DNA from: Desulfococcaceae bacterium
GTDB taxonomy: Bacteria > Desulfobacterota > Desulfobacteria > Desulfobacterales > Desulfosalsimonadaceae
Length of the DNA: 53,899 nucleotides
Assembly: GCA_030145385.1 (NCBI GenBank)
Contig: JAQYVU010000021.1
Span: 1-53,899 of the forward strand
Direction: 5' to 3'
In this document: in pieces, positions 1 through 53,899 of the stretch
Position numbering within the stretch: the stretch's first letter is position 1
How the letters are laid out: each line of letters opens with the position of its first letter
Translations under genes and position numbers: made by a program
The notes under the pieces: model-generated
Seen by the model: the letters and a program-made list of their open reading frames with translations, nothing else
Told to the model about the DNA's origin: nothing
Databases searched by the model: none

Positions 1-1355
1 TCAGCACGGTAAGTGACTGCTTTGGCTGTTTTCACTTCCGTTACATCTCTTAAGGTGACAACCACTTTTTCCCGCCCATCAGATTCCGTAAAAGGTGTGT
101 ATGTCTGCTCATAAATCAGACCACTGGATGAATTAAATTCCGATCGTTCCAGTTTTCCTGATAAAAAAGCATTAAGCATAATACAATCCTCACAAGGCTT
201 AAGACGCTCCCTGAATGCCGCATAGCATTTTTCGCCTATGCAATCACCCAATTTGGACTTCAGAGATTCATTTAAGTATTCTATCGTATAATCGGCATCT
301 ACAATTCCTACCCCTTCAAGTCGATGAAAAAGAATCCGCCGAAGCTTATCATGCTCGGATCGCAAATCTTCCTGAATACGTTTTAATTCATTTATATTTT
401 TAAACGATTCGACGATCCCTTTGAATTCATTATTCGGCCCGTAAAATGGCCGGACTGACAAAAGACAATGGACGATAGTCCCATTTTTCTGGTGTTTGTC
501 GACTTCGCATTCGATCTCCTGTTCTCCGTTTATAATCCTCTGTAACGGGCAATTGTCAGAATGACAAAGGTCTCCGCTAAAAACCATATAGCACTTTTTT
601 CCGACAGCGTTTTTAAGACTCTCGCCTGAAAGTGACACAAAAGTTTCATTTACTTTTAATACATTAAAATTCTTATCAACCACACGCATTCCAACGGATG
701 CTGTCTGGAATATTTGATTAAGTTCCGTATGCGCCAGAGAAATGTCCCGTTCCATGACTTTTCGTTCGGTAATATCCTGCCCTAATCCGTAAATGATTTT
801 TCGGCGTGATTCATGAGATGGAATGAGATTCAGCAGCAATGTTCTAGTTTTTCCATTAAAACAATAATCAATTTCTATACTTTTTTTTGAAGGGTAAGAA
901 AAATAATCAACCAGATCGATGTTCGGATATTTTTTTATGGCGTAATCCCAGATTAGTCTGCCAACAAGCTCTTCGGGGCTGGATTCAAAAAACACTTGAC
1001 CGGCATGATTGCAATCAATAAAACGCCCTGTTTCATCAAATAAAAAAATAGGAATAAGCCCCTCTTCAAAAAGCATTCGATACCTGTTTTCCATTTCCTT
1101 GAACGCATTGTCTTTGAGTTTGCGTTCATTTATTCTCAACTGGACGTAAAAACTGAAGACAATTATCAGCGTTAAAACTAAGGAACGTTTCCAAAGCTCA
1201 TGAACATCCCGGGTCAGAATCTGGGAGGCAACAGTTCCCTCCTGAAATACCAGTACTTGCAGGACGGACTCGGCAATCCAGTAAAATACTCCGACGCCGA
1301 TTCCCATCCATAACAGGTTGTCAAAACGAGCAATCGAATCTTTTATTTTAAACAT
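1..1355 (-). CDS. Membrane-anchored multi-PAS sensor protein, C-terminus cut by window edge
   Basis: The frame is open on the minus strand from an ATG at 1355 to the window edge, giving about 451 residues with no stop. The N-terminus (about residues 13-37 and 57-71) forms two hydrophobic segments, so the protein is membrane anchored. Three PAS-like domains follow: about 90-205 (ending in a GQDITERK-type PAC motif), about 215-335 and about 345-450 (ending LRDVTEVK). The second and third carry cysteine-spaced insertions (GEKCYAAF, PCEDC and SDNCP), a style seen in anaerobe PAS domains. The output domain lies outside the window; a histidine kinase is the usual partner but cannot be seen. No Shine-Dalgarno is obvious. 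The PAS nature is well supported; ligand and output are unknown. Confidence 0.8.
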   Translation of the reverse strand, partial: MFKIKDSIARFDNLLWMGIGVGVFYWIAESVLQVLVFQEGTVASQILTRDVHELWKRSLVLTLIIVFSFYVQLRINERKLKDNAFKEMENRYRMLFEEGLIPIFLFDETGRFIDCNHAGQVFFESSPEELVGRLIWDYAIKKYPNIDLVDYFSYPSKKSIEIDYCFNGKTRTLLLNLIPSHESRRKIIYGLGQDITERKVMERDISLAHTELNQIFQTASVGMRVVDKNFNVLKVNETFVSLSGESLKNAVGKKCYMVFSGDLCHSDNCPLQRIINGEQEIECEVDKHQKNGTIVHCLLSVRPFYGPNNEFKGIVESFKNINELKRIQEDLRSEHDKLRRILFHRLEGVGIVDADYTIEYLNESLKSKLGDCIGEKCYAAFRERLKPCEDCIMLNAFLSGKLERSEFNSSSGLIYEQTYTPFTESDGREKVVVTLRDVTEVKTAKAVTYRA

Positions 1356-2019
1356 TTGCATTACCAATCTCGTTTCAGGTGCCGGCAATATCTATGACAG
1401 AAAAGCACATCCGTCTTAACTAAAAACAACTATCTAAGCACACAAATTCGGATTTATATCGAAATTATCTAAAGAGAGTCTAAAAAGAAACAGCTAAAAG
1501 CTAAATTACAGAGAAGAGAGAAGAGAGAAGAATGTGGATTCACGCAGATGAAAACAGGAAGTTTTAGTTCTAAATTGTAAAAATTATATAAAAATTTTAA
1601 ACGAAAAGTCAAGAAAAATTAAACGACACCTCCCCCAATACTTCATTTTTTTGAAACGGCATAGAGGATTGTTCAAAATCAGATTCAGCTTTCCGTCATT
1701 CTGAATATTCAATACGGCCATACAAACGAATCAGGTTCGATCACTCGACCCGAATGCGTCTTGCGTGATCATCAATCAGGTCATATCCAAATATCGTGGG
1801 TTGGTGTTTGACAACTACAACTGGATCTATTTCCCGTCAGATGTTTCCTATTACATTACACCATGTGTTTTTTTCTGTATACCGTTATTTTTATTATCAT
1901 CACATCGGTTATGATTAACCTTTTCATTTTCCAGATAATGCGACGTTAAAAAAAACGGCATCAACCGTTAGTGTGGTTAAATTATTGACTTTGTCCGGCT
2001 ATGTTATTATTTAGCCCGA
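1356..2019. other. Intergenic region, about 660 bases
   Basis: This AT-rich spacer separates two divergently transcribed genes. It holds a short purine run of GAGAAGA units near 1510-1532. An open frame without a start codon runs at 1705-1914 on the plus strand (about 69 codons, containing LDPNASCVIINQ). That frame could be a gene remnant, but I do not recognise it. No RNA gene is visible. Confidence 0.5.
1985..2013 (+). promoter_or_regulatory. Candidate sigma-70-type promoter for a possibly leaderless mRNA
   Basis: TTGACT at 1985-1990 and TATTTA at 2008-2013 are 17 bases apart. A transcript started about 7 bases downstream would begin at or next to the ATG at 2020, which has no Shine-Dalgarno sequence. 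The geometry is visible; promoter activity is inferred from sequence alone. Confidence 0.3.
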
Positions 2020-2307
2020 ATGACCCTTTGTGATGATTGTCCAATTGATGATAAAATATATGAATGCTGCGGCAGATTTCCGGAAACCGGAGATATGGTC
2101 CTTTTGCCGATCAGTAAGGACCGGTCTCTTAGTGCATGCCCCCATTTAAGCGCATCCGGAAAATGCGAAATTTATGAGAAACGTCCATATGCCTGCCAGA
2201 GCCATTATTGCCTACAATATAATGCAATAAATGAAATCGGCACAGGTTATCAGGCTTTGAAGGGGCAATGGAATAAATGGGGGAATGAATGGGGGGACGA
2301 TGACTGA
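2020..2307 (+). CDS. Small YkgJ-like cysteine-cluster protein (putative Zn/Fe chelating)
   Basis: This 95-residue protein carries the conserved cysteine pattern of the YkgJ / zinc- or iron-chelating domain family: CDDCPIDDKIYECCGRFPETG at the N-terminus, then CPHL, GKCEIYEKRPYAC and SHYC. The family is widespread in Proteobacteria; its biochemical role is poorly known, and metal or Fe-S cluster binding is inferred from the cysteines. The start is the only ATG in the open frame (an in-frame TAA lies 39 bases upstream) and lacks a Shine-Dalgarno sequence. The gene is monocistronic and followed by a clear terminator. A longer relative lies at 30126-30839. Confidence 0.7.
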   Translation: MTLCDDCPIDDKIYECCGRFPETGDMVLLPISKDRSLSACPHLSASGKCEIYEKRPYACQSHYCLQYNAINEIGTGYQALKGQWNKWGNEWGDDD

Positions 2308-2324
2308 CAGACGTAAATATTCAT

Positions 2325-2366
2325 GCCCAACGAAACACACATCAGTGTGACCCGTTGGGCATTATT
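2325..2366 (+). terminator. Rho-independent terminator after the YkgJ-like gene
   Basis: GCCCAACG (2325-2332) pairs with CGTTGGGC (2353-2360), and an inner CACAC/GTGTG stem (2336-2340/2345-2349) extends the hairpin. An ATTATTTT tract follows. It sits 18 bases after the stop codon. Confidence 0.85.
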
Positions 2367-2440
2367 TTACGGTTCTTTTTTAAAATAATAATGATATTAA
2401 AAAGTAAAACGCAGCTGAATCCAAATCAAAGGCCGGCATT

Positions 2441-3358
2441 TTATTTTTTATGAATATACTTTACTAACTTTTGAATCGTTGCGGCCGATTCCCGATTAAA
2501 CTGTTCCGTTTCCTTATCCGTAAATTCGTCAAATTTAACCAGGTCACATTCCTTAATCACCGTCAGAAACTCAAAAACCACTTTATCTATCACGTCATTG
2601 AGTTGAGCGTTTTTAACATCAATATCGTCAATGGCCTGAATCACTGAAACAGCTTCTTGCAGGGGATCATTGAAATCATTCAGGCGTTTTTGCATCATTT
2701 CGGATATCAGGATAAAAATAACATCAATTTTATTGCTTTTGATCAACGTCGGGCTGTGAAAAAAAGAAAAGTCTCTTTCAACACAAACCGTGCCTTTGTT
2801 CAGATCCATTACTTTATCAAACCAGTTGATCGTGTATCGCTTATAATCGTCGATGCGCCATTTTTCCTTTTCCCACATATGCGCCCGAATAATCTTATTC
2901 AATTGCTCAAAACAATCCTGCTGGTTTTCAAAATTATAGGTTCCCAATAAAGCACCGGACTGAAAAATATCCATACCGGGTTTTTTCGCCTGCTCTGATA
3001 TTTCAGCACATAAAATCCGCTGCTCTTTGCCGGGCCTGGCGATTAAAATTTTAAAAGACGGCTTTCCCTTTTCAATATGCTGCAGTTCTTCGGCCGATTC
3101 CGGAGGCGTCATTTTATCAGCAATGGATGGCGGTAAAAAAGCCGCAGAAAGATTAGGACTCAGGTCAACAATCTCCATGGCAGCCAGAAATACTGGCAGT
3201 TCTTCTTCTTCCAAAGCCTGAACGGGAATCAGCCTGCCGGGCTCCAGATACGGCATAAAAACATTCAGCATGGCCTCAAGCCCGCCCTGCCAGTGGGCAC
3301 TCCGGGGATCTTTACCTTCGTCAATCCATTGTTTTACTTTTTGGGATATCGAATCCAT
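2441..3358 (-). CDS. Hypothetical soluble protein, 305 residues
   Basis: I do not recognise this protein. It has no signal peptide or membrane segment and is acidic, with a conserved-looking N-terminal block (about residues 1-60, including SAHWQGGLEAMLNVF and ALEEEELPVFLAAMEIVD), a middle block rich in aromatic residues (about 150-190) and a helical C-terminus. The ATG at 3358 is preceded by AAGAGGAA at suitable spacing, so the start is firm. It stands alone between the terminator at 2325-2366 and the his genes. Good ribosome binding site, length and clean frame support a real gene; function is unknown. Confidence 0.6.
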   Translation of the reverse strand: MDSISQKVKQWIDEGKDPRSAHWQGGLEAMLNVFMPYLEPGRLIPVQALEEEELPVFLAAMEIVDLSPNLSAAFLPPSIADKMTPPESAEELQHIEKGKPSFKILIARPGKEQRILCAEISEQAKKPGMDIFQSGALLGTYNFENQQDCFEQLNKIIRAHMWEKEKWRIDDYKRYTINWFDKVMDLNKGTVCVERDFSFFHSPTLIKSNKIDVIFILISEMMQKRLNDFNDPLQEAVSVIQAIDDIDVKNAQLNDVIDKVVFEFLTVIKECDLVKFDEFTDKETEQFNRESAATIQKLVKYIHKK

Positions 3359-3776
3359 TATATGTTCCTCTTATATTTTCTGATTTTGATTTTTATAAAA
3401 ACGGCATTCATAAGTTGTCAGATATAAAATTGCGACGATATACAGTAATCCAAAATCAACTGACTTCCCACAGATAAAGTTAACCGGAATCGCGCTAAAT
3501 AATTTAAAAATTGCATCAAACCAAATTAATCACTTGATTGTCAAATGGTTTAATAAAACCAACATACCCTATACTCTTCTTCTTTGCGCTATAATCATTC
3601 CCTTTCCCTTTTTTTATTAAAATTTTTAAGTTGAAGAAAAATATTTATAAATGTAATGGTTTTCAACAAGATGTTTACTTATTAATAGCCCGCTTTTCTC
3701 ACTACTTTAATTTGTTCATTTGCGCGGCAAAGTGAAAACAATTTTAAAACAGCATTAAAGGAGTAAAATTCGCAGC
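3359..3776. other. Intergenic region upstream of hisE, about 420 bases
   Basis: AT-rich divergent spacer between the hypothetical gene (minus) and hisE (plus). It must hold promoters for both, but no hexamer pair with good spacing stood out. I saw no leader peptide of His codons and no attenuator hairpin before hisE. Confidence 0.4.
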
Positions 3777-4040
3777 ATGAAATCTTTTGAAGATCTTTTT
3801 AAAGAATTGACTGAAAAGTCCGTCAGGGGTGATGAGGATTCCGGAACGGTGAAAGCCCTGGCAGCCGGTAAACATGCCATTGGAAAAAAAATTGTCGAAG
3901 AAGCAGCTGAAGTATGGATGGCATCGGAATACGAGGGACAGGAGAAAACCGCAGAAGAAATTTCTCAGCTGCTTTACCATATTCAGGTAATGATGCTTGC
4001 CTGTAATTTAAGCCTCGAAGACGTCTACAAATATTTATAA
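3777..4040 (+). CDS. hisE: Phosphoribosyl-ATP pyrophosphohydrolase HisE
   Basis: HisE removes pyrophosphate from phosphoribosyl-ATP, the second step of histidine biosynthesis, in the cytoplasm. The 87-residue length is typical of stand-alone HisE, an all-alpha MazG-like enzyme. The signature EEAAEV lies at residues 41-46 and the metal-binding EEISQLLYH helix at about 60-68. An AAAGGAG sequence lies about 14 bases before the ATG, slightly long but with no better start. hisG follows after 25 bases, so the two form an operon for steps 1 and 2. The usual partner HisI (step 3) is not fused here and is not in the window. Confidence 0.93.
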
Positions 4041-4065
4041 ATATCCTGCAAAGGAAATGGATAAA

Positions 4066-4914
4066 ATGATAAAGATTGCATTACCCAATAAAGGGACACT
4101 GTCTGAAGATTCTGTCCGGCTGATGACTGAAGCAGGTTATACATGCAGACGTTATAACCGCGAATTATTCGTGCATGACAAAAAAAATGAAATTGATTTT
4201 GTGTTTCTTCGGCCGCGGGATATTGCTGTTTATGTGAGCCGGGGGATTATAGATATCGGAATTACCGGAAGAGATCTGGCCAACGAAGCCGATGTAGTGC
4301 TGGATGAGGTCCTGGCTCTGGGATTCGGCCAATCAAAATTCTGTTACGCTGTTTCCCGCCAGAGTACGCAGACACCCGATGATTTTAACGGCTTGCGGAT
4401 CGCCACATCGTATCCCCATCTTGTCAAAAAAGATTTGATCAAACGTCAAATTCAGGCGGATATCGTAAAACTTGACGGTGCGGTTGAAATCAGCGTCACT
4501 TTGGGTGTCGCAGACGCCATTGCAGATGTTGTTCAATCCGGAAGGACACTTACTGAAGCCGGTTTGAAAATTGTCGGGTCCCCCATTCTCGAATCCGAAG
4601 CCTTGGTTGTCGCAGGCCCTCATACATCGCTTAACGACGCATCCATCAAAACATGCCTGGAGCGATTGCGCGGGATCGTCGTTGCCCGCGAATACGTCAT
4701 GGTGGAATATGATGCGCCGGAAAATTTGCTCAAAAAGTTCTGTGCCATCACACCGGGAATTGAGTCACCGACCATCTCGCCGTTAAGCAAATCCGGGTGG
4801 GTGGCGGTTAAGGCCATGGTAAAACAAAAAGATACCAACAAAATAATGGATGAACTGACAGAAATTGGAGCTAAAGGCATAATTGTAACCAATATCAGGA
4901 CCTGCCGTCTCTAA
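4066..4914 (+). CDS. hisG: ATP phosphoribosyltransferase HisG (long form)
   Basis: HisG condenses ATP with PRPP, the first committed step of histidine synthesis. At about 282 residues it is the long, hexameric form: a two-lobed catalytic core (IKIALPNKGTL at the start, DIGITGRDL near residue 70, and the PRPP-binding SGRTLTEAGL near 160) and a C-terminal regulatory ACT-like domain (about 210-282, ending GAKGIIVTNIRTCRL) that normally gives histidine feedback inhibition. I choose the ATG at 4066 because AAGGA (4051-4055) lies 10 bases upstream; an in-frame ATG at 4057 would be 1 base from it. It is the second gene of hisEG. Confidence 0.95.
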   Translation: MIKIALPNKGTLSEDSVRLMTEAGYTCRRYNRELFVHDKKNEIDFVFLRPRDIAVYVSRGIIDIGITGRDLANEADVVLDEVLALGFGQSKFCYAVSRQSTQTPDDFNGLRIATSYPHLVKKDLIKRQIQADIVKLDGAVEISVTLGVADAIADVVQSGRTLTEAGLKIVGSPILESEALVVAGPHTSLNDASIKTCLERLRGIVVAREYVMVEYDAPENLLKKFCAITPGIESPTISPLSKSGWVAVKAMVKQKDTNKIMDELTEIGAKGIIVTNIRTCRL

Positions 4915-5334
4915 CCCGCCGAAAAAACATGCTTCCTATAAAAAATCCGGGACAAACGCCCCGCCCTCCTGCGCCCTGTAAAAATATTACAGCCGGCGCA
5001 GTGTTCTTAATTCGTGTCACATTTGGCGTCAACGCAATTCTGCATTTTGGTTCTTTCTTTACTCCTGCCCGGTCAAAGCACCTCTTAAGAACTAAATTTA
5101 CTTGACGGCGTATATGAATTGCTCCATATTACCCCATGAAAATATGCATTTATATAATTTGGAGTTTATCTTTCGGATATAGATCATTTGTGTATTTTTT
5201 TTAAAGTCTTTCCGATCCGCTTCCTGATAATTCTCTAACTACCGGTACGTTTCCTGAAATTATTAAAATCAAATGCAGCCATAGATTTCTTATTATAAGT
5301 TATACGAAACTCAAGCCGGACAGTACTTATAACT
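4915..5334. other. Intergenic region with a candidate promoter, about 420 bases
   Basis: Spacer between hisG and the DNRLRE/Ig protein. TTGACG (5102-5107) and CATATT (5125-5130), separated by 17 bases, are a plausible promoter; the resulting 5' leader would be about 200 bases. No strong terminator hairpin after hisG was found. Confidence 0.35.
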
Positions 5335-8301
5335 TTGAAAAAAATAAAAAAATCCTTACTTGCCGTTATATTGTTTTTTTTGTTTGTTTGCTCGGCTGAC
5401 TGTGAATCCTTCGGCCCGTTTGCAGAAAGCAATTATTATTATCCTGTGGCGGATGCTTATGTTTACGAGAAAAGCGGCAGCACTTTCGGCAGTGACACGG
5501 AGCTTCGCGTCGGACATCAAAGTACAAATAATTTCGATAATATGAGAAGCGCCCTCAAATTTGATACTTCCGCGATACCTGAAAATTCCAAGATTAATGA
5601 AGCATACCTTTATGCTTATTCTTTTGATACAAAACCCTCCTGGGATTTTCGATCTATTCAAGCATACTCCGCCCCGAACATCTGGAGTGAGTCCGTTATG
5701 AACTGGTCTCAGCTGGATGACATAAGTGCTCAAATCCATGATTCTTCATTTATCAACGGAATACCCGGCTCTTCTCCGGACATGTATTCTTGGGACATTA
5801 CGGATATTGTACAATCATGGGTTTCCGGGAAAACAAATTACGGCGTTGTTTTGCAATGCGATTCTGAAGATTTTGATGACTATATCATAATTTATTCAAA
5901 CGATAATCTATTATATAAACCTTATCTAAATGTCATCTATACTCCCCCGGCGATGCCTTCGCCTGATACTCAATTGTCTAAGGCCATGACTATAAAAACG
6001 AATAACTTGACAACCGATAAAACGACTGCCGATGCATCTGTTGTCAATCCTTTGGTCAATGAAACAAAAACCGAAGATATCGCAGGTCATACTATCGTTC
6101 ACGTTCCCGAGAATAAAATGTTAACGGAACGGATTCAAACACCGGCACATGATCTGCCGCCTGCAATCACATACCACCCTGTATCGCAGACAAAAAATCC
6201 CGGAACGTCTGTAATTTTCATTGTAACTGCTTCAGGCGCCCCACCGGTATCATTTCAGTGGATAAAAGATGGGGTGAAAATTGATGGTGCAAATTCCAAA
6301 AGATATACCATTGATTCGGTTTGTGAAAATGACGAGGGAACTTTCACCTGCAGGATTACCAATGATGCCGGAAGCATAACATCCAATCCTGCTGAACTGC
6401 AAGTAAACGACCCAGTCAATATTACTCAGCAGCCGCAGTCTATTTCAACAATTCCCGGAAAGAAAGTGACGTTTTGTGTAAAAACGATTGGGACACCTCC
6501 CTTTTCTTTTCAATGGGAAAAAGACAGCCTTGATATTCGAGGTGCAGCCGATAAAGCATATGTTATTGCTTCAGTTCAAAAAAAAGATGCGGGTGTATAC
6601 AGATGTAAAGTCAGTGACACTTTCTCACAAATTATTTCCAAAGGGGCTCAATTAAGTTTAGCAGATCCCCCGCAAATCACCCAACACCCGCAATCCCAAT
6701 TATTAAATTCCAAAATGCCGGTGACTTTTTCTGTTAGCGTTTCAGGAACGCTGCCATTATCATTTCAGTGGATAAAAGACGGCGTGGAGATTGATGGTGA
6801 AACTTCGGACAGCTACACCATTGGTTCGGTTTCAATCGATGACGGGGGATACTTCACCTGCAGGGTCACCAATGATGCGGGCAGTGAAGAATCCAATGCC
6901 GCTGAACTTTATGTAACCTCTCCGCCGGGTGCAGCCGCGCCCGAAATTTTAAATGATGCCGGCATGGCGTTCAAATCTGATCCGGATCCAGGTTCCGCCC
7001 TATTGGAAAGCAATGCCATTTGTGATAATGATATAAAATGCCCGCAAGCTCCGACTTTTCATCCGGGTACCGGCACGTATCATACGTTTTTACATGTGAC
7101 GCCAAGTGTTTCCGGTAATTCGGTAAATTCTTTTTATACCATTAACGGTTCAGCCCCGGATACCGGTTCAACCCCCTGGAACGGCAAACCAATTTATATT
7201 GACGGTCATCACGGCCAGGCAGTGAATTTAAAAATGATCTGTTATGATTCACTCGGCCATGCGGGAGATATCGGATCTGTTGATTATCTATTCGACAAAC
7301 ATCTGCCGATCGCAATTAATTACCTTTCTCTGACAGCACCGGACGGCCAGGGACAATATGTACACAATGGCAATATCCTGATGATCAAGGGGTCCGCTCC
7401 CCCCAATGCAAGCCTGATTTCAGCCCGTCTTGTGGACGATCAGGGCTGCGTGATTCGGGATGTTTCAAAAGGACTGAACATGGCCCCGGACACCGGTGAT
7501 ATCAGCGGTTCTACTTTCGTGGGTTCTTTTCGGGGAGCTGCCTCGGTTCATCTCATCATGATGGTTCACGTCCCGACCGGTAAGCAGCCGGTAAAAGGCA
7601 TATCCAATTCGCTGTCTGTGGATAACAGCTATCCTGAAGTTCTGGTCACAGAACCAATCAATCACTCATATTTCAAGACAGCACCGATTATGATTTATGG
7701 TACAGCCTTTGATAAACTATCCGGTGTTGCTTCCGTTGAAATCAGCTTTGATGGCGGTTTTACATATTGCAGTGTTGATTCTTTTAAAGACGGGCAGTGG
7801 AAATATTCATTTAAGCCGACCACGCCTGACACCGTATATAACATTAAATTAAGATCAACGGATATTGTCGGACTTGCTACGGTGTCTGAAAATCTGATAA
7901 TCCATTATAATTCACCAGCCCCTGCAGTTAATAAACTCGTTAGAACAAACAAAAACAATACGGCCGATTATTCCCGTAAAAATACAAACAAAGCTTTCGA
8001 TGATAACGGAATTTGTACATACCGGGTGACGGACTTAAAAAACAGCCGGTTCCAGCCAACCGAATTATTTTCAGTAAAAGAGGAAATGGCCATAATTGTC
8101 AAAGGGTATGGCGGAAATAAGGTTACCGTAAAAATCATTGTCCCGTCTTCCGGAAAAGTGGTTTTTGAGTTAACAGACTACATTCCTGTAGACAAACACA
8201 AGATGTGGAAATGGAAACTCTCTGCAACCGGAACATTTCAGGCAGCCCTGTTTGTCGATGGAATCCAAAAAGATGATGTAATTTTTAAAATTATTCAATA
8301 G
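5335..8301 (+). CDS. Large secreted multi-domain protein: DNRLRE domain, three Ig-like repeats, further beta domains
   Basis: The 988-residue protein begins with a Sec signal peptide (MKKIKKSLLAVILFFLFVCSADC). A DNRLRE-type carbohydrate-binding-like domain follows at about 30-205 (paired segments RSALKFDTSAIPENSKINEA and WDITDIVQSWVSGK are diagnostic). After a Thr/Lys-rich linker come three immunoglobulin-like repeats at about 285-360, 365-450 and 455-535, each with FQWxKD and a closing Tyr/Phe-x-Cys (FTCRITNDAGS, YRCKVSD, FTCRVTNDAGS). Then follow a chitobiase-C-terminal-like domain (about 570-660), an Ig-like fold (about 770-860, YGTAFDKLSGVASVEIS) and an unassigned C-terminus. There is no sortase, PEP-CTERM or T9SS tail, so anchoring is unclear. 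The start is TTG with no clear Shine-Dalgarno. Likely a surface or matrix adhesin; no catalytic domain is seen. Confidence 0.8.
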   Translation: MKKIKKSLLAVILFFLFVCSADCESFGPFAESNYYYPVADAYVYEKSGSTFGSDTELRVGHQSTNNFDNMRSALKFDTSAIPENSKINEAYLYAYSFDTKPSWDFRSIQAYSAPNIWSESVMNWSQLDDISAQIHDSSFINGIPGSSPDMYSWDITDIVQSWVSGKTNYGVVLQCDSEDFDDYIIIYSNDNLLYKPYLNVIYTPPAMPSPDTQLSKAMTIKTNNLTTDKTTADASVVNPLVNETKTEDIAGHTIVHVPENKMLTERIQTPAHDLPPAITYHPVSQTKNPGTSVIFIVTASGAPPVSFQWIKDGVKIDGANSKRYTIDSVCENDEGTFTCRITNDAGSITSNPAELQVNDPVNITQQPQSISTIPGKKVTFCVKTIGTPPFSFQWEKDSLDIRGAADKAYVIASVQKKDAGVYRCKVSDTFSQIISKGAQLSLADPPQITQHPQSQLLNSKMPVTFSVSVSGTLPLSFQWIKDGVEIDGETSDSYTIGSVSIDDGGYFTCRVTNDAGSEESNAAELYVTSPPGAAAPEILNDAGMAFKSDPDPGSALLESNAICDNDIKCPQAPTFHPGTGTYHTFLHVTPSVSGNSVNSFYTINGSAPDTGSTPWNGKPIYIDGHHGQAVNLKMICYDSLGHAGDIGSVDYLFDKHLPIAINYLSLTAPDGQGQYVHNGNILMIKGSAPPNASLISARLVDDQGCVIRDVSKGLNMAPDTGDISGSTFVGSFRGAASVHLIMMVHVPTGKQPVKGISNSLSVDNSYPEVLVTEPINHSYFKTAPIMIYGTAFDKLSGVASVEISFDGGFTYCSVDSFKDGQWKYSFKPTTPDTVYNIKLRSTDIVGLATVSENLIIHYNSPAPAVNKLVRTNKNNTADYSRKNTNKAFDDNGICTYRVTDLKNSRFQPTELFSVKEEMAIIVKGYGGNKVTVKIIVPSSGKVVFELTDYIPVDKHKMWKWKLSATGTFQAALFVDGIQKDDVIFKIIQ

Positions 8302-8380
8302 TCATGCCAGTGGAAACGTCGGTGGATATGATTTGCAACACACGATATGACATCCGATAACCCTAAATTTTTTAACGGAA

Positions 8381-9280
8381 ATGATAAATAAAATGAACCC
8401 GATCAAACAATTCGAATTCACCCCGATCCTGGGCTGGTCCGCTTCCCGTTACGACACCTTTAAAACATGCCGGAGAAGGTATTATTATACCTACTACGCA
8501 AAATTTGATCCGGAACATCCGGCGAATAAAATCAACCGGCTCAAACAAATGACTTCCATTCCCCTTGAAATCGGGAACATTGTTCATGACATTATCAAAG
8601 TACTTTTGGAAAGGCTGCAAAAAACCGAACAACAGATTGATGCCAGAAGATTTTATGATTATGCCCGAAAAATTACTGAACAATACTGCCAAAAAACCTT
8701 TGCCGAAATTTACTACAAAGAAATTAACCAGCTAAACATCGATGACATCTATGAAAACGTGCGGCTGATTTTAAGCAATCTTTTAAACAGCCAGCGGTTC
8801 ATGTGGCTGGTCCAAAACGCAATAAAAAACAAGGACCAGTGGGTCATTGAACCTCCCGGCTACGGCCAGACCGTGATCAACGGATTAAAAGCATACTGCA
8901 AAGTCGACTTTCTGTTTCCCGTAGACGATGTGCTGTATATCATGGACTGGAAAACCGGCAAGGCGGACAACAAAAAGCATCATAAACAAATGCTCGGATA
9001 CACTGCCTGGGCCGCGTTCCACTTTGATCATGATCCGGATAAAATCCATCCCATCATCGCCTACCTGAAACCGGAATATGTTGAAGACACATTACATATC
9101 ACACGGCCGGACACAGACAATTTTGCAAACACAGTAAAAGAAGAAACCCAGGAAATGTATAACTTCTGCACCAGCATAGAAAAAAATATCCCAAAGGGAA
9201 AAGATTTGTTTGAAAAAACAACCGCCAAAGTATTCTGCAATTACTGTAATTTCAGGGAACTCTGCAATATTATTCTATAG
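8381..9280 (+). CDS. Stand-alone PD-(D/E)XK nuclease with predicted Fe-S cluster (AddB/Cas4-like)
   Basis: The 299-residue protein matches the RecB/Cas4-type PD-(D/E)XK superfamily. It has a conserved His in GNIVHD (about 69), Asp176, the DWKTGK core (Asp189, Lys191) and a KQMLGYTAWA helix (Gln203). Cys30 (FKTCRRRYYYTY) with Cys286, Cys289 and Cys295 (CNYCNFRELC) reproduces the split C-x(n)-C-x2-C-x5-C arrangement that binds a [4Fe-4S] cluster in AddB and Cas4. No helicase and no CRISPR array are nearby, so neither an AddAB nor a CRISPR role is supported. DNA repair or processing is the likely field. The alternative ATG at 8393 cannot be excluded. Confidence 0.8.
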   Translation: MINKMNPIKQFEFTPILGWSASRYDTFKTCRRRYYYTYYAKFDPEHPANKINRLKQMTSIPLEIGNIVHDIIKVLLERLQKTEQQIDARRFYDYARKITEQYCQKTFAEIYYKEINQLNIDDIYENVRLILSNLLNSQRFMWLVQNAIKNKDQWVIEPPGYGQTVINGLKAYCKVDFLFPVDDVLYIMDWKTGKADNKKHHKQMLGYTAWAAFHFDHDPDKIHPIIAYLKPEYVEDTLHITRPDTDNFANTVKEETQEMYNFCTSIEKNIPKGKDLFEKTTAKVFCNYCNFRELCNIIL

Positions 9281-9509
9281 TTTCCAAAACCGATCTTTTC
9301 TTTACCTTGAAGAACTGAAGAAAGTATAAGGCGGGAGGTGGGGAAATTATCTATATGAATTGATTTGACAAATTGGGTTACCCCCCCTCCCCCGAAAAAC
9401 CGGAGGAGCGCAAATTGAGAAAAGACATTTTCCCCCTTAAAGCAATAAGCGGCGTGTCACCGGTTTCTTCATTCAGGCTGTAACCGATCCGGCGGATTTA
9501 AATTGGAAC

Positions 9510-9926
9510 TCAGTTATCGTCGGTGTCGTCCGTATCCTGCTGCCCAGACATGCGGCGGCGAATATGAGACCACGACATGCCAATGCAAAGAATCGCTGCT
9601 ATAAGGATTAAGACGACCCAGGTAAAGGCGGAAACGGTTTCCATGCTGAGGACACCCCAGTCTATTAATAACCATAAAATAAAAATAAAAAATATGGTTG
9701 CCAGAATTAAACCGATAGGGCCGAGGGATCGCAAAGTCGCACGAATATAAATAACCCAACCGATAATAAGGGCAATACCGCCAAGGCCGAGAAGCGGCGT
9801 AAAATCTGATGCGGCGACTTTGAACCAGTGGAAATAAGAATAACCAGTCGGATTATAGGTGAGGATTACAAGTAACAGGGCGAATACAAAACGAATGCCA
9901 ATACCTTTGCCGGATATTTGTTTCAA
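9510..9926 (-). CDS. Small four-helix membrane protein (DUF6524-like)
   Basis: The 138-residue protein has four hydrophobic segments (about 11-27, 45-63, 68-90 and 97-117) and a polar Asp-rich tail (DTDDTDD). The N-terminal TYNPTGYSYFHW motif matches my recollection of the DUF6524 family of small inner-membrane proteins; function unknown. The start is TTG at 9926, chosen because AAGGAG lies 8 bases upstream and no ATG is near. It lies 81 bases after the amidohydrolase stop on the same strand and may share its transcript. Confidence 0.65.
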   Translation of the reverse strand: MKQISGKGIGIRFVFALLLVILTYNPTGYSYFHWFKVAASDFTPLLGLGGIALIIGWVIYIRATLRSLGPIGLILATIFFIFILWLLIDWGVLSMETVSAFTWVVLILIAAILCIGMSWSHIRRRMSGQQDTDDTDDN

Positions 9927-10007
9927 GTTGTTTTCTCCTTGTGGTTGGCGTTGTTACTCCATATCAGACTCATCGTTCAGAGTCCTCTGTGCCAGGACAG
10001 ATGTCGG

Positions 10008-11597
10008 CTAAATTTCTTCCTTTCTGCCGGTCAGTCCATTCCAGAGCATTCCCATAACTCCCATCCCGGATTGATATTCTTTGCCGCTTAAGAACAACTT
10101 TTCCACCTTTAATGAACGGAGGTCTTCAGGGTTCATAATTAAAGGATCCTGGTTCATGATCACCATATCCGCAATTTTTCCTTTTTCCAGACTGCCGCGA
10201 TCCTTTTCATCAAATGTGGTCCATGCTACTTCGTAGGTATACATCTTCAGCGCCTCGACAATGGAAACAGATTGGGGCGGGTCATAGGGATGATTACACG
10301 CCCCGTAGATTCCTTCTATGGGATCAGGGTATGTTACCGGAGCATCTGACCCGCCGCTGACATGAATCCCGGCATTTAAAAGCGATTTGAGTGGAGAGCC
10401 GTTTTCAACCCGGCCTCCCAGTATTTCCTCCAGGTATGACACCGGTTCCAAAGGACTGATTAGAAATGAAGGCTGAAGGGTAATCCCGATATCAAGCTCA
10501 GCTATTTTTTTCATATCAGCTTCAGGAATAAGACACGCATGAATAATCGTATGCCGGTGGTCTTTTCTGGGATGATCCAGCAATGCGGCTTCGATTGCCT
10601 TTACTGCCCGGGAAACCGCCGCATCCCCGATGGCATGCATTTCAATCTGCAGGCCTTCGCGATTCGCTTTTTTTGCAAATTCTATGACCTCGTCTTCTTC
10701 CTGAAAAAAAATGCCTTTATTTTCCGGGTCATTGCTGTACGGTTCATGCAGAGCAGCGTCACAGGCGCCAAAACACCCGTCAAGAGCAGTGGCAAAACAT
10801 CCGCCGATTCGGGGGAGTTTGCGTTTTAATACTTTTTCCACTTCCATTGTCTGGAAAAAAAGCCGTGTCTGAAACTGGCTTTTCTTTGCTATCGCACGTG
10901 CAATCAGACTCACCAGTGTAATATCAAGGTCATTGGGAAATCCGATCCCTTCGGTTGCGTGGATCAGGCCGACCCCTTTTTCCGCCAGCAGATCAAAACT
11001 TTTAATGATACTGTTTACAAGATCCAGCGGAGGAACCAATGATGCGGCATAATCAGTGCCTGCCAGATACGCTTCATTAAATAAATGTCCTTTAGCCGCA
11101 TCAAACCCACGCAGGCTTTTAACGTTATCTGGGAATTTTTCCATCATTTTGCTGTTAAAAACCGCTGAGTGGCCATCATAGCAAACAAGAATCAAGGGAA
11201 TATCCGAGCAAACGTCATCGAGTTCTTTTCGACAGATCAACCGCTTTTCCTTTACACTGTGTTTGGATACCCCAAAGGCGATAACAGCTTTCTTTTTTTT
11301 ATTTTCAGCCATTTTATTTCGAATGATCTGCTGAATTTCACTGATATCTTTTGCTTCTCTCACATCAAAATAAGAAACAGCGATCAACGCCCAGTTGGAA
11401 AAATGCATATGGCCGTCTCCAAAAGACGGCATCAGCACGCGATTGCCCAGTTCTACAACATTAGAATTATCAACGTTTGAATACTCCGTGGGCAGAGAAT
11501 CACCTAAATAGACAATCCGTCCCTGGTCTTCAGCCAGGTACTCATAGACATTGTCACCTTTATCCAAAGAGATTATTTTACCATGATAAATTTGCAT
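10008..11597 (-). CDS. Metal-dependent amidohydrolase of the YtcJ type (amidohydrolase family 3)
   Basis: A roughly 529-residue amidohydrolase. It shows the HxH metal motif in MPSFGDGHMHFSNW (strand 1 of the TIM barrel), IEMHAIGDAAVSRAV, HACLIPEAD and GGSDAPVTYPDPIEGIYGA, all hallmarks of the YtcJ/LAF3 group, plus the small beta-sandwich made of N- and C-terminal segments (GKIADMVIMNQDPL). Substrates of this group are varied and cannot be told from sequence. No signal peptide: cytoplasmic. I place the start at ATG 11597 (MQIYHGKIISLDKG); an upstream TTG at 11645 would add 16 residues without a ribosome binding site. Confidence 0.88.
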   Translation of the reverse strand: MQIYHGKIISLDKGDNVYEYLAEDQGRIVYLGDSLPTEYSNVDNSNVVELGNRVLMPSFGDGHMHFSNWALIAVSYFDVREAKDISEIQQIIRNKMAENKKKKAVIAFGVSKHSVKEKRLICRKELDDVCSDIPLILVCYDGHSAVFNSKMMEKFPDNVKSLRGFDAAKGHLFNEAYLAGTDYAASLVPPLDLVNSIIKSFDLLAEKGVGLIHATEGIGFPNDLDITLVSLIARAIAKKSQFQTRLFFQTMEVEKVLKRKLPRIGGCFATALDGCFGACDAALHEPYSNDPENKGIFFQEEDEVIEFAKKANREGLQIEMHAIGDAAVSRAVKAIEAALLDHPRKDHRHTIIHACLIPEADMKKIAELDIGITLQPSFLISPLEPVSYLEEILGGRVENGSPLKSLLNAGIHVSGGSDAPVTYPDPIEGIYGACNHPYDPPQSVSIVEALKMYTYEVAWTTFDEKDRGSLEKGKIADMVIMNQDPLIMNPEDLRSLKVEKLFLSGKEYQSGMGVMGMLWNGLTGRKEEI

Positions 11598-11864
11598 TGA
11601 TTTAATCCATCCTGTTGAAATTAATATTTGTAGAATAAAGACCAAACGGAACTCGCAAAAAACAACATATACTAATCATGAATAAGCTTTGGGGTCAACT
11701 CCGGATCTGTGCACAAATAATCGTCAGAAAAAGTATCATGCATTAATGTTTCTATGGTATGTGAAGACAAGATATTCTGCCCATTTGTAAAAGCTATATA
11801 CGGGCGGAGCAAAACGATCTCATCATTCATCCTTTATTTTAATTCTTTTATGCCCCCTCGCATC

Positions 11865-11887
11865 AAAAACCCCACAAATGGGATTTT
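11865..11887 (-). terminator. Terminator downstream of the SSF-kinase gene
   Basis: On the minus strand AAAATCCC and GGGGTTTTT form a stem (one G-T pair) around ATTTGT, ending in a T run, 24 bases beyond the stop codon at 11911. Confidence 0.6.
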
Positions 11888-11910
11888 GAACTTTCAGTTT
11901 TTTTATCTAA

Positions 11911-14900
11911 TCAATAACCCTCGTTCCTGAGAGTTGCCTTCATATCAATAATATCCCGTATTTTAATGGATAACGCCACAATATCAAACGGCTTTTGAAT
12001 AAAGCCGTTGCACCCTTTTTTAAGAATTTCACCTGCCTGTTGATTCAGGCTGTAACCGGACGAAAGAAGGACTTTTACTTCCGGGTCTATTTTTTTTAAC
12101 TTGTCATAAACCACGCTGCCGGATTCTTCAGGCATAATCATATCAAGTATAACAAGGGAGATTTCGTCCTTTTTCTCTTTGAAAATCCCTTCGGCCTTTT
12201 TTCCGTTACTTGCAGTCAGCACTTTATAACCCAGCATGTTCAGAATTTCCGTTCCAACCTCAAGGATCATTGCTTCGTCATCAACAAGAAAAATAGTCTC
12301 CCTGCCGTACACCATCCCCGAATTCGGTTTAGATTCCGCCAAAACAGCTTTCTTTGATGCCGGCAGAAACACATCAAATGTTGTGCCCTTTCCCGGCTCG
12401 CTTGATATCGTGATAAACCCGCTATGATTTTGGATAATTCCATACGCTGACGACAGTCCCAACCCGGTGCCCCTGCCCATGCCCTTGGTTGTAAAAAACG
12501 GATCAAATACATTTTTCTGTGTTTCCGCATCCATCCCGACGCCAATGTCTGTTACGGAAATTTTCACATATGCCCCGGGCTTTGAGCCATGAGGCTTAAC
12601 ATCTGTGTCGGCAAGTTCAGTATTTCCTGTCACAACCCTCAATATGCCGCCGCCGGACATGGCCTGCCAGGCATTTACAAACAGGTTTAACAAAACCTGT
12701 TCTATTTGCCCCCGGTCGACATCAACCGATCGAATTTCGCTCAGGTCAGTAATAATTTTAAGTTCTTTTTTCGCCCGGCCAAACATGGAGGACGTCTTTG
12801 TCACAAGTTTATTAATATCGGTTGTCCTGACCTCGTATTTCCCTTTTCTGGCCAATCCCAGCAATTGAGATGTCAAACGCGCAGCATCGCTGATATATTC
12901 CTCCATATTTTTTAATCGTTTAAAATTCCGATGCTGTGAATCCATATTAAGCATCATGATACTGACATTGCCTTGCAGGCCCATCAGAAGATTATTAAAA
13001 TCATGGGCCACACCGCCGGCCAGGGTTCCCAATGCTTCCATTTTCTGTGACTGGAGCAATTGTGCTTCAAGTTTTTTTTGTTCCGTGATGTTCCGTGCAA
13101 TAAATAATAATGCCGGACGCCCCTCCCAGCTGATCTTCACCGCGCTGACCAGACCCGTAATAACGCTTCCGTCTTTTGCAATAAACCGATACTCATAAGA
13201 ACCCTTGCTTAATTCACCGGCCAGTCTTCGCTGATACCTTGACACACCGTTATTTTGATCATCGGGATGCAGTAGTTCAGTAAACAGCTTATCCTTTAAT
13301 TCCATTGCGGAATAACCCAGCAACTGCAATGCCGCAGGATTTGAGAAAATTATTTTACGATCCTGGATAATTGAAATCGCGTCGGTTGCATTTTCCACAA
13401 GAATACGGTATTTATCTTCCGAAATTTTCAGTGCATTTTCCACACGCATGCGTTCGACAATCTGACTCTGAAGCGCTTCTACTTTTTCCTCAAGCTCCCT
13501 TGAATGTTCTGAGATTAATTTATCGCGTTCCTGGTAAAAATTTATCTTCTGATAGAGCTCATCCGGTGTGAGCGCGAGGGATGCCAGAATTTCCCCATAC
13601 GCAGAAGTCAGTTCCACTGATTCTTCGACGGTGAATAACGCAGCTTTTTTGAATGCTTTATGCGCTTCCGCCGTGCCGATGGATCCGGCAAGCATTTTTA
13701 CAACCCTGGCACAGAATTCCGCCATTTCCAGGACAGTAATCATGGATTTTTCATTAATTCCCTGATTGTCAAGGCAGTTATATGCCATTGTCAATGCATT
13801 CTCATGAGGCATATATTGATTGAGCAGCCGGATAATTTGCGGGAGCTTTTTCGACATGGCAATTGACGGTTCCTCCCGGACAATTGGAGAGCGCGGAGCT
13901 TCCGGAGTTATTTCATCCAGAAATTCACTTAAAATTTTGTCTTCTTCAACATTTCTTTCAAAGATCAAAGAGCCTGAAACATAGAGCCCGATATTAAAGA
14001 GCAGACACCAGAACACGCTATGGCTCAGGGGGTCCAGGCCGGTACTGCCAAAAAGATTTTCAGGCTTCAGCAGTCCGATGCCCCATGGGCCATTTACGAG
14101 TAAATCGCTTGAAACCAAACCGCTTTTAATCAAGGGCGGCAGCAGCAATGTATAAAACCATAAAATAAACCCGGCACTCATACCGAGTGCGGTCCCATAA
14201 TGATTCCCACGTCGCCAGAACAACCCCCCGATAATAGACGGAGCAAACTGAATTGCGGCGGCAAATGAAATGATGCCCATGCTAACAAGCGTATAACTGG
14301 TGCCCAGTTTTTTTTCAAACCAATAACCAGACAAAATAATGAGTGCCACAGCACACCATCGGGTCTCCAAAATTCGCCTTCGCATAAAACCCAGCCCAGG
14401 CAGATATTCAAAAATCGGCAGCAGCAGATGGTTGGTAATCATCGTGGCCATGGTCATGGCACTGATCATAATCATGCTCATGGCTGCTGAAAATCCGCCG
14501 AGAAAAACCAAAAGTGTCAGCCATGGTTTTCCGTAGGCAAGTGGCAGCCGCAGAACAAACGTATCAGACATCTGAAGAGGGAATCCCTTTATCAAGCCCG
14601 CCATTGCAATCGGCAAAACAAATATATTAATCAGAAACAAATAAAGCGGGAATACCCACATAGCGGTGAGGATATGCTTCTCGTTCGAATTTTCAACAAC
14701 CGCCACATGGAATTGCCGGGGCAGAAACAGAGTCGCTGACATGGCTAAAATCAAATACGTCATCCACAACATAAAAGAGGCTGTGCTTTCCGGACCGATT
14801 GCTTTGGGCGCATGCAAGGAGATTTTCGAAAATTGCAGAAAAACATCATTCATGCCGTTAAAAAGAAAATACGTGACAAAAATTCCGGCAAACAGAAACG

Positions 14901-15510
14901 TAAACAGTTTTACTACGGACTCCAGTGCCACGGCGGTCATCATGCCCTGGTGTCTTTCGGTCGGGTCCAGGCGCCTGACACCAAAAGCGATGGTAAAAAA
15001 GATCATAAGTCCGATAAAAATAGGATCAACAAAAGTGAAAATCCAGGAACCGTTCTCTCCTTCAGGAAATGTAATTAAAAGAAAAGTTGAGACGACGGAC
15101 TTGATTTGAAGGGCAATATAGGGTGCAATACCGACAAAAGCAATCAGTGACGCAATTGCCGCAAGCATGCGGGAGTTGTTATATCGCGCGGCAATAAAAT
15201 CGGCGATACTGTTAATTCTGTGAGTCTGCTTTAAACGGACCAGCCTTCGAAGTATGGTCCACCAGAGAAAAATTCCGATGGTCGGGCCGATATACATTGT
15301 CAGAAAAAGCATGCCGGATGACGCAGCACTCCCGACACTTCCGTAATAGGTCCATGAGGTACAATATATTGTCAGTGAAAGGGAATATACAATCGCATTA
15401 TTCCCCCAATTAATCCCTTTGGCTGCCTGCTTTTCCACCCATGTAGCGATAAAGACAAGTATTCCGATATACACACAGATAACAAGAATAATGGTTGAGC
15501 CTGAAAACAT
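11911..15510 (-). CDS. CbrA-like hybrid sensor kinase: SSF transporter domain, PAS, kinase, receiver
   Basis: In this 1199-residue protein, residues 1 to about 520 form a sodium:solute symporter (SLC5/SSF) domain with about 13 membrane helices (YCTSWTYYGSVGSAASSG near the start; ITNHLLLP in the core). A helical linker follows, then a coiled segment (about 655-690), PAS (about 690-815, ending FIARNITEQKK), HisKA with GGVAHDFNNLL, HATPase (DIGVGMD, GMGRGTGLGLSSAYGI) and a C-terminal receiver (DDE pocket, phospho-acceptor in VILDMIMPEE, Lys in IQKPF). The layout resembles CbrA of Pseudomonas, but with its own receiver, so a separate response regulator or phosphotransfer protein is expected elsewhere. 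It starts 3 bases after the small upstream gene. It probably senses, and may transport, a nutrient; the substrate is unknown. Confidence 0.92.
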   Translation of the reverse strand: MFSGSTIILVICVYIGILVFIATWVEKQAAKGINWGNNAIVYSLSLTIYCTSWTYYGSVGSAASSGMLFLTMYIGPTIGIFLWWTILRRLVRLKQTHRINSIADFIAARYNNSRMLAAIASLIAFVGIAPYIALQIKSVVSTFLLITFPEGENGSWIFTFVDPIFIGLMIFFTIAFGVRRLDPTERHQGMMTAVALESVVKLFTFLFAGIFVTYFLFNGMNDVFLQFSKISLHAPKAIGPESTASFMLWMTYLILAMSATLFLPRQFHVAVVENSNEKHILTAMWVFPLYLFLINIFVLPIAMAGLIKGFPLQMSDTFVLRLPLAYGKPWLTLLVFLGGFSAAMSMIMISAMTMATMITNHLLLPIFEYLPGLGFMRRRILETRWCAVALIILSGYWFEKKLGTSYTLVSMGIISFAAAIQFAPSIIGGLFWRRGNHYGTALGMSAGFILWFYTLLLPPLIKSGLVSSDLLVNGPWGIGLLKPENLFGSTGLDPLSHSVFWCLLFNIGLYVSGSLIFERNVEEDKILSEFLDEITPEAPRSPIVREEPSIAMSKKLPQIIRLLNQYMPHENALTMAYNCLDNQGINEKSMITVLEMAEFCARVVKMLAGSIGTAEAHKAFKKAALFTVEESVELTSAYGEILASLALTPDELYQKINFYQERDKLISEHSRELEEKVEALQSQIVERMRVENALKISEDKYRILVENATDAISIIQDRKIIFSNPAALQLLGYSAMELKDKLFTELLHPDDQNNGVSRYQRRLAGELSKGSYEYRFIAKDGSVITGLVSAVKISWEGRPALLFIARNITEQKKLEAQLLQSQKMEALGTLAGGVAHDFNNLLMGLQGNVSIMMLNMDSQHRNFKRLKNMEEYISDAARLTSQLLGLARKGKYEVRTTDINKLVTKTSSMFGRAKKELKIITDLSEIRSVDVDRGQIEQVLLNLFVNAWQAMSGGGILRVVTGNTELADTDVKPHGSKPGAYVKISVTDIGVGMDAETQKNVFDPFFTTKGMGRGTGLGLSSAYGIIQNHSGFITISSEPGKGTTFDVFLPASKKAVLAESKPNSGMVYGRETIFLVDDEAMILEVGTEILNMLGYKVLTASNGKKAEGIFKEKKDEISLVILDMIMPEESGSVVYDKLKKIDPEVKVLLSSGYSLNQQAGEILKKGCNGFIQKPFDIVALSIKIRDIIDMKATLRNEGY

Positions 15511-15513
15511 TTT

Positions 15514-15759
15514 TTATGGATACCTTTTGCCATTCGGCTGATTATTCGAATGCAACAAAACCAGGCGTCTTGAAATGAAAAAAATGATACCAATGACGAT
15601 TGCCCAGGTGATGAAGAGATAGAAAAACAAAGCTTTAAGGCATGACAAAATAGGAATTGACAGAAACGGCCAAAGAAATACTATCAGACTAATCACGAAA
15701 AGGAATACATACAATTCAATCCTCAAAATAATTTTTTTCGCAACTTTCATGGCAGTCAT
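15514..15759 (-). CDS. Small two-helix membrane protein coupled to the SSF-kinase
   Basis: The 81-residue protein has two membrane helices (about 14-32 and 40-62) followed by a short basic tail. Its stop lies 3 bases before the ATG of the 1199-residue SSF-kinase, so translation is probably coupled. Small two-helix subunits accompany many SSF transporters (DUF4212 and DUF485 types), and Pseudomonas cbrA has a short hydrophobic upstream reading frame, cbrX; this is a plausible functional equivalent. The start may be the ATG at 15759 or at 15750 (MKVAKK). The 5' region contains a perfect 10-base inverted repeat that includes the likely Shine-Dalgarno. Confidence 0.72.
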   Translation of the reverse strand: MTAMKVAKKIILRIELYVFLFVISLIVFLWPFLSIPILSCLKALFFYLFITWAIVIGIIFFISRRLVLLHSNNQPNGKRYP

Positions 15760-15767
15760 CCATCTGT

Positions 15768-15793
15768 TACCTGAATTTTACAGAATTCAGGTA
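15768..15793 (-). promoter_or_regulatory. Perfect inverted repeat over the ribosome binding site of the SSF-kinase operon
   Basis: TACCTGAATT (15768-15777) and AATTCAGGTA (15784-15793) are exact reverse complements with a 6-base spacer. Read on the minus strand the second arm ends in CAGGTA, and this AGG is the best Shine-Dalgarno for the ATG at 15759. It may act as an operator or as an mRNA hairpin that hides the ribosome binding site; sequence alone cannot decide. Confidence 0.45.
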
Positions 15794-16090
15794 TTAAAAA
15801 CATACATTAACCGGGACTTTGCCAATTGGGTACTCAGTTGTGAAATAACAGGATTCGAATACACAATACGCCTGTTATGAACTGAATTTGATGCTTAGCG
15901 GCCCGCAACCGCTCGGATCTAAAAAAACAGAATAATCTGTGTTCTTTATTTTAAATTATGACAAATGACTAATGAGGTGTCAAGCAGGGTTTAGGGTTTA
16001 AAATCAAAGATCAAAGAGACACTTTTATGCAGTTTCCCGTTGGAATGAATAATTTAGAGAAGAACGGGACAATTTATTCAACACACCTCA
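15794..16090. other. Intergenic region between the SSF-kinase operon and fadL, about 300 bases
   Basis: This spacer lies upstream of the minus-strand SSF-kinase operon and downstream of the FadL gene. It should hold the operon promoter; no clear hexamer pair or further gene was seen. Confidence 0.3.
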
Positions 16091-16118
16091 AAAAACCGGC
16101 TCCAGGGAGCCGGTTTTT
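16091..16118 (-). terminator. Strong bidirectional-type terminator after fadL-like gene
   Basis: AAAAACCGGCTCC (16091-16103) and GGAGCCGGTTTTT (16106-16118) are exact reverse complements, giving a GC-rich stem flanked by A and T runs on both strands. It lies about 30 bases beyond the stop of the FadL gene. Confidence 0.88.
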
Positions 16119-16148
16119 ATTGTAAAGCGCGTTGCCTGAATCACTGGA

Positions 16149-17474
16149 TTAGAAATTGTAACTTACATTAAAGCCATACCCCCAGAGAATTCCTTCGTCG
16201 CCCAGGGATACGGCTACCATATCTTCAGGAATGGATCCCCCCGATGCGGCATTGACAAGTCCGCCGTATACATGATTCAGCTCAGTGCTGTTTCCGTTTA
16301 TTTTTCGAACTGATGTACTTCTAACATGCTGAACCACGCCGTCAATGGCCCATCGTTCGTTGACAGCCCATCCAAAACCCACATTAAACACATTGCGGTC
16401 TGTGTCCGGCCATCCGAAATCAAAAGTTTCATCGGGAACAGGTGTGGGGTCATAGACATAACCGGATCTGAGAACCAGAGAATCCGTCGCCTGCCATTGG
16501 ACACCGATTTTATATTGTATTTCATCACTCCAGTCCCGGTTGTGCCGAAATTCTCCGCCAGGGGCTATGGGTGATTTTTCAACCTGTTCTTCAAGGATGC
16601 TCCATCGCGTCCACAACATATCAAACTCAACAGACAAGTCATTGTTTACAAAATATCTTGCCCCGGCCTGAATGCATTCCGGGTGGTCATAATCCATGGT
16701 AACCGTGCTGATTTTTGTTCCATTGGCTATCACATCTCCTTTGAAATCTGCATCGGTTCGGCTTCTGTAGGTCAGGCCCAGGGAAATGGCGTCTATGGGA
16801 CGATACATCACGCCAACATTGAATGAGTAATTGAAAGAATCTTCAGATTCCAGCTTCAGTTTTGTTATTGGTGAGCCTGTTGCCGGATTTGCCGGATAGG
16901 TTTTGCCGGCGTCGGAAATTGAACGACCTAAACTGACACTAAATCCAACGGAAAGATTGTCAGAGACTTGATAACCCAGACCAGGCGTAATCGCTTCGCG
17001 GACATACTTTGATTCCCATGCATAAAGCGCCCCGGGATTCTTGGTATAATCGGAATCCCATTCAATATGTAGACCGTAAGGGGCATATGCGGCAATACCA
17101 AAACTCAGCTTTTCGTTAAAGGGCATCGCAAAGCCGAAATTGGGGTTGAAAACCAAATCTCCGTTGCTTTCAAAATCGGCAGGGCCTGAATTAAAATCAA
17201 TACCCTCAGCTGCCGGATGGGAAGAGGTAATACTGAAATCCGTCACTTCAACCCTTGCGTCATAAACCATGACGCCGGTGGTAAGGACTTTTTTCTTTAC
17301 AAGTGTCAACCCGGCGGGATTATAATACACTGCAAAGGGATCGTCCGCATGGGCAACCACCGCTTCACCCTGTGCTGTTGAGTTTGCACCGACTCCGAAG
17401 GTTTGGACAAGCCCTGCATAGCTGTGAGATGCAGCAACAACGACAATGGCCAATGACATGAGTATTTTTTTCAA
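16149..17474 (-). CDS. FadL/TodX-family outer membrane transporter
   Basis: FadL-type 14-strand barrels import hydrophobic molecules such as long-chain fatty acids. After a signal peptide (MKKILMSLAIVVVAASHSYA) the mature protein starts GLVQTFGVGANSTAQGEAVVA, followed by DPFAVYYNPAGL, the classic N-terminal hatch motif of the family. The C-terminus ends in Phe (NVSYNF), as expected for barrel insertion. I choose the TTG at 17474 because AGGCAGGT lies 6 bases upstream and it gives a canonical signal peptide; the ATG at 17525 would add 17 residues and has no ribosome binding site. A long-chain acyl-CoA synthetase lies at 47188, but no direct link is shown. Confidence 0.9.
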   Translation of the reverse strand: MKKILMSLAIVVVAASHSYAGLVQTFGVGANSTAQGEAVVAHADDPFAVYYNPAGLTLVKKKVLTTGVMVYDARVEVTDFSITSSHPAAEGIDFNSGPADFESNGDLVFNPNFGFAMPFNEKLSFGIAAYAPYGLHIEWDSDYTKNPGALYAWESKYVREAITPGLGYQVSDNLSVGFSVSLGRSISDAGKTYPANPATGSPITKLKLESEDSFNYSFNVGVMYRPIDAISLGLTYRSRTDADFKGDVIANGTKISTVTMDYDHPECIQAGARYFVNNDLSVEFDMLWTRWSILEEQVEKSPIAPGGEFRHNRDWSDEIQYKIGVQWQATDSLVLRSGYVYDPTPVPDETFDFGWPDTDRNVFNVGFGWAVNERWAIDGVVQHVRSTSVRKINGNSTELNHVYGGLVNAASGGSIPEDMVAVSLGDEGILWGYGFNVSYNF

Positions 17475-17525
17475 TTTGCTACCTGCCTTTCTGGTTAAAA
17501 CGTCAAGATTAGAGAATTTAAACAT

Positions 17526-18249
17526 TAATATTAAAATCTATTAAAAGCCGGCCTGATAAACATTTCCTCAATGAGGACCAACTGTGAATTACTTTAAAAA
17601 TGGCGCAACTGATTTTTAAGATATTGTGATCGTATTTCAAAAAAAAATTTCCTGTCAATTAAAAAACAGATCAATGGCATTTAAGGCGCACGGCAACTTA
17701 AAAACCAATCATAACACATTTAAAATAATGAAAATAATCATGATAATTGATCTTGATAACAAACGGGAATCCGGTATGCTAACAATGATCGGAAATTCAG
17801 GAACGTTTACTTATGTTTATTGAATTTCAATTTATAAATGATATTTTATGAACTGGAATTTCAGTGAACCTTTTCCGTGTGTTTGCACCATCGGAGAGTT
17901 GAATCATGTCTTCTTTCGATTAATTTGACTAAATAATAAATTAAGTTTGAATTAATTTATTTTTGTCTCTTGCAGCAAGTTATGCTAATACAGTGCATAT
18001 TTTAACATTTGATTTAATTCAATCGCCCTTTTTGTATAAATAACTGCAGCTGAAAGATAGATTGGATAATATCCGTCATCCGGCTTTAAAGGGAAAAAAA
18101 TACATGGCAGGATCCAGTCAAATAAAATGAATGAAGAAATAAATTAGACATGCGCAAACCGGATAACCAAAAATTTACTTTCCACCTAAATTGCGATCAA
18201 CTTAGGTTTCAAATCATCAGATTTAAGACTTTTTAATCAGGGGCTGAAA
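17526..18249. other. Intergenic region, about 720 bases
   Basis: AT-rich divergent spacer between the FadL gene and the DUF1846 gene. A 65-codon open frame at 17626-17823 has no ribosome binding site and low-complexity Lys/Ile/Met composition, so I do not call it. ACCTAA/TTAGGT near 18184-18208 is a loose inverted repeat just upstream of the DUF1846 start. Nothing else was found. Confidence 0.4.
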
Positions 18250-19770
18250 ATGTCAGAAAAAACTATTTTTGATAATGAACGATATCTGCAACAGCAGGCA
18301 GCGGAAATCAGGCAGCGGATAAAACAATTCGGCAACAAGCTCTACCTCGAATTCGGGGGCAAGCTTCTTTTTGACTACCATGCGGCACGCGTGCTTCCCG
18401 GGTATGATGCAAACATTAAAATCCGCCTGCTTCAGGAACTTAAGGATCAGGCAGAGGTTCTGATTTGCATTTATGCCGGGGATATTGAACGCAAAAAACT
18501 CCGGGCGGATTTCGGCATTACCTATGAAACCGATATCCTGAAAATTATTGATGACCTGAAACGATGGGAAGTAAAAGTCCGGGGCGTTATTATCACCCGT
18601 TTTGAAAAACAGCCTGCAGCCGTGATTTTCAAAAACAAGCTGGAACGGCGCGGGATTGATGTTTTTACTCATTACTTTACCAAAGGTTATCCCACAGATG
18701 TGAACCTGATCGTCAGTGAAGAGGGATACGGTGTTAATGACTATATTTCCACAAAAAGTCCCCTGGTGATTGTTACCGGCCCGGGACCGGGAAGCGGGAA
18801 AATGGCCACCTGCCTTTCCCAGCTGTATCACGACAACCGGCACGGTATTCAGGCGGGGTATGCCAAATTCGAAACATTCCCTGTCTGGAGCCTGCCTCTC
18901 AAACACCCGATAAACGCAGCCTATGAAGCTGCCACGGCAGATCTTGGCGATATTAACATGATTGATCCATTTCACCTGGAGGCATACGGCACTCAATCCG
19001 TCAACTATAACCGGGATGTGGATATTTTCCCGGTTCTGAAACGAATCCTTGAAAAAATTTCCGGAGATACATGCTGTTACCAGTCCCCAACGGATATGGG
19101 AGTTAACCGGGTAGGATTTGCCATCACCGATGATCAGGGCACCCAGGCAGCGGCAAAACAGGAACTTATTCGCCGGTATCTCCGGTATCAGTGCGAATAC
19201 GCCCTGGGGCTGACCGACAAGAAAACGCTGCAGCGTGCGGAGCTTTTAATGAAGGAGTACAATCTCACTACCGAGGACCGGCCGGTTGTGCTGCCTGCCC
19301 GGAGAATTGCCAAAGAGGCGGAACAGGACCCGAGGCTGGGAAGCGAAGGGGTGTTTTTCGGGGCTGCCATTGAGTTGAAAGACGGAACCATTATCTCCGG
19401 CAGCAACTCTCCCCGAATGCACGGGGCATCCAGCGTTATTACCCGTGCTCTCAAGCACCTGGCAGGCATACCCAATAAGATTCATCTCCTGCCCCAGAAC
19501 ATATGTGATACGGTAACCTGCCTGAAAACCGATATTCTGGGTGAAAAAAGCATGAGTCTCAATCTCCAGGAAACATTGATCGCCCTGGCCATAAGTGCCA
19601 CGAGCAACCACACAGTCCAGCTGGCCATGGAGGGTCTCAAAGAATTTCGTGACTGCGAAATGCACATGACCCATATGCCTTCCCCGGGAGATGAAGAAGG
19701 CATCCGTCGCCTCGGAGTGAACCTGACCACCGATCCGTTATTTATGTCCAGCGACCTTTATACCATGTAA
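18250..19770 (+). CDS. DUF1846 family protein (UPF0371)
   Basis: The 506-residue length and motifs match the DUF1846 family: KLYLEFGGKLLFDYHAARVLPG near residue 30, GYGVNDYI, the glycine-rich VTGPGPGSGKMATCLSQLYHD (about 178-198), and PTDMGVNRVGFAI near 280. Structures of family members exist, but the reaction is not established as far as I know; the GPGSGK loop suggests nucleotide or phosphate binding. No signal peptide: cytoplasmic. AGGGG lies just before the ATG. Monocistronic, ending at a strong terminator shared with the convergent kinase fragment. Confidence 0.92.
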   Translation: MSEKTIFDNERYLQQQAAEIRQRIKQFGNKLYLEFGGKLLFDYHAARVLPGYDANIKIRLLQELKDQAEVLICIYAGDIERKKLRADFGITYETDILKIIDDLKRWEVKVRGVIITRFEKQPAAVIFKNKLERRGIDVFTHYFTKGYPTDVNLIVSEEGYGVNDYISTKSPLVIVTGPGPGSGKMATCLSQLYHDNRHGIQAGYAKFETFPVWSLPLKHPINAAYEAATADLGDINMIDPFHLEAYGTQSVNYNRDVDIFPVLKRILEKISGDTCCYQSPTDMGVNRVGFAITDDQGTQAAAKQELIRRYLRYQCEYALGLTDKKTLQRAELLMKEYNLTTEDRPVVLPARRIAKEAEQDPRLGSEGVFFGAAIELKDGTIISGSNSPRMHGASSVITRALKHLAGIPNKIHLLPQNICDTVTCLKTDILGEKSMSLNLQETLIALAISATSNHTVQLAMEGLKEFRDCEMHMTHMPSPGDEEGIRRLGVNLTTDPLFMSSDLYTM

Positions 19771-19824
19771 GATATTGTCAGACCGAACAGAAGATAAATA
19801 CAAACAACCGGCATTATCTCTTAT

Positions 19825-19866
19825 AAAAGGCAGGTATGAAAAAATTTTCACTCCTGCCTTTTTTAT
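19825..19866 (+). terminator. Bidirectional terminator between DUF1846 gene and kinase fragment
   Basis: AAAAGGCAGG (19825-19834) pairs with CCTGCCTTTT (19853-19862); the inner ATGAAAA/TTTTCA lengthens the stem and a T run follows. It lies between two convergent stop codons and should act on both strands. Confidence 0.88.
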
Positions 19867-19880
19867 GCAGGCATACAGTT

Positions 19881-20120
19881 TCAAATTTTAAATATAGAAA
19901 TCAAACCGCCATGATATTGGATAGCTTCACGATGAAAGCGTTTCTTTTGTTCCGGATCATCAGACAATTTTTGAGTCATGATTTTTATGGCGGACCTGAA
20001 CGCGAGTTGCCGATGCAGACCAAGATAGGCTTCACCCATCCCGCCCCTGTAAATCAATTCCTGAACGTCGTACTTGTCACCCAGTATGTTCTGCAGTTTA
20101 ATTTTATTTTCTTCAGTCAT
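19881..20120 (-). pseudogene. Ser/Thr protein kinase remnant, N-lobe only
   Basis: This 79-residue frame starts with MTEENKIKLQ and enters a Hanks-type kinase N-lobe: YRGGMGEAYLG is the glycine-rich loop, SAIKIM holds the ATP-binding lysine, and FHREA is the start of helix C. It then jumps to GGLISIFKI (resembling the beta-4 HPHLISIFKIG segment with residues missing) and stops at TGA. The catalytic HRD and DFG segments are absent, and the terminator follows at once, so no kinase activity is possible. AAGG lies 8 bases before ATG 20120; an upstream ATG at 20168 would overlap the end of the TPR-CHAT gene. It is the last gene of the OmpA/TPR-CHAT cassette and looks like a deletion remnant. Confidence 0.75.
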
Positions 20121-20151
20121 CAATTTAGCCTTCACCGGAATCAGGCTTAAA

Positions 20152-22935
20152 TCAGCTGCCATCTCCAAATATTATCATGGGAGCCCAGAAAAACGGCAAT
20201 TGGAACTGTTTACCTGCTTCGCCGCGGATGAGTTTAAGCTTGCTTTCTCTCAGCGACGCTGCTCGATTTCTCCCCTGCTGAAGTGTGTTAAAAAAATCAA
20301 CACTGAGTTTTTGAGCAGATATTGTTTCAACGGACCAGAGATTGACGGATATTGCCGGCGTTCCCGCATACATGAATGCACGTGTCAGACCGATTACCCC
20401 TTCCCCCCTGACGATCTCCCCCCGGCCTGTATTACATGCGGATAAGGCAACAAGATCCGCATTTAATTTTAGTCCAAATACATCAGACATTGTCAGCAAT
20501 CCGATTTCATCGGTGACCGGATCCGGTGTCGAGAGCAACAGAGACGGCTGGGTAACCCCATTAACATCATCGGGTAAAATGCCGTGACAGGCAAAGGAAA
20601 TATACCGGTAGTTTTCAAGACTGCCTTTTGCGTTTAACTCAAACAAAACACTCCGGGATGCATTTTTTTGTGTTTGCAGCGGGTGACTGGCAGCCGGTGC
20701 ATTTAATATATTTTTAATACGCACCACCTCATCTTCGGTTTCAGGCAGTGCATCAATGTTACCCCGCATAATGTTATAAAAAGACCGAACCTGGATCTCT
20801 TCCACCGTATCATCAAATTTTGACGGTACTTCATACAAAGGGTTGGCAAACGCCAGAAAAGGATATTTCGGTTTTATTTTTTTTTGCTCCCGGGTCGCCC
20901 GCAGTACATTTAACAGTGAAGCTGATGACAGATATGCAAAACTGTGATTTTCGATCAAATACTGGCCGGAATCATTTTTCAGTGACTCAAACGGCAGTAA
21001 ATACAAAGGGCCCGTGGGAATAATATAAATCGTTGAATATTTTTTGATCGTATGGCAAACGGCTTTGGGAAACAGCAGAGAATGGAGTCGCTGCGTCTTT
21101 TCAGCCCCTGCGGCTGGTTCCGATACGGAAGGCACACCGCGCAGCTTCTGCCCCTTAAATATATTGATATAGTTGTTTCGGTAAGCAACCACCTTTTGGG
21201 TAAAATCATCTGTGCCGGCTTTGATTTGATGGATGGAAAAATGATCTTTTGCGATCGCCCATAAAAAGGTCAAATCATCCATAACACTGTAAACCAACAT
21301 GATTTCGTCAGATTCAAGAACCGTTTGCTGAAGATATTTAAGCTCAACCGGTTGCGGGTACTTTAACGCATGATAATTCGGGTAGTCTTTTTTTATCGTC
21401 TGCCGTAAAGCCTGAAGACGTTTATTAACGGCATCTGCGTTCGCTTTCAGGTTCCGGATTCTTTCTTCATCATTGTTTTGTTTGCTCTCTGTAAAATCCT
21501 TTTCAATGGCCGCCTTAATTTTCACGAGTTCTGTTGAAAGTTGTGCTTCATTACCGACAATTTCCGACGGGATACCGGAAAAATTCCGGACACCGCTTTT
21601 TCCCATTTCTTCGATAAATACACGGCCCTGTTTTCTTTCAAATACATGAAAAGATTGTTGGTCATATGCCTGCAGCGGATCTTTTTTGTTCAGAGTCGCA
21701 AAGAGTTCTATCAGCTCATCATAGACATGCATTTTATCCTGCATAAAAGACGCTTTCATTTCTTTTTGCCCTAATCTTTCGCGCATCTTTTCAATTTCAT
21801 CCAGGGCAAGCTGATAATGGTGTATTGCTTTGTCATGGAGTTCAAGTCCGGCTTCGACCTTTGCAAGCCCCCGGAGCGCTCTCCACCGGTACTCAGGCAA
21901 ATCATACGCCATACAGATCTGGTGGCTTTCAATCAGATGATCGTGGGCTGTTTGGAATTTGCCTGATTTTTCATATACCAGTCCGATATTTCCAAGGATT
22001 GCGCCCTCGCCGGGTCGGTCTTCAAGAAAGCGCTTTATCGCAAGAGCATCTTCATAATGTTTTAACGCATTATTTAAATCACCTAGTTGTTTATACGCGA
22101 CACCAAGATTGCACAGGACATTTCCCACGCCATTTCGATTATTATTTTCACGTTCCATGTCCAGGGCTTTTTGATAGTAAAGAATGGCTTTATGATACGC
22201 CTTTTGCTGAATGTAAACCGAACCGATATTTTCGAAAATATGCGCCTGAATTTTAGAATCATTGATCGATTTATTCAAACCCATTGCTTTTTTATACATC
22301 TCTAAAGCATTTTTATACTGTCCGATATCCGCAAAAACGAGCCCCAGATTAACCAGGGCCGCTGTTTCGTTGTGCTGATCCTTAATTTGGCTGAAAACAG
22401 AGATAGCTTCTTCTATGCTTTTAAATGCTGCTTTGTAGTTGCCGGAATCGATATACACGGCACACAGGTTCATCAAAACCTTGCCGGTCCCCCTCAGGTC
22501 TCCTGATATACGGCGTATCTCAATCGCCTGTTTAAAAGAGGCTAAGGCTTTTTCAGGATTTCCTGAATCCTTATAAAGTGCGCCGATATTGTTCAGGTTG
22601 ATGGCGGAATTCTTTAAATTTCCGATCTTTTGATTGACTTGCAACGCTTTCTCGTAAAACCGGAGGGCGTTTTCATAATCCCTAAGATCAGCATACGCCA
22701 GGCCTATGTTGGCGGCAAAAACGCCGGTTAATTTTTCATTACCGCGCAGATCGGCAAGTTCAAAACCCTTTTGCCATTTTGCCAGGGCTTCAAGCACATT
22801 GCCTTCATGATAAGCAATGGTTCCTTGATTAAATAGACTTTCAATATCGGGCAAAGAGGATGCAGATAAATAAGGGGTGAAAATCAATATAACAATAAGA
22901 AAAACCGGAAAAACAAAAAAAGATATTTTTTTCAA
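20152..22935 (-). CDS. Secreted or exported TPR-CHAT protein (caspase-like peptidase family)
   Basis: The 927-residue protein starts with an N-terminal hydrophobic signal (SFFVFPVFLIVILIF). About eight to ten tetratricopeptide repeats follow (about 35-400; NIGLAYADLRDYENALRFYE is typical), then a helical linker and a C-terminal CHAT domain (about 640-927). The predicted catalytic dyad is present: His784 in SFACHG and Cys834 in LSACNTG, followed by GEGVIGLTRAFMYAGT. CHAT domains are caspase-like cysteine peptidases, usually paired with protein-interaction repeats. The start is TTG at 22935, with AGGAG 8 bases upstream. A broken OmpA-like gene lies upstream and a kinase fragment downstream on the same strand, which suggests a formerly larger operon. 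The target is unknown; export means a periplasmic or surface role is more likely than cytosolic defence. Confidence 0.9.
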   Translation of the reverse strand: MKKISFFVFPVFLIVILIFTPYLSASSLPDIESLFNQGTIAYHEGNVLEALAKWQKGFELADLRGNEKLTGVFAANIGLAYADLRDYENALRFYEKALQVNQKIGNLKNSAINLNNIGALYKDSGNPEKALASFKQAIEIRRISGDLRGTGKVLMNLCAVYIDSGNYKAAFKSIEEAISVFSQIKDQHNETAALVNLGLVFADIGQYKNALEMYKKAMGLNKSINDSKIQAHIFENIGSVYIQQKAYHKAILYYQKALDMERENNNRNGVGNVLCNLGVAYKQLGDLNNALKHYEDALAIKRFLEDRPGEGAILGNIGLVYEKSGKFQTAHDHLIESHQICMAYDLPEYRWRALRGLAKVEAGLELHDKAIHHYQLALDEIEKMRERLGQKEMKASFMQDKMHVYDELIELFATLNKKDPLQAYDQQSFHVFERKQGRVFIEEMGKSGVRNFSGIPSEIVGNEAQLSTELVKIKAAIEKDFTESKQNNDEERIRNLKANADAVNKRLQALRQTIKKDYPNYHALKYPQPVELKYLQQTVLESDEIMLVYSVMDDLTFLWAIAKDHFSIHQIKAGTDDFTQKVVAYRNNYINIFKGQKLRGVPSVSEPAAGAEKTQRLHSLLFPKAVCHTIKKYSTIYIIPTGPLYLLPFESLKNDSGQYLIENHSFAYLSSASLLNVLRATREQKKIKPKYPFLAFANPLYEVPSKFDDTVEEIQVRSFYNIMRGNIDALPETEDEVVRIKNILNAPAASHPLQTQKNASRSVLFELNAKGSLENYRYISFACHGILPDDVNGVTQPSLLLSTPDPVTDEIGLLTMSDVFGLKLNADLVALSACNTGRGEIVRGEGVIGLTRAFMYAGTPAISVNLWSVETISAQKLSVDFFNTLQQGRNRAASLRESKLKLIRGEAGKQFQLPFFWAPMIIFGDGS

Positions 22936-23099
22936 AAGGATTTCTCCTGAATCAACTGTCGTTCAAACCCTAAAAACACTGAAAAGGGTTGCAGAAGTCC
23001 GCATCATCATTTTACAGAATTTTCGGAAAGAATTTTATCATTTTTTGGCCTATGTGTATTTACCTAAATCCTCACACAGTGGCGCCTGAGGCAAATTAA

Positions 23100-23472
23100 T
23101 CATCGTGCGGCAACAATTTTGAAACGCCTGTTTTTCATTGAATTCGGATTTTGTAAATCCATCAAGCCCTCTGAATTAAGGGCTCGGCCAACCATGTTAA
23201 GGCTTCGTTGAGTACCGGCGGTAAGTCTTGATGATTTTTTTTTCAAACTGCAGTTCAACCGAAATCATCTTAGGTTCAACCGGTTCCGGTTTGTAATTTA
23301 TGCCCCTGAGCCTAATATCCGTGTTTTCATCAGGTTTTAAGGCATTGACGACATCCGCAACAGTGGGCGCATGTTCTTCATCAAAAGCGATTTCTTTGGC
23401 AATGCCGTCAACGGAAATCTATGGAATACAAAAAAGGGACATGATAAAAACAAAAAAAACTAATCGTTTCAT
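23100..23472 (-). pseudogene. OmpA-family outer membrane protein, degraded
   Basis: An ATG at 23472 with AAGGAG 9 bases upstream opens a signal-peptide-like sequence (MKRLVFFVFIMSLFCIP), which is cut at codon 18 by an in-frame TAG. The same frame continues as ISVDGIAKEIAFDEE through RLRGINYKPEPVEPKMISV and ELQFEKK, where a run of nine A residues has one base too many. Removing one A restores SSRLTAGTQRSLNMVGRA followed by LNSEGL, the start of an OmpA-like domain. The restored frame ends in RRFKIVAAR and a stop, before the GHTD-type core. Three lesions make it a pseudogene. It lies directly upstream of the TPR-CHAT gene on the same strand. Confidence 0.82.
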
Positions 23473-23641
23473 ACTCAAACTCTCCTTTAGATGTTTAAGA
23501 ATTGAATTTATTAACTTTTTCTTATGCAATGTATTATTTTATCCGCTTTTAAGTCAAGTGTTAAGCGGAAAATTATTAATAAGTAACATATAAAAACTAT
23601 GAATTGGCGGTCATTATAAAATGCAATAAAATACTAACTAT

Positions 23642-23670
23642 TTGACATCCTGAGAATTAAAAAATAAAAA
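23642..23670 (+). promoter_or_regulatory. Candidate promoter of degV
   Basis: TTGACA (23642-23647) matches the sigma-70 -35 consensus exactly. A 17-base spacer leads to TAAAAA (23665-23670). The predicted start lies about 35 bases before the degV ATG. Confidence 0.45.
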
Positions 23671-23713
23671 GAACTTATTTAAATAAATCAATGTCCAGTA
23701 AGGGAGACAAAAA

Positions 23714-24565
23714 ATGAAACGAGTTGTTTTAACAGACAGTACAGCGGATATCCCTGATTATATAGCACGGGATCTGGGAATTGAAGTTATGCCCGTAAAC
23801 GTAGTTCTTGATGGAAAAACATATAAAGATGGTGTTGATATCAACATAATGGATTTCTATGAAAATTATGAAAAATATAAATCCATGAATACTGAAGCCA
23901 TTACCTATCAGGATTATGCGCTTAAATTTATGCAGTTGACATCAAAATGTGAAGAGTTGCTGATTGTTCACTGCTCAGACGCCTTAAGCGATAATTATAA
24001 AACAGCATTAAAGGTAAGCGAAGAATTTTCATCTCACAAATGCAAAGTTGAAATTATCGATTCCAGGTCATGCAGCATGGGATTCGGAGTTGCAGTAATT
24101 GAGGCTGCAAAGGCATTTAAAGCGGGAAAAGAATTCGGAAGCGTTGTTTATAATCTCAACCGTGTTCTTTCGCGGACGACCTCATACCTTGCCATACCGA
24201 CTCTTAAGTACTTAAGAAAAAGAAAAAAAATCAGCGGATTTAAAGCACTGCTGGGGCTGACCTTAGGAGCAAAACCAGTTTTGGGTTTTGAAGACGGCAA
24301 GCTGGCGGTTAAAACACGTCTTTTTGGGAAACAGCCGAATATGATTCTGTCAATGCTGGATATTATTAAAGAAGAGATCGGCAGTCATCCGATTAACCTT
24401 GCCATCGCTCATGGCAGAGATTTAACTGTTGTTAACAGCTTACGGGGAGTTTTTGAACAAAATTTTGAATGCCGTGATATTTTCCGGACTTACTTCGGCC
24501 CCTCCATCGGAATTAATGCCGGCCCGGAAGCCATCGGGGTCATGTTTTACAAGCATGAAAAGTAA
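23714..24565 (+). CDS. DegV family fatty-acid-binding protein
   Basis: DegV proteins bind a single fatty acid; in Firmicutes the relative FakB presents it to the kinase FakA. The 283-residue protein shows the family marks: VLTDSTADIP at the N-terminus, VNVVLDGKTYKDGVDI near residue 30, IDSRSCSMGFGV near 115, and the C-terminal GPSIGINAGPEAIGVMF. No FakA-like kinase is in the window. TAAGGGAG lies before the ATG and a near-consensus promoter precedes it. The DUF2284 gene follows 43 bases later, probably in the same transcript. Confidence 0.93.
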   Translation: MKRVVLTDSTADIPDYIARDLGIEVMPVNVVLDGKTYKDGVDINIMDFYENYEKYKSMNTEAITYQDYALKFMQLTSKCEELLIVHCSDALSDNYKTALKVSEEFSSHKCKVEIIDSRSCSMGFGVAVIEAAKAFKAGKEFGSVVYNLNRVLSRTTSYLAIPTLKYLRKRKKISGFKALLGLTLGAKPVLGFEDGKLAVKTRLFGKQPNMILSMLDIIKEEIGSHPINLAIAHGRDLTVVNSLRGVFEQNFECRDIFRTYFGPSIGINAGPEAIGVMFYKHEK

Positions 24566-24608
24566 ATGTTCATTCATGACGACTTTTACATAAAGGGGTT
24601 TTAAAAAT

Positions 24609-25205
24609 TTGGACAACATTGAATCACGTCTGAATGACCTGGTCCGCCGGGCAATTCTTTCAGGAGCGAGTAAAGCCGCGATAATATCGGCTGATACTAT
24701 TTCCGCAGAAGATGATCTGGCAAATCTCTGCCGGGAACCGCAATGCAGAAACTACGGTTTGTCTCCCAGTTGTCCGCCCCATGTCTCCGGACCGTCCGGA
24801 TTTAAAAAATTGTTACAAAATATCAAGCATGCCATTGTTGTCAGGATTGAAATGCCGTCGGCAATCCTGTTTTCCGATGAACGTCGAGATATATTGAAAC
24901 TGCTCCATGAAATCGTTGCCAGTGTTGAGCAGGCCGCTATTAAAACAGGATTTACCGATTCAAAGGCGTTTGCCGGAAGTTCCTGCAAAAAGATTTTTTG
25001 TCATGAACATACCGCGTGCCGGGTCATTGCAAATAATGCTCATTGCCGGAATCCCCAATCGGCCAGGCCATCCATGTCGGGCTATGGCATCAATGTATCA
25101 AAACTGATGCAGGCGGCAGGGTGGCCTTCGGATATCAACATGCGGCAAAAGGAAGCAAAGGAGGAATCAATGTCATGGGTTGCCGGTTTGATTCTCATCG
25201 GCTGA
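24609..25205 (+). CDS. DUF2284 cysteine-rich, predicted metal-binding protein
   Basis: The 198-residue protein holds the cysteine patterns of the DUF2284 family: CREPQCRNYGLSPSCPPHV near residues 39-57 and GSSCKKIFCHEHTACR near 123-138, plus RPSMSGYGINV. Metal or Fe-S binding is inferred from these; the role is unknown and the family is common in anaerobes. The start is TTG at 24609, with AAAGGGG about 10 bases upstream. It follows degV in a likely two-gene operon and converges on cbiB. Confidence 0.85.
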   Translation: MDNIESRLNDLVRRAILSGASKAAIISADTISAEDDLANLCREPQCRNYGLSPSCPPHVSGPSGFKKLLQNIKHAIVVRIEMPSAILFSDERRDILKLLHEIVASVEQAAIKTGFTDSKAFAGSSCKKIFCHEHTACRVIANNAHCRNPQSARPSMSGYGINVSKLMQAAGWPSDINMRQKEAKEESMSWVAGLILIG

Positions 25206-25288
25206 AAAGTGATCATTTAGAAAACAATACCCATAATTTATTTTCAATTGACGTAATGAACGGTTCTTTGGGACACGTTATGCGTTTA

Positions 25289-26284
25289 TCAAATCAACAA
25301 ATCCGTAACCGCCATTACTATCAATGCGAATACCAGGGCAATCCAGGCAGCGCATTGAATAATACGGCAGGCACTTTGAATACAGTCCGGAGTCATTTCT
25401 TTGCCACCATCCCCGAGCCAGGGTTTGTCAATATATCCATAATGATAGATGGTGGGCCCGCCCAAACGAACACCTAAAACCCCGGCAATGGCACTCTCCG
25501 GGTGACCGGAATTGGGAGATGCATGCTTCAGCCGGTCACGCATGGCAATTCGAAAACCGTTTTTTGCGTCATATCCGCATAGAAAAGCCGCTGCGATGAT
25601 AATTAAAACAGATATGCGAGCCGGCACAAAATTAAACCAATCATCGGCTTTAGCTGAAACAAATCCGAATTTTCGATATCGATCATTTCTATACCCGATC
25701 ATGGCATCTAAGGTATTGACGACCCGGTAAAAAACAACACACCCAACGGCAAAGGGTAAAGACGGCCATCCCAATACCCCGGCAAACAGCCCTCCGCAAA
25801 CAAACCAGAAAACAACCGACAAAAACCCGTCAACAAAATTTTCCGCCACGCTTTCAATGGCCGCTCGCACAAGGCCTTCCTTATTCAGCCTGCCGGCGTC
25901 CCGGCCGACGAAGCGCTGAACATATTTTCGGGCTTCGTTTAAATTGTTATCCTGCAGTGTTTTTTTAACAGGAGCGGCATGAACAAAAAGATCCCGGAGT
26001 CCGATAACAGAATAAAGAAAATAAATGCTGATAAGCGTACCGGATTTCGGAAGCCACGCATTTGCAATGAAGTACACAGATAAAGCGCACAAAATGGAAA
26101 TACCGGCTACACTTGCTAACAGCAAAAAACCGCCAAAATATCCGGGCAGTCCGATCTTGAACAAAACACCTTCATTGATGCTGATCAGGTTTCCCATCAA
26201 CCGCACCGGATGGAATCGATATATCGGGTCTCCGATCAAACGGTCTAAAACAAAAGCTGAAAACAAAACTGCAAGTTCAGTCAT
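25289..26284 (-). CDS. cbiB: Adenosylcobinamide-phosphate synthase CbiB
   Basis: CbiB attaches the aminopropanol-type side chain to adenosylcobyric acid in cobalamin synthesis; it is an inner-membrane enzyme. The 331-residue protein starts FVLDRLIGDPIYRFHPVRLMG, and shows GRDAGRLNKEGLVRAAIESVAENFVDG (about residues 124-150), NTLDAMIGYRNDRYRKFG (about 194-211) and SPNSGHPESAIAGVLGVRLGG, all family signatures, with several membrane segments. It lies downstream of a cobalamin riboswitch and of a deleted TonB receptor on the same strand; with only about 140 bases between them, the riboswitch may control it. No other cob genes are in the window. Confidence 0.95.
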   Translation of the reverse strand: MTELAVLFSAFVLDRLIGDPIYRFHPVRLMGNLISINEGVLFKIGLPGYFGGFLLLASVAGISILCALSVYFIANAWLPKSGTLISIYFLYSVIGLRDLFVHAAPVKKTLQDNNLNEARKYVQRFVGRDAGRLNKEGLVRAAIESVAENFVDGFLSVVFWFVCGGLFAGVLGWPSLPFAVGCVVFYRVVNTLDAMIGYRNDRYRKFGFVSAKADDWFNFVPARISVLIIIAAAFLCGYDAKNGFRIAMRDRLKHASPNSGHPESAIAGVLGVRLGGPTIYHYGYIDKPWLGDGGKEMTPDCIQSACRIIQCAAWIALVFALIVMAVTDLLI

Positions 26285-26421
26285 ATTTATTTCCGTATTT
26301 ACCTGTTAATATTTAAAAAACGCTTAAAAATATCGGATCTGACATATTGTTCAATTTTATGTTATCAATTCAGTGCATATTAAATTGCCGCCTGCGGGTT
26401 TGCGGATGTGTTGGTGGGCAG

Positions 26422-26898
26422 CTAACAATACATGCCCTGGCCTTTTGAATCATCATATTCTTCGATCTTAAACAGGTAACCGATTTGAGAGCATGTATTT
26501 ACATGATGAGAAGAGATATTGTCTTTTATCCATTTGAGTGTAAAAATATTTTGGTCGGTTGAAAAATCAGTTTGTGTTTCTTCACTGTTGTTCCAGGACG
26601 GCAGGCCCTGATTTTTCGAAAAAAATTTGTTGATAAAATCTATACGGGCATCAGCATTGATTTTATGGTAAAATACCGGGGTGTTCGATGTATTGACTTC
26701 TCCGGTCTGATAATCATTGTTTACAGATCCTGCAGTTACTACAATCGGGGCCAGAGTCACTGCATCTTCCGCAGCGGCCGGATCTGAAAACGCAATACAG
26801 GTAATTGCGCTGCATATCATCATAAATAAACATGCAGGGACATTAAAGAACACTGAACAATTCCGAATATCAGGCATCTGATTTCCCATAAAACGCAT
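26422..26898 (-). pseudogene. Cobalamin-type TonB-dependent receptor, internally deleted and truncated
   Basis: The frame encodes 158 residues: a signal peptide (VPACLFMMICSAITCIAF, mature end near AAAED), then TLAPIVVTAGSVNNDYQTGE, the TonB-box and plug start of a TonB-dependent receptor. From about residue 85 it passes straight into beta-barrel-like sequence (TDFSTDQNIFTLKWIKDN, QIGYLFKIEEYDD) and ends soon after. An intact receptor is about 600-700 residues. The plug, much of the barrel and the C-terminal Phe strand are missing, so transport is impossible. The frame crosses the deletion without a stop. A riboswitch with its own terminator precedes it, so the intact ancestor probably took up a cobalamin-type corrinoid. 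Confidence 0.7.
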
Positions 26899-26939
26899 TT
26901 CACAAGTGACTGATTCCCGCGTTTTATGATCTCCCTGCC

Positions 26940-26989
26940 AAAAAAAAGGGAAACCCGCGGATCATAGAAAGTGATCTCGCAGATTTCCC
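26940..26989 (-). terminator. Riboswitch expression-platform terminator
   Basis: On the minus strand GGGAAATCTGCG...ATCA pairs with TGATCCGCGGGTTTCCC, allowing G-T pairs and one bulge, and is followed by eight T residues. It lies between the cobalamin aptamer and the receptor remnant, the expected place for a B12-controlled transcription terminator. Confidence 0.85.
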
Positions 26990-27044
26990 TATTTTATCTT
27001 CAAGATGATCGTCCGGATTATTTTTATTGCCTAGAAAACAATCC

Positions 27045-27195
27045 GATTATTCAAGCAGGTCTTCTGACTTTTGGATCATATTACTTGCCGCACCTTCCCC
27101 CGATTATCCGGAGTGGTTTTACGCGGTGTTCATCCCCAATTACAGCGGCGGGCCCGTTTCCGATTTACACGGAATTCCCTATTATGCCTTAATAT
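27045..27195 (-). promoter_or_regulatory. Cobalamin (B12) riboswitch
   Basis: The minus strand carries the conserved blocks of the class I cobalamin aptamer in order: GGGAATTCCGTGTAAATC, ACGGGCCCGCCGCTGTAAT, CCACTCCGG, GGGGGAAGG and the B12 box AGTCAGAAGACCTGC (27054-27068). It faces the receptor remnant and cbiB, and is followed by a terminator. In known examples adenosylcobalamin binding represses the downstream genes. A perfect 11-base hairpin (27194-27224) adjoins its 5' side. Confidence 0.93.
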
Positions 27196-27224
27196 AAATG
27201 CGAAGAGTATATATTCGCATTTAT
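27194..27224. repeat. Perfect hairpin next to the riboswitch
   Basis: ATAAATGCGAA (27194-27204) and TTCGCATTTAT (27214-27224) are exact reverse complements around 9 bases. It may be an operator, or part of the 5' leader of the riboswitch transcript. Confidence 0.5.
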
Positions 27225-27368
27225 CAGCGCTTGAACAAAAAAGCATTTATATTGTTTAAAAAGCGTAAGTCAAGAAATAAATTTTGACATATTGCCCGGT
27301 ATCATTTAACGAGAACAAGAATAATGTGACATCAACTTGTTAATTTTAAAAAAATCGGATCATCAAAT

Positions 27369-28325
27369 ATGGATTCCATGTATAAAAATCTTGCGCTGAA
27401 CCTTGTGCGCGTCACCGAGTCTGCAGCTCTGGCTGCCGGCAGATTTCTGGGGAAAGGGCTTAAGGAAGCCGGGGACGGAGCGGCAGTGGATGCCATGAGA
27501 AACGCTTTTTCCACAATTGACATCAATGGGTCTATTATCATCGGCGAAGGCGAAAAAGACAACGCCCCCATGCTCTATAACGGCGAAAAGGTGGGTAACG
27601 GAAACGGCCTGGACCTTGACCTTGCCGTTGACCCGGTGGAAGGTACCAATCTGCTGGCACTCGGGCGTCCCAATGCTATTGCCGTGGTCGGCGCATGCCC
27701 GGCCGGAAACATGTATGACCCGGGTCCCAGCTATTACATGAAAAAAATTGTCGGTCCGCCGGAAGCAGCCAAAGTCATTGATATCAACGCACCTGTTAAG
27801 GATAATTTAACAAACATTGCCAAAGCCATTGGAAAATCCGTGGAAGAACTGGTCGTGTTTGTGCTTGAAAAACCCAGGCATGATCAGCTGATTGCGGACA
27901 TCCGGAAAACCGGCGCGTGTATCCAGTTGCACACGGACGGCGATGTGGCGGGCTCATTGATGGCGGTTAACCCGGATTCTGACGTTGATGTAATGATGGG
28001 CACCGGCGGGACACCCGAAGGCGTTATTTCCGCGTGCGCCATCCGGGCGCTGGGCGGGCAGATGTTTGCGCATCTTGACCCCCAGAGTGAGGCCGAGCGC
28101 CAGGCTATCCAATCCTACGGCACCGACCTGAATGAAATTCTGACCGTGGAAACCCTTATTACCAGCGATGATGCGTTTTTTGCCGCCACCGGCATTTCCG
28201 GGGGATCATTTCTGTCGGGTGTCAAATATCATTCCAAAGGGGCAATTTCACATTCCATGATTTTAAACGGCAGAACCGGCACGGTAAGATTTATTAAATC
28301 TTACCATAATCGCCCGTTGACATGA
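27369..28325 (+). CDS. glpX: Class II fructose-1,6-bisphosphatase GlpX
   Basis: GlpX hydrolyses fructose 1,6-bisphosphate in gluconeogenesis. The 318-residue protein shows the class II marks: RVTESAALAAGRFLGKG at the N-terminus, IIGEGEKDNAPMLY (about 56-69), the metal site DLAVDPVEGTNLLA (about 85-98), HTDGDVAGSL and MMGTGGTPEGV. It is cytoplasmic and metal dependent. The ATG at 27369 has only a weak GGA upstream; a second ATG lies 9 bases on. The gene appears monocistronic. A perfect 10-base inverted repeat lies inside its last codons. Confidence 0.96.
   Translation: MDSMYKNLALNLVRVTESAALAAGRFLGKGLKEAGDGAAVDAMRNAFSTIDINGSIIIGEGEKDNAPMLYNGEKVGNGNGLDLDLAVDPVEGTNLLALGRPNAIAVVGACPAGNMYDPGPSYYMKKIVGPPEAAKVIDINAPVKDNLTNIAKAIGKSVEELVVFVLEKPRHDQLIADIRKTGACIQLHTDGDVAGSLMAVNPDSDVDVMMGTGGTPEGVISACAIRALGGQMFAHLDPQSEAERQAIQSYGTDLNEILTVETLITSDDAFFAATGISGGSFLSGVKYHSKGAISHSMILNGRTGTVRFIKSYHNRPLT
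28283..28305. repeat. Perfect inverted repeat inside the 3' end of glpX
   Basis: GGTAAGATTT and AAATCTTACC flank ATT. The sequence lies in the last 15 codons of glpX, and no T run follows, so it is a weak terminator candidate at best. Confidence 0.4.
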
Positions 28326-28750
28326 GAATCAACCGTTTATAACGGCTTTCCCATTTGCCAAAAATCGAAAACAATGAATCACCTGCTTGATAACTGACAT
28401 AAAATCATGCATTCGCTGTCATAAATTCCAATTTCCAATCGTTGAATTTCAGATAACGCGGGGCAGTAATATAAATAAGCTTTCTGCTTTAAAATAGTAA
28501 AAAGGAAAGATATTTTGTATTGAACAGATAAAAAAGACTCTTTTTTTAATAGGTTTCATGTGATAAATAATAACTCCATTACATATTCAATTTTACGTTT
28601 TTTACATCAGAGTATCAGCATTCTGTATTCAAAACACTTACTGTTTTTTTCAATCCGCATCTACCTTTTACCCTGCACTTTAAACTGCGACTGCTACCGT
28701 TCATCATACCGATTTTGCCTTATTTGCTGATTATTAGCTGACCAACATGT
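28326..28750. other. Intergenic region, about 425 bases
   Basis: AT-rich spacer after glpX. No hairpin terminator, RNA gene or coding frame was recognised. It probably contains the promoter for the GGDEF unit. Confidence 0.35.
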
Positions 28751-28948
28751 ATGGAGGTGACGAAAAAGTCCCAGAAATCAGATTCTTTTCAAACGGAAGA
28801 TCCAAATGCTTTTTACTTTTATTTCAATGTTTTTTCTGTTAGTTTTTTAATTATCACTACGATTATTGACAATATGATAATCGCCGGACTTTTTATCGAA
28901 AGCATTGTTACCGACACTTTAAAAATTAATAAAACCGCATCAATATGA
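28751..28948 (+). CDS. Possible small membrane protein overlapping the GGDEF gene start
   Basis: A 65-residue frame with a polar N-terminus and one hydrophobic stretch (about 22-50). It ends in an ATGA overlap with the following 7TM-GGDEF gene. That gene has no Shine-Dalgarno of its own, which would fit translational coupling and is the main reason to list this frame. Against it, this frame also lacks a well-placed ribosome binding site and resembles nothing I know. Confidence 0.3.
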   Translation: MEVTKKSQKSDSFQTEDPNAFYFYFNVFSVSFLIITTIIDNMIIAGLFIESIVTDTLKINKTASI

Positions 28949-30087
28949 TACACGGAATTATTTACGGGATTTTGATCGCGTTTATCGCTTATTTTGCCGT
29001 ACTTGCCATCCGGCTGAAAAATCTCTCCGCCTTGTGGTTTACATTTTATATCGTTTGCCTCGGTTTGTTTATAGGTTCTTATCAGGGGCATTTCCAGGAA
29101 TTCATAAGACCCGTATTTGCAAACTTAAATCGAGCAATTCTTATCACGCTCATCGGGCTTCTTTATTTTACCAGTGCTAAATTTTTACGAACGTTTTTGA
29201 ATATCAATTTCTATTCAAAACGCATCGACGGAATCATTCATGTCCTGCAATGGATGGGGATCGGCTTTATTCCAATAAATTTGCTGCCCAATCCGTTCAC
29301 CCCGCTCTTCAACATTATTCTGCTGGGCGTCGGTCCGCTTTTTTCTACCGGGATTTCCATTTTCTTCTGGATCAATGGAGTTCCCAATGCCAAATATTTT
29401 GCCATTGGATGGCTCATTGGCCATATTACTTCCGAAATATATATACTCAGTGTTTTCGGAATTATTCCCTGGATTCCCGGCAACCTTTTCCTGCAGCCGG
29501 CTGCAACGATTTCATCAATTGTATTTTTCGGTATTGCCATCATGGAACAGAACCGTGAATATGGGGAATACAATTACAATGACAACCTCACCGGCATAGC
29601 CAACCGCCGACTTTTTGACCAGGTCATGGCAATTGAATGGAACCGAACCCTGAGGAATCAACAGCCGCTTTCCGTTATTATGTCAGATATTGACGATTTT
29701 AAGGCGTTTAATGCCACCTATGGTCATTCCCTGAGCGATGAATGCCTGAAAACGGTTGCCCTCATATTTGACAAAAACCTGCAGCGTGCCGGAGATCTGG
29801 CCGCAAGATATGGCAAAAAGGAATTTATAGCCGTATTGCCTGACACACTGGCATCGGAAGTATCTTTTCTTGCCGAAAAAATCCGTGAATCGGTTGAAGC
29901 TCTGGCAATAAAACATGAAACATCCGGTACCGGAAAAATTGTAACCATCAGCCTGGGAACAGGTACAATTGTTCCCAGTGCCGAAAAAACACCGGCAGAT
30001 ATTATCCTTCTGGCGGATGAAGCCCTTTACCAGGCTAAAAATAATGGATGCAACCGGGTGGTTTCTCTTGATCAAAATCCTTTATAA
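28945..30087 (+). CDS. 7TM-GGDEF protein with degenerate active site
   Basis: The 380-residue protein has seven membrane helices (about 1-205, similar to the 7TMR-DISM membrane module but without its usual extracytoplasmic sensor domain), then a GGDEF domain (about 214-380; NLTGIANRRLFDQ, SDIDDFKAFNATYGHSLSDEC). The signature GG(D/E)EF reads GKKEF (290-294): the second Gly and the catalytic acidic residue are both Lys, so diguanylate cyclase activity is unlikely. The inhibitory-site motif RxxD is present (RAGD, 281-284) at the correct five-residue spacing, so cyclic-di-GMP may still bind. It probably acts as a membrane receptor or is in decay. A YkgJ-like gene follows after 38 bases. Confidence 0.85.
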   Translation: MIHGIIYGILIAFIAYFAVLAIRLKNLSALWFTFYIVCLGLFIGSYQGHFQEFIRPVFANLNRAILITLIGLLYFTSAKFLRTFLNINFYSKRIDGIIHVLQWMGIGFIPINLLPNPFTPLFNIILLGVGPLFSTGISIFFWINGVPNAKYFAIGWLIGHITSEIYILSVFGIIPWIPGNLFLQPAATISSIVFFGIAIMEQNREYGEYNYNDNLTGIANRRLFDQVMAIEWNRTLRNQQPLSVIMSDIDDFKAFNATYGHSLSDECLKTVALIFDKNLQRAGDLAARYGKKEFIAVLPDTLASEVSFLAEKIRESVEALAIKHETSGTGKIVTISLGTGTIVPSAEKTPADIILLADEALYQAKNNGCNRVVSLDQNPL

Positions 30088-30125
30088 AGAATGAGCTGGG
30101 AGATAATGATTTCAGGGAGCAGATG

Positions 30126-30839
30126 ATGTATGAAAATGAAAAAATTTTTCTCACACCTAAGCAGGTACTGGATGCCATTCATATCGACTTTCAGCAGTAT
30201 GGCTCACAATTTGATCTTTTCCAGGAACTGTGCCCGATAATCACAGAAAACCGGAATATTGTAACAAAAGAAGGAAGAAATAACTGTGTGCTGATAACAC
30301 GGGGACGAAAAAGCAAAATACGGCGCATGAAAGACCATGATCTTGGGAACTATCTGTTCACCGCATTATGTAAAAAAACATATCCATTATCAGTTATGGC
30401 TGATATCTGCAGCAAGGTATTCCGGACAAAAACCTTTGTCGGACAAAATGATGAAAATGGAATCAGGGGCATCTGGATTAAAACCGAAATGGCACAATTT
30501 AAATGCCGTCAATGCGGAAACTGCTGCCGTAATTTGAAATACCACAATGACTGCAATGAGAATGATTACAAACGATGGGAAATGCTTGAACGCCATGATA
30601 TCATGGAAAGAGTGATGATCATTCAATCCGACAGTGGAACCCGTAGGTACATGATCTGGAAGGAACCCGACTCCGGCCGTTTCTATCCGGAATGTCCCTG
30701 GCTGATCCCCACTGCCTCCAAAAACCGGTTTGAATGCGGGATTCAGGATATCAAACCGGATTATTGCCGCCAGTATCCCCTGACACGTAAACATGCCGCC
30801 ATGACAAAGTGTAAGGGAATATTCGAGCACCGTGGATAA
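30126..30839 (+). CDS. YkgJ-type cysteine-cluster protein with N-terminal extension
   Basis: In this protein of about 237 residues the C-terminal half (from about residue 125) is a YkgJ-like metal-chelating domain: CRQCGNCCRNL, then YPECPWLIP, FECGIQDIKPDYCRQYPLT and a final Cys in KCKG. The N-terminal 120 residues are unassigned. I place the start at the second ATG (30126), 6 bases after GGGAG; the first ATG (30123) is only 3 bases away. It lies 38 bases after the GGDEF gene and probably shares its transcript. Function unknown; metal or Fe-S binding is inferred. Confidence 0.75.
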   Translation: MYENEKIFLTPKQVLDAIHIDFQQYGSQFDLFQELCPIITENRNIVTKEGRNNCVLITRGRKSKIRRMKDHDLGNYLFTALCKKTYPLSVMADICSKVFRTKTFVGQNDENGIRGIWIKTEMAQFKCRQCGNCCRNLKYHNDCNENDYKRWEMLERHDIMERVMIIQSDSGTRRYMIWKEPDSGRFYPECPWLIPTASKNRFECGIQDIKPDYCRQYPLTRKHAAMTKCKGIFEHRG

Positions 30840-30942
30840 AAATCGTCTTTATCTTTAATTCCGATCTTCTAAAATTAAAATATTGTACGTTGGTTGCAAT
30901 ATTTTTCCATGAGAACCAAAAAGAAAGTCTTTTTATCGGTAT

Positions 30943-32295
30943 TTATTGACCGATCATTTCCCCAAAATTAAAATAATACCATTGCTGGTTGCAGGCCTTG
31001 CCTATTTCATCCTTTGAAGTGTTTGAGGCATTGACCATCCATGCTTCCAGGGTTTCAGGTTTCATAATTACATTTTGTACGTTTCCCTTCATGGCTGCTA
31101 CTTTTGCCAGTTCCTTAAATGATTCAAGATCATGATCGCCATAATGTTGAACCATAAATGCCCTCAGCTTATCTGTCGTGTGGCCGGCAAATAGGACATC
31201 GTTGATCCCATCGTAACACCGGTCATCCCCTTCATCACAAAACTCCTGAGCATCCGACAAAGATTCGAATCGCTGATAATCTGAAACAAGCATCACCCCA
31301 TGATCGGCCGAATCCTGGCTGGTACCGCTGAATTGGTAAACATACGAGCAGGTACGCTGGGAATCATTCACAATCTGCAGCGCTTCCTGTATGGAATCCG
31401 CTTCCCGGAGCAACTTTTTGAAAAGAAAAACAAACGGAATCCCTTCCAGGGTTTCAAAATTCCGGTTGCCATATCCCATCTCCCCGAATGCCATGTGATT
31501 TTCATTCATTCCGGTGATGCAGCCGGTAAAACCGGCATACGAGAACGATACGGACGCATGCCCTTCATTCGGCTGATAGACGTGAATGACCGGATATTGT
31601 TGGGCTCCCAGTTCCCGAATCCAATCAAGCACTCTGAGATGATAAAGCTCACCATTTTTGGTGGCTTCGTTAAATGCAATGACACCGCTGCATGTCTCTA
31701 ATTCAGGATCCGCAAGGCTCCCTTTTTCCGGTTCCTGGGTTTTATATTTTTTTCCGCGCAAAAACTGTTTCTTGCCTGCATATTCGGACAGCTCAGGGAT
31801 GGCATGCAGCCAGTGAATGACTCTTAACGGAATTCCCGCCCCATGGGCCAGGCCCCGCATCTCTTGTTTGTCTTCAATCGGAATAAACGGTTCAATCAGA
31901 TCATAGACTTCATCCATTGCATCTTCATGCACTCCTTTAGAATTGGCATATGCTTTTACAATTCCGATAATATGATAAACATTTTTCCGGATGTCATCTT
32001 TATTCAGCCGTCCGTTCTGAAAACCCATTTCATAAGGGGTTCCTCTCATGAGAATCACTTTGATATGGTTGAATGCGGGGTCTTTTGTTTCAATAATTTG
32101 CGCCCTGGCAAGCACATCTTCAACAGACCGGTGATTGAAAAAAACGGTTCTCTGCGCAAGTGTCAGTTCATTTTCCGGCACACTCCAGCTGCCTATTTTT
32201 CCCATGACATCATACCGGTTGGGGAAATTTGAACACCCCGCACATGCAAACACAAACAATAAATAAATATACGTTGTAACCCTTTGTTTTAACAT
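30943..32295 (-). CDS. C45-type Ntn-hydrolase (acyltransferase/peptidase) lipoprotein
   Basis: The 450-residue protein carries a lipoprotein signal (lipobox FACAGC, Cys21). It resembles the C45 family, whose founder is acyl-CoA:6-aminopenicillanic-acid acyltransferase. Evidence is RGTPYEMGFQNGRL (about 84-97), MRGLAHGAGIP, and the presumed self-cleavage nucleophile Cys202 in LETCSGVIAFNE, followed by GCITGMNENHMAFGEMGYG. Such enzymes cleave before the Cys and then hydrolyse or transfer acyl or peptide groups. The substrate is unknown and the location is periplasmic or membrane-attached. A second lipoprotein hydrolase gene lies upstream on the same strand (59-base gap), so the pair probably forms an operon. 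Confidence 0.82.
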   Translation of the reverse strand: MLKQRVTTYIYLLFVFACAGCSNFPNRYDVMGKIGSWSVPENELTLAQRTVFFNHRSVEDVLARAQIIETKDPAFNHIKVILMRGTPYEMGFQNGRLNKDDIRKNVYHIIGIVKAYANSKGVHEDAMDEVYDLIEPFIPIEDKQEMRGLAHGAGIPLRVIHWLHAIPELSEYAGKKQFLRGKKYKTQEPEKGSLADPELETCSGVIAFNEATKNGELYHLRVLDWIRELGAQQYPVIHVYQPNEGHASVSFSYAGFTGCITGMNENHMAFGEMGYGNRNFETLEGIPFVFLFKKLLREADSIQEALQIVNDSQRTCSYVYQFSGTSQDSADHGVMLVSDYQRFESLSDAQEFCDEGDDRCYDGINDVLFAGHTTDKLRAFMVQHYGDHDLESFKELAKVAAMKGNVQNVIMKPETLEAWMVNASNTSKDEIGKACNQQWYYFNFGEMIGQ

Positions 32296-32354
32296 AGGTC
32301 ACCCGGTGAGTGATTAATATTGACGATAAGGTTTCTTAAGAAATCGAACAATAA

Positions 32355-33323
32355 TTACTTTAATTTCCGGTTGAAAAAATCCAATGATTTCATTTTTATA
32401 TACGGCAATCCGAGTATGGCGGTATAGTGACCGGTCAGCATGGTTATTTTTTCAGGTTTTCCCATTTTTTCCCAAAGCCCATTGCCGTTTTTATAGGGTA
32501 CGGCAGAATCAAACCAGCCCAGAACCATTAATGAATTCTCCGCATCCATATATTCGGCATAGTTGATGGGATCACAGGTTATCTTTGACTGCAGCCGATC
32601 ATGAAACTCTTCTACGGATATATCATGTTTTTTCATGTATTCTTCACGGCGCCGGACCACCCCTTTTTCATCAGACGTGGCAATAATCTCGGGAAGATTT
32701 CCACCCACCAGACACATCACGCTGGTCTTGATCCGTTTATCCAGAGAGCTGATGAGCGCGGCTTTGATACTCCCCATGCTGATGCCGAAGACGCCGATAC
32801 TTTCAGAATCGAGGTCTGACTGCATTCCGACCCAGTCAAGGGCCTGCTTGTGATCAAAAACGATCTGCCGGAGGATCTTATCCATCTTATCAAGGTCGTC
32901 GAAAGTCTTATACTTTTTCTGCCGGTGAACAATGATCGCAGAATACCCATTATCAGCAAAATATTCGGCAAACGTGTTTGCAAAATAATTGGACCCCCCG
33001 AATATGGGAAGCACCATTATTACCGGAGATTTTAAATTTCCCTTGATATCATAATAATCTAAAATAATATCATGGTCCATTTCGATGATATTGGTTCCCG
33101 GTGTAAATCTGATTTGTTTGATAATAATTTTTTTGTTTTCTTTTATAACATCGGATGAATACACCCCGTTAAACCGGATATAGTCAAATTCCTTTTCAAG
33201 ATTGGCAGGCAATGGTTTTGGCCCGGAATAATCAGGATTCATGGAAGTGTGGGCACAACCGATTAAAAGATAGCATAAAAAAATTACAGCAAAAACAGTT
33301 ACGTACTTTTTATATTTAATCAC
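32355..33323 (-). CDS. Alpha/beta-hydrolase lipoprotein
   Basis: The protein has about 322 residues when started at GTG 33323, which has AAGGAA upstream and gives a clean lipoprotein signal (VTVFAVIFLCYLLIGC). An ATG at 33386 would place 21 Cys-rich residues before the signal. The core is an alpha/beta-hydrolase: VIMVLPIFGGSN (oxyanion region), VFGISMGSIKAA (nucleophile elbow, Ser), LGWFDSAVP (Asp) and MLTGHYTAILG (His). It is similar in style to acetyl-xylan-esterase or dienelactone-hydrolase groups, but the substrate is unknown. It precedes the C45 gene by 59 bases on the same strand. Confidence 0.82.
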   Translation of the reverse strand: MIKYKKYVTVFAVIFLCYLLIGCAHTSMNPDYSGPKPLPANLEKEFDYIRFNGVYSSDVIKENKKIIIKQIRFTPGTNIIEMDHDIILDYYDIKGNLKSPVIMVLPIFGGSNYFANTFAEYFADNGYSAIIVHRQKKYKTFDDLDKMDKILRQIVFDHKQALDWVGMQSDLDSESIGVFGISMGSIKAALISSLDKRIKTSVMCLVGGNLPEIIATSDEKGVVRRREEYMKKHDISVEEFHDRLQSKITCDPINYAEYMDAENSLMVLGWFDSAVPYKNGNGLWEKMGKPEKITMLTGHYTAILGLPYIKMKSLDFFNRKLK

Positions 33324-33442
33324 CAGAAGCCGGATTCCTTTTCCCGTAAAGCATGAAAAGCAGACACCTTTTCCACAGATTTTCAAATCACTTTAACTGT
33401 TTTTTGGTGACTTTATATATTCTGAAGAAAAAAAATTAGCTG

Positions 33443-33646
33443 TTAATTTGATAACTTCATCCTTTCGACGACTTTAACATTCTCACCAGCAGATGATTGA
33501 ATCATAATTGCATCACCACTATTCATCATAAATATTATTTGCGGATTATTATACGAAAAGGAGAATCGATAATCCATGAAACGGATATATGGATCAGGTG
33601 TAATCGCAACACCGATTTTCAAGAATGAGCCTGACTGGTCCGGCAT
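33443..33646 (-). CDS. Hypothetical fragment, 67 residues or more
   Basis: From the ATG at 33646 a protein-like frame runs to VKVVERMKLSN. The same frame stays open upstream to 33757 (NNLIGSIYEVLFVRK) and meets a TAA just after a further ATG-led pentapeptide. No ribosome binding site supports any start, so it may be the 3' end of a decayed gene. I do not recognise it. The rest of the gap (33387-33442 and 33764-33907) shows nothing. Confidence 0.3.
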   Translation of the reverse strand: MPDQSGSFLKIGVAITPDPYIRFMDYRFSFSYNNPQIIFMMNSGDAIMIQSSAGENVKVVERMKLSN

Positions 33647-33907
33647 GATATAAACAGGTTCATTTTCAGACCGGGGCGAAACTTGCGAATATATCTTCCT
33701 TACAAATAAGACTTCATAAATTGAACCGATCAGATTATTAACGCGATTTGTGACGAATTTTTAGAAAATTCTTACCATAAAAAATCCGGATATAAAATAC
33801 ATGGACAGATATCGGGTATGAGTCAGAAGAGTATTTCAAACTGTTGATTGAATTATATCCCTGAAAATATCAATATGCAAAACAATAGATATGCTGTCAT
33901 CATTAAA

Positions 33908-35614
33908 TCAGATTTCACCATTTAATCGTTTGATAAATTTTTCAGGATCCTTAAATTTACCGACAATAAACACATAATATTCTTCCAATTCAATATTTCC
34001 GAACGCAAACGGCAGGAAAAGTTTTGAGCCGGTATTTGTATTTGAATAAAAACATGCCCTGTTCTTCTTGGACATGGTCCCTACCAATTTCAACAGATCA
34101 CATTCCAGCTTTTTGACAAAAGTGAATTTGTCCGGTGGAAGTCTTTTCTGTCCGGTATTCGTCCGGGGTATAATAATAATATCTCCTATACCGATCAGAG
34201 AATTCTTAAAATCAAGTGCCTTTGCTTCATGACGCTGCATGTAATACTGAAATCCCCAGTGCCCCTGAAACCATACGTTGTGCGGGTAATCTTTTAAGCC
34301 GACATGAATTTGCTGAGCGACTGAACGCTGGCAATTGGCAAAAGATGTATCGCTCCATGAAACTGCCATGGCGATGAGCGCAGCAGGAATCAGGGGCCAT
34401 AAAAAGTGCCTGATGTTTCCCGGACCGGATAAATCATAACGAACATTGAGCCTCCGTACCACCAGAATGCCGACGGCTGGTATCATGGGAAGTATGGTTC
34501 TTGCGTTAATGGTCCAGTTTACATGGCTTGAAAACAAAAAAGTCCCCAGAACCCACAGAAATAAAAATAAGGATTCCGAATCTTTATTTTTATATACATC
34601 GACAGCCGCCAGGCTTATAATCTGAAAACCGATAAGAACAAACAAAAAAAGTTGAACGATTACAACCTCAGATGCCGTGGAAATATTGATTAACGGATTC
34701 CCACTGAAATTATCAATGACTAAAAATACGGCAGTCAGGAAAGTAAGCAGAAGAGCACCACCGATCAGAAAAAACCGGGACCAGAGCATGTGAGAATAAA
34801 ACAGTACAACAGTTAGACACCCTCCGCAGACAGATAAGCCGATCATCGTTTTGGTGATAATTTTATTAGGGGAGTCTGCAATCCCTCTATCAAGAGCGTA
34901 TGAAGCGGCATTGGAAATAAGAGACGTATCATATAAAATAAGCGTCAACCATTGATATCCGAGCATAACGAATAATGGAATCAGTAAAAACAAAAGACGT
35001 AAATCAAGCCCGCGTTTTTTCATTACAGTAAATACCAGCAGGAGCGGCACCATGCTGATGCCAAAATACTTTGTCAGGGCAGATAGTGAGATCAGCAGGC
35101 TTGCGATAAAAAAATATAATGTCCTGTCCTTTTCCATGCCGTACAACCAGAAGACAGCCGCCCACACGTAAAATGACACCATCAGGATATCACACATGAC
35201 ATTCGTGGAAGACACCATGAATGCCGGAGTAGTCACGGCAATCATGGCTGCAAGGGGTGCCATGGGACAGAAAAGAAAGGCCAGAAGATAGATACCGACA
35301 CTTAAACACACAGCTGGTATTAAAAAAGCAAAGTGCAGAACAATTTCACTCCAGCCGAAAAGAGATGTAACCAGGGCGATATAGTATGAAACCAGCGGCG
35401 GATTCTGGTTGATCAGGTACATGGGTCGCTCCACACCATTCCAATTGGCCGTGAAACCGTAAAAGTCAAACGGATGGGCCTGAATCTGTTCGGCGCACCA
35501 CAGGAACAGGGAGTCGTCAATGTGAAATGCCTTATTGATAAACGGCAAAAGAAAAAGTGCTGTAAACCCGGCAACGACTAACAATGATTTTGTTGAAAAA
35601 GATTCTGTTTTCAT
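33908..35614 (-). CDS. GT39/ArnT-like membrane glycosyltransferase
   Basis: The 568-residue polytopic membrane protein has about 11-12 helices and a hydrophilic C-terminal domain (about 430-568). The first periplasmic loop carries FHIDDSLFLW, the conserved acidic pair of the PMT/ArnT (GT-C) fold, and further on NQNPPLVSYY, as in GT39-type enzymes that transfer sugars from polyprenyl-phosphate donors. Donor and acceptor are unknown. No other polysaccharide genes lie near. It starts at ATG 35614 and is transcribed away from the methyltransferase gene. Confidence 0.82.
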   Translation of the reverse strand: MKTESFSTKSLLVVAGFTALFLLPFINKAFHIDDSLFLWCAEQIQAHPFDFYGFTANWNGVERPMYLINQNPPLVSYYIALVTSLFGWSEIVLHFAFLIPAVCLSVGIYLLAFLFCPMAPLAAMIAVTTPAFMVSSTNVMCDILMVSFYVWAAVFWLYGMEKDRTLYFFIASLLISLSALTKYFGISMVPLLLVFTVMKKRGLDLRLLFLLIPLFVMLGYQWLTLILYDTSLISNAASYALDRGIADSPNKIITKTMIGLSVCGGCLTVVLFYSHMLWSRFFLIGGALLLTFLTAVFLVIDNFSGNPLINISTASEVVIVQLFLFVLIGFQIISLAAVDVYKNKDSESLFLFLWVLGTFLFSSHVNWTINARTILPMIPAVGILVVRRLNVRYDLSGPGNIRHFLWPLIPAALIAMAVSWSDTSFANCQRSVAQQIHVGLKDYPHNVWFQGHWGFQYYMQRHEAKALDFKNSLIGIGDIIIIPRTNTGQKRLPPDKFTFVKKLECDLLKLVGTMSKKNRACFYSNTNTGSKLFLPFAFGNIELEEYYVFIVGKFKDPEKFIKRLNGEI

Positions 35615-35939
35615 TTTATGAATTAATTTGAATGTGTTAAAAAATGTTCATTGATAATATTTCGGTACACATCATCACACCGGCTGCAATATCCCAAAAT
35701 TCACCGGCCCGAAACCCTCTTTTCCCCAAAAACCATAATAACAGCGTTCTGAAATCGCTTTGGGATTTTTATATTCAAAAAAAGCATTAAGTTAAAGTAT
35801 TTTTTTGTTAAAATGAAATTTAAGATGATCAGATTCGGTCGTCGGATTGCCTGGTTATCTGTTGAATATCTGCTCATTACTGTTTATAAGTATTTACTGT
35901 CATCGCCATAAATCAATTTTTTAAAAGGATTGCAATATT
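35615..35939. other. Divergent intergenic region, about 325 bases
   Basis: Separates the glycosyltransferase (minus) and methyltransferase (plus) genes and must hold their promoters. I saw no clear hexamer pair, operator or RNA gene. Confidence 0.35.
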
Positions 35940-36752
35940 TTGATCGAAAAGGAATCATTAAAGCAAAAGATTCTGGAACTGGTTTTAAATTCTGACAGAA
36001 AACTGTCCCAGCCTGCTATTGAAAATATATTATCTTCACAATTAAACATAAAACGAAAAGAAATTAGAAAGGCGCTTGTTGGACTGATTTCTGAAAGAGA
36101 ACTCGAATATACGTATATATTTGGCACTTCTTATGTTGAAAAATCTTTCAACCGGCCGGTAAAAATTTCATCATCCGTCATCGTAAAACCATATAATATG
36201 TCATATACCCCCGGCAATGCAGATATTGTCATCGATATTTTCCCGGGTGTTTCATTCGGATCCGGAGAACACCCCACCACCCGGATGTCGGTTCAGGGAA
36301 TTGAATATGCATTAAAAAACCAAAGACTGATTTCGGACTTTCATAATTCAACTGTTCTGGATATCGGCACAGGGTCCGGTATTCTGGCCATTACGGCCGT
36401 AAAACTCGGCATTCAAAACGGTATCGGTGTAGACACAGATCCCTGTTCCATCAGTGAAGCAAAAAAAAACGCACAAATCAACGGCCTTAAAAACAGAATC
36501 CGAATTTTAAAACCATCTGAACAACCCGATGCTGCATTTTCTTTCATAACCGCGAACCTGAGATTCCCGGATATTATGAATTTATTTCCGGTCATTTCAA
36601 AAAATACAAAAACCGGCGCACCGGTTGTATTGTCCGGCATACGGCCTGAAGAGATGAATGCCGTCATCGATCGCTATACGAAAGATAACTTTACATGCCT
36701 GTTAAAATCCGAAGAAAAAAACTGGTCGTGTATGGTTTTGCAAAAATCTTAA
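35940..36752 (+). CDS. PrmA-like methyltransferase with atypical N-terminal domain
   Basis: In this 270-residue protein, residues about 85-270 form a SAM-dependent methyltransferase of the PrmA (ribosomal protein L11 methyltransferase) type: the PrmA-like FGSGEHPTTRMSVQGIE, then VLDIGTGSGILAITAVKLG (SAM motif I, about 140-158), GVDTDPCSISEAKKNA and ITANLRFPDIM. The N-terminus (about 1-75) is helical with a winged-helix look, and is unlike the usual ferredoxin-like L11-binding domain of PrmA. The substrate may therefore differ. The start is TTG at 35940, with AAAAGGA about 11 bases upstream. surE follows at once, its ribosome binding site overlapping this stop codon. Confidence 0.8.
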   Translation: MIEKESLKQKILELVLNSDRKLSQPAIENILSSQLNIKRKEIRKALVGLISERELEYTYIFGTSYVEKSFNRPVKISSSVIVKPYNMSYTPGNADIVIDIFPGVSFGSGEHPTTRMSVQGIEYALKNQRLISDFHNSTVLDIGTGSGILAITAVKLGIQNGIGVDTDPCSISEAKKNAQINGLKNRIRILKPSEQPDAAFSFITANLRFPDIMNLFPVISKNTKTGAPVVLSGIRPEEMNAVIDRYTKDNFTCLLKSEEKNWSCMVLQKS

Positions 36753-36762
36753 GGTGTATCCC

Positions 36763-37446
36763 ATGAAAATCGTACTGACAAATGATGACGGGTATAACGA
36801 ACCTGGCCTGGACGCCTTGTATCAGGGGGTTTTGTCCATGGGAGAAGTTATTATTACAGCCCCTCGTGATCCGCAATCCTGTGCCGGCCACCGAGTGACA
36901 ATGAGAGACCCGCTAAGTGTTGAACAGGAATCAGACGCTCAATATATTGTGGATGGATCGCCGGCAGACTGTACACGTTTGGCCTTAAAACTTTTTTCCC
37001 CTTCTGCGGACTGGGTGATTGCCGGTATAAATCCCGGGGCCAACCTTGGAACAGATGTTTATCAATCCGGTACGGTTGCTGCTGCCCGGGAAGCAGCGAT
37101 TCTAGGATGTAAAGCAATTGCAATATCACAGTATATTGCACCTGAACAGAGAATCGACTGGAAAGTGACGGGTCAACAAGCATCAACAATACTTTCCATT
37201 GTGATGAAAATACCGCTGAATCCGGGGCAGTACTGGAATATCAACATGCCCCACCCGCTCGAGGAATCATCGAATCCTGAATATCAATGCTGCGGGCTAG
37301 ACACAAATCCCCATGCCTACACGTACAAAAATAATTCAGATTTATACCAGTATACAGGCATCATTCATAATCGTCCACGAACACCTGGAAAGGATGTTGA
37401 TGTCTGTTTTGGCGGTAAAATTTCCATTACACTTCTTGAAATCTAA
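36763..37446 (+). CDS. surE: 5'/3'-nucleotidase SurE
   Basis: SurE is a metal-dependent nucleotidase/exopolyphosphatase linked to stationary-phase survival. Marks seen: ILTNDDG-type start (IVLTNDDGYNEPGL), APRDPQSCAGHRVTM, VDGSPADCTRLAL and the INPGANLGTDVYQSGTVAAAREA block. About 227 residues, slightly shorter than many homologues. The ATG at 36763 is chosen because AAGGTG (36751-36756) lies 6 bases upstream; this sequence overlaps the stop of the methyltransferase gene, so the two are co-translated. Confidence 0.95.
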   Translation: MKIVLTNDDGYNEPGLDALYQGVLSMGEVIITAPRDPQSCAGHRVTMRDPLSVEQESDAQYIVDGSPADCTRLALKLFSPSADWVIAGINPGANLGTDVYQSGTVAAAREAAILGCKAIAISQYIAPEQRIDWKVTGQQASTILSIVMKIPLNPGQYWNINMPHPLEESSNPEYQCCGLDTNPHAYTYKNNSDLYQYTGIIHNRPRTPGKDVDVCFGGKISITLLEI

Positions 37447-37540
37447 AATATCAATTATGAAATATTAAAAAATTAATCCTGTGATCCAGTCGATTTTGCC
37501 GGATCAGATAAATACAGAGTACTGAAAGGACGACGATAAG

Positions 37541-38074
37541 ATGAGATTTTGTTCCAATTGCGGAAAACCTGTTGAACTGATTATTCCCGAAGATGATGAC
37601 CGCCCCAGGTATGTCTGTCATTCTTGTGAAATCGTACACTATCAGAATCCGAAATTAGTTGTCGGGTGCATTCCTGAATGGGACGACAGGATTCTGCTTT
37701 GCCGCCGGGACATCGAACCCCGGAAGGGTAAATGGACACTTCCCGCCGGATACCTTGAAAATGGTGAAACAGTTGAAGACGGTGCCAGGCGCGAAACTTT
37801 TGAAGAAACACGCGCTGTTGTTGAAAATCTTTCTCCTTATTTGATGTTTGACATTGCCCACATTAATCAGCTTTACCTGATGTTTCACTCCCGCTTAATT
37901 AATCCCGAATTTCAGGTCACCCCTGAAAGCTCGGAATTAAAACTTTTTCACGAAAACGAAATTCCCTGGGAAGAGATCGCCTTTAAGGTAATCGAAAAAA
38001 CATTAAAGCAATATTTCATAGACCGGACAACAGGCGCTTTCCCCTTCCGGATTCAGCAGATTGAACAACAATAA
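37541..38074 (+). CDS. NUDIX hydrolase with N-terminal zinc ribbon
   Basis: The 177-residue protein has an N-terminal zinc ribbon (CSNCGKP ... CHSCEIVHYQNPK, residues 4-36) and a NUDIX domain whose box reads GYLENGETVEDGARRETFEE followed by T (about 75-95). The usual Gly after the last Glu pair is replaced (EETRA). Zinc-ribbon NUDIX proteins typically cleave nucleoside-diphosphate derivatives such as ADP-ribose or NADH; the exact substrate is unknown. AAAGGAC precedes the ATG by 9 bases. It follows surE by 94 bases. Confidence 0.9.
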   Translation: MRFCSNCGKPVELIIPEDDDRPRYVCHSCEIVHYQNPKLVVGCIPEWDDRILLCRRDIEPRKGKWTLPAGYLENGETVEDGARRETFEETRAVVENLSPYLMFDIAHINQLYLMFHSRLINPEFQVTPESSELKLFHENEIPWEEIAFKVIEKTLKQYFIDRTTGAFPFRIQQIEQQ

Positions 38075-38077
38075 TCT

Positions 38078-38252
38078 TGACGACGTCGTAAAATGTCCTA
38101 TCTGCTGCGTTGTATATAAACCTTTTAACTTAGCCATCCTGAAGCTATTTACAGGACCATCAACCGTGATCCTTTTAGAAGTTATGGGCCAAAAAATCCA
38201 ATCCGTTTTATCGGTTTTCAACCAATCCGCTTTGACTTTTACATGTGAGTGC
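38078..38252. repeat. Degenerate palindromic repeat element (MITE-like), copy 1
   Basis: The left end, TGACGACGTCGTAAAATGTCC, followed by TCTGCTGCGTTGT, resembles the left end of the copy at 49008 (TTCGTAAAAAGTCC ... TCTGTGTTGCGC). The right end, near TTTGACTTTTACATG, is a weak complement. A 66-codon frame across it (38061-38261) is a product of the repeat, not a gene. Such dispersed palindromes are common in Desulfobacterales genomes. Confidence 0.5.
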
Positions 38253-38335
38253 ACTATTTAAAAAATCATTTCAGATTCCGAATGTCTGCATTCACACAAC
38301 AATAAAAATAAACAAATTTAATTCGGCAGGAAATA

Positions 38336-39037
38336 ATGAAACAAAAATTTATACAATGCGATGATGAGCGATGTGAATTGATTGCAGATGATTTTTTCAG
38401 CAATGCCTATGGGAAAACGAACCAAAGCCGTTTTAACAATGTGATTGCCGACGTTGTATACGTATACCCGGATGCGATTTTAATCGGCGCAATCTCTGCG
38501 GCAAAGTATATCCGTCACCCGGTCGAACCCAGAATAACGTATGATGTGGATATTCTCCTTTCCGAATCAGACTTTGACGCGTTTCTCAGCGATGAAATGC
38601 CGGTTTCAATCCAGGAAAAACTTGAAACTTATTTTGCAGATTCCGATTCGGCAATGCACAGCATGAAACACCGCCAAACCGGGATTTATGTCGATTTCCT
38701 GTCTGTGCAAAGCAAGGCCATCAAAAAAAAAATCATCCGATATATATTAAATAACCGGAAACAGACCACCAACATTCTCAAAGTCGGCGATGCACATATT
38801 GAAATTGTAAAACCCGAGATCCTGATTGCATTGAAGTTACACCGCTACAATAAAAACCCGAACACGGAAAAAGGATTGTCCGATCGTCTGGATATAATCA
38901 AAATTTTAAAAACTTTGTGCGCAAACTGCATCACTTTCGAAATTTCTGAAATACAGGAACGACTAACAAAAGCGGAGTTCAAACGTTATAACCAGATTGC
39001 CGCAAATGTAGAATGTGAAATGACTTGCGAAAAATAA
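38336..39037 (+). CDS. Nucleotidyltransferase-like protein (AbiEii-like fold)
   Basis: In this 233-residue protein, residues about 45-85 read AILIGAISAAKYIRHPVEPR then ITYDVDILLSESDFDAFL: a GA-x(n)-R-x-T-x-D-V/I-D pattern typical of MNT/AbiEii-type nucleotidyltransferases, with Asp pair D-x-D for metal. A third acidic position is plausible in GIYVDFLSV (about 120). The C-terminal half is helical (PEILIALKLHRY...LSDRLDIIKILK), like AbiEii relatives. GGCAGG lies before the ATG. A DEDDh exonuclease gene follows 10 bases later, so the two form an operon. The function could be tRNA or nucleotide modification, or a toxin or defence role; none is proven. Confidence 0.72.
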   Translation: MKQKFIQCDDERCELIADDFFSNAYGKTNQSRFNNVIADVVYVYPDAILIGAISAAKYIRHPVEPRITYDVDILLSESDFDAFLSDEMPVSIQEKLETYFADSDSAMHSMKHRQTGIYVDFLSVQSKAIKKKIIRYILNNRKQTTNILKVGDAHIEIVKPEILIALKLHRYNKNPNTEKGLSDRLDIIKILKTLCANCITFEISEIQERLTKAEFKRYNQIAANVECEMTCEK

Positions 39038-39047
39038 AAGGACAACC

Positions 39048-39563
39048 ATGTACATCATTGATTTTGAGGCATCCGGCTTAAGCAAGTCTTCATATCCCAT
39101 TGAGGTCGCGTGGGGGGACAGCATGAAGACAGTGACATCATATCTGCTGAATCCGGAAAAAATGGATGACTGGACGGACTGGAATCTTAAAAGCTTCGAA
39201 TTCCATGGCATACCCAGGGACGATCTTGTAAAAAAAGGGAAAGATCCCCGGCGGGTCGCCAGTCACATGATTGACGAACTTGCCGGAAAAACAGTCTATT
39301 CTGATGAACCGAAATTTGACAATATGTGGAAGGATCGCCTGCTCATTGATTCCGGCTATGACCCGGCACTGATTCGCATAAAAAATTTAAAATATTTTTT
39401 AAATAAAATGATAAAAATCCATTCTCCCGGCAAAAGATTCGTTGATCTTTTTCAGGAATTTTCAACAAAAAAATCAACTTGTCACCGGGCCGATTCGGAC
39501 GTCATCTGGTTGTTTAAATTTGTCGAATTTGTCAAAGATTTATATTCCAAAAGTCCAAATTAA
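39048..39563 (+). CDS. DEDDh-family 3'-5' exonuclease
   Basis: The compact 171-residue exonuclease has the metal-binding acids in order: motif I IDFEASGL (residues 4-11), motif II VYSDEPKFDNMW (about 85-96) and motif III CHRADSDV (about 144-151), with the His of the DEDDh class. Its small size means a bare catalytic domain, like oligoribonuclease or RNase T relatives. AAAGGAC lies 4 bases from the ATG. It is co-transcribed with the nucleotidyltransferase gene and convergent with rapA. Its substrate, DNA or RNA, is not deducible. Confidence 0.85.
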   Translation: MYIIDFEASGLSKSSYPIEVAWGDSMKTVTSYLLNPEKMDDWTDWNLKSFEFHGIPRDDLVKKGKDPRRVASHMIDELAGKTVYSDEPKFDNMWKDRLLIDSGYDPALIRIKNLKYFLNKMIKIHSPGKRFVDLFQEFSTKKSTCHRADSDVIWLFKFVEFVKDLYSKSPN

Positions 39564-39654
39564 CTTACCGGATCCTGTTAAAGTGAAAGTTCGCCGACCG
39601 ATTAAAAACTGTTACTGGGTGGTGCCGAATAAGTTTCTGGCCGGAGAATACCCC

Positions 39655-42477
39655 TTAGCCCATCAAAACAACCCGAAGCGCATCCAATCGGAATCTTGCT
39701 CGACGAACATGGTTGAGCAGCGCCTGCTTTTCATTTTCCATGATCTCAATTTCATCATTCCGGATCGCAGGATTAACCTTTTGCAGCTCTTTTAACCGCC
39801 GGATTTCCGCCCCCATGACAGTTTCAATTTCAGCCACAGCGGACTCGACCACCGGCGGTGCAGAAGTTTCAGCAATTACCGCAGTGGTGTTTACCATTTC
39901 CGGAAGAAAAATCTCCGTGATTTCCCTGTTTTCCACCAGCCAGGAACCGGAAAAATTTTCCAGCTTTTCTTCAAACAGGGAAAACGGATAATCTTCGGAT
40001 ACAACATTGGCTGAACTATCCACAACAATGCGCAGGGGCATTGGCGGCAGGAATCGCTCGATGTTCAATTCTGACGGCGCAATACATTCGAGGACAAATA
40101 CCGCTTCGAGAAGAATGCCCTGCTTTCCTGAATCATTTAACATAGCAAGGCAGCTGATGCCCTTCTCCGTACCCAGAAGCATTTCCATGGCACCAATAAC
40201 CATGGGATGATCCCAGCTCAAAAAATCGATTTCGCCCCGAATACAAGCCTTGGATCGGTCAAAAGTCACCACCCGTTTGCTTTCTCCTAAGGCGGGTACC
40301 GGAAATTCAGAACCGATAAGGTCATTATAATGCAATCGCCAGGTGCGGTCTGAAATCTCGTCTGTGCGGATCCTGTAATGATCAAACATTTTCAGCATAA
40401 AAAAATCCAGGTCCCGGCTTTGATCAATTGCCGTAATTGTATCTGTCAGTTTTTTTGCTTTTCCCGCGTGAAATGAATTCAGTTCAAGTATACGATTACG
40501 GCCTTTTTCAAACTGTTCGGAAAGATCTCTTCGGAAACTTTGGGTGCTGCTGATCAAAGAAGATATATCCGATTCAGAAGATTTGTCATTTTCGATTTTC
40601 TCAATCAGCAAGTCCGCAACCTGTGGACCGAATTTTTTGTACAGATGGTGGATTCCGTTGATATTGTTTTCAAAAATTTCAAGCCCGCAACTATACCAGT
40701 TCACCAGGATTTCCCATGCGCTGTCCTTAATATACGGGATGTGAATATAAATGTCGCGGGTCTGCCCGATCCTGTCCAGACGGCCCACGCGCTGCTCCAG
40801 CAGTTCAGGATTTAAGGGGAGATCAAACATCACCATGTGATGGGCAAACTGAAAATTTCGGCCCTCGCTGCCGATTTCAGAACAGATCATGATCTGGGCG
40901 CCCGTGTCATCGGAAAACCATGCCGCATTTCTATCCCGCTGAATCAGGGACATGTTTTCGTTAAACAGCGCGATTTTAACATTAACATGTTTTTTAACAG
41001 CCGCTTCAATGGCCATGGACTTTTCAGGGGACCGGCAAATCACCAGGATTTTTTTACCGGCTAACTTTTTTTGAAGATCAACCAGAAACAGAATCCGGGA
41101 ATCAAGGGTGTAATCAACGGTGACAGAATTTTTATCAGCCTGTAATTCCATTAACAATTCAAGATCTGCCTGCCGGATATTTGCAGGCGTTGCATCAAGG
41201 GGAGACAATTTTTCAATACGCCGGGGAGACCAGTGAATAGCGGCACGGGTATTTCTGAAGATCACGCGTCCTGTTCCCTGCCGGTCCAGGATTTCCGCAA
41301 CAATTTTTTTTCGGCTGCTTTCGCAGCCTCTCACAAGGGTGTAAAAACGTTGTTTGTCTTCTGCTAACCTGAACCCTGAAATCGATGCAGCCTTTTCAAA
41401 GTCTATATTTTCAATTTTACCGCTGTTGATCTGATCGATGAGCCCGGCTATTTTATGGTAGTTTTCGGCATGCTGCAAAAACGCATCAAAATCATGATAC
41501 CGGGCCGGATCAAGAAGTTTAAGACGGGCAAAATGACTGCGTTCCCCCATCTGATCAGGTGTTGCGGTTAACAGCATCATCCCGGAAGAAGCTTGTCCAA
41601 GGGATGCAATAAATCGGTACGCCGGACTGTTTTCCACAACATGGTGCGCCTCATCCACCACCAGCATATCCCACCCGGCATTCAGCGCCTGCTGCTTCCG
41701 CCGGTTATTCGTAAAAAAACCCATACTGCAAATACCCAGCTGGTAATCTTGTAAGGGATTGATACCGGGATCCTGTTTTTCGGCAGATCGGCAAAAAGAC
41801 TCATCAAATATTCTGAAAACAAGGTTAAAACGCCGCCAGAGCTCAACAAACCATTGATGGACCAGAGAATCCGGCACAATGATGAGTACCCGGCTGATTC
41901 TTTCAAAACCCAGAAGACGATGCAGAATTAAACCGGCTTCGATGGTTTTTCCCAGCCCGACTTCGTCAGAAAGAAGAACCCGGGGAGCATTCCGGGCGGC
42001 GACTTCCGATGCAATATAAAACTGATGTCCGATCAGGTCAACACGGCCACCCACAAACCCGCGGACAGGTGATTTTTTCAACCGGGCCGTCAAATTGAGT
42101 GTATCAAATCGGAGATTGAAGATTTCGTTTGAATCCACCAGCCCGTTACTCAACCGCTCTTTTGGTGTTGAAAAACTGATGGTATCGCAAATATCATATT
42201 CCGGGATCTCACAACCGTTTCCGCTATAAATCAACAGACCGTTGATTTCTCGAACAATTTCTATACGTACTTTGATCTCATCCCGGGACATGATTTCATC
42301 TCCGGGCCTGAATTTGACTCTTTTTAAAGGGGCGTTTGCGGTCGCATACTGCCGTTGATCCTGGCTCCCAAAGAAGCTGACACAGGTTATACGCTGTTCA
42401 GCAACCTCAATGGTCCCAAGCCCCAACTCCGGTTCCATCTCACTGATCCAACGCTGCCCGGTTACATATTTATGCAT
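39655..42477 (-). CDS. rapA: RNA polymerase-associated SNF2-type ATPase RapA (HepA)
   Basis: RapA binds RNA polymerase and recycles stalled or post-termination complexes. About 940 residues (E. coli 968). The N-terminal Tudor-like region begins YVTGQRWISEMEPELGLGTI; the ATPase core shows DEVGLGKTIEAGLIL (Walker A), VVDEAHHVVE (DEAH), LLTATPDQMGER and, in lobe 2, SEIGSEGRNFQFAHHMV followed by EQRVGRLDRIGQ. The C-terminal coiled tail is retained. The start is ATG 42477, with GGAG 8 bases upstream; a TTG directly before it would add one residue. No partner gene on the same strand. Confidence 0.95.
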   Translation of the reverse strand: MHKYVTGQRWISEMEPELGLGTIEVAEQRITCVSFFGSQDQRQYATANAPLKRVKFRPGDEIMSRDEIKVRIEIVREINGLLIYSGNGCEIPEYDICDTISFSTPKERLSNGLVDSNEIFNLRFDTLNLTARLKKSPVRGFVGGRVDLIGHQFYIASEVAARNAPRVLLSDEVGLGKTIEAGLILHRLLGFERISRVLIIVPDSLVHQWFVELWRRFNLVFRIFDESFCRSAEKQDPGINPLQDYQLGICSMGFFTNNRRKQQALNAGWDMLVVDEAHHVVENSPAYRFIASLGQASSGMMLLTATPDQMGERSHFARLKLLDPARYHDFDAFLQHAENYHKIAGLIDQINSGKIENIDFEKAASISGFRLAEDKQRFYTLVRGCESSRKKIVAEILDRQGTGRVIFRNTRAAIHWSPRRIEKLSPLDATPANIRQADLELLMELQADKNSVTVDYTLDSRILFLVDLQKKLAGKKILVICRSPEKSMAIEAAVKKHVNVKIALFNENMSLIQRDRNAAWFSDDTGAQIMICSEIGSEGRNFQFAHHMVMFDLPLNPELLEQRVGRLDRIGQTRDIYIHIPYIKDSAWEILVNWYSCGLEIFENNINGIHHLYKKFGPQVADLLIEKIENDKSSESDISSLISSTQSFRRDLSEQFEKGRNRILELNSFHAGKAKKLTDTITAIDQSRDLDFFMLKMFDHYRIRTDEISDRTWRLHYNDLIGSEFPVPALGESKRVVTFDRSKACIRGEIDFLSWDHPMVIGAMEMLLGTEKGISCLAMLNDSGKQGILLEAVFVLECIAPSELNIERFLPPMPLRIVVDSSANVVSEDYPFSLFEEKLENFSGSWLVENREITEIFLPEMVNTTAVIAETSAPPVVESAVAEIETVMGAEIRRLKELQKVNPAIRNDEIEIMENEKQALLNHVRRARFRLDALRVVLMG

Positions 42478-42751
42478 CAAGGATACTCCATATAAAAATA
42501 AAATTTATCCAGCCACATATAATACAGCCGAATTAAAAAATAACAATGCAGACACTGAATTTAAGATTGAATGGGCGTAAAAAAATATTAAAAATTCGAT
42601 AATCAGTGCATCCGATGAAACACTGCGCCAACATAAAACCGCCTGAAGATTCTATTTTCGCACTTCTTGCCTAAAATTACCGGTAATGATACAGTTTATT
42701 TTAAAATTTTATTGCCAAAGCGAATTATTCTCATTGCCGGGACATGACTTT

Positions 42752-43119
42752 ATGAACAAAACATACGATATTGAATATGAATTTCGCCTGGCAGATGACA
42801 TATTCTAAAACCTCTGGCCCGTTTTCACCTTCCGTTTGCTACCACCGAAGAAGCCATTATCCGATCGACTTCTTTTTTCCTGATGCGTCAGTTCTTTGAA
42901 TGCCAAAACGGTAATTCATCGGATATCAACCTGAAAGGACTGAATGAATATTATACGGAAATTCAGCTTGTCAATGCAAGAATCCTGGCACGGATTAATG
43001 TAATCCCTCCCAAAGATGCGGACCGAAACGCAATTATTATCCTAAACTCCATGGCGGAACTAATGGGCATAGCATTTGTAAACAGCTTAAATTACTTTAA
43101 GCATTTCTTTCGTACTTAA
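42752..43119 (+). pseudogene. DUF6901-like conserved protein, deleted internally
   Basis: An ATG at 42752 begins MNKTYDIEYEFRLADDIF and then hits a stop. One base out of frame the sequence continues LKPLARFHLPFATTEEAIIR ... FFLMRQFFECQNG ... LKGLNEYYTEIQLVNARILARI ... ADRNAIIILNSMAELM to a stop at 43119. These two parts match, from memory, the start and the end of a roughly 230-residue family frequent in Desulfobacterales (I believe DUF6901), whose middle is missing here. About 110 residues have been lost and the join is out of frame. Family name is recollection, not a search. Confidence 0.7.
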
Positions 43120-43247
43120 TTTGATGAGCAACACATCAAAAACTAAACTTGATAAAACAATCAATCTATGCATATTAGTAAAAATGTATAATTAAATGGT
43201 GGTAACACTGGATACTCAAACCGATAATAATAAAAGGAGTTTTGGTT

Positions 43248-43712
43248 ATGAAAAAAAAGTATTTCCTGTATCTTGCTTCAATTTTGATGTTCAGTTTTCT
43301 TTTTACCGGTTCAGCCCTTGCAGCTTCACAACAACAAGTTGTAATACCTTATGCGGTGGAGAACAGTAGATGGTGGACAGGCATCGCCGTTAATAATGAA
43401 ACCGATGAAATTATGAACTGCTATTTGAGTATTTATGCTGAAGATGGGACGCTCATTGATAGTGACTGCTTCACGGTTGAGCCCAAAGCCATTTATGCCG
43501 ATTCTTTGGATAATTTTGTAACCGAAACAGTTGAAGGACGAGTATCCATATATATCCGAACCAACTTTTTAGCCGGATGGACATCGCCCTTTTCGGTAAC
43601 CATGTTTATGGGAAATGACAAATCAGGGTTCGGGATGCAAACATTCCAGTCTCAGGATTATGAGGCTATAGCGGTGATCTGTAACTCTATTATACTCCCA
43701 ACCCTTCCATAA
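43248..43712 (+). CDS. Small secreted protein of unknown function
   Basis: The 154-residue protein starts with a Sec signal peptide (KKKYFLYLASILMFSFLFTG, cleavage near SALAA). The mature part begins QQQVVIPYAVENSRWWTGIA and is rich in beta-type sequence with aromatic residues and three Cys, suggesting a small beta-sandwich. Not recognised beyond that. The start is ATG 43248, with AAGGAG 8 bases upstream; an in-frame TTG 6 bases earlier is less likely. A clear terminator follows. Confidence 0.75.
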   Translation: MKKKYFLYLASILMFSFLFTGSALAASQQQVVIPYAVENSRWWTGIAVNNETDEIMNCYLSIYAEDGTLIDSDCFTVEPKAIYADSLDNFVTETVEGRVSIYIRTNFLAGWTSPFSVTMFMGNDKSGFGMQTFQSQDYEAIAVICNSIILPTLP

Positions 43713-43735
43713 ACTGAAAATTCATTTGTTGCATT

Positions 43736-43787
43736 GCCACCGGGTAATAAATATTAAATTAAATTATTATTATCTGGTGGCTTTTTA
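43736..43787 (+). terminator. Terminator after the small secreted protein
   Basis: GCCACC (43736-43741) pairs with GGTGGC (43776-43781), and the flanking GGGTAATAA/TTATTATC extend the stem; TTTTTATT follows. Confidence 0.85.
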
Positions 43788-43859
43788 TTATCCAGCCTGT
43801 ATTCAAACATTTTCATATATTCAAATCGCCTGCACAAAATTTTATTTACGAACCCGCCC

Positions 43860-44134
43860 GTCCGCATTACTTGAATTTTGCAGGTGCAATTCTAAAATCG
43901 TATATTGCCACGGTCAACGCATATAAATGAACAGAATGCGGCATATGCGCCGAAATATGTCCAATGGAGGCGATTGTGCTGAATAGTGAATTTACGGAAA
44001 TTGAAGAAATAAAATGCATTGGCTGCGGTGTATGTGCCTGTCACTGCCCGACAGAAAAAATTCGCCTGGATCGAACCGGAAACAGGGAAGTGTTTGTCGC
44101 TCCTCTTAAAAAAGCATCAAACATAATTTATTGA
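43860..44134 (+). pseudogene. 2[4Fe-4S] ferredoxin-like gene with in-frame TGA at a cluster cysteine
   Basis: One plus-strand frame reads YLNFAGAILKSYIATVNAYK, then TGA (43928-43930), TECGICAEICPMEAIVLN, then EEIKCIGCGVCACHCPTEKI and a tail to the stop at 44134. It is a two-cluster ferredoxin with spacing CxxCxxCxxxCP twice, where TGA occupies the first Cys of the first motif. No start codon or ribosome binding site supports the upstream part. An ATG at 43964 or a GTG at 43976 (GGAGG 5 bases upstream) could still make a single-cluster protein of 52-56 residues. A decayed gene is most likely; selenocysteine is a weaker alternative. The upstream limit is uncertain. Confidence 0.68.
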
Positions 44135-44458
44135 CCTGATACTGTTTCCAGCTCAAGGAATGAATCCTTAAACAATATACTTTAAATATTCAAGTAATTA
44201 CACTAATTCTTTTTTGATTGACATTATAGCATTCTTTTCTTATTTTAAATGTAGTTGGGGCCAGTCAACACCGTTGCTCGCTTTAATCAGATTCCTTCGA
44301 TGAATAACACATCTGAAATATTTCATTTCACCCTCCGGTTTCACTTCTACACCACAACTTAACGGTCCGTTTTATACCGCAAACACTTAAATATTTATCA
44401 CAAAACAGGTGTTTAAGGTCGGTGTAAAATATTCTTTATAAATAATAGGGAGAAGAAA
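44135..44458. other. Intergenic region, about 325 bases
   Basis: AT-rich spacer between the ferredoxin remnant and the 99-residue gene. No promoter pair, RNA gene or further coding remnant was recognised. Confidence 0.35.
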
Positions 44459-44758
44459 ATGATTATTATAACCATAACATCCTATCCCACGGAGAGTGCC
44501 ACAGAAATTGGAAAACGATTTGTAAATTTCCCCCCTTTGCCGGATTTTGTGACCATGAAAGGTCCTTTTGTCAGCAGCGTCATAGATGAAGGGATCAAGG
44601 GAATCACCATTTATGAATTTGATGAATCCAGATATGGAGAAGTCTACAGAATAATTACCGACCGAATATCAAAATTTTTGGGCGTGCCGGGTTTTACCTA
44701 TTCTGTAAATCACTGGATGGAAGCCAAAGATGCGCTGGCGCTGGTTGGTTTGGAATAA
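44459..44758 (+). CDS. Conserved-looking hypothetical protein, 99 residues
   Basis: Starts MIIITITSYPTESATEIGKR and contains FPPLPDFVTMKGPFVSS and GIKGITIYEFDESRYGEVYR. The pattern of alternating beta strands and helices suggests a small ferredoxin-like or ABM-like fold, but I cannot name a family. GGGAG with correct spacing precedes the ATG, which supports expression. No membrane segment or Cys cluster. Confidence 0.65.
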   Translation: MIIITITSYPTESATEIGKRFVNFPPLPDFVTMKGPFVSSVIDEGIKGITIYEFDESRYGEVYRIITDRISKFLGVPGFTYSVNHWMEAKDALALVGLE

Positions 44759-44923
44759 TTTTTTTTCAGAAGGTATCATAAACTGCGGCGTTTCAAGGTC
44801 AGGAAAGAGAACCTGGCATAACTATGCCTCAATAAACTCCCGCAAATTTCATTTCCATATATATCTCCGATATATCACACCGGATTTCCCATATTCCCTT
44901 ATATTCAGTTTATAAAATTCATT

Positions 44924-45598
44924 TCATGCACCGAACCCGTCTTTTGAAAACCAGCTTCGAATATGCCTTAAAAAATAAACCATAACCACAATGGCAATGA
45001 CCGCGAATACGCCCTGTATCTTGGTAATATGATCGCTTAAAAACTCAAAAAACACGCTCCAGAGCACGATCGCAACAAAAGTACCGGAAAATACGGTTAA
45101 AAAATTTTTTCCCAGGTTCATGCAAAGAAAATAGGCAATAAAAGACCCCACAACCGGACCGGTAACGGGCAAAGGAATCATTACAAAAAGAAAAATTCCG
45201 ATCCATCCGTATCTGGAAATGACTGTTTCGTATTTACGGGCATTTCTTTCGGAATTTTTAATGGCCTTTTGTAAAAAACCAAGTTTAAAATATTGATTGT
45301 TGAATGAAAACAAAAACAGTGAAAAGCTGAAACAAACAATCAGGACTTCTAAAAACATGTTGTAAAGAATGGTTAAATAGATATTAACATCAAAAGCAAT
45401 GCAAAGACCGACACCGGCAGCCCTTCCGCCGACTGTATGGGCAACAAACGCACCAAGAAGGGTTCGGCCGAGAACCAGATCCCGAAAAAAAGCAAATCCC
45501 AAAATTGCAAAAAAGATCAAAAACAGAAAAATGGAGACAAGCAACATCCTGCCTGCTTCAGAACTATAAACAATTCTTAAATTAAATTTATTTTCCAT
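44924..45598 (-). CDS. Small multidrug export family membrane protein (COG2426-like)
   Basis: The 224-residue polytopic membrane protein has about six helices. The stretch RYGWIGIFLFVMIPLPVTGP (about 129-148), followed by VVGSFIAYFLCMNLGKNF, matches the putative small multidrug export (Sm_multidrug_ex) family. The export function in the family name is weakly supported. Starts at ATG 45598 and ends in a Gly/Ala tail. Transcribed divergently from darP. Confidence 0.75.
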   Translation of the reverse strand: MENKFNLRIVYSSEAGRMLLVSIFLFLIFFAILGFAFFRDLVLGRTLLGAFVAHTVGGRAAGVGLCIAFDVNIYLTILYNMFLEVLIVCFSFSLFLFSFNNQYFKLGFLQKAIKNSERNARKYETVISRYGWIGIFLFVMIPLPVTGPVVGSFIAYFLCMNLGKNFLTVFSGTFVAIVLWSVFFEFLSDHITKIQGVFAVIAIVVMVYFLRHIRSWFSKDGFGA

Positions 45599-45716
45599 AA
45601 ATATCCATTTTCTTTTAATTCAAAGTTTTTTACTATACACAATCTCGGCTCTTGCTCAAATAAAAAATTGATGATTTTAAAAGAAATACAAAATTAAAAA
45701 AGAAAGTTTTCAAAAA

Positions 45717-46202
45717 ATGGATGATGAACGAAAAAGCAAAACACAAATGAAAAATGAAGTTAAGGCTTTGCAGAAACTGGGAGAACAGCTTGTGGCGCTT
45801 TCTCCTGACCAGCTTAAACGTATCCATTTGCCGGAAGAACTCGTCGCGGCTGTCAAAGATGCGCATCAATTTTCACAACACGAAGCAAACCGCAGACAAC
45901 TGCAGTACATTGGAAAACTGATGCGGGAAATCGATTCAGAACCCATACAAAACGCTCTCCGGAATATCCAGCAGGGGGATTATCAGAAGTCACTGGCATT
46001 TAAAAAAGTGGAAAAATGGCGGGATGACATCAAAGCGGGGAATTCGGAAATCATTGAAGAAATCCTGGATATTTGTCCAAACGCACAGAGGCAGCAGCTT
46101 AATCAGCTGTCAAGAAACGTCCGGAATTCAAAAGAAGCTGCCAAAGCAGCCAAGGCATCAAAGGCCCTTTTCCGCTATCTTAAAGAAATTTATGATAGTT
46201 GA
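45717..46202 (+). CDS. darP: Ribosome-associated protein DarP (YjgA, DUF615)
   Basis: DarP assists late assembly of the 50S ribosomal subunit. The 161-residue protein is highly charged and helical: KTQMKNEVKALQKLGEQLV (about 8-26), LSPDQLKRIHLPEELVAAV, EANRRQLQYIGKLMREID and PNAQRQQLNQLSRNVRNSKE are conserved in the family. Starts at ATG 45717. Convergent with the PilZ gene. Confidence 0.93.
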   Translation: MDDERKSKTQMKNEVKALQKLGEQLVALSPDQLKRIHLPEELVAAVKDAHQFSQHEANRRQLQYIGKLMREIDSEPIQNALRNIQQGDYQKSLAFKKVEKWRDDIKAGNSEIIEEILDICPNAQRQQLNQLSRNVRNSKEAAKAAKASKALFRYLKEIYDS

Positions 46203-46241
46203 GTAATTTTTTATAACAACTTACGAGGATCATGAGACATT

Positions 46242-46628
46242 TTATACGTCAGCGTGGTGCTTCCTGTGTTGATAGGCTTTTACAAACGCTACAACCGCTT
46301 CACGCTGTTCGTTTTTTGGTCCGATAAATTCAATCCCGGTTAAATAACTGCCTGACGAGTCAATATAACGGCTGGTCACAACTTTGCCTTTAACTTTTAC
46401 TTTTTTGCCCTCTAAGTCAATGGTTACCAGGATGATGTATGAGCCATTCAGAATTTTTTTTGTTTCCAGCAGGATTCCGGTCTGGCTCAGGTTTATGGTA
46501 CGTCCTGAACCATGATCGACTTTAATTCGCATTTCATTATACAGGACATACCCGATCCTGTTTTCCGACTCTATTCGTGGACATCGCCTTTGATCTTTAA
46601 ATCCTGTCATGCTTTGCCTGTCATCCAT
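46242..46628 (-). CDS. PilZ domain protein
   Basis: The 128-residue single-domain PilZ protein has the cyclic-di-GMP-binding signature: QRRCPR (RxxxR, about 13-18) followed by NLSQTGILLET (the D/N-x-S-x-x-G motif, about 46-56). PilZ proteins transmit cyclic-di-GMP signals to motility or envelope functions. The start may be the ATG at 46628 or at 46610 (MTGFKDQ), the latter with AGG 6 bases upstream. The window also contains a degenerate GGDEF protein and an HD-GYP protein, but none is adjacent. Confidence 0.88.
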   Translation of the reverse strand: MDDRQSMTGFKDQRRCPRIESENRIGYVLYNEMRIKVDHGSGRTINLSQTGILLETKKILNGSYIILVTIDLEGKKVKVKGKVVTSRYIDSSGSYLTGIEFIGPKNEQREAVVAFVKAYQHRKHHADV

Positions 46629-47187
46629 TATTGAATTTAAAAAAACAACAAACCGGAATTTTGATCATATTTGTTCAAATCCCCTGTACTTTCATCCGGG
46701 ATTTTTGCTAAAAAAATTCATTAACATATAAACATATAAATTAAAATTAACATTTTTTAAATCATCATTTCTCTGATTTTTGTGTAGGGATAACCTTACT
46801 CTACTTTCCATCGACCATGGTTTGCGGTTTTTTACATTCTGATATTTTTTTTAGATTAAAATATCAAATACCGTTTCAAGCATCAGACTGGATATGACTA
46901 TTTAATTTTAATTACAAGTCCTACACGCTTGACAGTTTTTAAATATTTGATACAAATGTTTATATCTCTGAACATAGTTTTTACGATTACGGATTAATGA
47001 ATAATTACACTTTACTTGAGTTGAGATCAGTATCTCAAATTAAGATAAAATTATCAAATTTAAAAGACAAGTTAATGACTATTTGTTAAAGTAATACATG
47101 TTTTTTTGGAAGGGATATTTTAATTGGGCATCTCGTTGATACATTTCACCCACACTGCTTATTAACTTAAAAAATTAGAGGGAAAGT
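46629..47187. promoter_or_regulatory. Upstream region of the acyl-CoA synthetase gene, with candidate promoter and operator
   Basis: This region of about 560 AT-rich bases holds TTGACA (46929-46934) and TACAAA (46951-46956), separated by 16 bases, a promoter candidate on the plus strand. Downstream, TTGAGAT (47021-47027) and ATCTCAA (47032-47038) form a perfect inverted repeat around CAGT, fitting a dimeric repressor operator. The start codon is at 47188, so the leader would be about 220 bases. No gene or RNA gene was found here. Confidence 0.4.
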
Positions 47188-48987
47188 ATGACTGAGAAAG
47201 AAAAAAACATCCGCAAACCTGAAAACCTTGTCGATATTTTTGAGCAGGCAGTTAAAAAATTTAACAGCAACAAGCTTTTTGGCACCAAAAATAATGCCAA
47301 AGATGGTTATAACTGGGTCTCCTATGGTGAAATTGCCGAACGTGTTGATAACCTGAGGGGCGGCCTGGCTTCAATCGGTGTTGAAAAAGGAGACGGAGTA
47401 GGCATCATTGCCAATAACAGGAATGAGTGGGCAATTGCTGCATACGCGACCTACGGCCGTTGCGCCCGGTATATCCCGATGTATGAAGCCGAACTGACCC
47501 GGATCATGAAATATATCATCGATGATTCCGGTGTAAAGGTCCTGTTTGTTGCCAGCAACGATATATATGAAAAAGTAAAAAACTTTCCAAAAGAAATCGA
47601 AAGTCTTGAAAAAATTTATGTAATTGACGGCAATGGAAAAAATTCCATGGCCGAACTGGAAAGGATCGGTAAAAAGACCCCGGTTGCATCGGCAAAACCC
47701 GCCAAAGAGGATATTGCCGGGCTGATTTATACTTCCGGGACCACGGGAAATCCAAAAGGAGTACTTTTAAGTCACCATAACCTGACAACGAATGCGCTTT
47801 CCGCCGCTAAAATTTTACCGGATAATATTTCAGAAGGTGACCGAACCCTTTCTTTTTTACCCTGGGCGCATTCATTCGGTCAGACCGCCGAACTCCATAT
47901 GCTGATTCATCTTGGGGGCCAGACCGGTTTTGCAGAAAGCCCGCTTACGATTGTGGACGATCTGGCGCTGGTCAAACCCACCATGCTGGTTGCGGTTCCC
48001 AGAGTATTCAACAAAGTATATACCGGATTAAATGACAAAATGGAAAAACAAGGCGGACTGGCAAAATTCCTTTTTCATATGGGATTGGAGGCTGCCGCGG
48101 AAAAACGGAGAACAAACGATAATGCCGGTTTCATGTCACGAATGAAGCTTGCGGTTGCTGATAAAATTGTTTACAGCAAAGTGCGTGAAAAATTCGGCGG
48201 ACGCATGAAAATGGCGCTCAGTTCCAGCGCGGCATTAAACCCTGAAATTGCAGAATTCTTTCATGACATTGGCATCCCGGTTTATGAAGCCTGGGGAATG
48301 ACCGAGCTTTCACCGGCGCATACCGCGAATACCCCGGGCCATAATCGTCCCGGATCGGTTGGGCGTCCCATTCCCGGATGCTCGGTAAAAATCGACAAAT
48401 CCGTGACCGGTGAAGACAGTCGTGACGGTGAGATCATCGCTTACGGCCCGAATGTGATGGTAGGCTACCATAACCTTGCCGAAGCCACCAAAGAGGTTAT
48501 GTGTGTAGATGGCGGATTGCATACCGGAGATCTTGGCTGGGTTGATGATGAGGGCTACCTGCATATCACCGGCCGGATCAAAGAACAGTACAAACTCGAG
48601 AACGGCAAGTATGTGTTTCCGGTAGCCATCGAAGAAGCCATCAAAATGAGCTTGTTTATTGAAAATGCAATGGTTCACGGGGCCAACAAACCGTTCAATA
48701 TGGTGGTGATTGTCCCTGACTGGCTGGTGATCCTGCCATGGGCAAAAGAAGAGGGTCTGGCACAAACCCCGGAAGAACTTGTTAATGAACCGAGGCTTGT
48801 CGAACTGATAGAAGCGGAAGTACAAAGAACCTGCAGGGAATTTGCCTCCTACGAGACCCCCAAAAAAATACTCATACTGCCGGAACCGTTCTCCCCTGAA
48901 AACGGCATCCTCACTCCGACACTTAAACTCAAGCGTCGCGAGGTACACAAACGATTTGATGACAGAATTGAAGCACTATATAAATAA
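47188..48987 (+). CDS. Long-chain acyl-CoA synthetase (AMP-forming)
   Basis: The 599-residue enzyme activates fatty acids to acyl-CoA via acyl-AMP. Motifs: IAGLIYTSGTTGNPKGVLLSHHN (P-loop A3, about 175-197), VYEAWGMTELSP (A5, about 366-377), GDLGWVDDEGYLHITGRIKE (A7/A8, about 445-466) and a C-terminal Lys region, TPTLKLKRREV, with the catalytic Lys expected at A10. It is of the FadD/FACL long type and not membrane spanning. AGAGGGA precedes the ATG. A FadL-type porin gene lies 30 kb away, so fatty acid use is plausible but not shown by linkage. Confidence 0.93.
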   Translation: MTEKEKNIRKPENLVDIFEQAVKKFNSNKLFGTKNNAKDGYNWVSYGEIAERVDNLRGGLASIGVEKGDGVGIIANNRNEWAIAAYATYGRCARYIPMYEAELTRIMKYIIDDSGVKVLFVASNDIYEKVKNFPKEIESLEKIYVIDGNGKNSMAELERIGKKTPVASAKPAKEDIAGLIYTSGTTGNPKGVLLSHHNLTTNALSAAKILPDNISEGDRTLSFLPWAHSFGQTAELHMLIHLGGQTGFAESPLTIVDDLALVKPTMLVAVPRVFNKVYTGLNDKMEKQGGLAKFLFHMGLEAAAEKRRTNDNAGFMSRMKLAVADKIVYSKVREKFGGRMKMALSSSAALNPEIAEFFHDIGIPVYEAWGMTELSPAHTANTPGHNRPGSVGRPIPGCSVKIDKSVTGEDSRDGEIIAYGPNVMVGYHNLAEATKEVMCVDGGLHTGDLGWVDDEGYLHITGRIKEQYKLENGKYVFPVAIEEAIKMSLFIENAMVHGANKPFNMVVIVPDWLVILPWAKEEGLAQTPEELVNEPRLVELIEAEVQRTCREFASYETPKKILILPEPFSPENGILTPTLKLKRREVHKRFDDRIEALYK

Positions 48988-49007
48988 TGAATAAAACGAT
49001 TAAATAC

Positions 49008-49174
49008 TGATGGCTTCGTAAAAAGTCCAAATTCTGTGTTGCGCTTCATTCTTCGTTTCTTCATGGTACGCTAAGTACAAATCATCACTCAGAATTTGCG
49101 CGCCTTGCCAGTTTTATGTAATTGGTGGAGCTTTTTGCTTTGCCATCGGAATCTGACTTTTTACGAGACCGTCA
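49008..49174. repeat. MITE-like palindromic repeat element with target duplication, copy 2
   Basis: Ends TGATGGCTTCGTAAAAAGTC (49008-49027) and GACTTTTTACGAGACCGTCA (49155-49174) are reverse complements with three mismatches. The interior AAATTCTG/CAGAATTT extends the palindrome. The 4-base ATAC flanks both sides (49004-49007 and 49175-49178), as expected of a target-site duplication. It is 167 bases long and has no coding capacity. A degenerate relative lies at 38078. Confidence 0.7.
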
Positions 49175-49232
49175 ATACTAAGTTGCGCGATTTTCAGGTT
49201 TGCCCCGAAAACAAGAAACTGATACAGAAAAA

Positions 49233-49275
49233 ATGCTGCCTCGCATCCCTCCGATGGCGGGATGCAAGGCGGCAT
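49233..49275. terminator. Long hairpin between the acyl-CoA synthetase and GNAT genes
   Basis: ATGCTGCCTCGCATCCC (49233-49249) pairs with GGGATGCAAGGCGGCAT (49259-49275), with two G-T mismatches. Only three T residues follow, so it is a weak terminator; it could also be a second repeat element. Confidence 0.45.
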
Positions 49276-49354
49276 TTGACACCGTAGATGCGGTAAAATA
49301 AAATCCCAATGCCCTGCCCTCTAATCCGGGGCAAAGGTAACCCAAAGGCCCTGA

Positions 49355-49930
49355 TTGATAAAAAAACTGATATCCATGATTTTAAGCCCCTCTGTCGATA
49401 CCCCCAGATTACTGTTAAAGCATGAATCTTTAAATGATTTTGAAAGATTCTATGCAATGAGCAAAGATCCTGAAGTAATGCAATACATAGGAGACGGGAG
49501 TATTTTTCACTGGACCCGCGAAACAGCCCTCGAAAAGTTCAAAGCCGGCCTTGACCGGCCAGACGACGGAGAATTTGGGACTCTGGCGGTTTACACAAAA
49601 GATTGTAATCTTTATATCGGCTGGTGCGGGATCAGGTATTCAAAATTTCTGGATCATATTGAATTGGGATACCGCTACTGCAGGGATTCATGGTTTAATG
49701 GCTATGCCACGGAAGCGGCATCTGGTATTCTTAGTGAAGCATACCCGTTAACCGGTATTAACCCCGGTATTGATCGAATCCTGGCATGTACCCATCCCCA
49801 AAATATCGGAAGCATCCGCGTTCTTGAAAAGCTGGGATTTACTTATGCCTTTTCAAAACTGAGCAGACCGGCCGGCATGGACATCCCCGTGTATCAAATT
49901 GACCGTCAAACTTTTAAGACAAGGCTTTAG
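49355..49930 (+). CDS. GNAT family acetyltransferase (RimJ/RimL-like)
   Basis: The 191-residue protein has TPRLLLKHESLNDFERFYAM at the N-terminus, IELGYRYCRDSWFNGYATEA (about 108-127, the beta-4 and acetyl-CoA pyrophosphate region, as in RimJ/RimL relatives), and HPQNIGSIRVLEKLGFTY (about 147-164). It probably acetylates a small molecule or a protein N-terminus; the target is unknown. The start may be TTG 49355 with AAAGG 6 bases upstream, or ATG 49376. Confidence 0.85.
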   Translation: MIKKLISMILSPSVDTPRLLLKHESLNDFERFYAMSKDPEVMQYIGDGSIFHWTRETALEKFKAGLDRPDDGEFGTLAVYTKDCNLYIGWCGIRYSKFLDHIELGYRYCRDSWFNGYATEAASGILSEAYPLTGINPGIDRILACTHPQNIGSIRVLEKLGFTYAFSKLSRPAGMDIPVYQIDRQTFKTRL

Positions 49931-49980
49931 AAAGGTTTTCAACATTCAAGCAACCCCCGACGGATAATTCTGCTTTTTAC

Positions 49981-51381
49981 CTACACAAAGTATTCAGCAA
50001 TATTAATATTCCACTTACTGATATCTAAAGTTCTGACAATCGTCTTGCTGTAATCGCCATCATTATTTTTATCGGCCAGGTCAAAAGGAAACGCATCCAC
50101 CTGCTTGCCGTTGCTGTCTGCGATTATGAGGATACGCGGCCGGTCGATAAATCCGGGATTGCTTTCGTATACAAGCCCCAGTTCCATTGAATCCAGTATC
50201 ACCAGAGTGCCAATAGGGTATACGCCGACCATATTAATAAAAAACTGCAGCAGCAGGGGATCCAGCTGGCTGCCGGACTGCTTGATCATCAGATTTAACG
50301 CTTTGTCCGGGGACATGGGAATTCTTGAATATACCCGTGCGGATGTCATGGCATCATACTGATCGGCAAGGCTGACGATTCTGCTGTACAAATCCAGGGG
50401 AAAAGATTTTTTAACCGCCGGATAGCCGGAGTTATTATAAAACATATGATGTTCAAACGCAACGATTGCAGAACGGATAGAAATAAAGTCCACATGCTTC
50501 ATCTTCAGCAGCAAGCGAACACCTTCAATGGGATGTTTTTTAATCACCTGCCATTCTTCATCAGTCAGCTTGCCTGTTTTATTCAAAATATTGCTTGGAA
50601 TTTCCAGTTTTCCGATGTCATGAAACAAAGAAACCATACCGAGCTCTGTCAGCTGCTTCATATTCAACCCGAGCCTCTGACCCAATGCAACTGACAGAAT
50701 GCTGACATTCACACAATGATGATATGTATATTCATCATAGTTTTTTATAGACGTCATGCCCAGCAAAAGCTGTTCCTGGTCTATAATGTGATCAACTAAA
50801 GAGACAATCATTCGCTTGGCTTTTTTAAGGGCAACCTTTTCTCCCTGCTGAATTTTATTCATCACCCCCTCGGTAAATGAAACAGCCTTAAAATAAGCCT
50901 TTTTAACCATCTTCCGGGCATCGAGCAGATCTTCTTCAATAATTTTTTTCAGCTCATAAACATCAAGATTATCTATATGAGATATCTTCTGCTCAACAAT
51001 TTCAAACGGGTTTACCGCAGGAGCTTTGACAAGCGCTTCAGTGAAACCAATTATCTCATTGGCTCCCACACCGGATTTTATCATAATTGTGCCGACTTGC
51101 AATGTTCTGAAAAGCCGAACTAGATAGTCAAAATTAACCATGACTTCTGAAGAATAACGAATGCGAGATTCATTAACAAAAAAGAAATCACCTCTTAACT
51201 CAAGAATGAAATCACCTTCATCTTGCATGAATTCATTGACCAGGAAAACAAAATTATTGACTGCCTTGCCGACAGCTATATTTTTGACATGATGAACTTC
51301 AGCAGATCGCAATACAACAGCCAGTTGATTGATTAAATTTATTTTCGTTTTCGAAGAATCAGCCCTGTTTTTGGCTTTCAT
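49981..51381 (-). CDS. Divergent HD-GYP phosphohydrolase
   Basis: In this 466-residue protein the N-terminal 200 residues are unassigned and largely helical. The HD-GYP domain (about 215-385) shows YHHCVNVSILSVALG, LFHDIGKLEIP (HD pair), KKHPIEGVRLL and AFEHHMFYNNSGYP. The GYP tripeptide is kept, but the usual HHERxDGxGYP is altered (E, R, D and G replaced), so catalysis on cyclic-di-GMP is not assured. A beta-type tail follows. The ATG at 51381 has AAGGAT 6 bases upstream, inside the preceding HEAT gene, which it overlaps by 23 bases. The two are clearly one operon. Confidence 0.85.
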   Translation of the reverse strand: MKAKNRADSSKTKINLINQLAVVLRSAEVHHVKNIAVGKAVNNFVFLVNEFMQDEGDFILELRGDFFFVNESRIRYSSEVMVNFDYLVRLFRTLQVGTIMIKSGVGANEIIGFTEALVKAPAVNPFEIVEQKISHIDNLDVYELKKIIEEDLLDARKMVKKAYFKAVSFTEGVMNKIQQGEKVALKKAKRMIVSLVDHIIDQEQLLLGMTSIKNYDEYTYHHCVNVSILSVALGQRLGLNMKQLTELGMVSLFHDIGKLEIPSNILNKTGKLTDEEWQVIKKHPIEGVRLLLKMKHVDFISIRSAIVAFEHHMFYNNSGYPAVKKSFPLDLYSRIVSLADQYDAMTSARVYSRIPMSPDKALNLMIKQSGSQLDPLLLQFFINMVGVYPIGTLVILDSMELGLVYESNPGFIDRPRILIIADSNGKQVDAFPFDLADKNNDGDYSKTIVRTLDISKWNINIAEYFV

Positions 51382-53020
51382 GATCTATCCTTTTAATCGC
51401 AGAGTCAGAAAATTCCTTTATTAGTTTGTTGTTATCTTTTTGACATTTATATAAAAACGGCAGCGCATCCCTGCTGCCGATAAGCCCCAGGCTGTAGGCT
51501 GCGCAAGCTCTGTTTTCATAGACCTTTGAATTGGAAAAGAGTGTTTTTTTCATCAGAATTTTGATCAGACACGCAATCATTTCTTTGTCTTTCCATCGTG
51601 ACAGAATATGAAAATATTCTTTTTTTTCATTAAATTCTTTGTTCAGAAAAGTTTTCTTAAAAATTTTATCCAAAAGAACTTTTCGCGCATCATTTGACGC
51701 CAGACGCCCCAAAGCCCTTATCGCCGTAAATTTTAATTGAATATCAGAATTATCATCAAGACATTCAATTATTGGCAAAAGACCTCTTGAATCCCCCAAT
51801 TCTCCGAGTGTGCGAATAACTTCTATCTTTACGCGGGTATCCGGATGATTGACTTTTTTTAAAAGATAATCAACGGCCCGCTTATCCCCAATCTCACGAA
51901 GAACATAAATAATATTTCTAACAACATACCATTCCGGACTGTTAAGGCCTTTGGTCACTGTCATAAAATCCTTAGGCCCCAGAATAACAAGAACGTCAAT
52001 AACTACTTTCCGGGCGTGTATGGTATCAAGGGTTGACAATAAATTCATAAACGGCGGGATTGAATTCTTATCAAAATAGCTGATCAGCTCTTTTAGGGAA
52101 TCGGTATCGGTTTTCGTGCCGCTGTCAAGGGATTCACCCAAAAGGTAAATAATATGTTCACTGCCGGCAAAAAGAATTATATTCTGAATATTATCTTTTA
52201 CAACATCCGTGACTTTAGCATTTGACGCAATCTTTTTAAGCCTTGCCAGGACTTTTGTCGCGGATTCGATGTTTCCTTTTTTTACCGCATATTCAACAGC
52301 ACTTTTAAAAAAATCGGCAATTTCTGAAAATTCATCGTTCGATTTCGCTTTGTAAAAAATCTCGAAAATAATATCCATAAACTTGTCAACTTTATCGTTT
52401 GCATCCTCTTCAAGTTCATGAAAAAGCAGTTTCAGATCATCATCCTCAATTGTGACGATATCAATCTTTTCAATCTTATCTTTGGTTACCAGCGAATCAT
52501 CATAGATGGCTTTAAATTTTCCCGGATCATTTTTTTCCGCCTTTGCCTGCGCAACCGCTTGATCCTCATAGTCCTCATCTGCGAGGAAAGCATCTTCCAC
52601 GATATAACGAATATGCTGAAAATCATTCTCCCAGAACAACGTTACCGTATCATCGTCTAAGACTTCATTATCAAAATCCGATGAAATCACTTTTAAAAAG
52701 GCTTCCATCTCCTCAAAAGGCATTTTTTTCTGAAATGTAAATTCACGTAATCCGTCCTTAAAGAAAAAAAATGCCAGATTGTCGTTTTTCTGCTCGTTGT
52801 TATGATAGATTAATTCTTCACCATAATAAATATCATATAGCCTGATATTTAAAACCAGCTTGTCCTGAAAATAAAAAAACGATTTGAATTTCTCAAAAGT
52901 GTCTTCAAGGGTATTCGCATATACCGGATTATTGGCAGGATACATCCGAAGGTTTTTTCTCGCCTTCAATAACATCTTAATGACAACCTTAGCAGCTTTA
53001 ATATCTTCGCCATATTCCAT
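51359..53020 (-). CDS. HEAT-repeat protein paired with the HD-GYP gene
   Basis: In this 553-residue protein the N-terminal portion (about 1-170) is acidic and of unknown fold (KARKNLRMYPANNPVY, WENDFQHIRYIVEDAFLADE). From about 350 onward several HEAT/PBS-lyase-like repeats follow: WYVVRNIIYVLREIGDKRAV, HPDTRVKIEVIRTLGELGDS and IQLKFTAIRALGRLASNDAR, then GLIGSRDALPFLYKCQ near the end. HEAT repeats serve as protein-protein scaffolds. AAGGT lies before the ATG. With no signal peptide or membrane segment the protein is cytosolic, presumably binding the HD-GYP partner. Confidence 0.85.
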   Translation of the reverse strand: MEYGEDIKAAKVVIKMLLKARKNLRMYPANNPVYANTLEDTFEKFKSFFYFQDKLVLNIRLYDIYYGEELIYHNNEQKNDNLAFFFFKDGLREFTFQKKMPFEEMEAFLKVISSDFDNEVLDDDTVTLFWENDFQHIRYIVEDAFLADEDYEDQAVAQAKAEKNDPGKFKAIYDDSLVTKDKIEKIDIVTIEDDDLKLLFHELEEDANDKVDKFMDIIFEIFYKAKSNDEFSEIADFFKSAVEYAVKKGNIESATKVLARLKKIASNAKVTDVVKDNIQNIILFAGSEHIIYLLGESLDSGTKTDTDSLKELISYFDKNSIPPFMNLLSTLDTIHARKVVIDVLVILGPKDFMTVTKGLNSPEWYVVRNIIYVLREIGDKRAVDYLLKKVNHPDTRVKIEVIRTLGELGDSRGLLPIIECLDDNSDIQLKFTAIRALGRLASNDARKVLLDKIFKKTFLNKEFNEKKEYFHILSRWKDKEMIACLIKILMKKTLFSNSKVYENRACAAYSLGLIGSRDALPFLYKCQKDNNKLIKEFSDSAIKRIDHESQKQG

Positions 53021-53731
53021 TTCAGTCTACCTTAATTGAATTCATTTTATCTTAAGCAGATAATAACTGTTCAGAAAATCAAACAAAATGATTATCTAAT
53101 TCATTATACTAAACAAAAGATAACCATAACGTTCAATGAACAGCCCAGTAGCAGGCCGCAGATTATCAATACAATATGCGTCATTCAGTTTATTGCTGAA
53201 AGCAGCAGGTAATTTAACCCAAAAAGATTAATTTTTTTTTTGCACACTAACATAATTATTTTAAATTGTAAAAAAATTCCCGTTTACGACAACTTATATA
53301 TCCAAAAAGATCAAATTAATCGAATTATGCTTGATTATTCAGACATAAGAACCTGCATAGATGATTCACTGTGAAACTCACAAGAAATCGGCCATATTCG
53401 CCAACACCCTATATTGTGCAATTCAGCTCTAATTCTTTTTTATTATTGGAATTAGCAAATAAAAATTTATTCTTGAAATATAAAATAAATATGGTATTTT
53501 TAATATTAAAATACAATCATCGCTGCTAGCACCAAATACAAAATGCTTTCCCAAACTATCTCTTATTCGAACCAATTCTGTTTTCAAGTAAATTAAGTCC
53601 GTCCGGATTGATAAATCTTATGCATATGCCAACAAACACATGTGCTACGAACCGACTAAATAACAAACTGATATATCAATTTAATAAACAAATGCATGAA
53701 AAAAAATCAAATTATTAAAGGAGATAATTTC
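53021..53731. other. AT-rich intergenic region, about 710 bases
   Basis: Divergent spacer between the HEAT gene and the small arginine-rich gene. Very AT-rich with short A/T runs (for example TATTTTTAATATTAAAATA near 53495). No RNA gene or coding frame was recognised. Confidence 0.4.
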
Positions 53732-53875
53732 ATGGCACACCCGGAACGCCGAGAAGGCTTAGAAAGAAGAATGACAATTGAACGAAGACTGGTCAATGAT
53801 CCTACATATCATGGCTCCCAGCGAAGAAAAATTTTAGACAGGAGGTGCGGAATCGACCGAAGACAGATATTTTAA
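53732..53875 (+). CDS. Small arginine-rich protein, 47 residues
   Basis: A short gene with AAAGGAG 8 bases before its ATG. The product starts MAHPERREGLERRMTIERRL and ends RKILDRRCGIDRRQIF: about one residue in four is Arg, mostly in RR pairs (ERRMTIERR, DRRCGIDRR) that suggest an internal repeat. It could bind nucleic acid or acidic partners. The strong ribosome binding site and the repeat pattern argue for a real gene; the function is unknown. Confidence 0.6.
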   Translation: MAHPERREGLERRMTIERRLVNDPTYHGSQRRKILDRRCGIDRRQIF

Positions 53876-53899
53876 TCATCCTGTATTTCAATCATCCTG

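Follow-up and report, generated by a model that had tools for sequence, protein, structure and literature searches.

What a cobalamin riboswitch controls when the receptor gene behind it has been reduced to a fragment, and only a biosynthesis gene further downstream is intact, is the question raised by a locus in the genome of a Desulfococcaceae bacterium (assembly GCA_030145385.1, here G000). The locus lies on contig JAQYVU010000021.1, which was analysed as a single stretch of 53,899 nucleotides (the window). The best explanation, and in our view a probable one, is that a riboswitch-controlled corrinoid operon was pruned by deletion to the indispensable cbiB gene, leaving an attenuator that is read through into it.

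The riboswitch and the gene behind it

The following elements of the locus were identified.

27246..27273, minus strand: promoter-like sequence TTGACT-16-TATAAA, found by eye, immediately 5' of the aptamer
27037..27237, minus strand: cobalamin riboswitch aptamer (RF00174; 95.6 bits, E 1.3e-22, model positions 1-189)
27013..27045, minus strand: P13-like hairpin 3' of the aptamer, in the minimum-energy fold of the leader
26974..27006, minus strand: predicted antiterminator, 27006-26996 pairing with 26984-26974
26940..26990, minus strand: intrinsic terminator, with a 5' arm at 26990-26973 and a 3' arm at 26963-26948, ending in eight U (26947-26940)
26422..26898, minus strand: 158-aa ORF, the scar of a BtuB-like receptor gene, with an N-terminal piece at 26656-26877 and a barrel piece at 26437-26658
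25289..26284, minus strand: cbiB, adenosylcobinamide-phosphate synthase (PF03186, E 9.2e-88)

The aptamer scores above the RF00174 gathering threshold of 31.5 bits, and a search of the whole genome recovered the same element at 27037-27246 with 97.3 bits. Its core (27190-27037) is 88-91% identical to those of three congeners, and the terminator is 88-94% identical, as compared with 58-63% for the leader directly downstream. The segment 26926-27036 has a folding energy of -40 kcal/mol, the mean for shuffled sequences being -23.3 (z -5.16, equalled by 0 of 200 shuffles). When the 3' arm of the terminator is left out of the fold, ten pairs of the antiterminator form with probabilities of 0.77-0.97, and 10 of the 11 bases in its upstream arm are invariant across five leaders. 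The hairpin at 27013..27045 is what we take to be a P13-like element. As judged by these predicted structures, the leader is a classic antiterminator-terminator platform of an RF00174 riboswitch, in which the 5' arm of the terminator can alternatively pair upstream and both alternatives are conserved. Within the promoter-like region, CTTGACTT is identical in all five aligned leaders, and the whole region is just 53-78% identical to its counterparts in congeners; it was not listed by the promoter scan because the scan demands T as the last base of the second hexamer. Similarly, a simple scan of 25200-27400 listed zero terminators, the riboswitch terminator being missed since only loops of 3-8 are permitted.

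The product of cbiB passes the equivalog cut-off of TIGR00380 (220.1 against 165.9 bits) and is the sole PF03186 match in the genome. The gene lies 137 bases from the scar ORF. The preliminary description of this locus had reported a conserved B12 aptamer and terminator, a gutted receptor, and cbiB about 140 bases downstream, all of which agree with the present results, in which cbiB is the sole intact gene remaining behind the switch; the range that it gave located the riboswitch but, ending at 27195, trimmed ~40 bases from the 5' end of the aptamer. As a cobalamin riboswitch the aptamer is unremarkable, and the pruned operon is the instructive part.

The receptor scar

The two pieces of the scar correspond to residues 1-74 and 261-334 of the 684-aa receptor of a congener (G001), with 58% and 76% identity respectively, so that ~187 codons are missing between them and all receptor sequence past residue 334 is absent. 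A BtuB receptor has a plug domain and a complete barrel; the scar ORF has lost its plug and the greater part of its barrel. No Pfam family was found for the 158-aa ORF at E<=1, nor any TonB-receptor family in Pfam or NCBIfam at the same threshold, and the cut-off of the BtuB model TIGR01779 was not reached. A signal-peptide-like N-terminus and the motif TLAPIVVTAG, which we take to be TonB-box-like, are recognisable by eye.

For the scar pieces, dN between the window and congeners is 0.149-0.402, and that between intact copies is 0.097-0.528; for the barrel piece it is slightly higher for pairs that include the window (0.149-0.193 versus 0.097-0.163). The dN/dS values, for which some dS are saturated, range from 0.07 to 0.32 in pairs with the window and from 0.10 to 0.46 among intact copies. 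As the former are about within the intact range, the deletions look recent, or else the pieces are under selection. If the deletions are recent, the conservation of the switch may be inherited, and is then no proof of present use.

The intact operon in congeners

In two congeners, G002 and G003, the riboswitch is followed by genes for the receptor and a 409-aa propeller protein and then by cobD and cbiB. Their contigs stop in or shortly after cbiB, the G003 copy being truncated by the contig end, and cobD and cbiB are open frames as far as the contigs reach, with cbiB overlapping or abutting cobD. G001 retains the riboswitch, receptor and propeller genes, followed by a broken cobD/cbiB and then cobQ. 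Of the 376 residues encoded by cobD, 5-143 remain here, and of the 334 encoded by cbiB, 99-330 (the first ~98 being lost); a deletion joins the two genes (L037 4088-5304), and an insert in cbiB contains 25 unknown bases. G001 has a further cobQ-cobD-cbiB set on contig C360, in which cbiB is cut by the contig end. The operon of the congeners, as reconstructed from these assemblies, thus consists of a riboswitch, a receptor, a BtuG-like propeller, cobD and cbiB.

A complete receptor (684-703 aa) is present in three other species of the genus, and at E<=1e-40 the receptor is found in 6 of 36 genomes of the family, including 3 of 10 other genomes of the genus. The G002 receptor includes both plug (PF07715) and barrel (PF00593), and its match to B. 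thetaiotaomicron BtuB1 spans residues 42-681 (E 3.7e-20). With TIGR01779, the intact congener receptor scores 154.6 bits against a cut-off of 599.7, the G002 copy lying far below that threshold, and it is BtuB-like only.

Comparison with these operons, using blastn coordinates to compute junction positions and losses, shows that ~4 kb has gone from the window in three deletions.

26657..26663, minus strand: deletion junction 1; 561 bp lost relative to G001 and G002, 573 relative to G003; in frame
26428..26438, minus strand: deletion junction 2; ~2,385 bp lost relative to G002 and 2,365 relative to G003, comprising the remainder of the receptor gene and the propeller gene
26375..26428, minus strand: scrap of the propeller-cobD intergenic region, with the 3' half of an intercistronic hairpin of which the 5' half is deleted
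26310..26375, minus strand: deletion junction 3 and eroded, weakly alignable cobD; ~1,029 bp lost relative to G002, 1,041 relative to G003
26285..26310, minus strand: last cobD codons, now the 5' leader of cbiB; the blastn match to G002 starts 26 bases upstream of cbiB

Despite three deletions, the promoter-like sequence, aptamer, predicted antiterminator, terminator and cbiB have all been retained. The preliminary description had proposed that the switch changed from import control to synthesis control. This is contradicted by the three congeners, where cobD and cbiB are already in place behind the two import genes; as cbiB was already part of the switch-led operon there, it inherited the switch, and the operon was pruned rather than its control re-targeted.

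In two of the congeners, the intercistronic hairpin (L038 2347-2455 in G002 and L039 4359-4461 in G003; -35 and -36 kcal/mol) is long and strong and lies between the import genes and cobD, and by eye its stem has compensating changes. A second cobalamin riboswitch adjoins the import-operon switch in all three congeners at the side where the window has glpX, and the genes that it leads would lie past the ends of the contigs.

L037 178-361, L038 6226-6414 and L039 139-259, opposite direction: second riboswitch of the congeners

Read-through into cbiB

From the anatomy of the locus, the antiterminator would form at low adenosylcobalamin, and RNA polymerase would traverse the scar and the 137 bases behind it, a read-through of ~0.65 kb, into cbiB. 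At high adenosylcobalamin the terminator would form, and cbiB would be switched off along with the other switch-led cob genes. Deletion of the 5' half of the intercistronic hairpin may have eased read-through. As judged by eye, the fold of the spacer 26285-26450 is without a strong hairpin and U-run. The simple scan also found no terminator between the scar and cbiB, which is weak evidence because the terminator of the riboswitch itself escaped that scan.

Two other identities for the spacer were considered and rejected. The conserved spacer motif GTTAGYTGCCCRCYAACA is neither a mobile repeat nor an unknown riboswitch, as it gave 4 matches in 60 genomes against 3 for a reversed control. With one mismatch allowed, these were in G000, G002, G003 and G005; the G005 copy is within a coding gene, and in G002 and G003 the motif is part of the intercistronic hairpin. 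Nor is the spacer as a whole a repeated element, since besides itself it had 10 short matches, the best with E 0.017.

It is unlikely that the switch has been decoupled, with cbiB transcribed mainly from a promoter of its own in the 137-base gap and the riboswitch and scar a decaying leftover. A weak promoter-like match (9/12) is present at 26383-26354, and the deletions seem too recent for decay to be visible. However, 25200-27400 has only 3 promoter-like sites, whereas shuffled sequences have a mean of 6.3, and the -35 sequence, antiterminator and terminator have all been kept. Given that cbiB overlaps or abuts cobD in G002 and G003, an inherited private promoter would also be unexpected.

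Since the scar was found in a single genome, the positions of the junctions rest on one assembly, a draft. No second genome with the same scar was found among 59 others or in a scan of contigs, which may omit near-identical records. The scar might then be a chimera or a collapsed consensus, the living genome having an intact operon, but this is very improbable. The missing middle and end of the receptor were not found elsewhere in the genome, where the five other matches are distant receptors; there are three separate junctions; the homology at junction 1 is merely a few bases, which would be far below the word length of an assembler; and the flanking genes are ordinary for the genus.

That the 158-aa ORF encodes a small, secreted and functional protein with a TonB box, such as a decoy or sink for TonB, is the least credible alternative and can hardly be right: the frame does stay open across the in-frame 561-bp deletion, a signal-peptide-like start and a TonB-box-like motif are visible by eye, and dN/dS is not clearly elevated, but recency accounts for the latter, the C-terminal residues derive from intergenic sequence, and no short-ORF counterpart was found at E<=1e-5 in the 59 other genomes (all matches being in frames of 681-756 aa) or in the contig scan.

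Genomic position of the module

The pruned operon, read as above, is flanked by two genes in the opposite orientation.

24609..25205, plus strand: DUF2284 gene, left flank (PF10050), immediately before glpX in G002
27369..28325, plus strand: glpX, right flank (PF03320; synteny)

The neighbourhood was compared with five congener stretches around glpX. In G002, DUF2284 and glpX are separated by 25 bases; in G005, a single frame behind DegV starts, by eye, like DUF2284 and runs into glpX; in G009, glpX adjoins DegV; and G004 and G008 have different genes before glpX. The DegV/DUF2284-glpX neighbourhood is hence closed up in three of the five and interrupted in the window at 25206-27368, and the module of riboswitch, scar and cbiB between DUF2284 and glpX was therefore probably inserted or moved there. 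A search for terminal or target-site repeats of an inserted module gave nothing convincing.

Corrinoid uptake and other riboswitches in the genome

A total of six cobalamin riboswitches were found in the genome. One, on contig C47, leads BtuF-, BtuC- and BtuD-like genes, all of which score below the NCBIfam cut-offs for those names. Another, on contig C165, precedes genes for a DUF4465 protein and for a TonB receptor that is BtuB-like, with a score below the BtuB cut-off.

L049 8426-12448: C165 riboswitch locus, with a DUF4465 protein with a CFI-box end, the BtuB-like receptor and a 295-aa protein

The 295-aa protein has no Pfam or NCBIfam match at E<=0.01. DUF4465 (IPR027828) is described, in the portion of PMC12751083 drawn on here, as the family of the cobamide-binding BtuJ proteins. 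Corrinoid uptake thus looks to have been kept elsewhere in the genome. The preliminary description had taken uptake to be lost here, which holds at this locus; a loss from the genome as a whole was rejected in view of these like-named genes behind two other riboswitches, all with scores under their cut-offs. It had also proposed looking for another BtuB, for which the C165 receptor is a good candidate, not a proven one, with its score under the BtuB cut-off.

TonB receptors on contigs C83, C16 and C42 were rejected as B12 receptors, as by eye their neighbours (a gene for a peptide-type binding protein, a nucleoside-hydrolase-like gene and an ABC cluster) are not B12 genes; none of the three is at any of the six riboswitches.

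On contig C85 (L050 7984-9854), a strong cobalamin riboswitch (114 bits) is followed by a terminator-like sequence, a hairpin-like repeat, and then genes for a MIF-like tautomerase and a NUDIX protein. To our knowledge, neither of these is a B12 gene, and this is possibly another orphaned switch.

The main cob operon

The main cob operon, on contig C104, lies behind another cobalamin riboswitch and includes a gene for a CobD-CobQ fusion but no cbiB. Its other products match CbiK, CobB, CbiC, CbiL, CbiD, CbiE, CbiF, CbiG, CbiH and CbiJ, those to CbiK, CbiC and CbiG being below their cut-offs. A switch-led cluster on contig C87 encodes CobS, CbiR, CobU, a ThiC-type protein and CobT. Given a main operon without cbiB, the window copy would have to supply CbiB. 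With a draft assembly of 209 contigs, 97.04% complete and with 4.23% contamination, a second cbiB could sit in a gap.

In G005, cbiB is located precisely between the fusion gene and cobB. On either flank of this position the main operons of G000 and G005 align collinearly for 3.3 kb (84% and 88% DNA identity), and the ~0.95-kb stretch in between, which contains cbiB, is present in G005 only. Among ten loci with a full CobD-CobQ fusion, cbiB comes next in six, cobB without cbiB in three (including G000), and neither within the stretch compared in one. Loss of cbiB from the main operon in this lineage is likely from this comparison; as two other genomes are also without cbiB between the fusion and cobB, G000 may lack it there for a reason other than loss in the lineage. 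In a tree, the window cbiB clusters with the import-operon copies of G002 and G003 (100/99), apart from the main-operon type of G005, with which it shares 34% identity.

The two operons of G000 are complementary in gene content, each missing genes that the other carries, and G001 appears to be a mirror image of this. It is conceivable, at somewhat less than even chances, that the two switch-led operons became interdependent: the main operon lost cbiB, and the import operon moved between DUF2284 and glpX and was pruned, G001 being the mirror case in which the import half is kept and the synthesis half broken. The import operon would then have shed the receptor, the propeller, cobD and half of the intercistronic hairpin, and the switch would have become the proximal regulator of the sole cbiB in the genome.

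The lost propeller

In 11 of 11 loci of congeners and relatives from the order (L037-L047), which were selected by receptor similarity, a gene for a propeller protein directly follows the receptor gene. The protein is ~400 aa, and a cobalamin riboswitch is upstream in all 11, within 0.7 kb in nine and at ~1.2 kb in L043 and ~3 kb in L046. By sequence, comparison of the propeller with the PDB gave no BtuG match, the best being designed propellers. An AlphaFold2 model of the G003 protein was built from a two-row alignment and is of modest confidence (pLDDT 59.3, pTM 0.64). With this model, the best 10 Foldseek matches were BtuG entries, and the first three in VIA-align were BtuG with Z 20.9-21.1; E. 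coli YncE, at Z 19.9, ranks above some BtuG entries, BtuG1 having 21.1 and one entry for BtuG2 19.8. The predicted fold of the lost propeller thus ranks BtuG first, and the protein may be BtuG-like.

BtuG has a lipobox cysteine near its N-terminus, according to the passages of PMC6143338 drawn on here. By eye, the G003 propeller is without a cysteine in residues 1-40, and the G002 propeller has a single one in that range, inside the hydrophobic stretch. The congener copies, also by eye, have a C-terminal Cys-Phe-Ile motif and no lipobox. The same passages report BtuG as exclusive to Bacteroidetes, from BlastP in 313 gut genomes (PMC6143338), and no report of BtuG together with 'Desulfo' was found in the literature searched.

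Comparison with known systems and significance

Like the RF00174 switches that lead btuB-type import genes, the window has an aptamer, P13-like hairpin, antiterminator and intrinsic terminator, and the congener switch likewise leads a BtuB-like receptor. Unlike in those loci, the receptor in the window has been reduced to a scar, and a biosynthesis gene is all that is intact behind the switch. In the excerpts of PMC8123684 used here, a cobalamin riboswitch before btuB is well established, and one is located upstream of cbiB in Propionibacterium freudenreichii DSM 20270 and is described as differing in structure from that of E. coli btuB. The P. freudenreichii case is alike in that a cobalamin riboswitch precedes cbiB; the bacterium is unrelated, and those excerpts mention no import-gene scar (PMC8123684). 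In B. thetaiotaomicron, as far as described in the parts of PMC10404256 and PMC6143338 consulted, a riboswitch-led BtuB receptor adjoins a seven-bladed propeller, and the congeners are alike in having a riboswitch-led receptor beside a propeller. They differ in being Desulfobacteraceae relatives, in a propeller without the lipobox cysteine, and in cobD and cbiB sharing the operon, whereas in the window both import genes are lost. A search of the literature on riboswitches before pseudogenes, or re-targeted, yielded no comparable case among the papers listed, as judged by title and the opening of the abstract.

One way in which a riboswitch may come to stand before a single biosynthesis gene is thus by deletion of intervening genes and not by acquisition of a new target. 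Since cobalamin riboswitch-led cbiB is already known, the instructive aspects are the pruning of a mixed operon and the complementary loss that may have occurred in a second one. With the complementary gene content in G000 and its mirror case in G001, related genomes offer a means of testing this idea. A pair comprising a BtuB-like receptor and a predicted BtuG-like propeller behind cobalamin riboswitches in this order also came to light, although BtuG was described as exclusive to Bacteroidetes in the excerpted account (PMC6143338).
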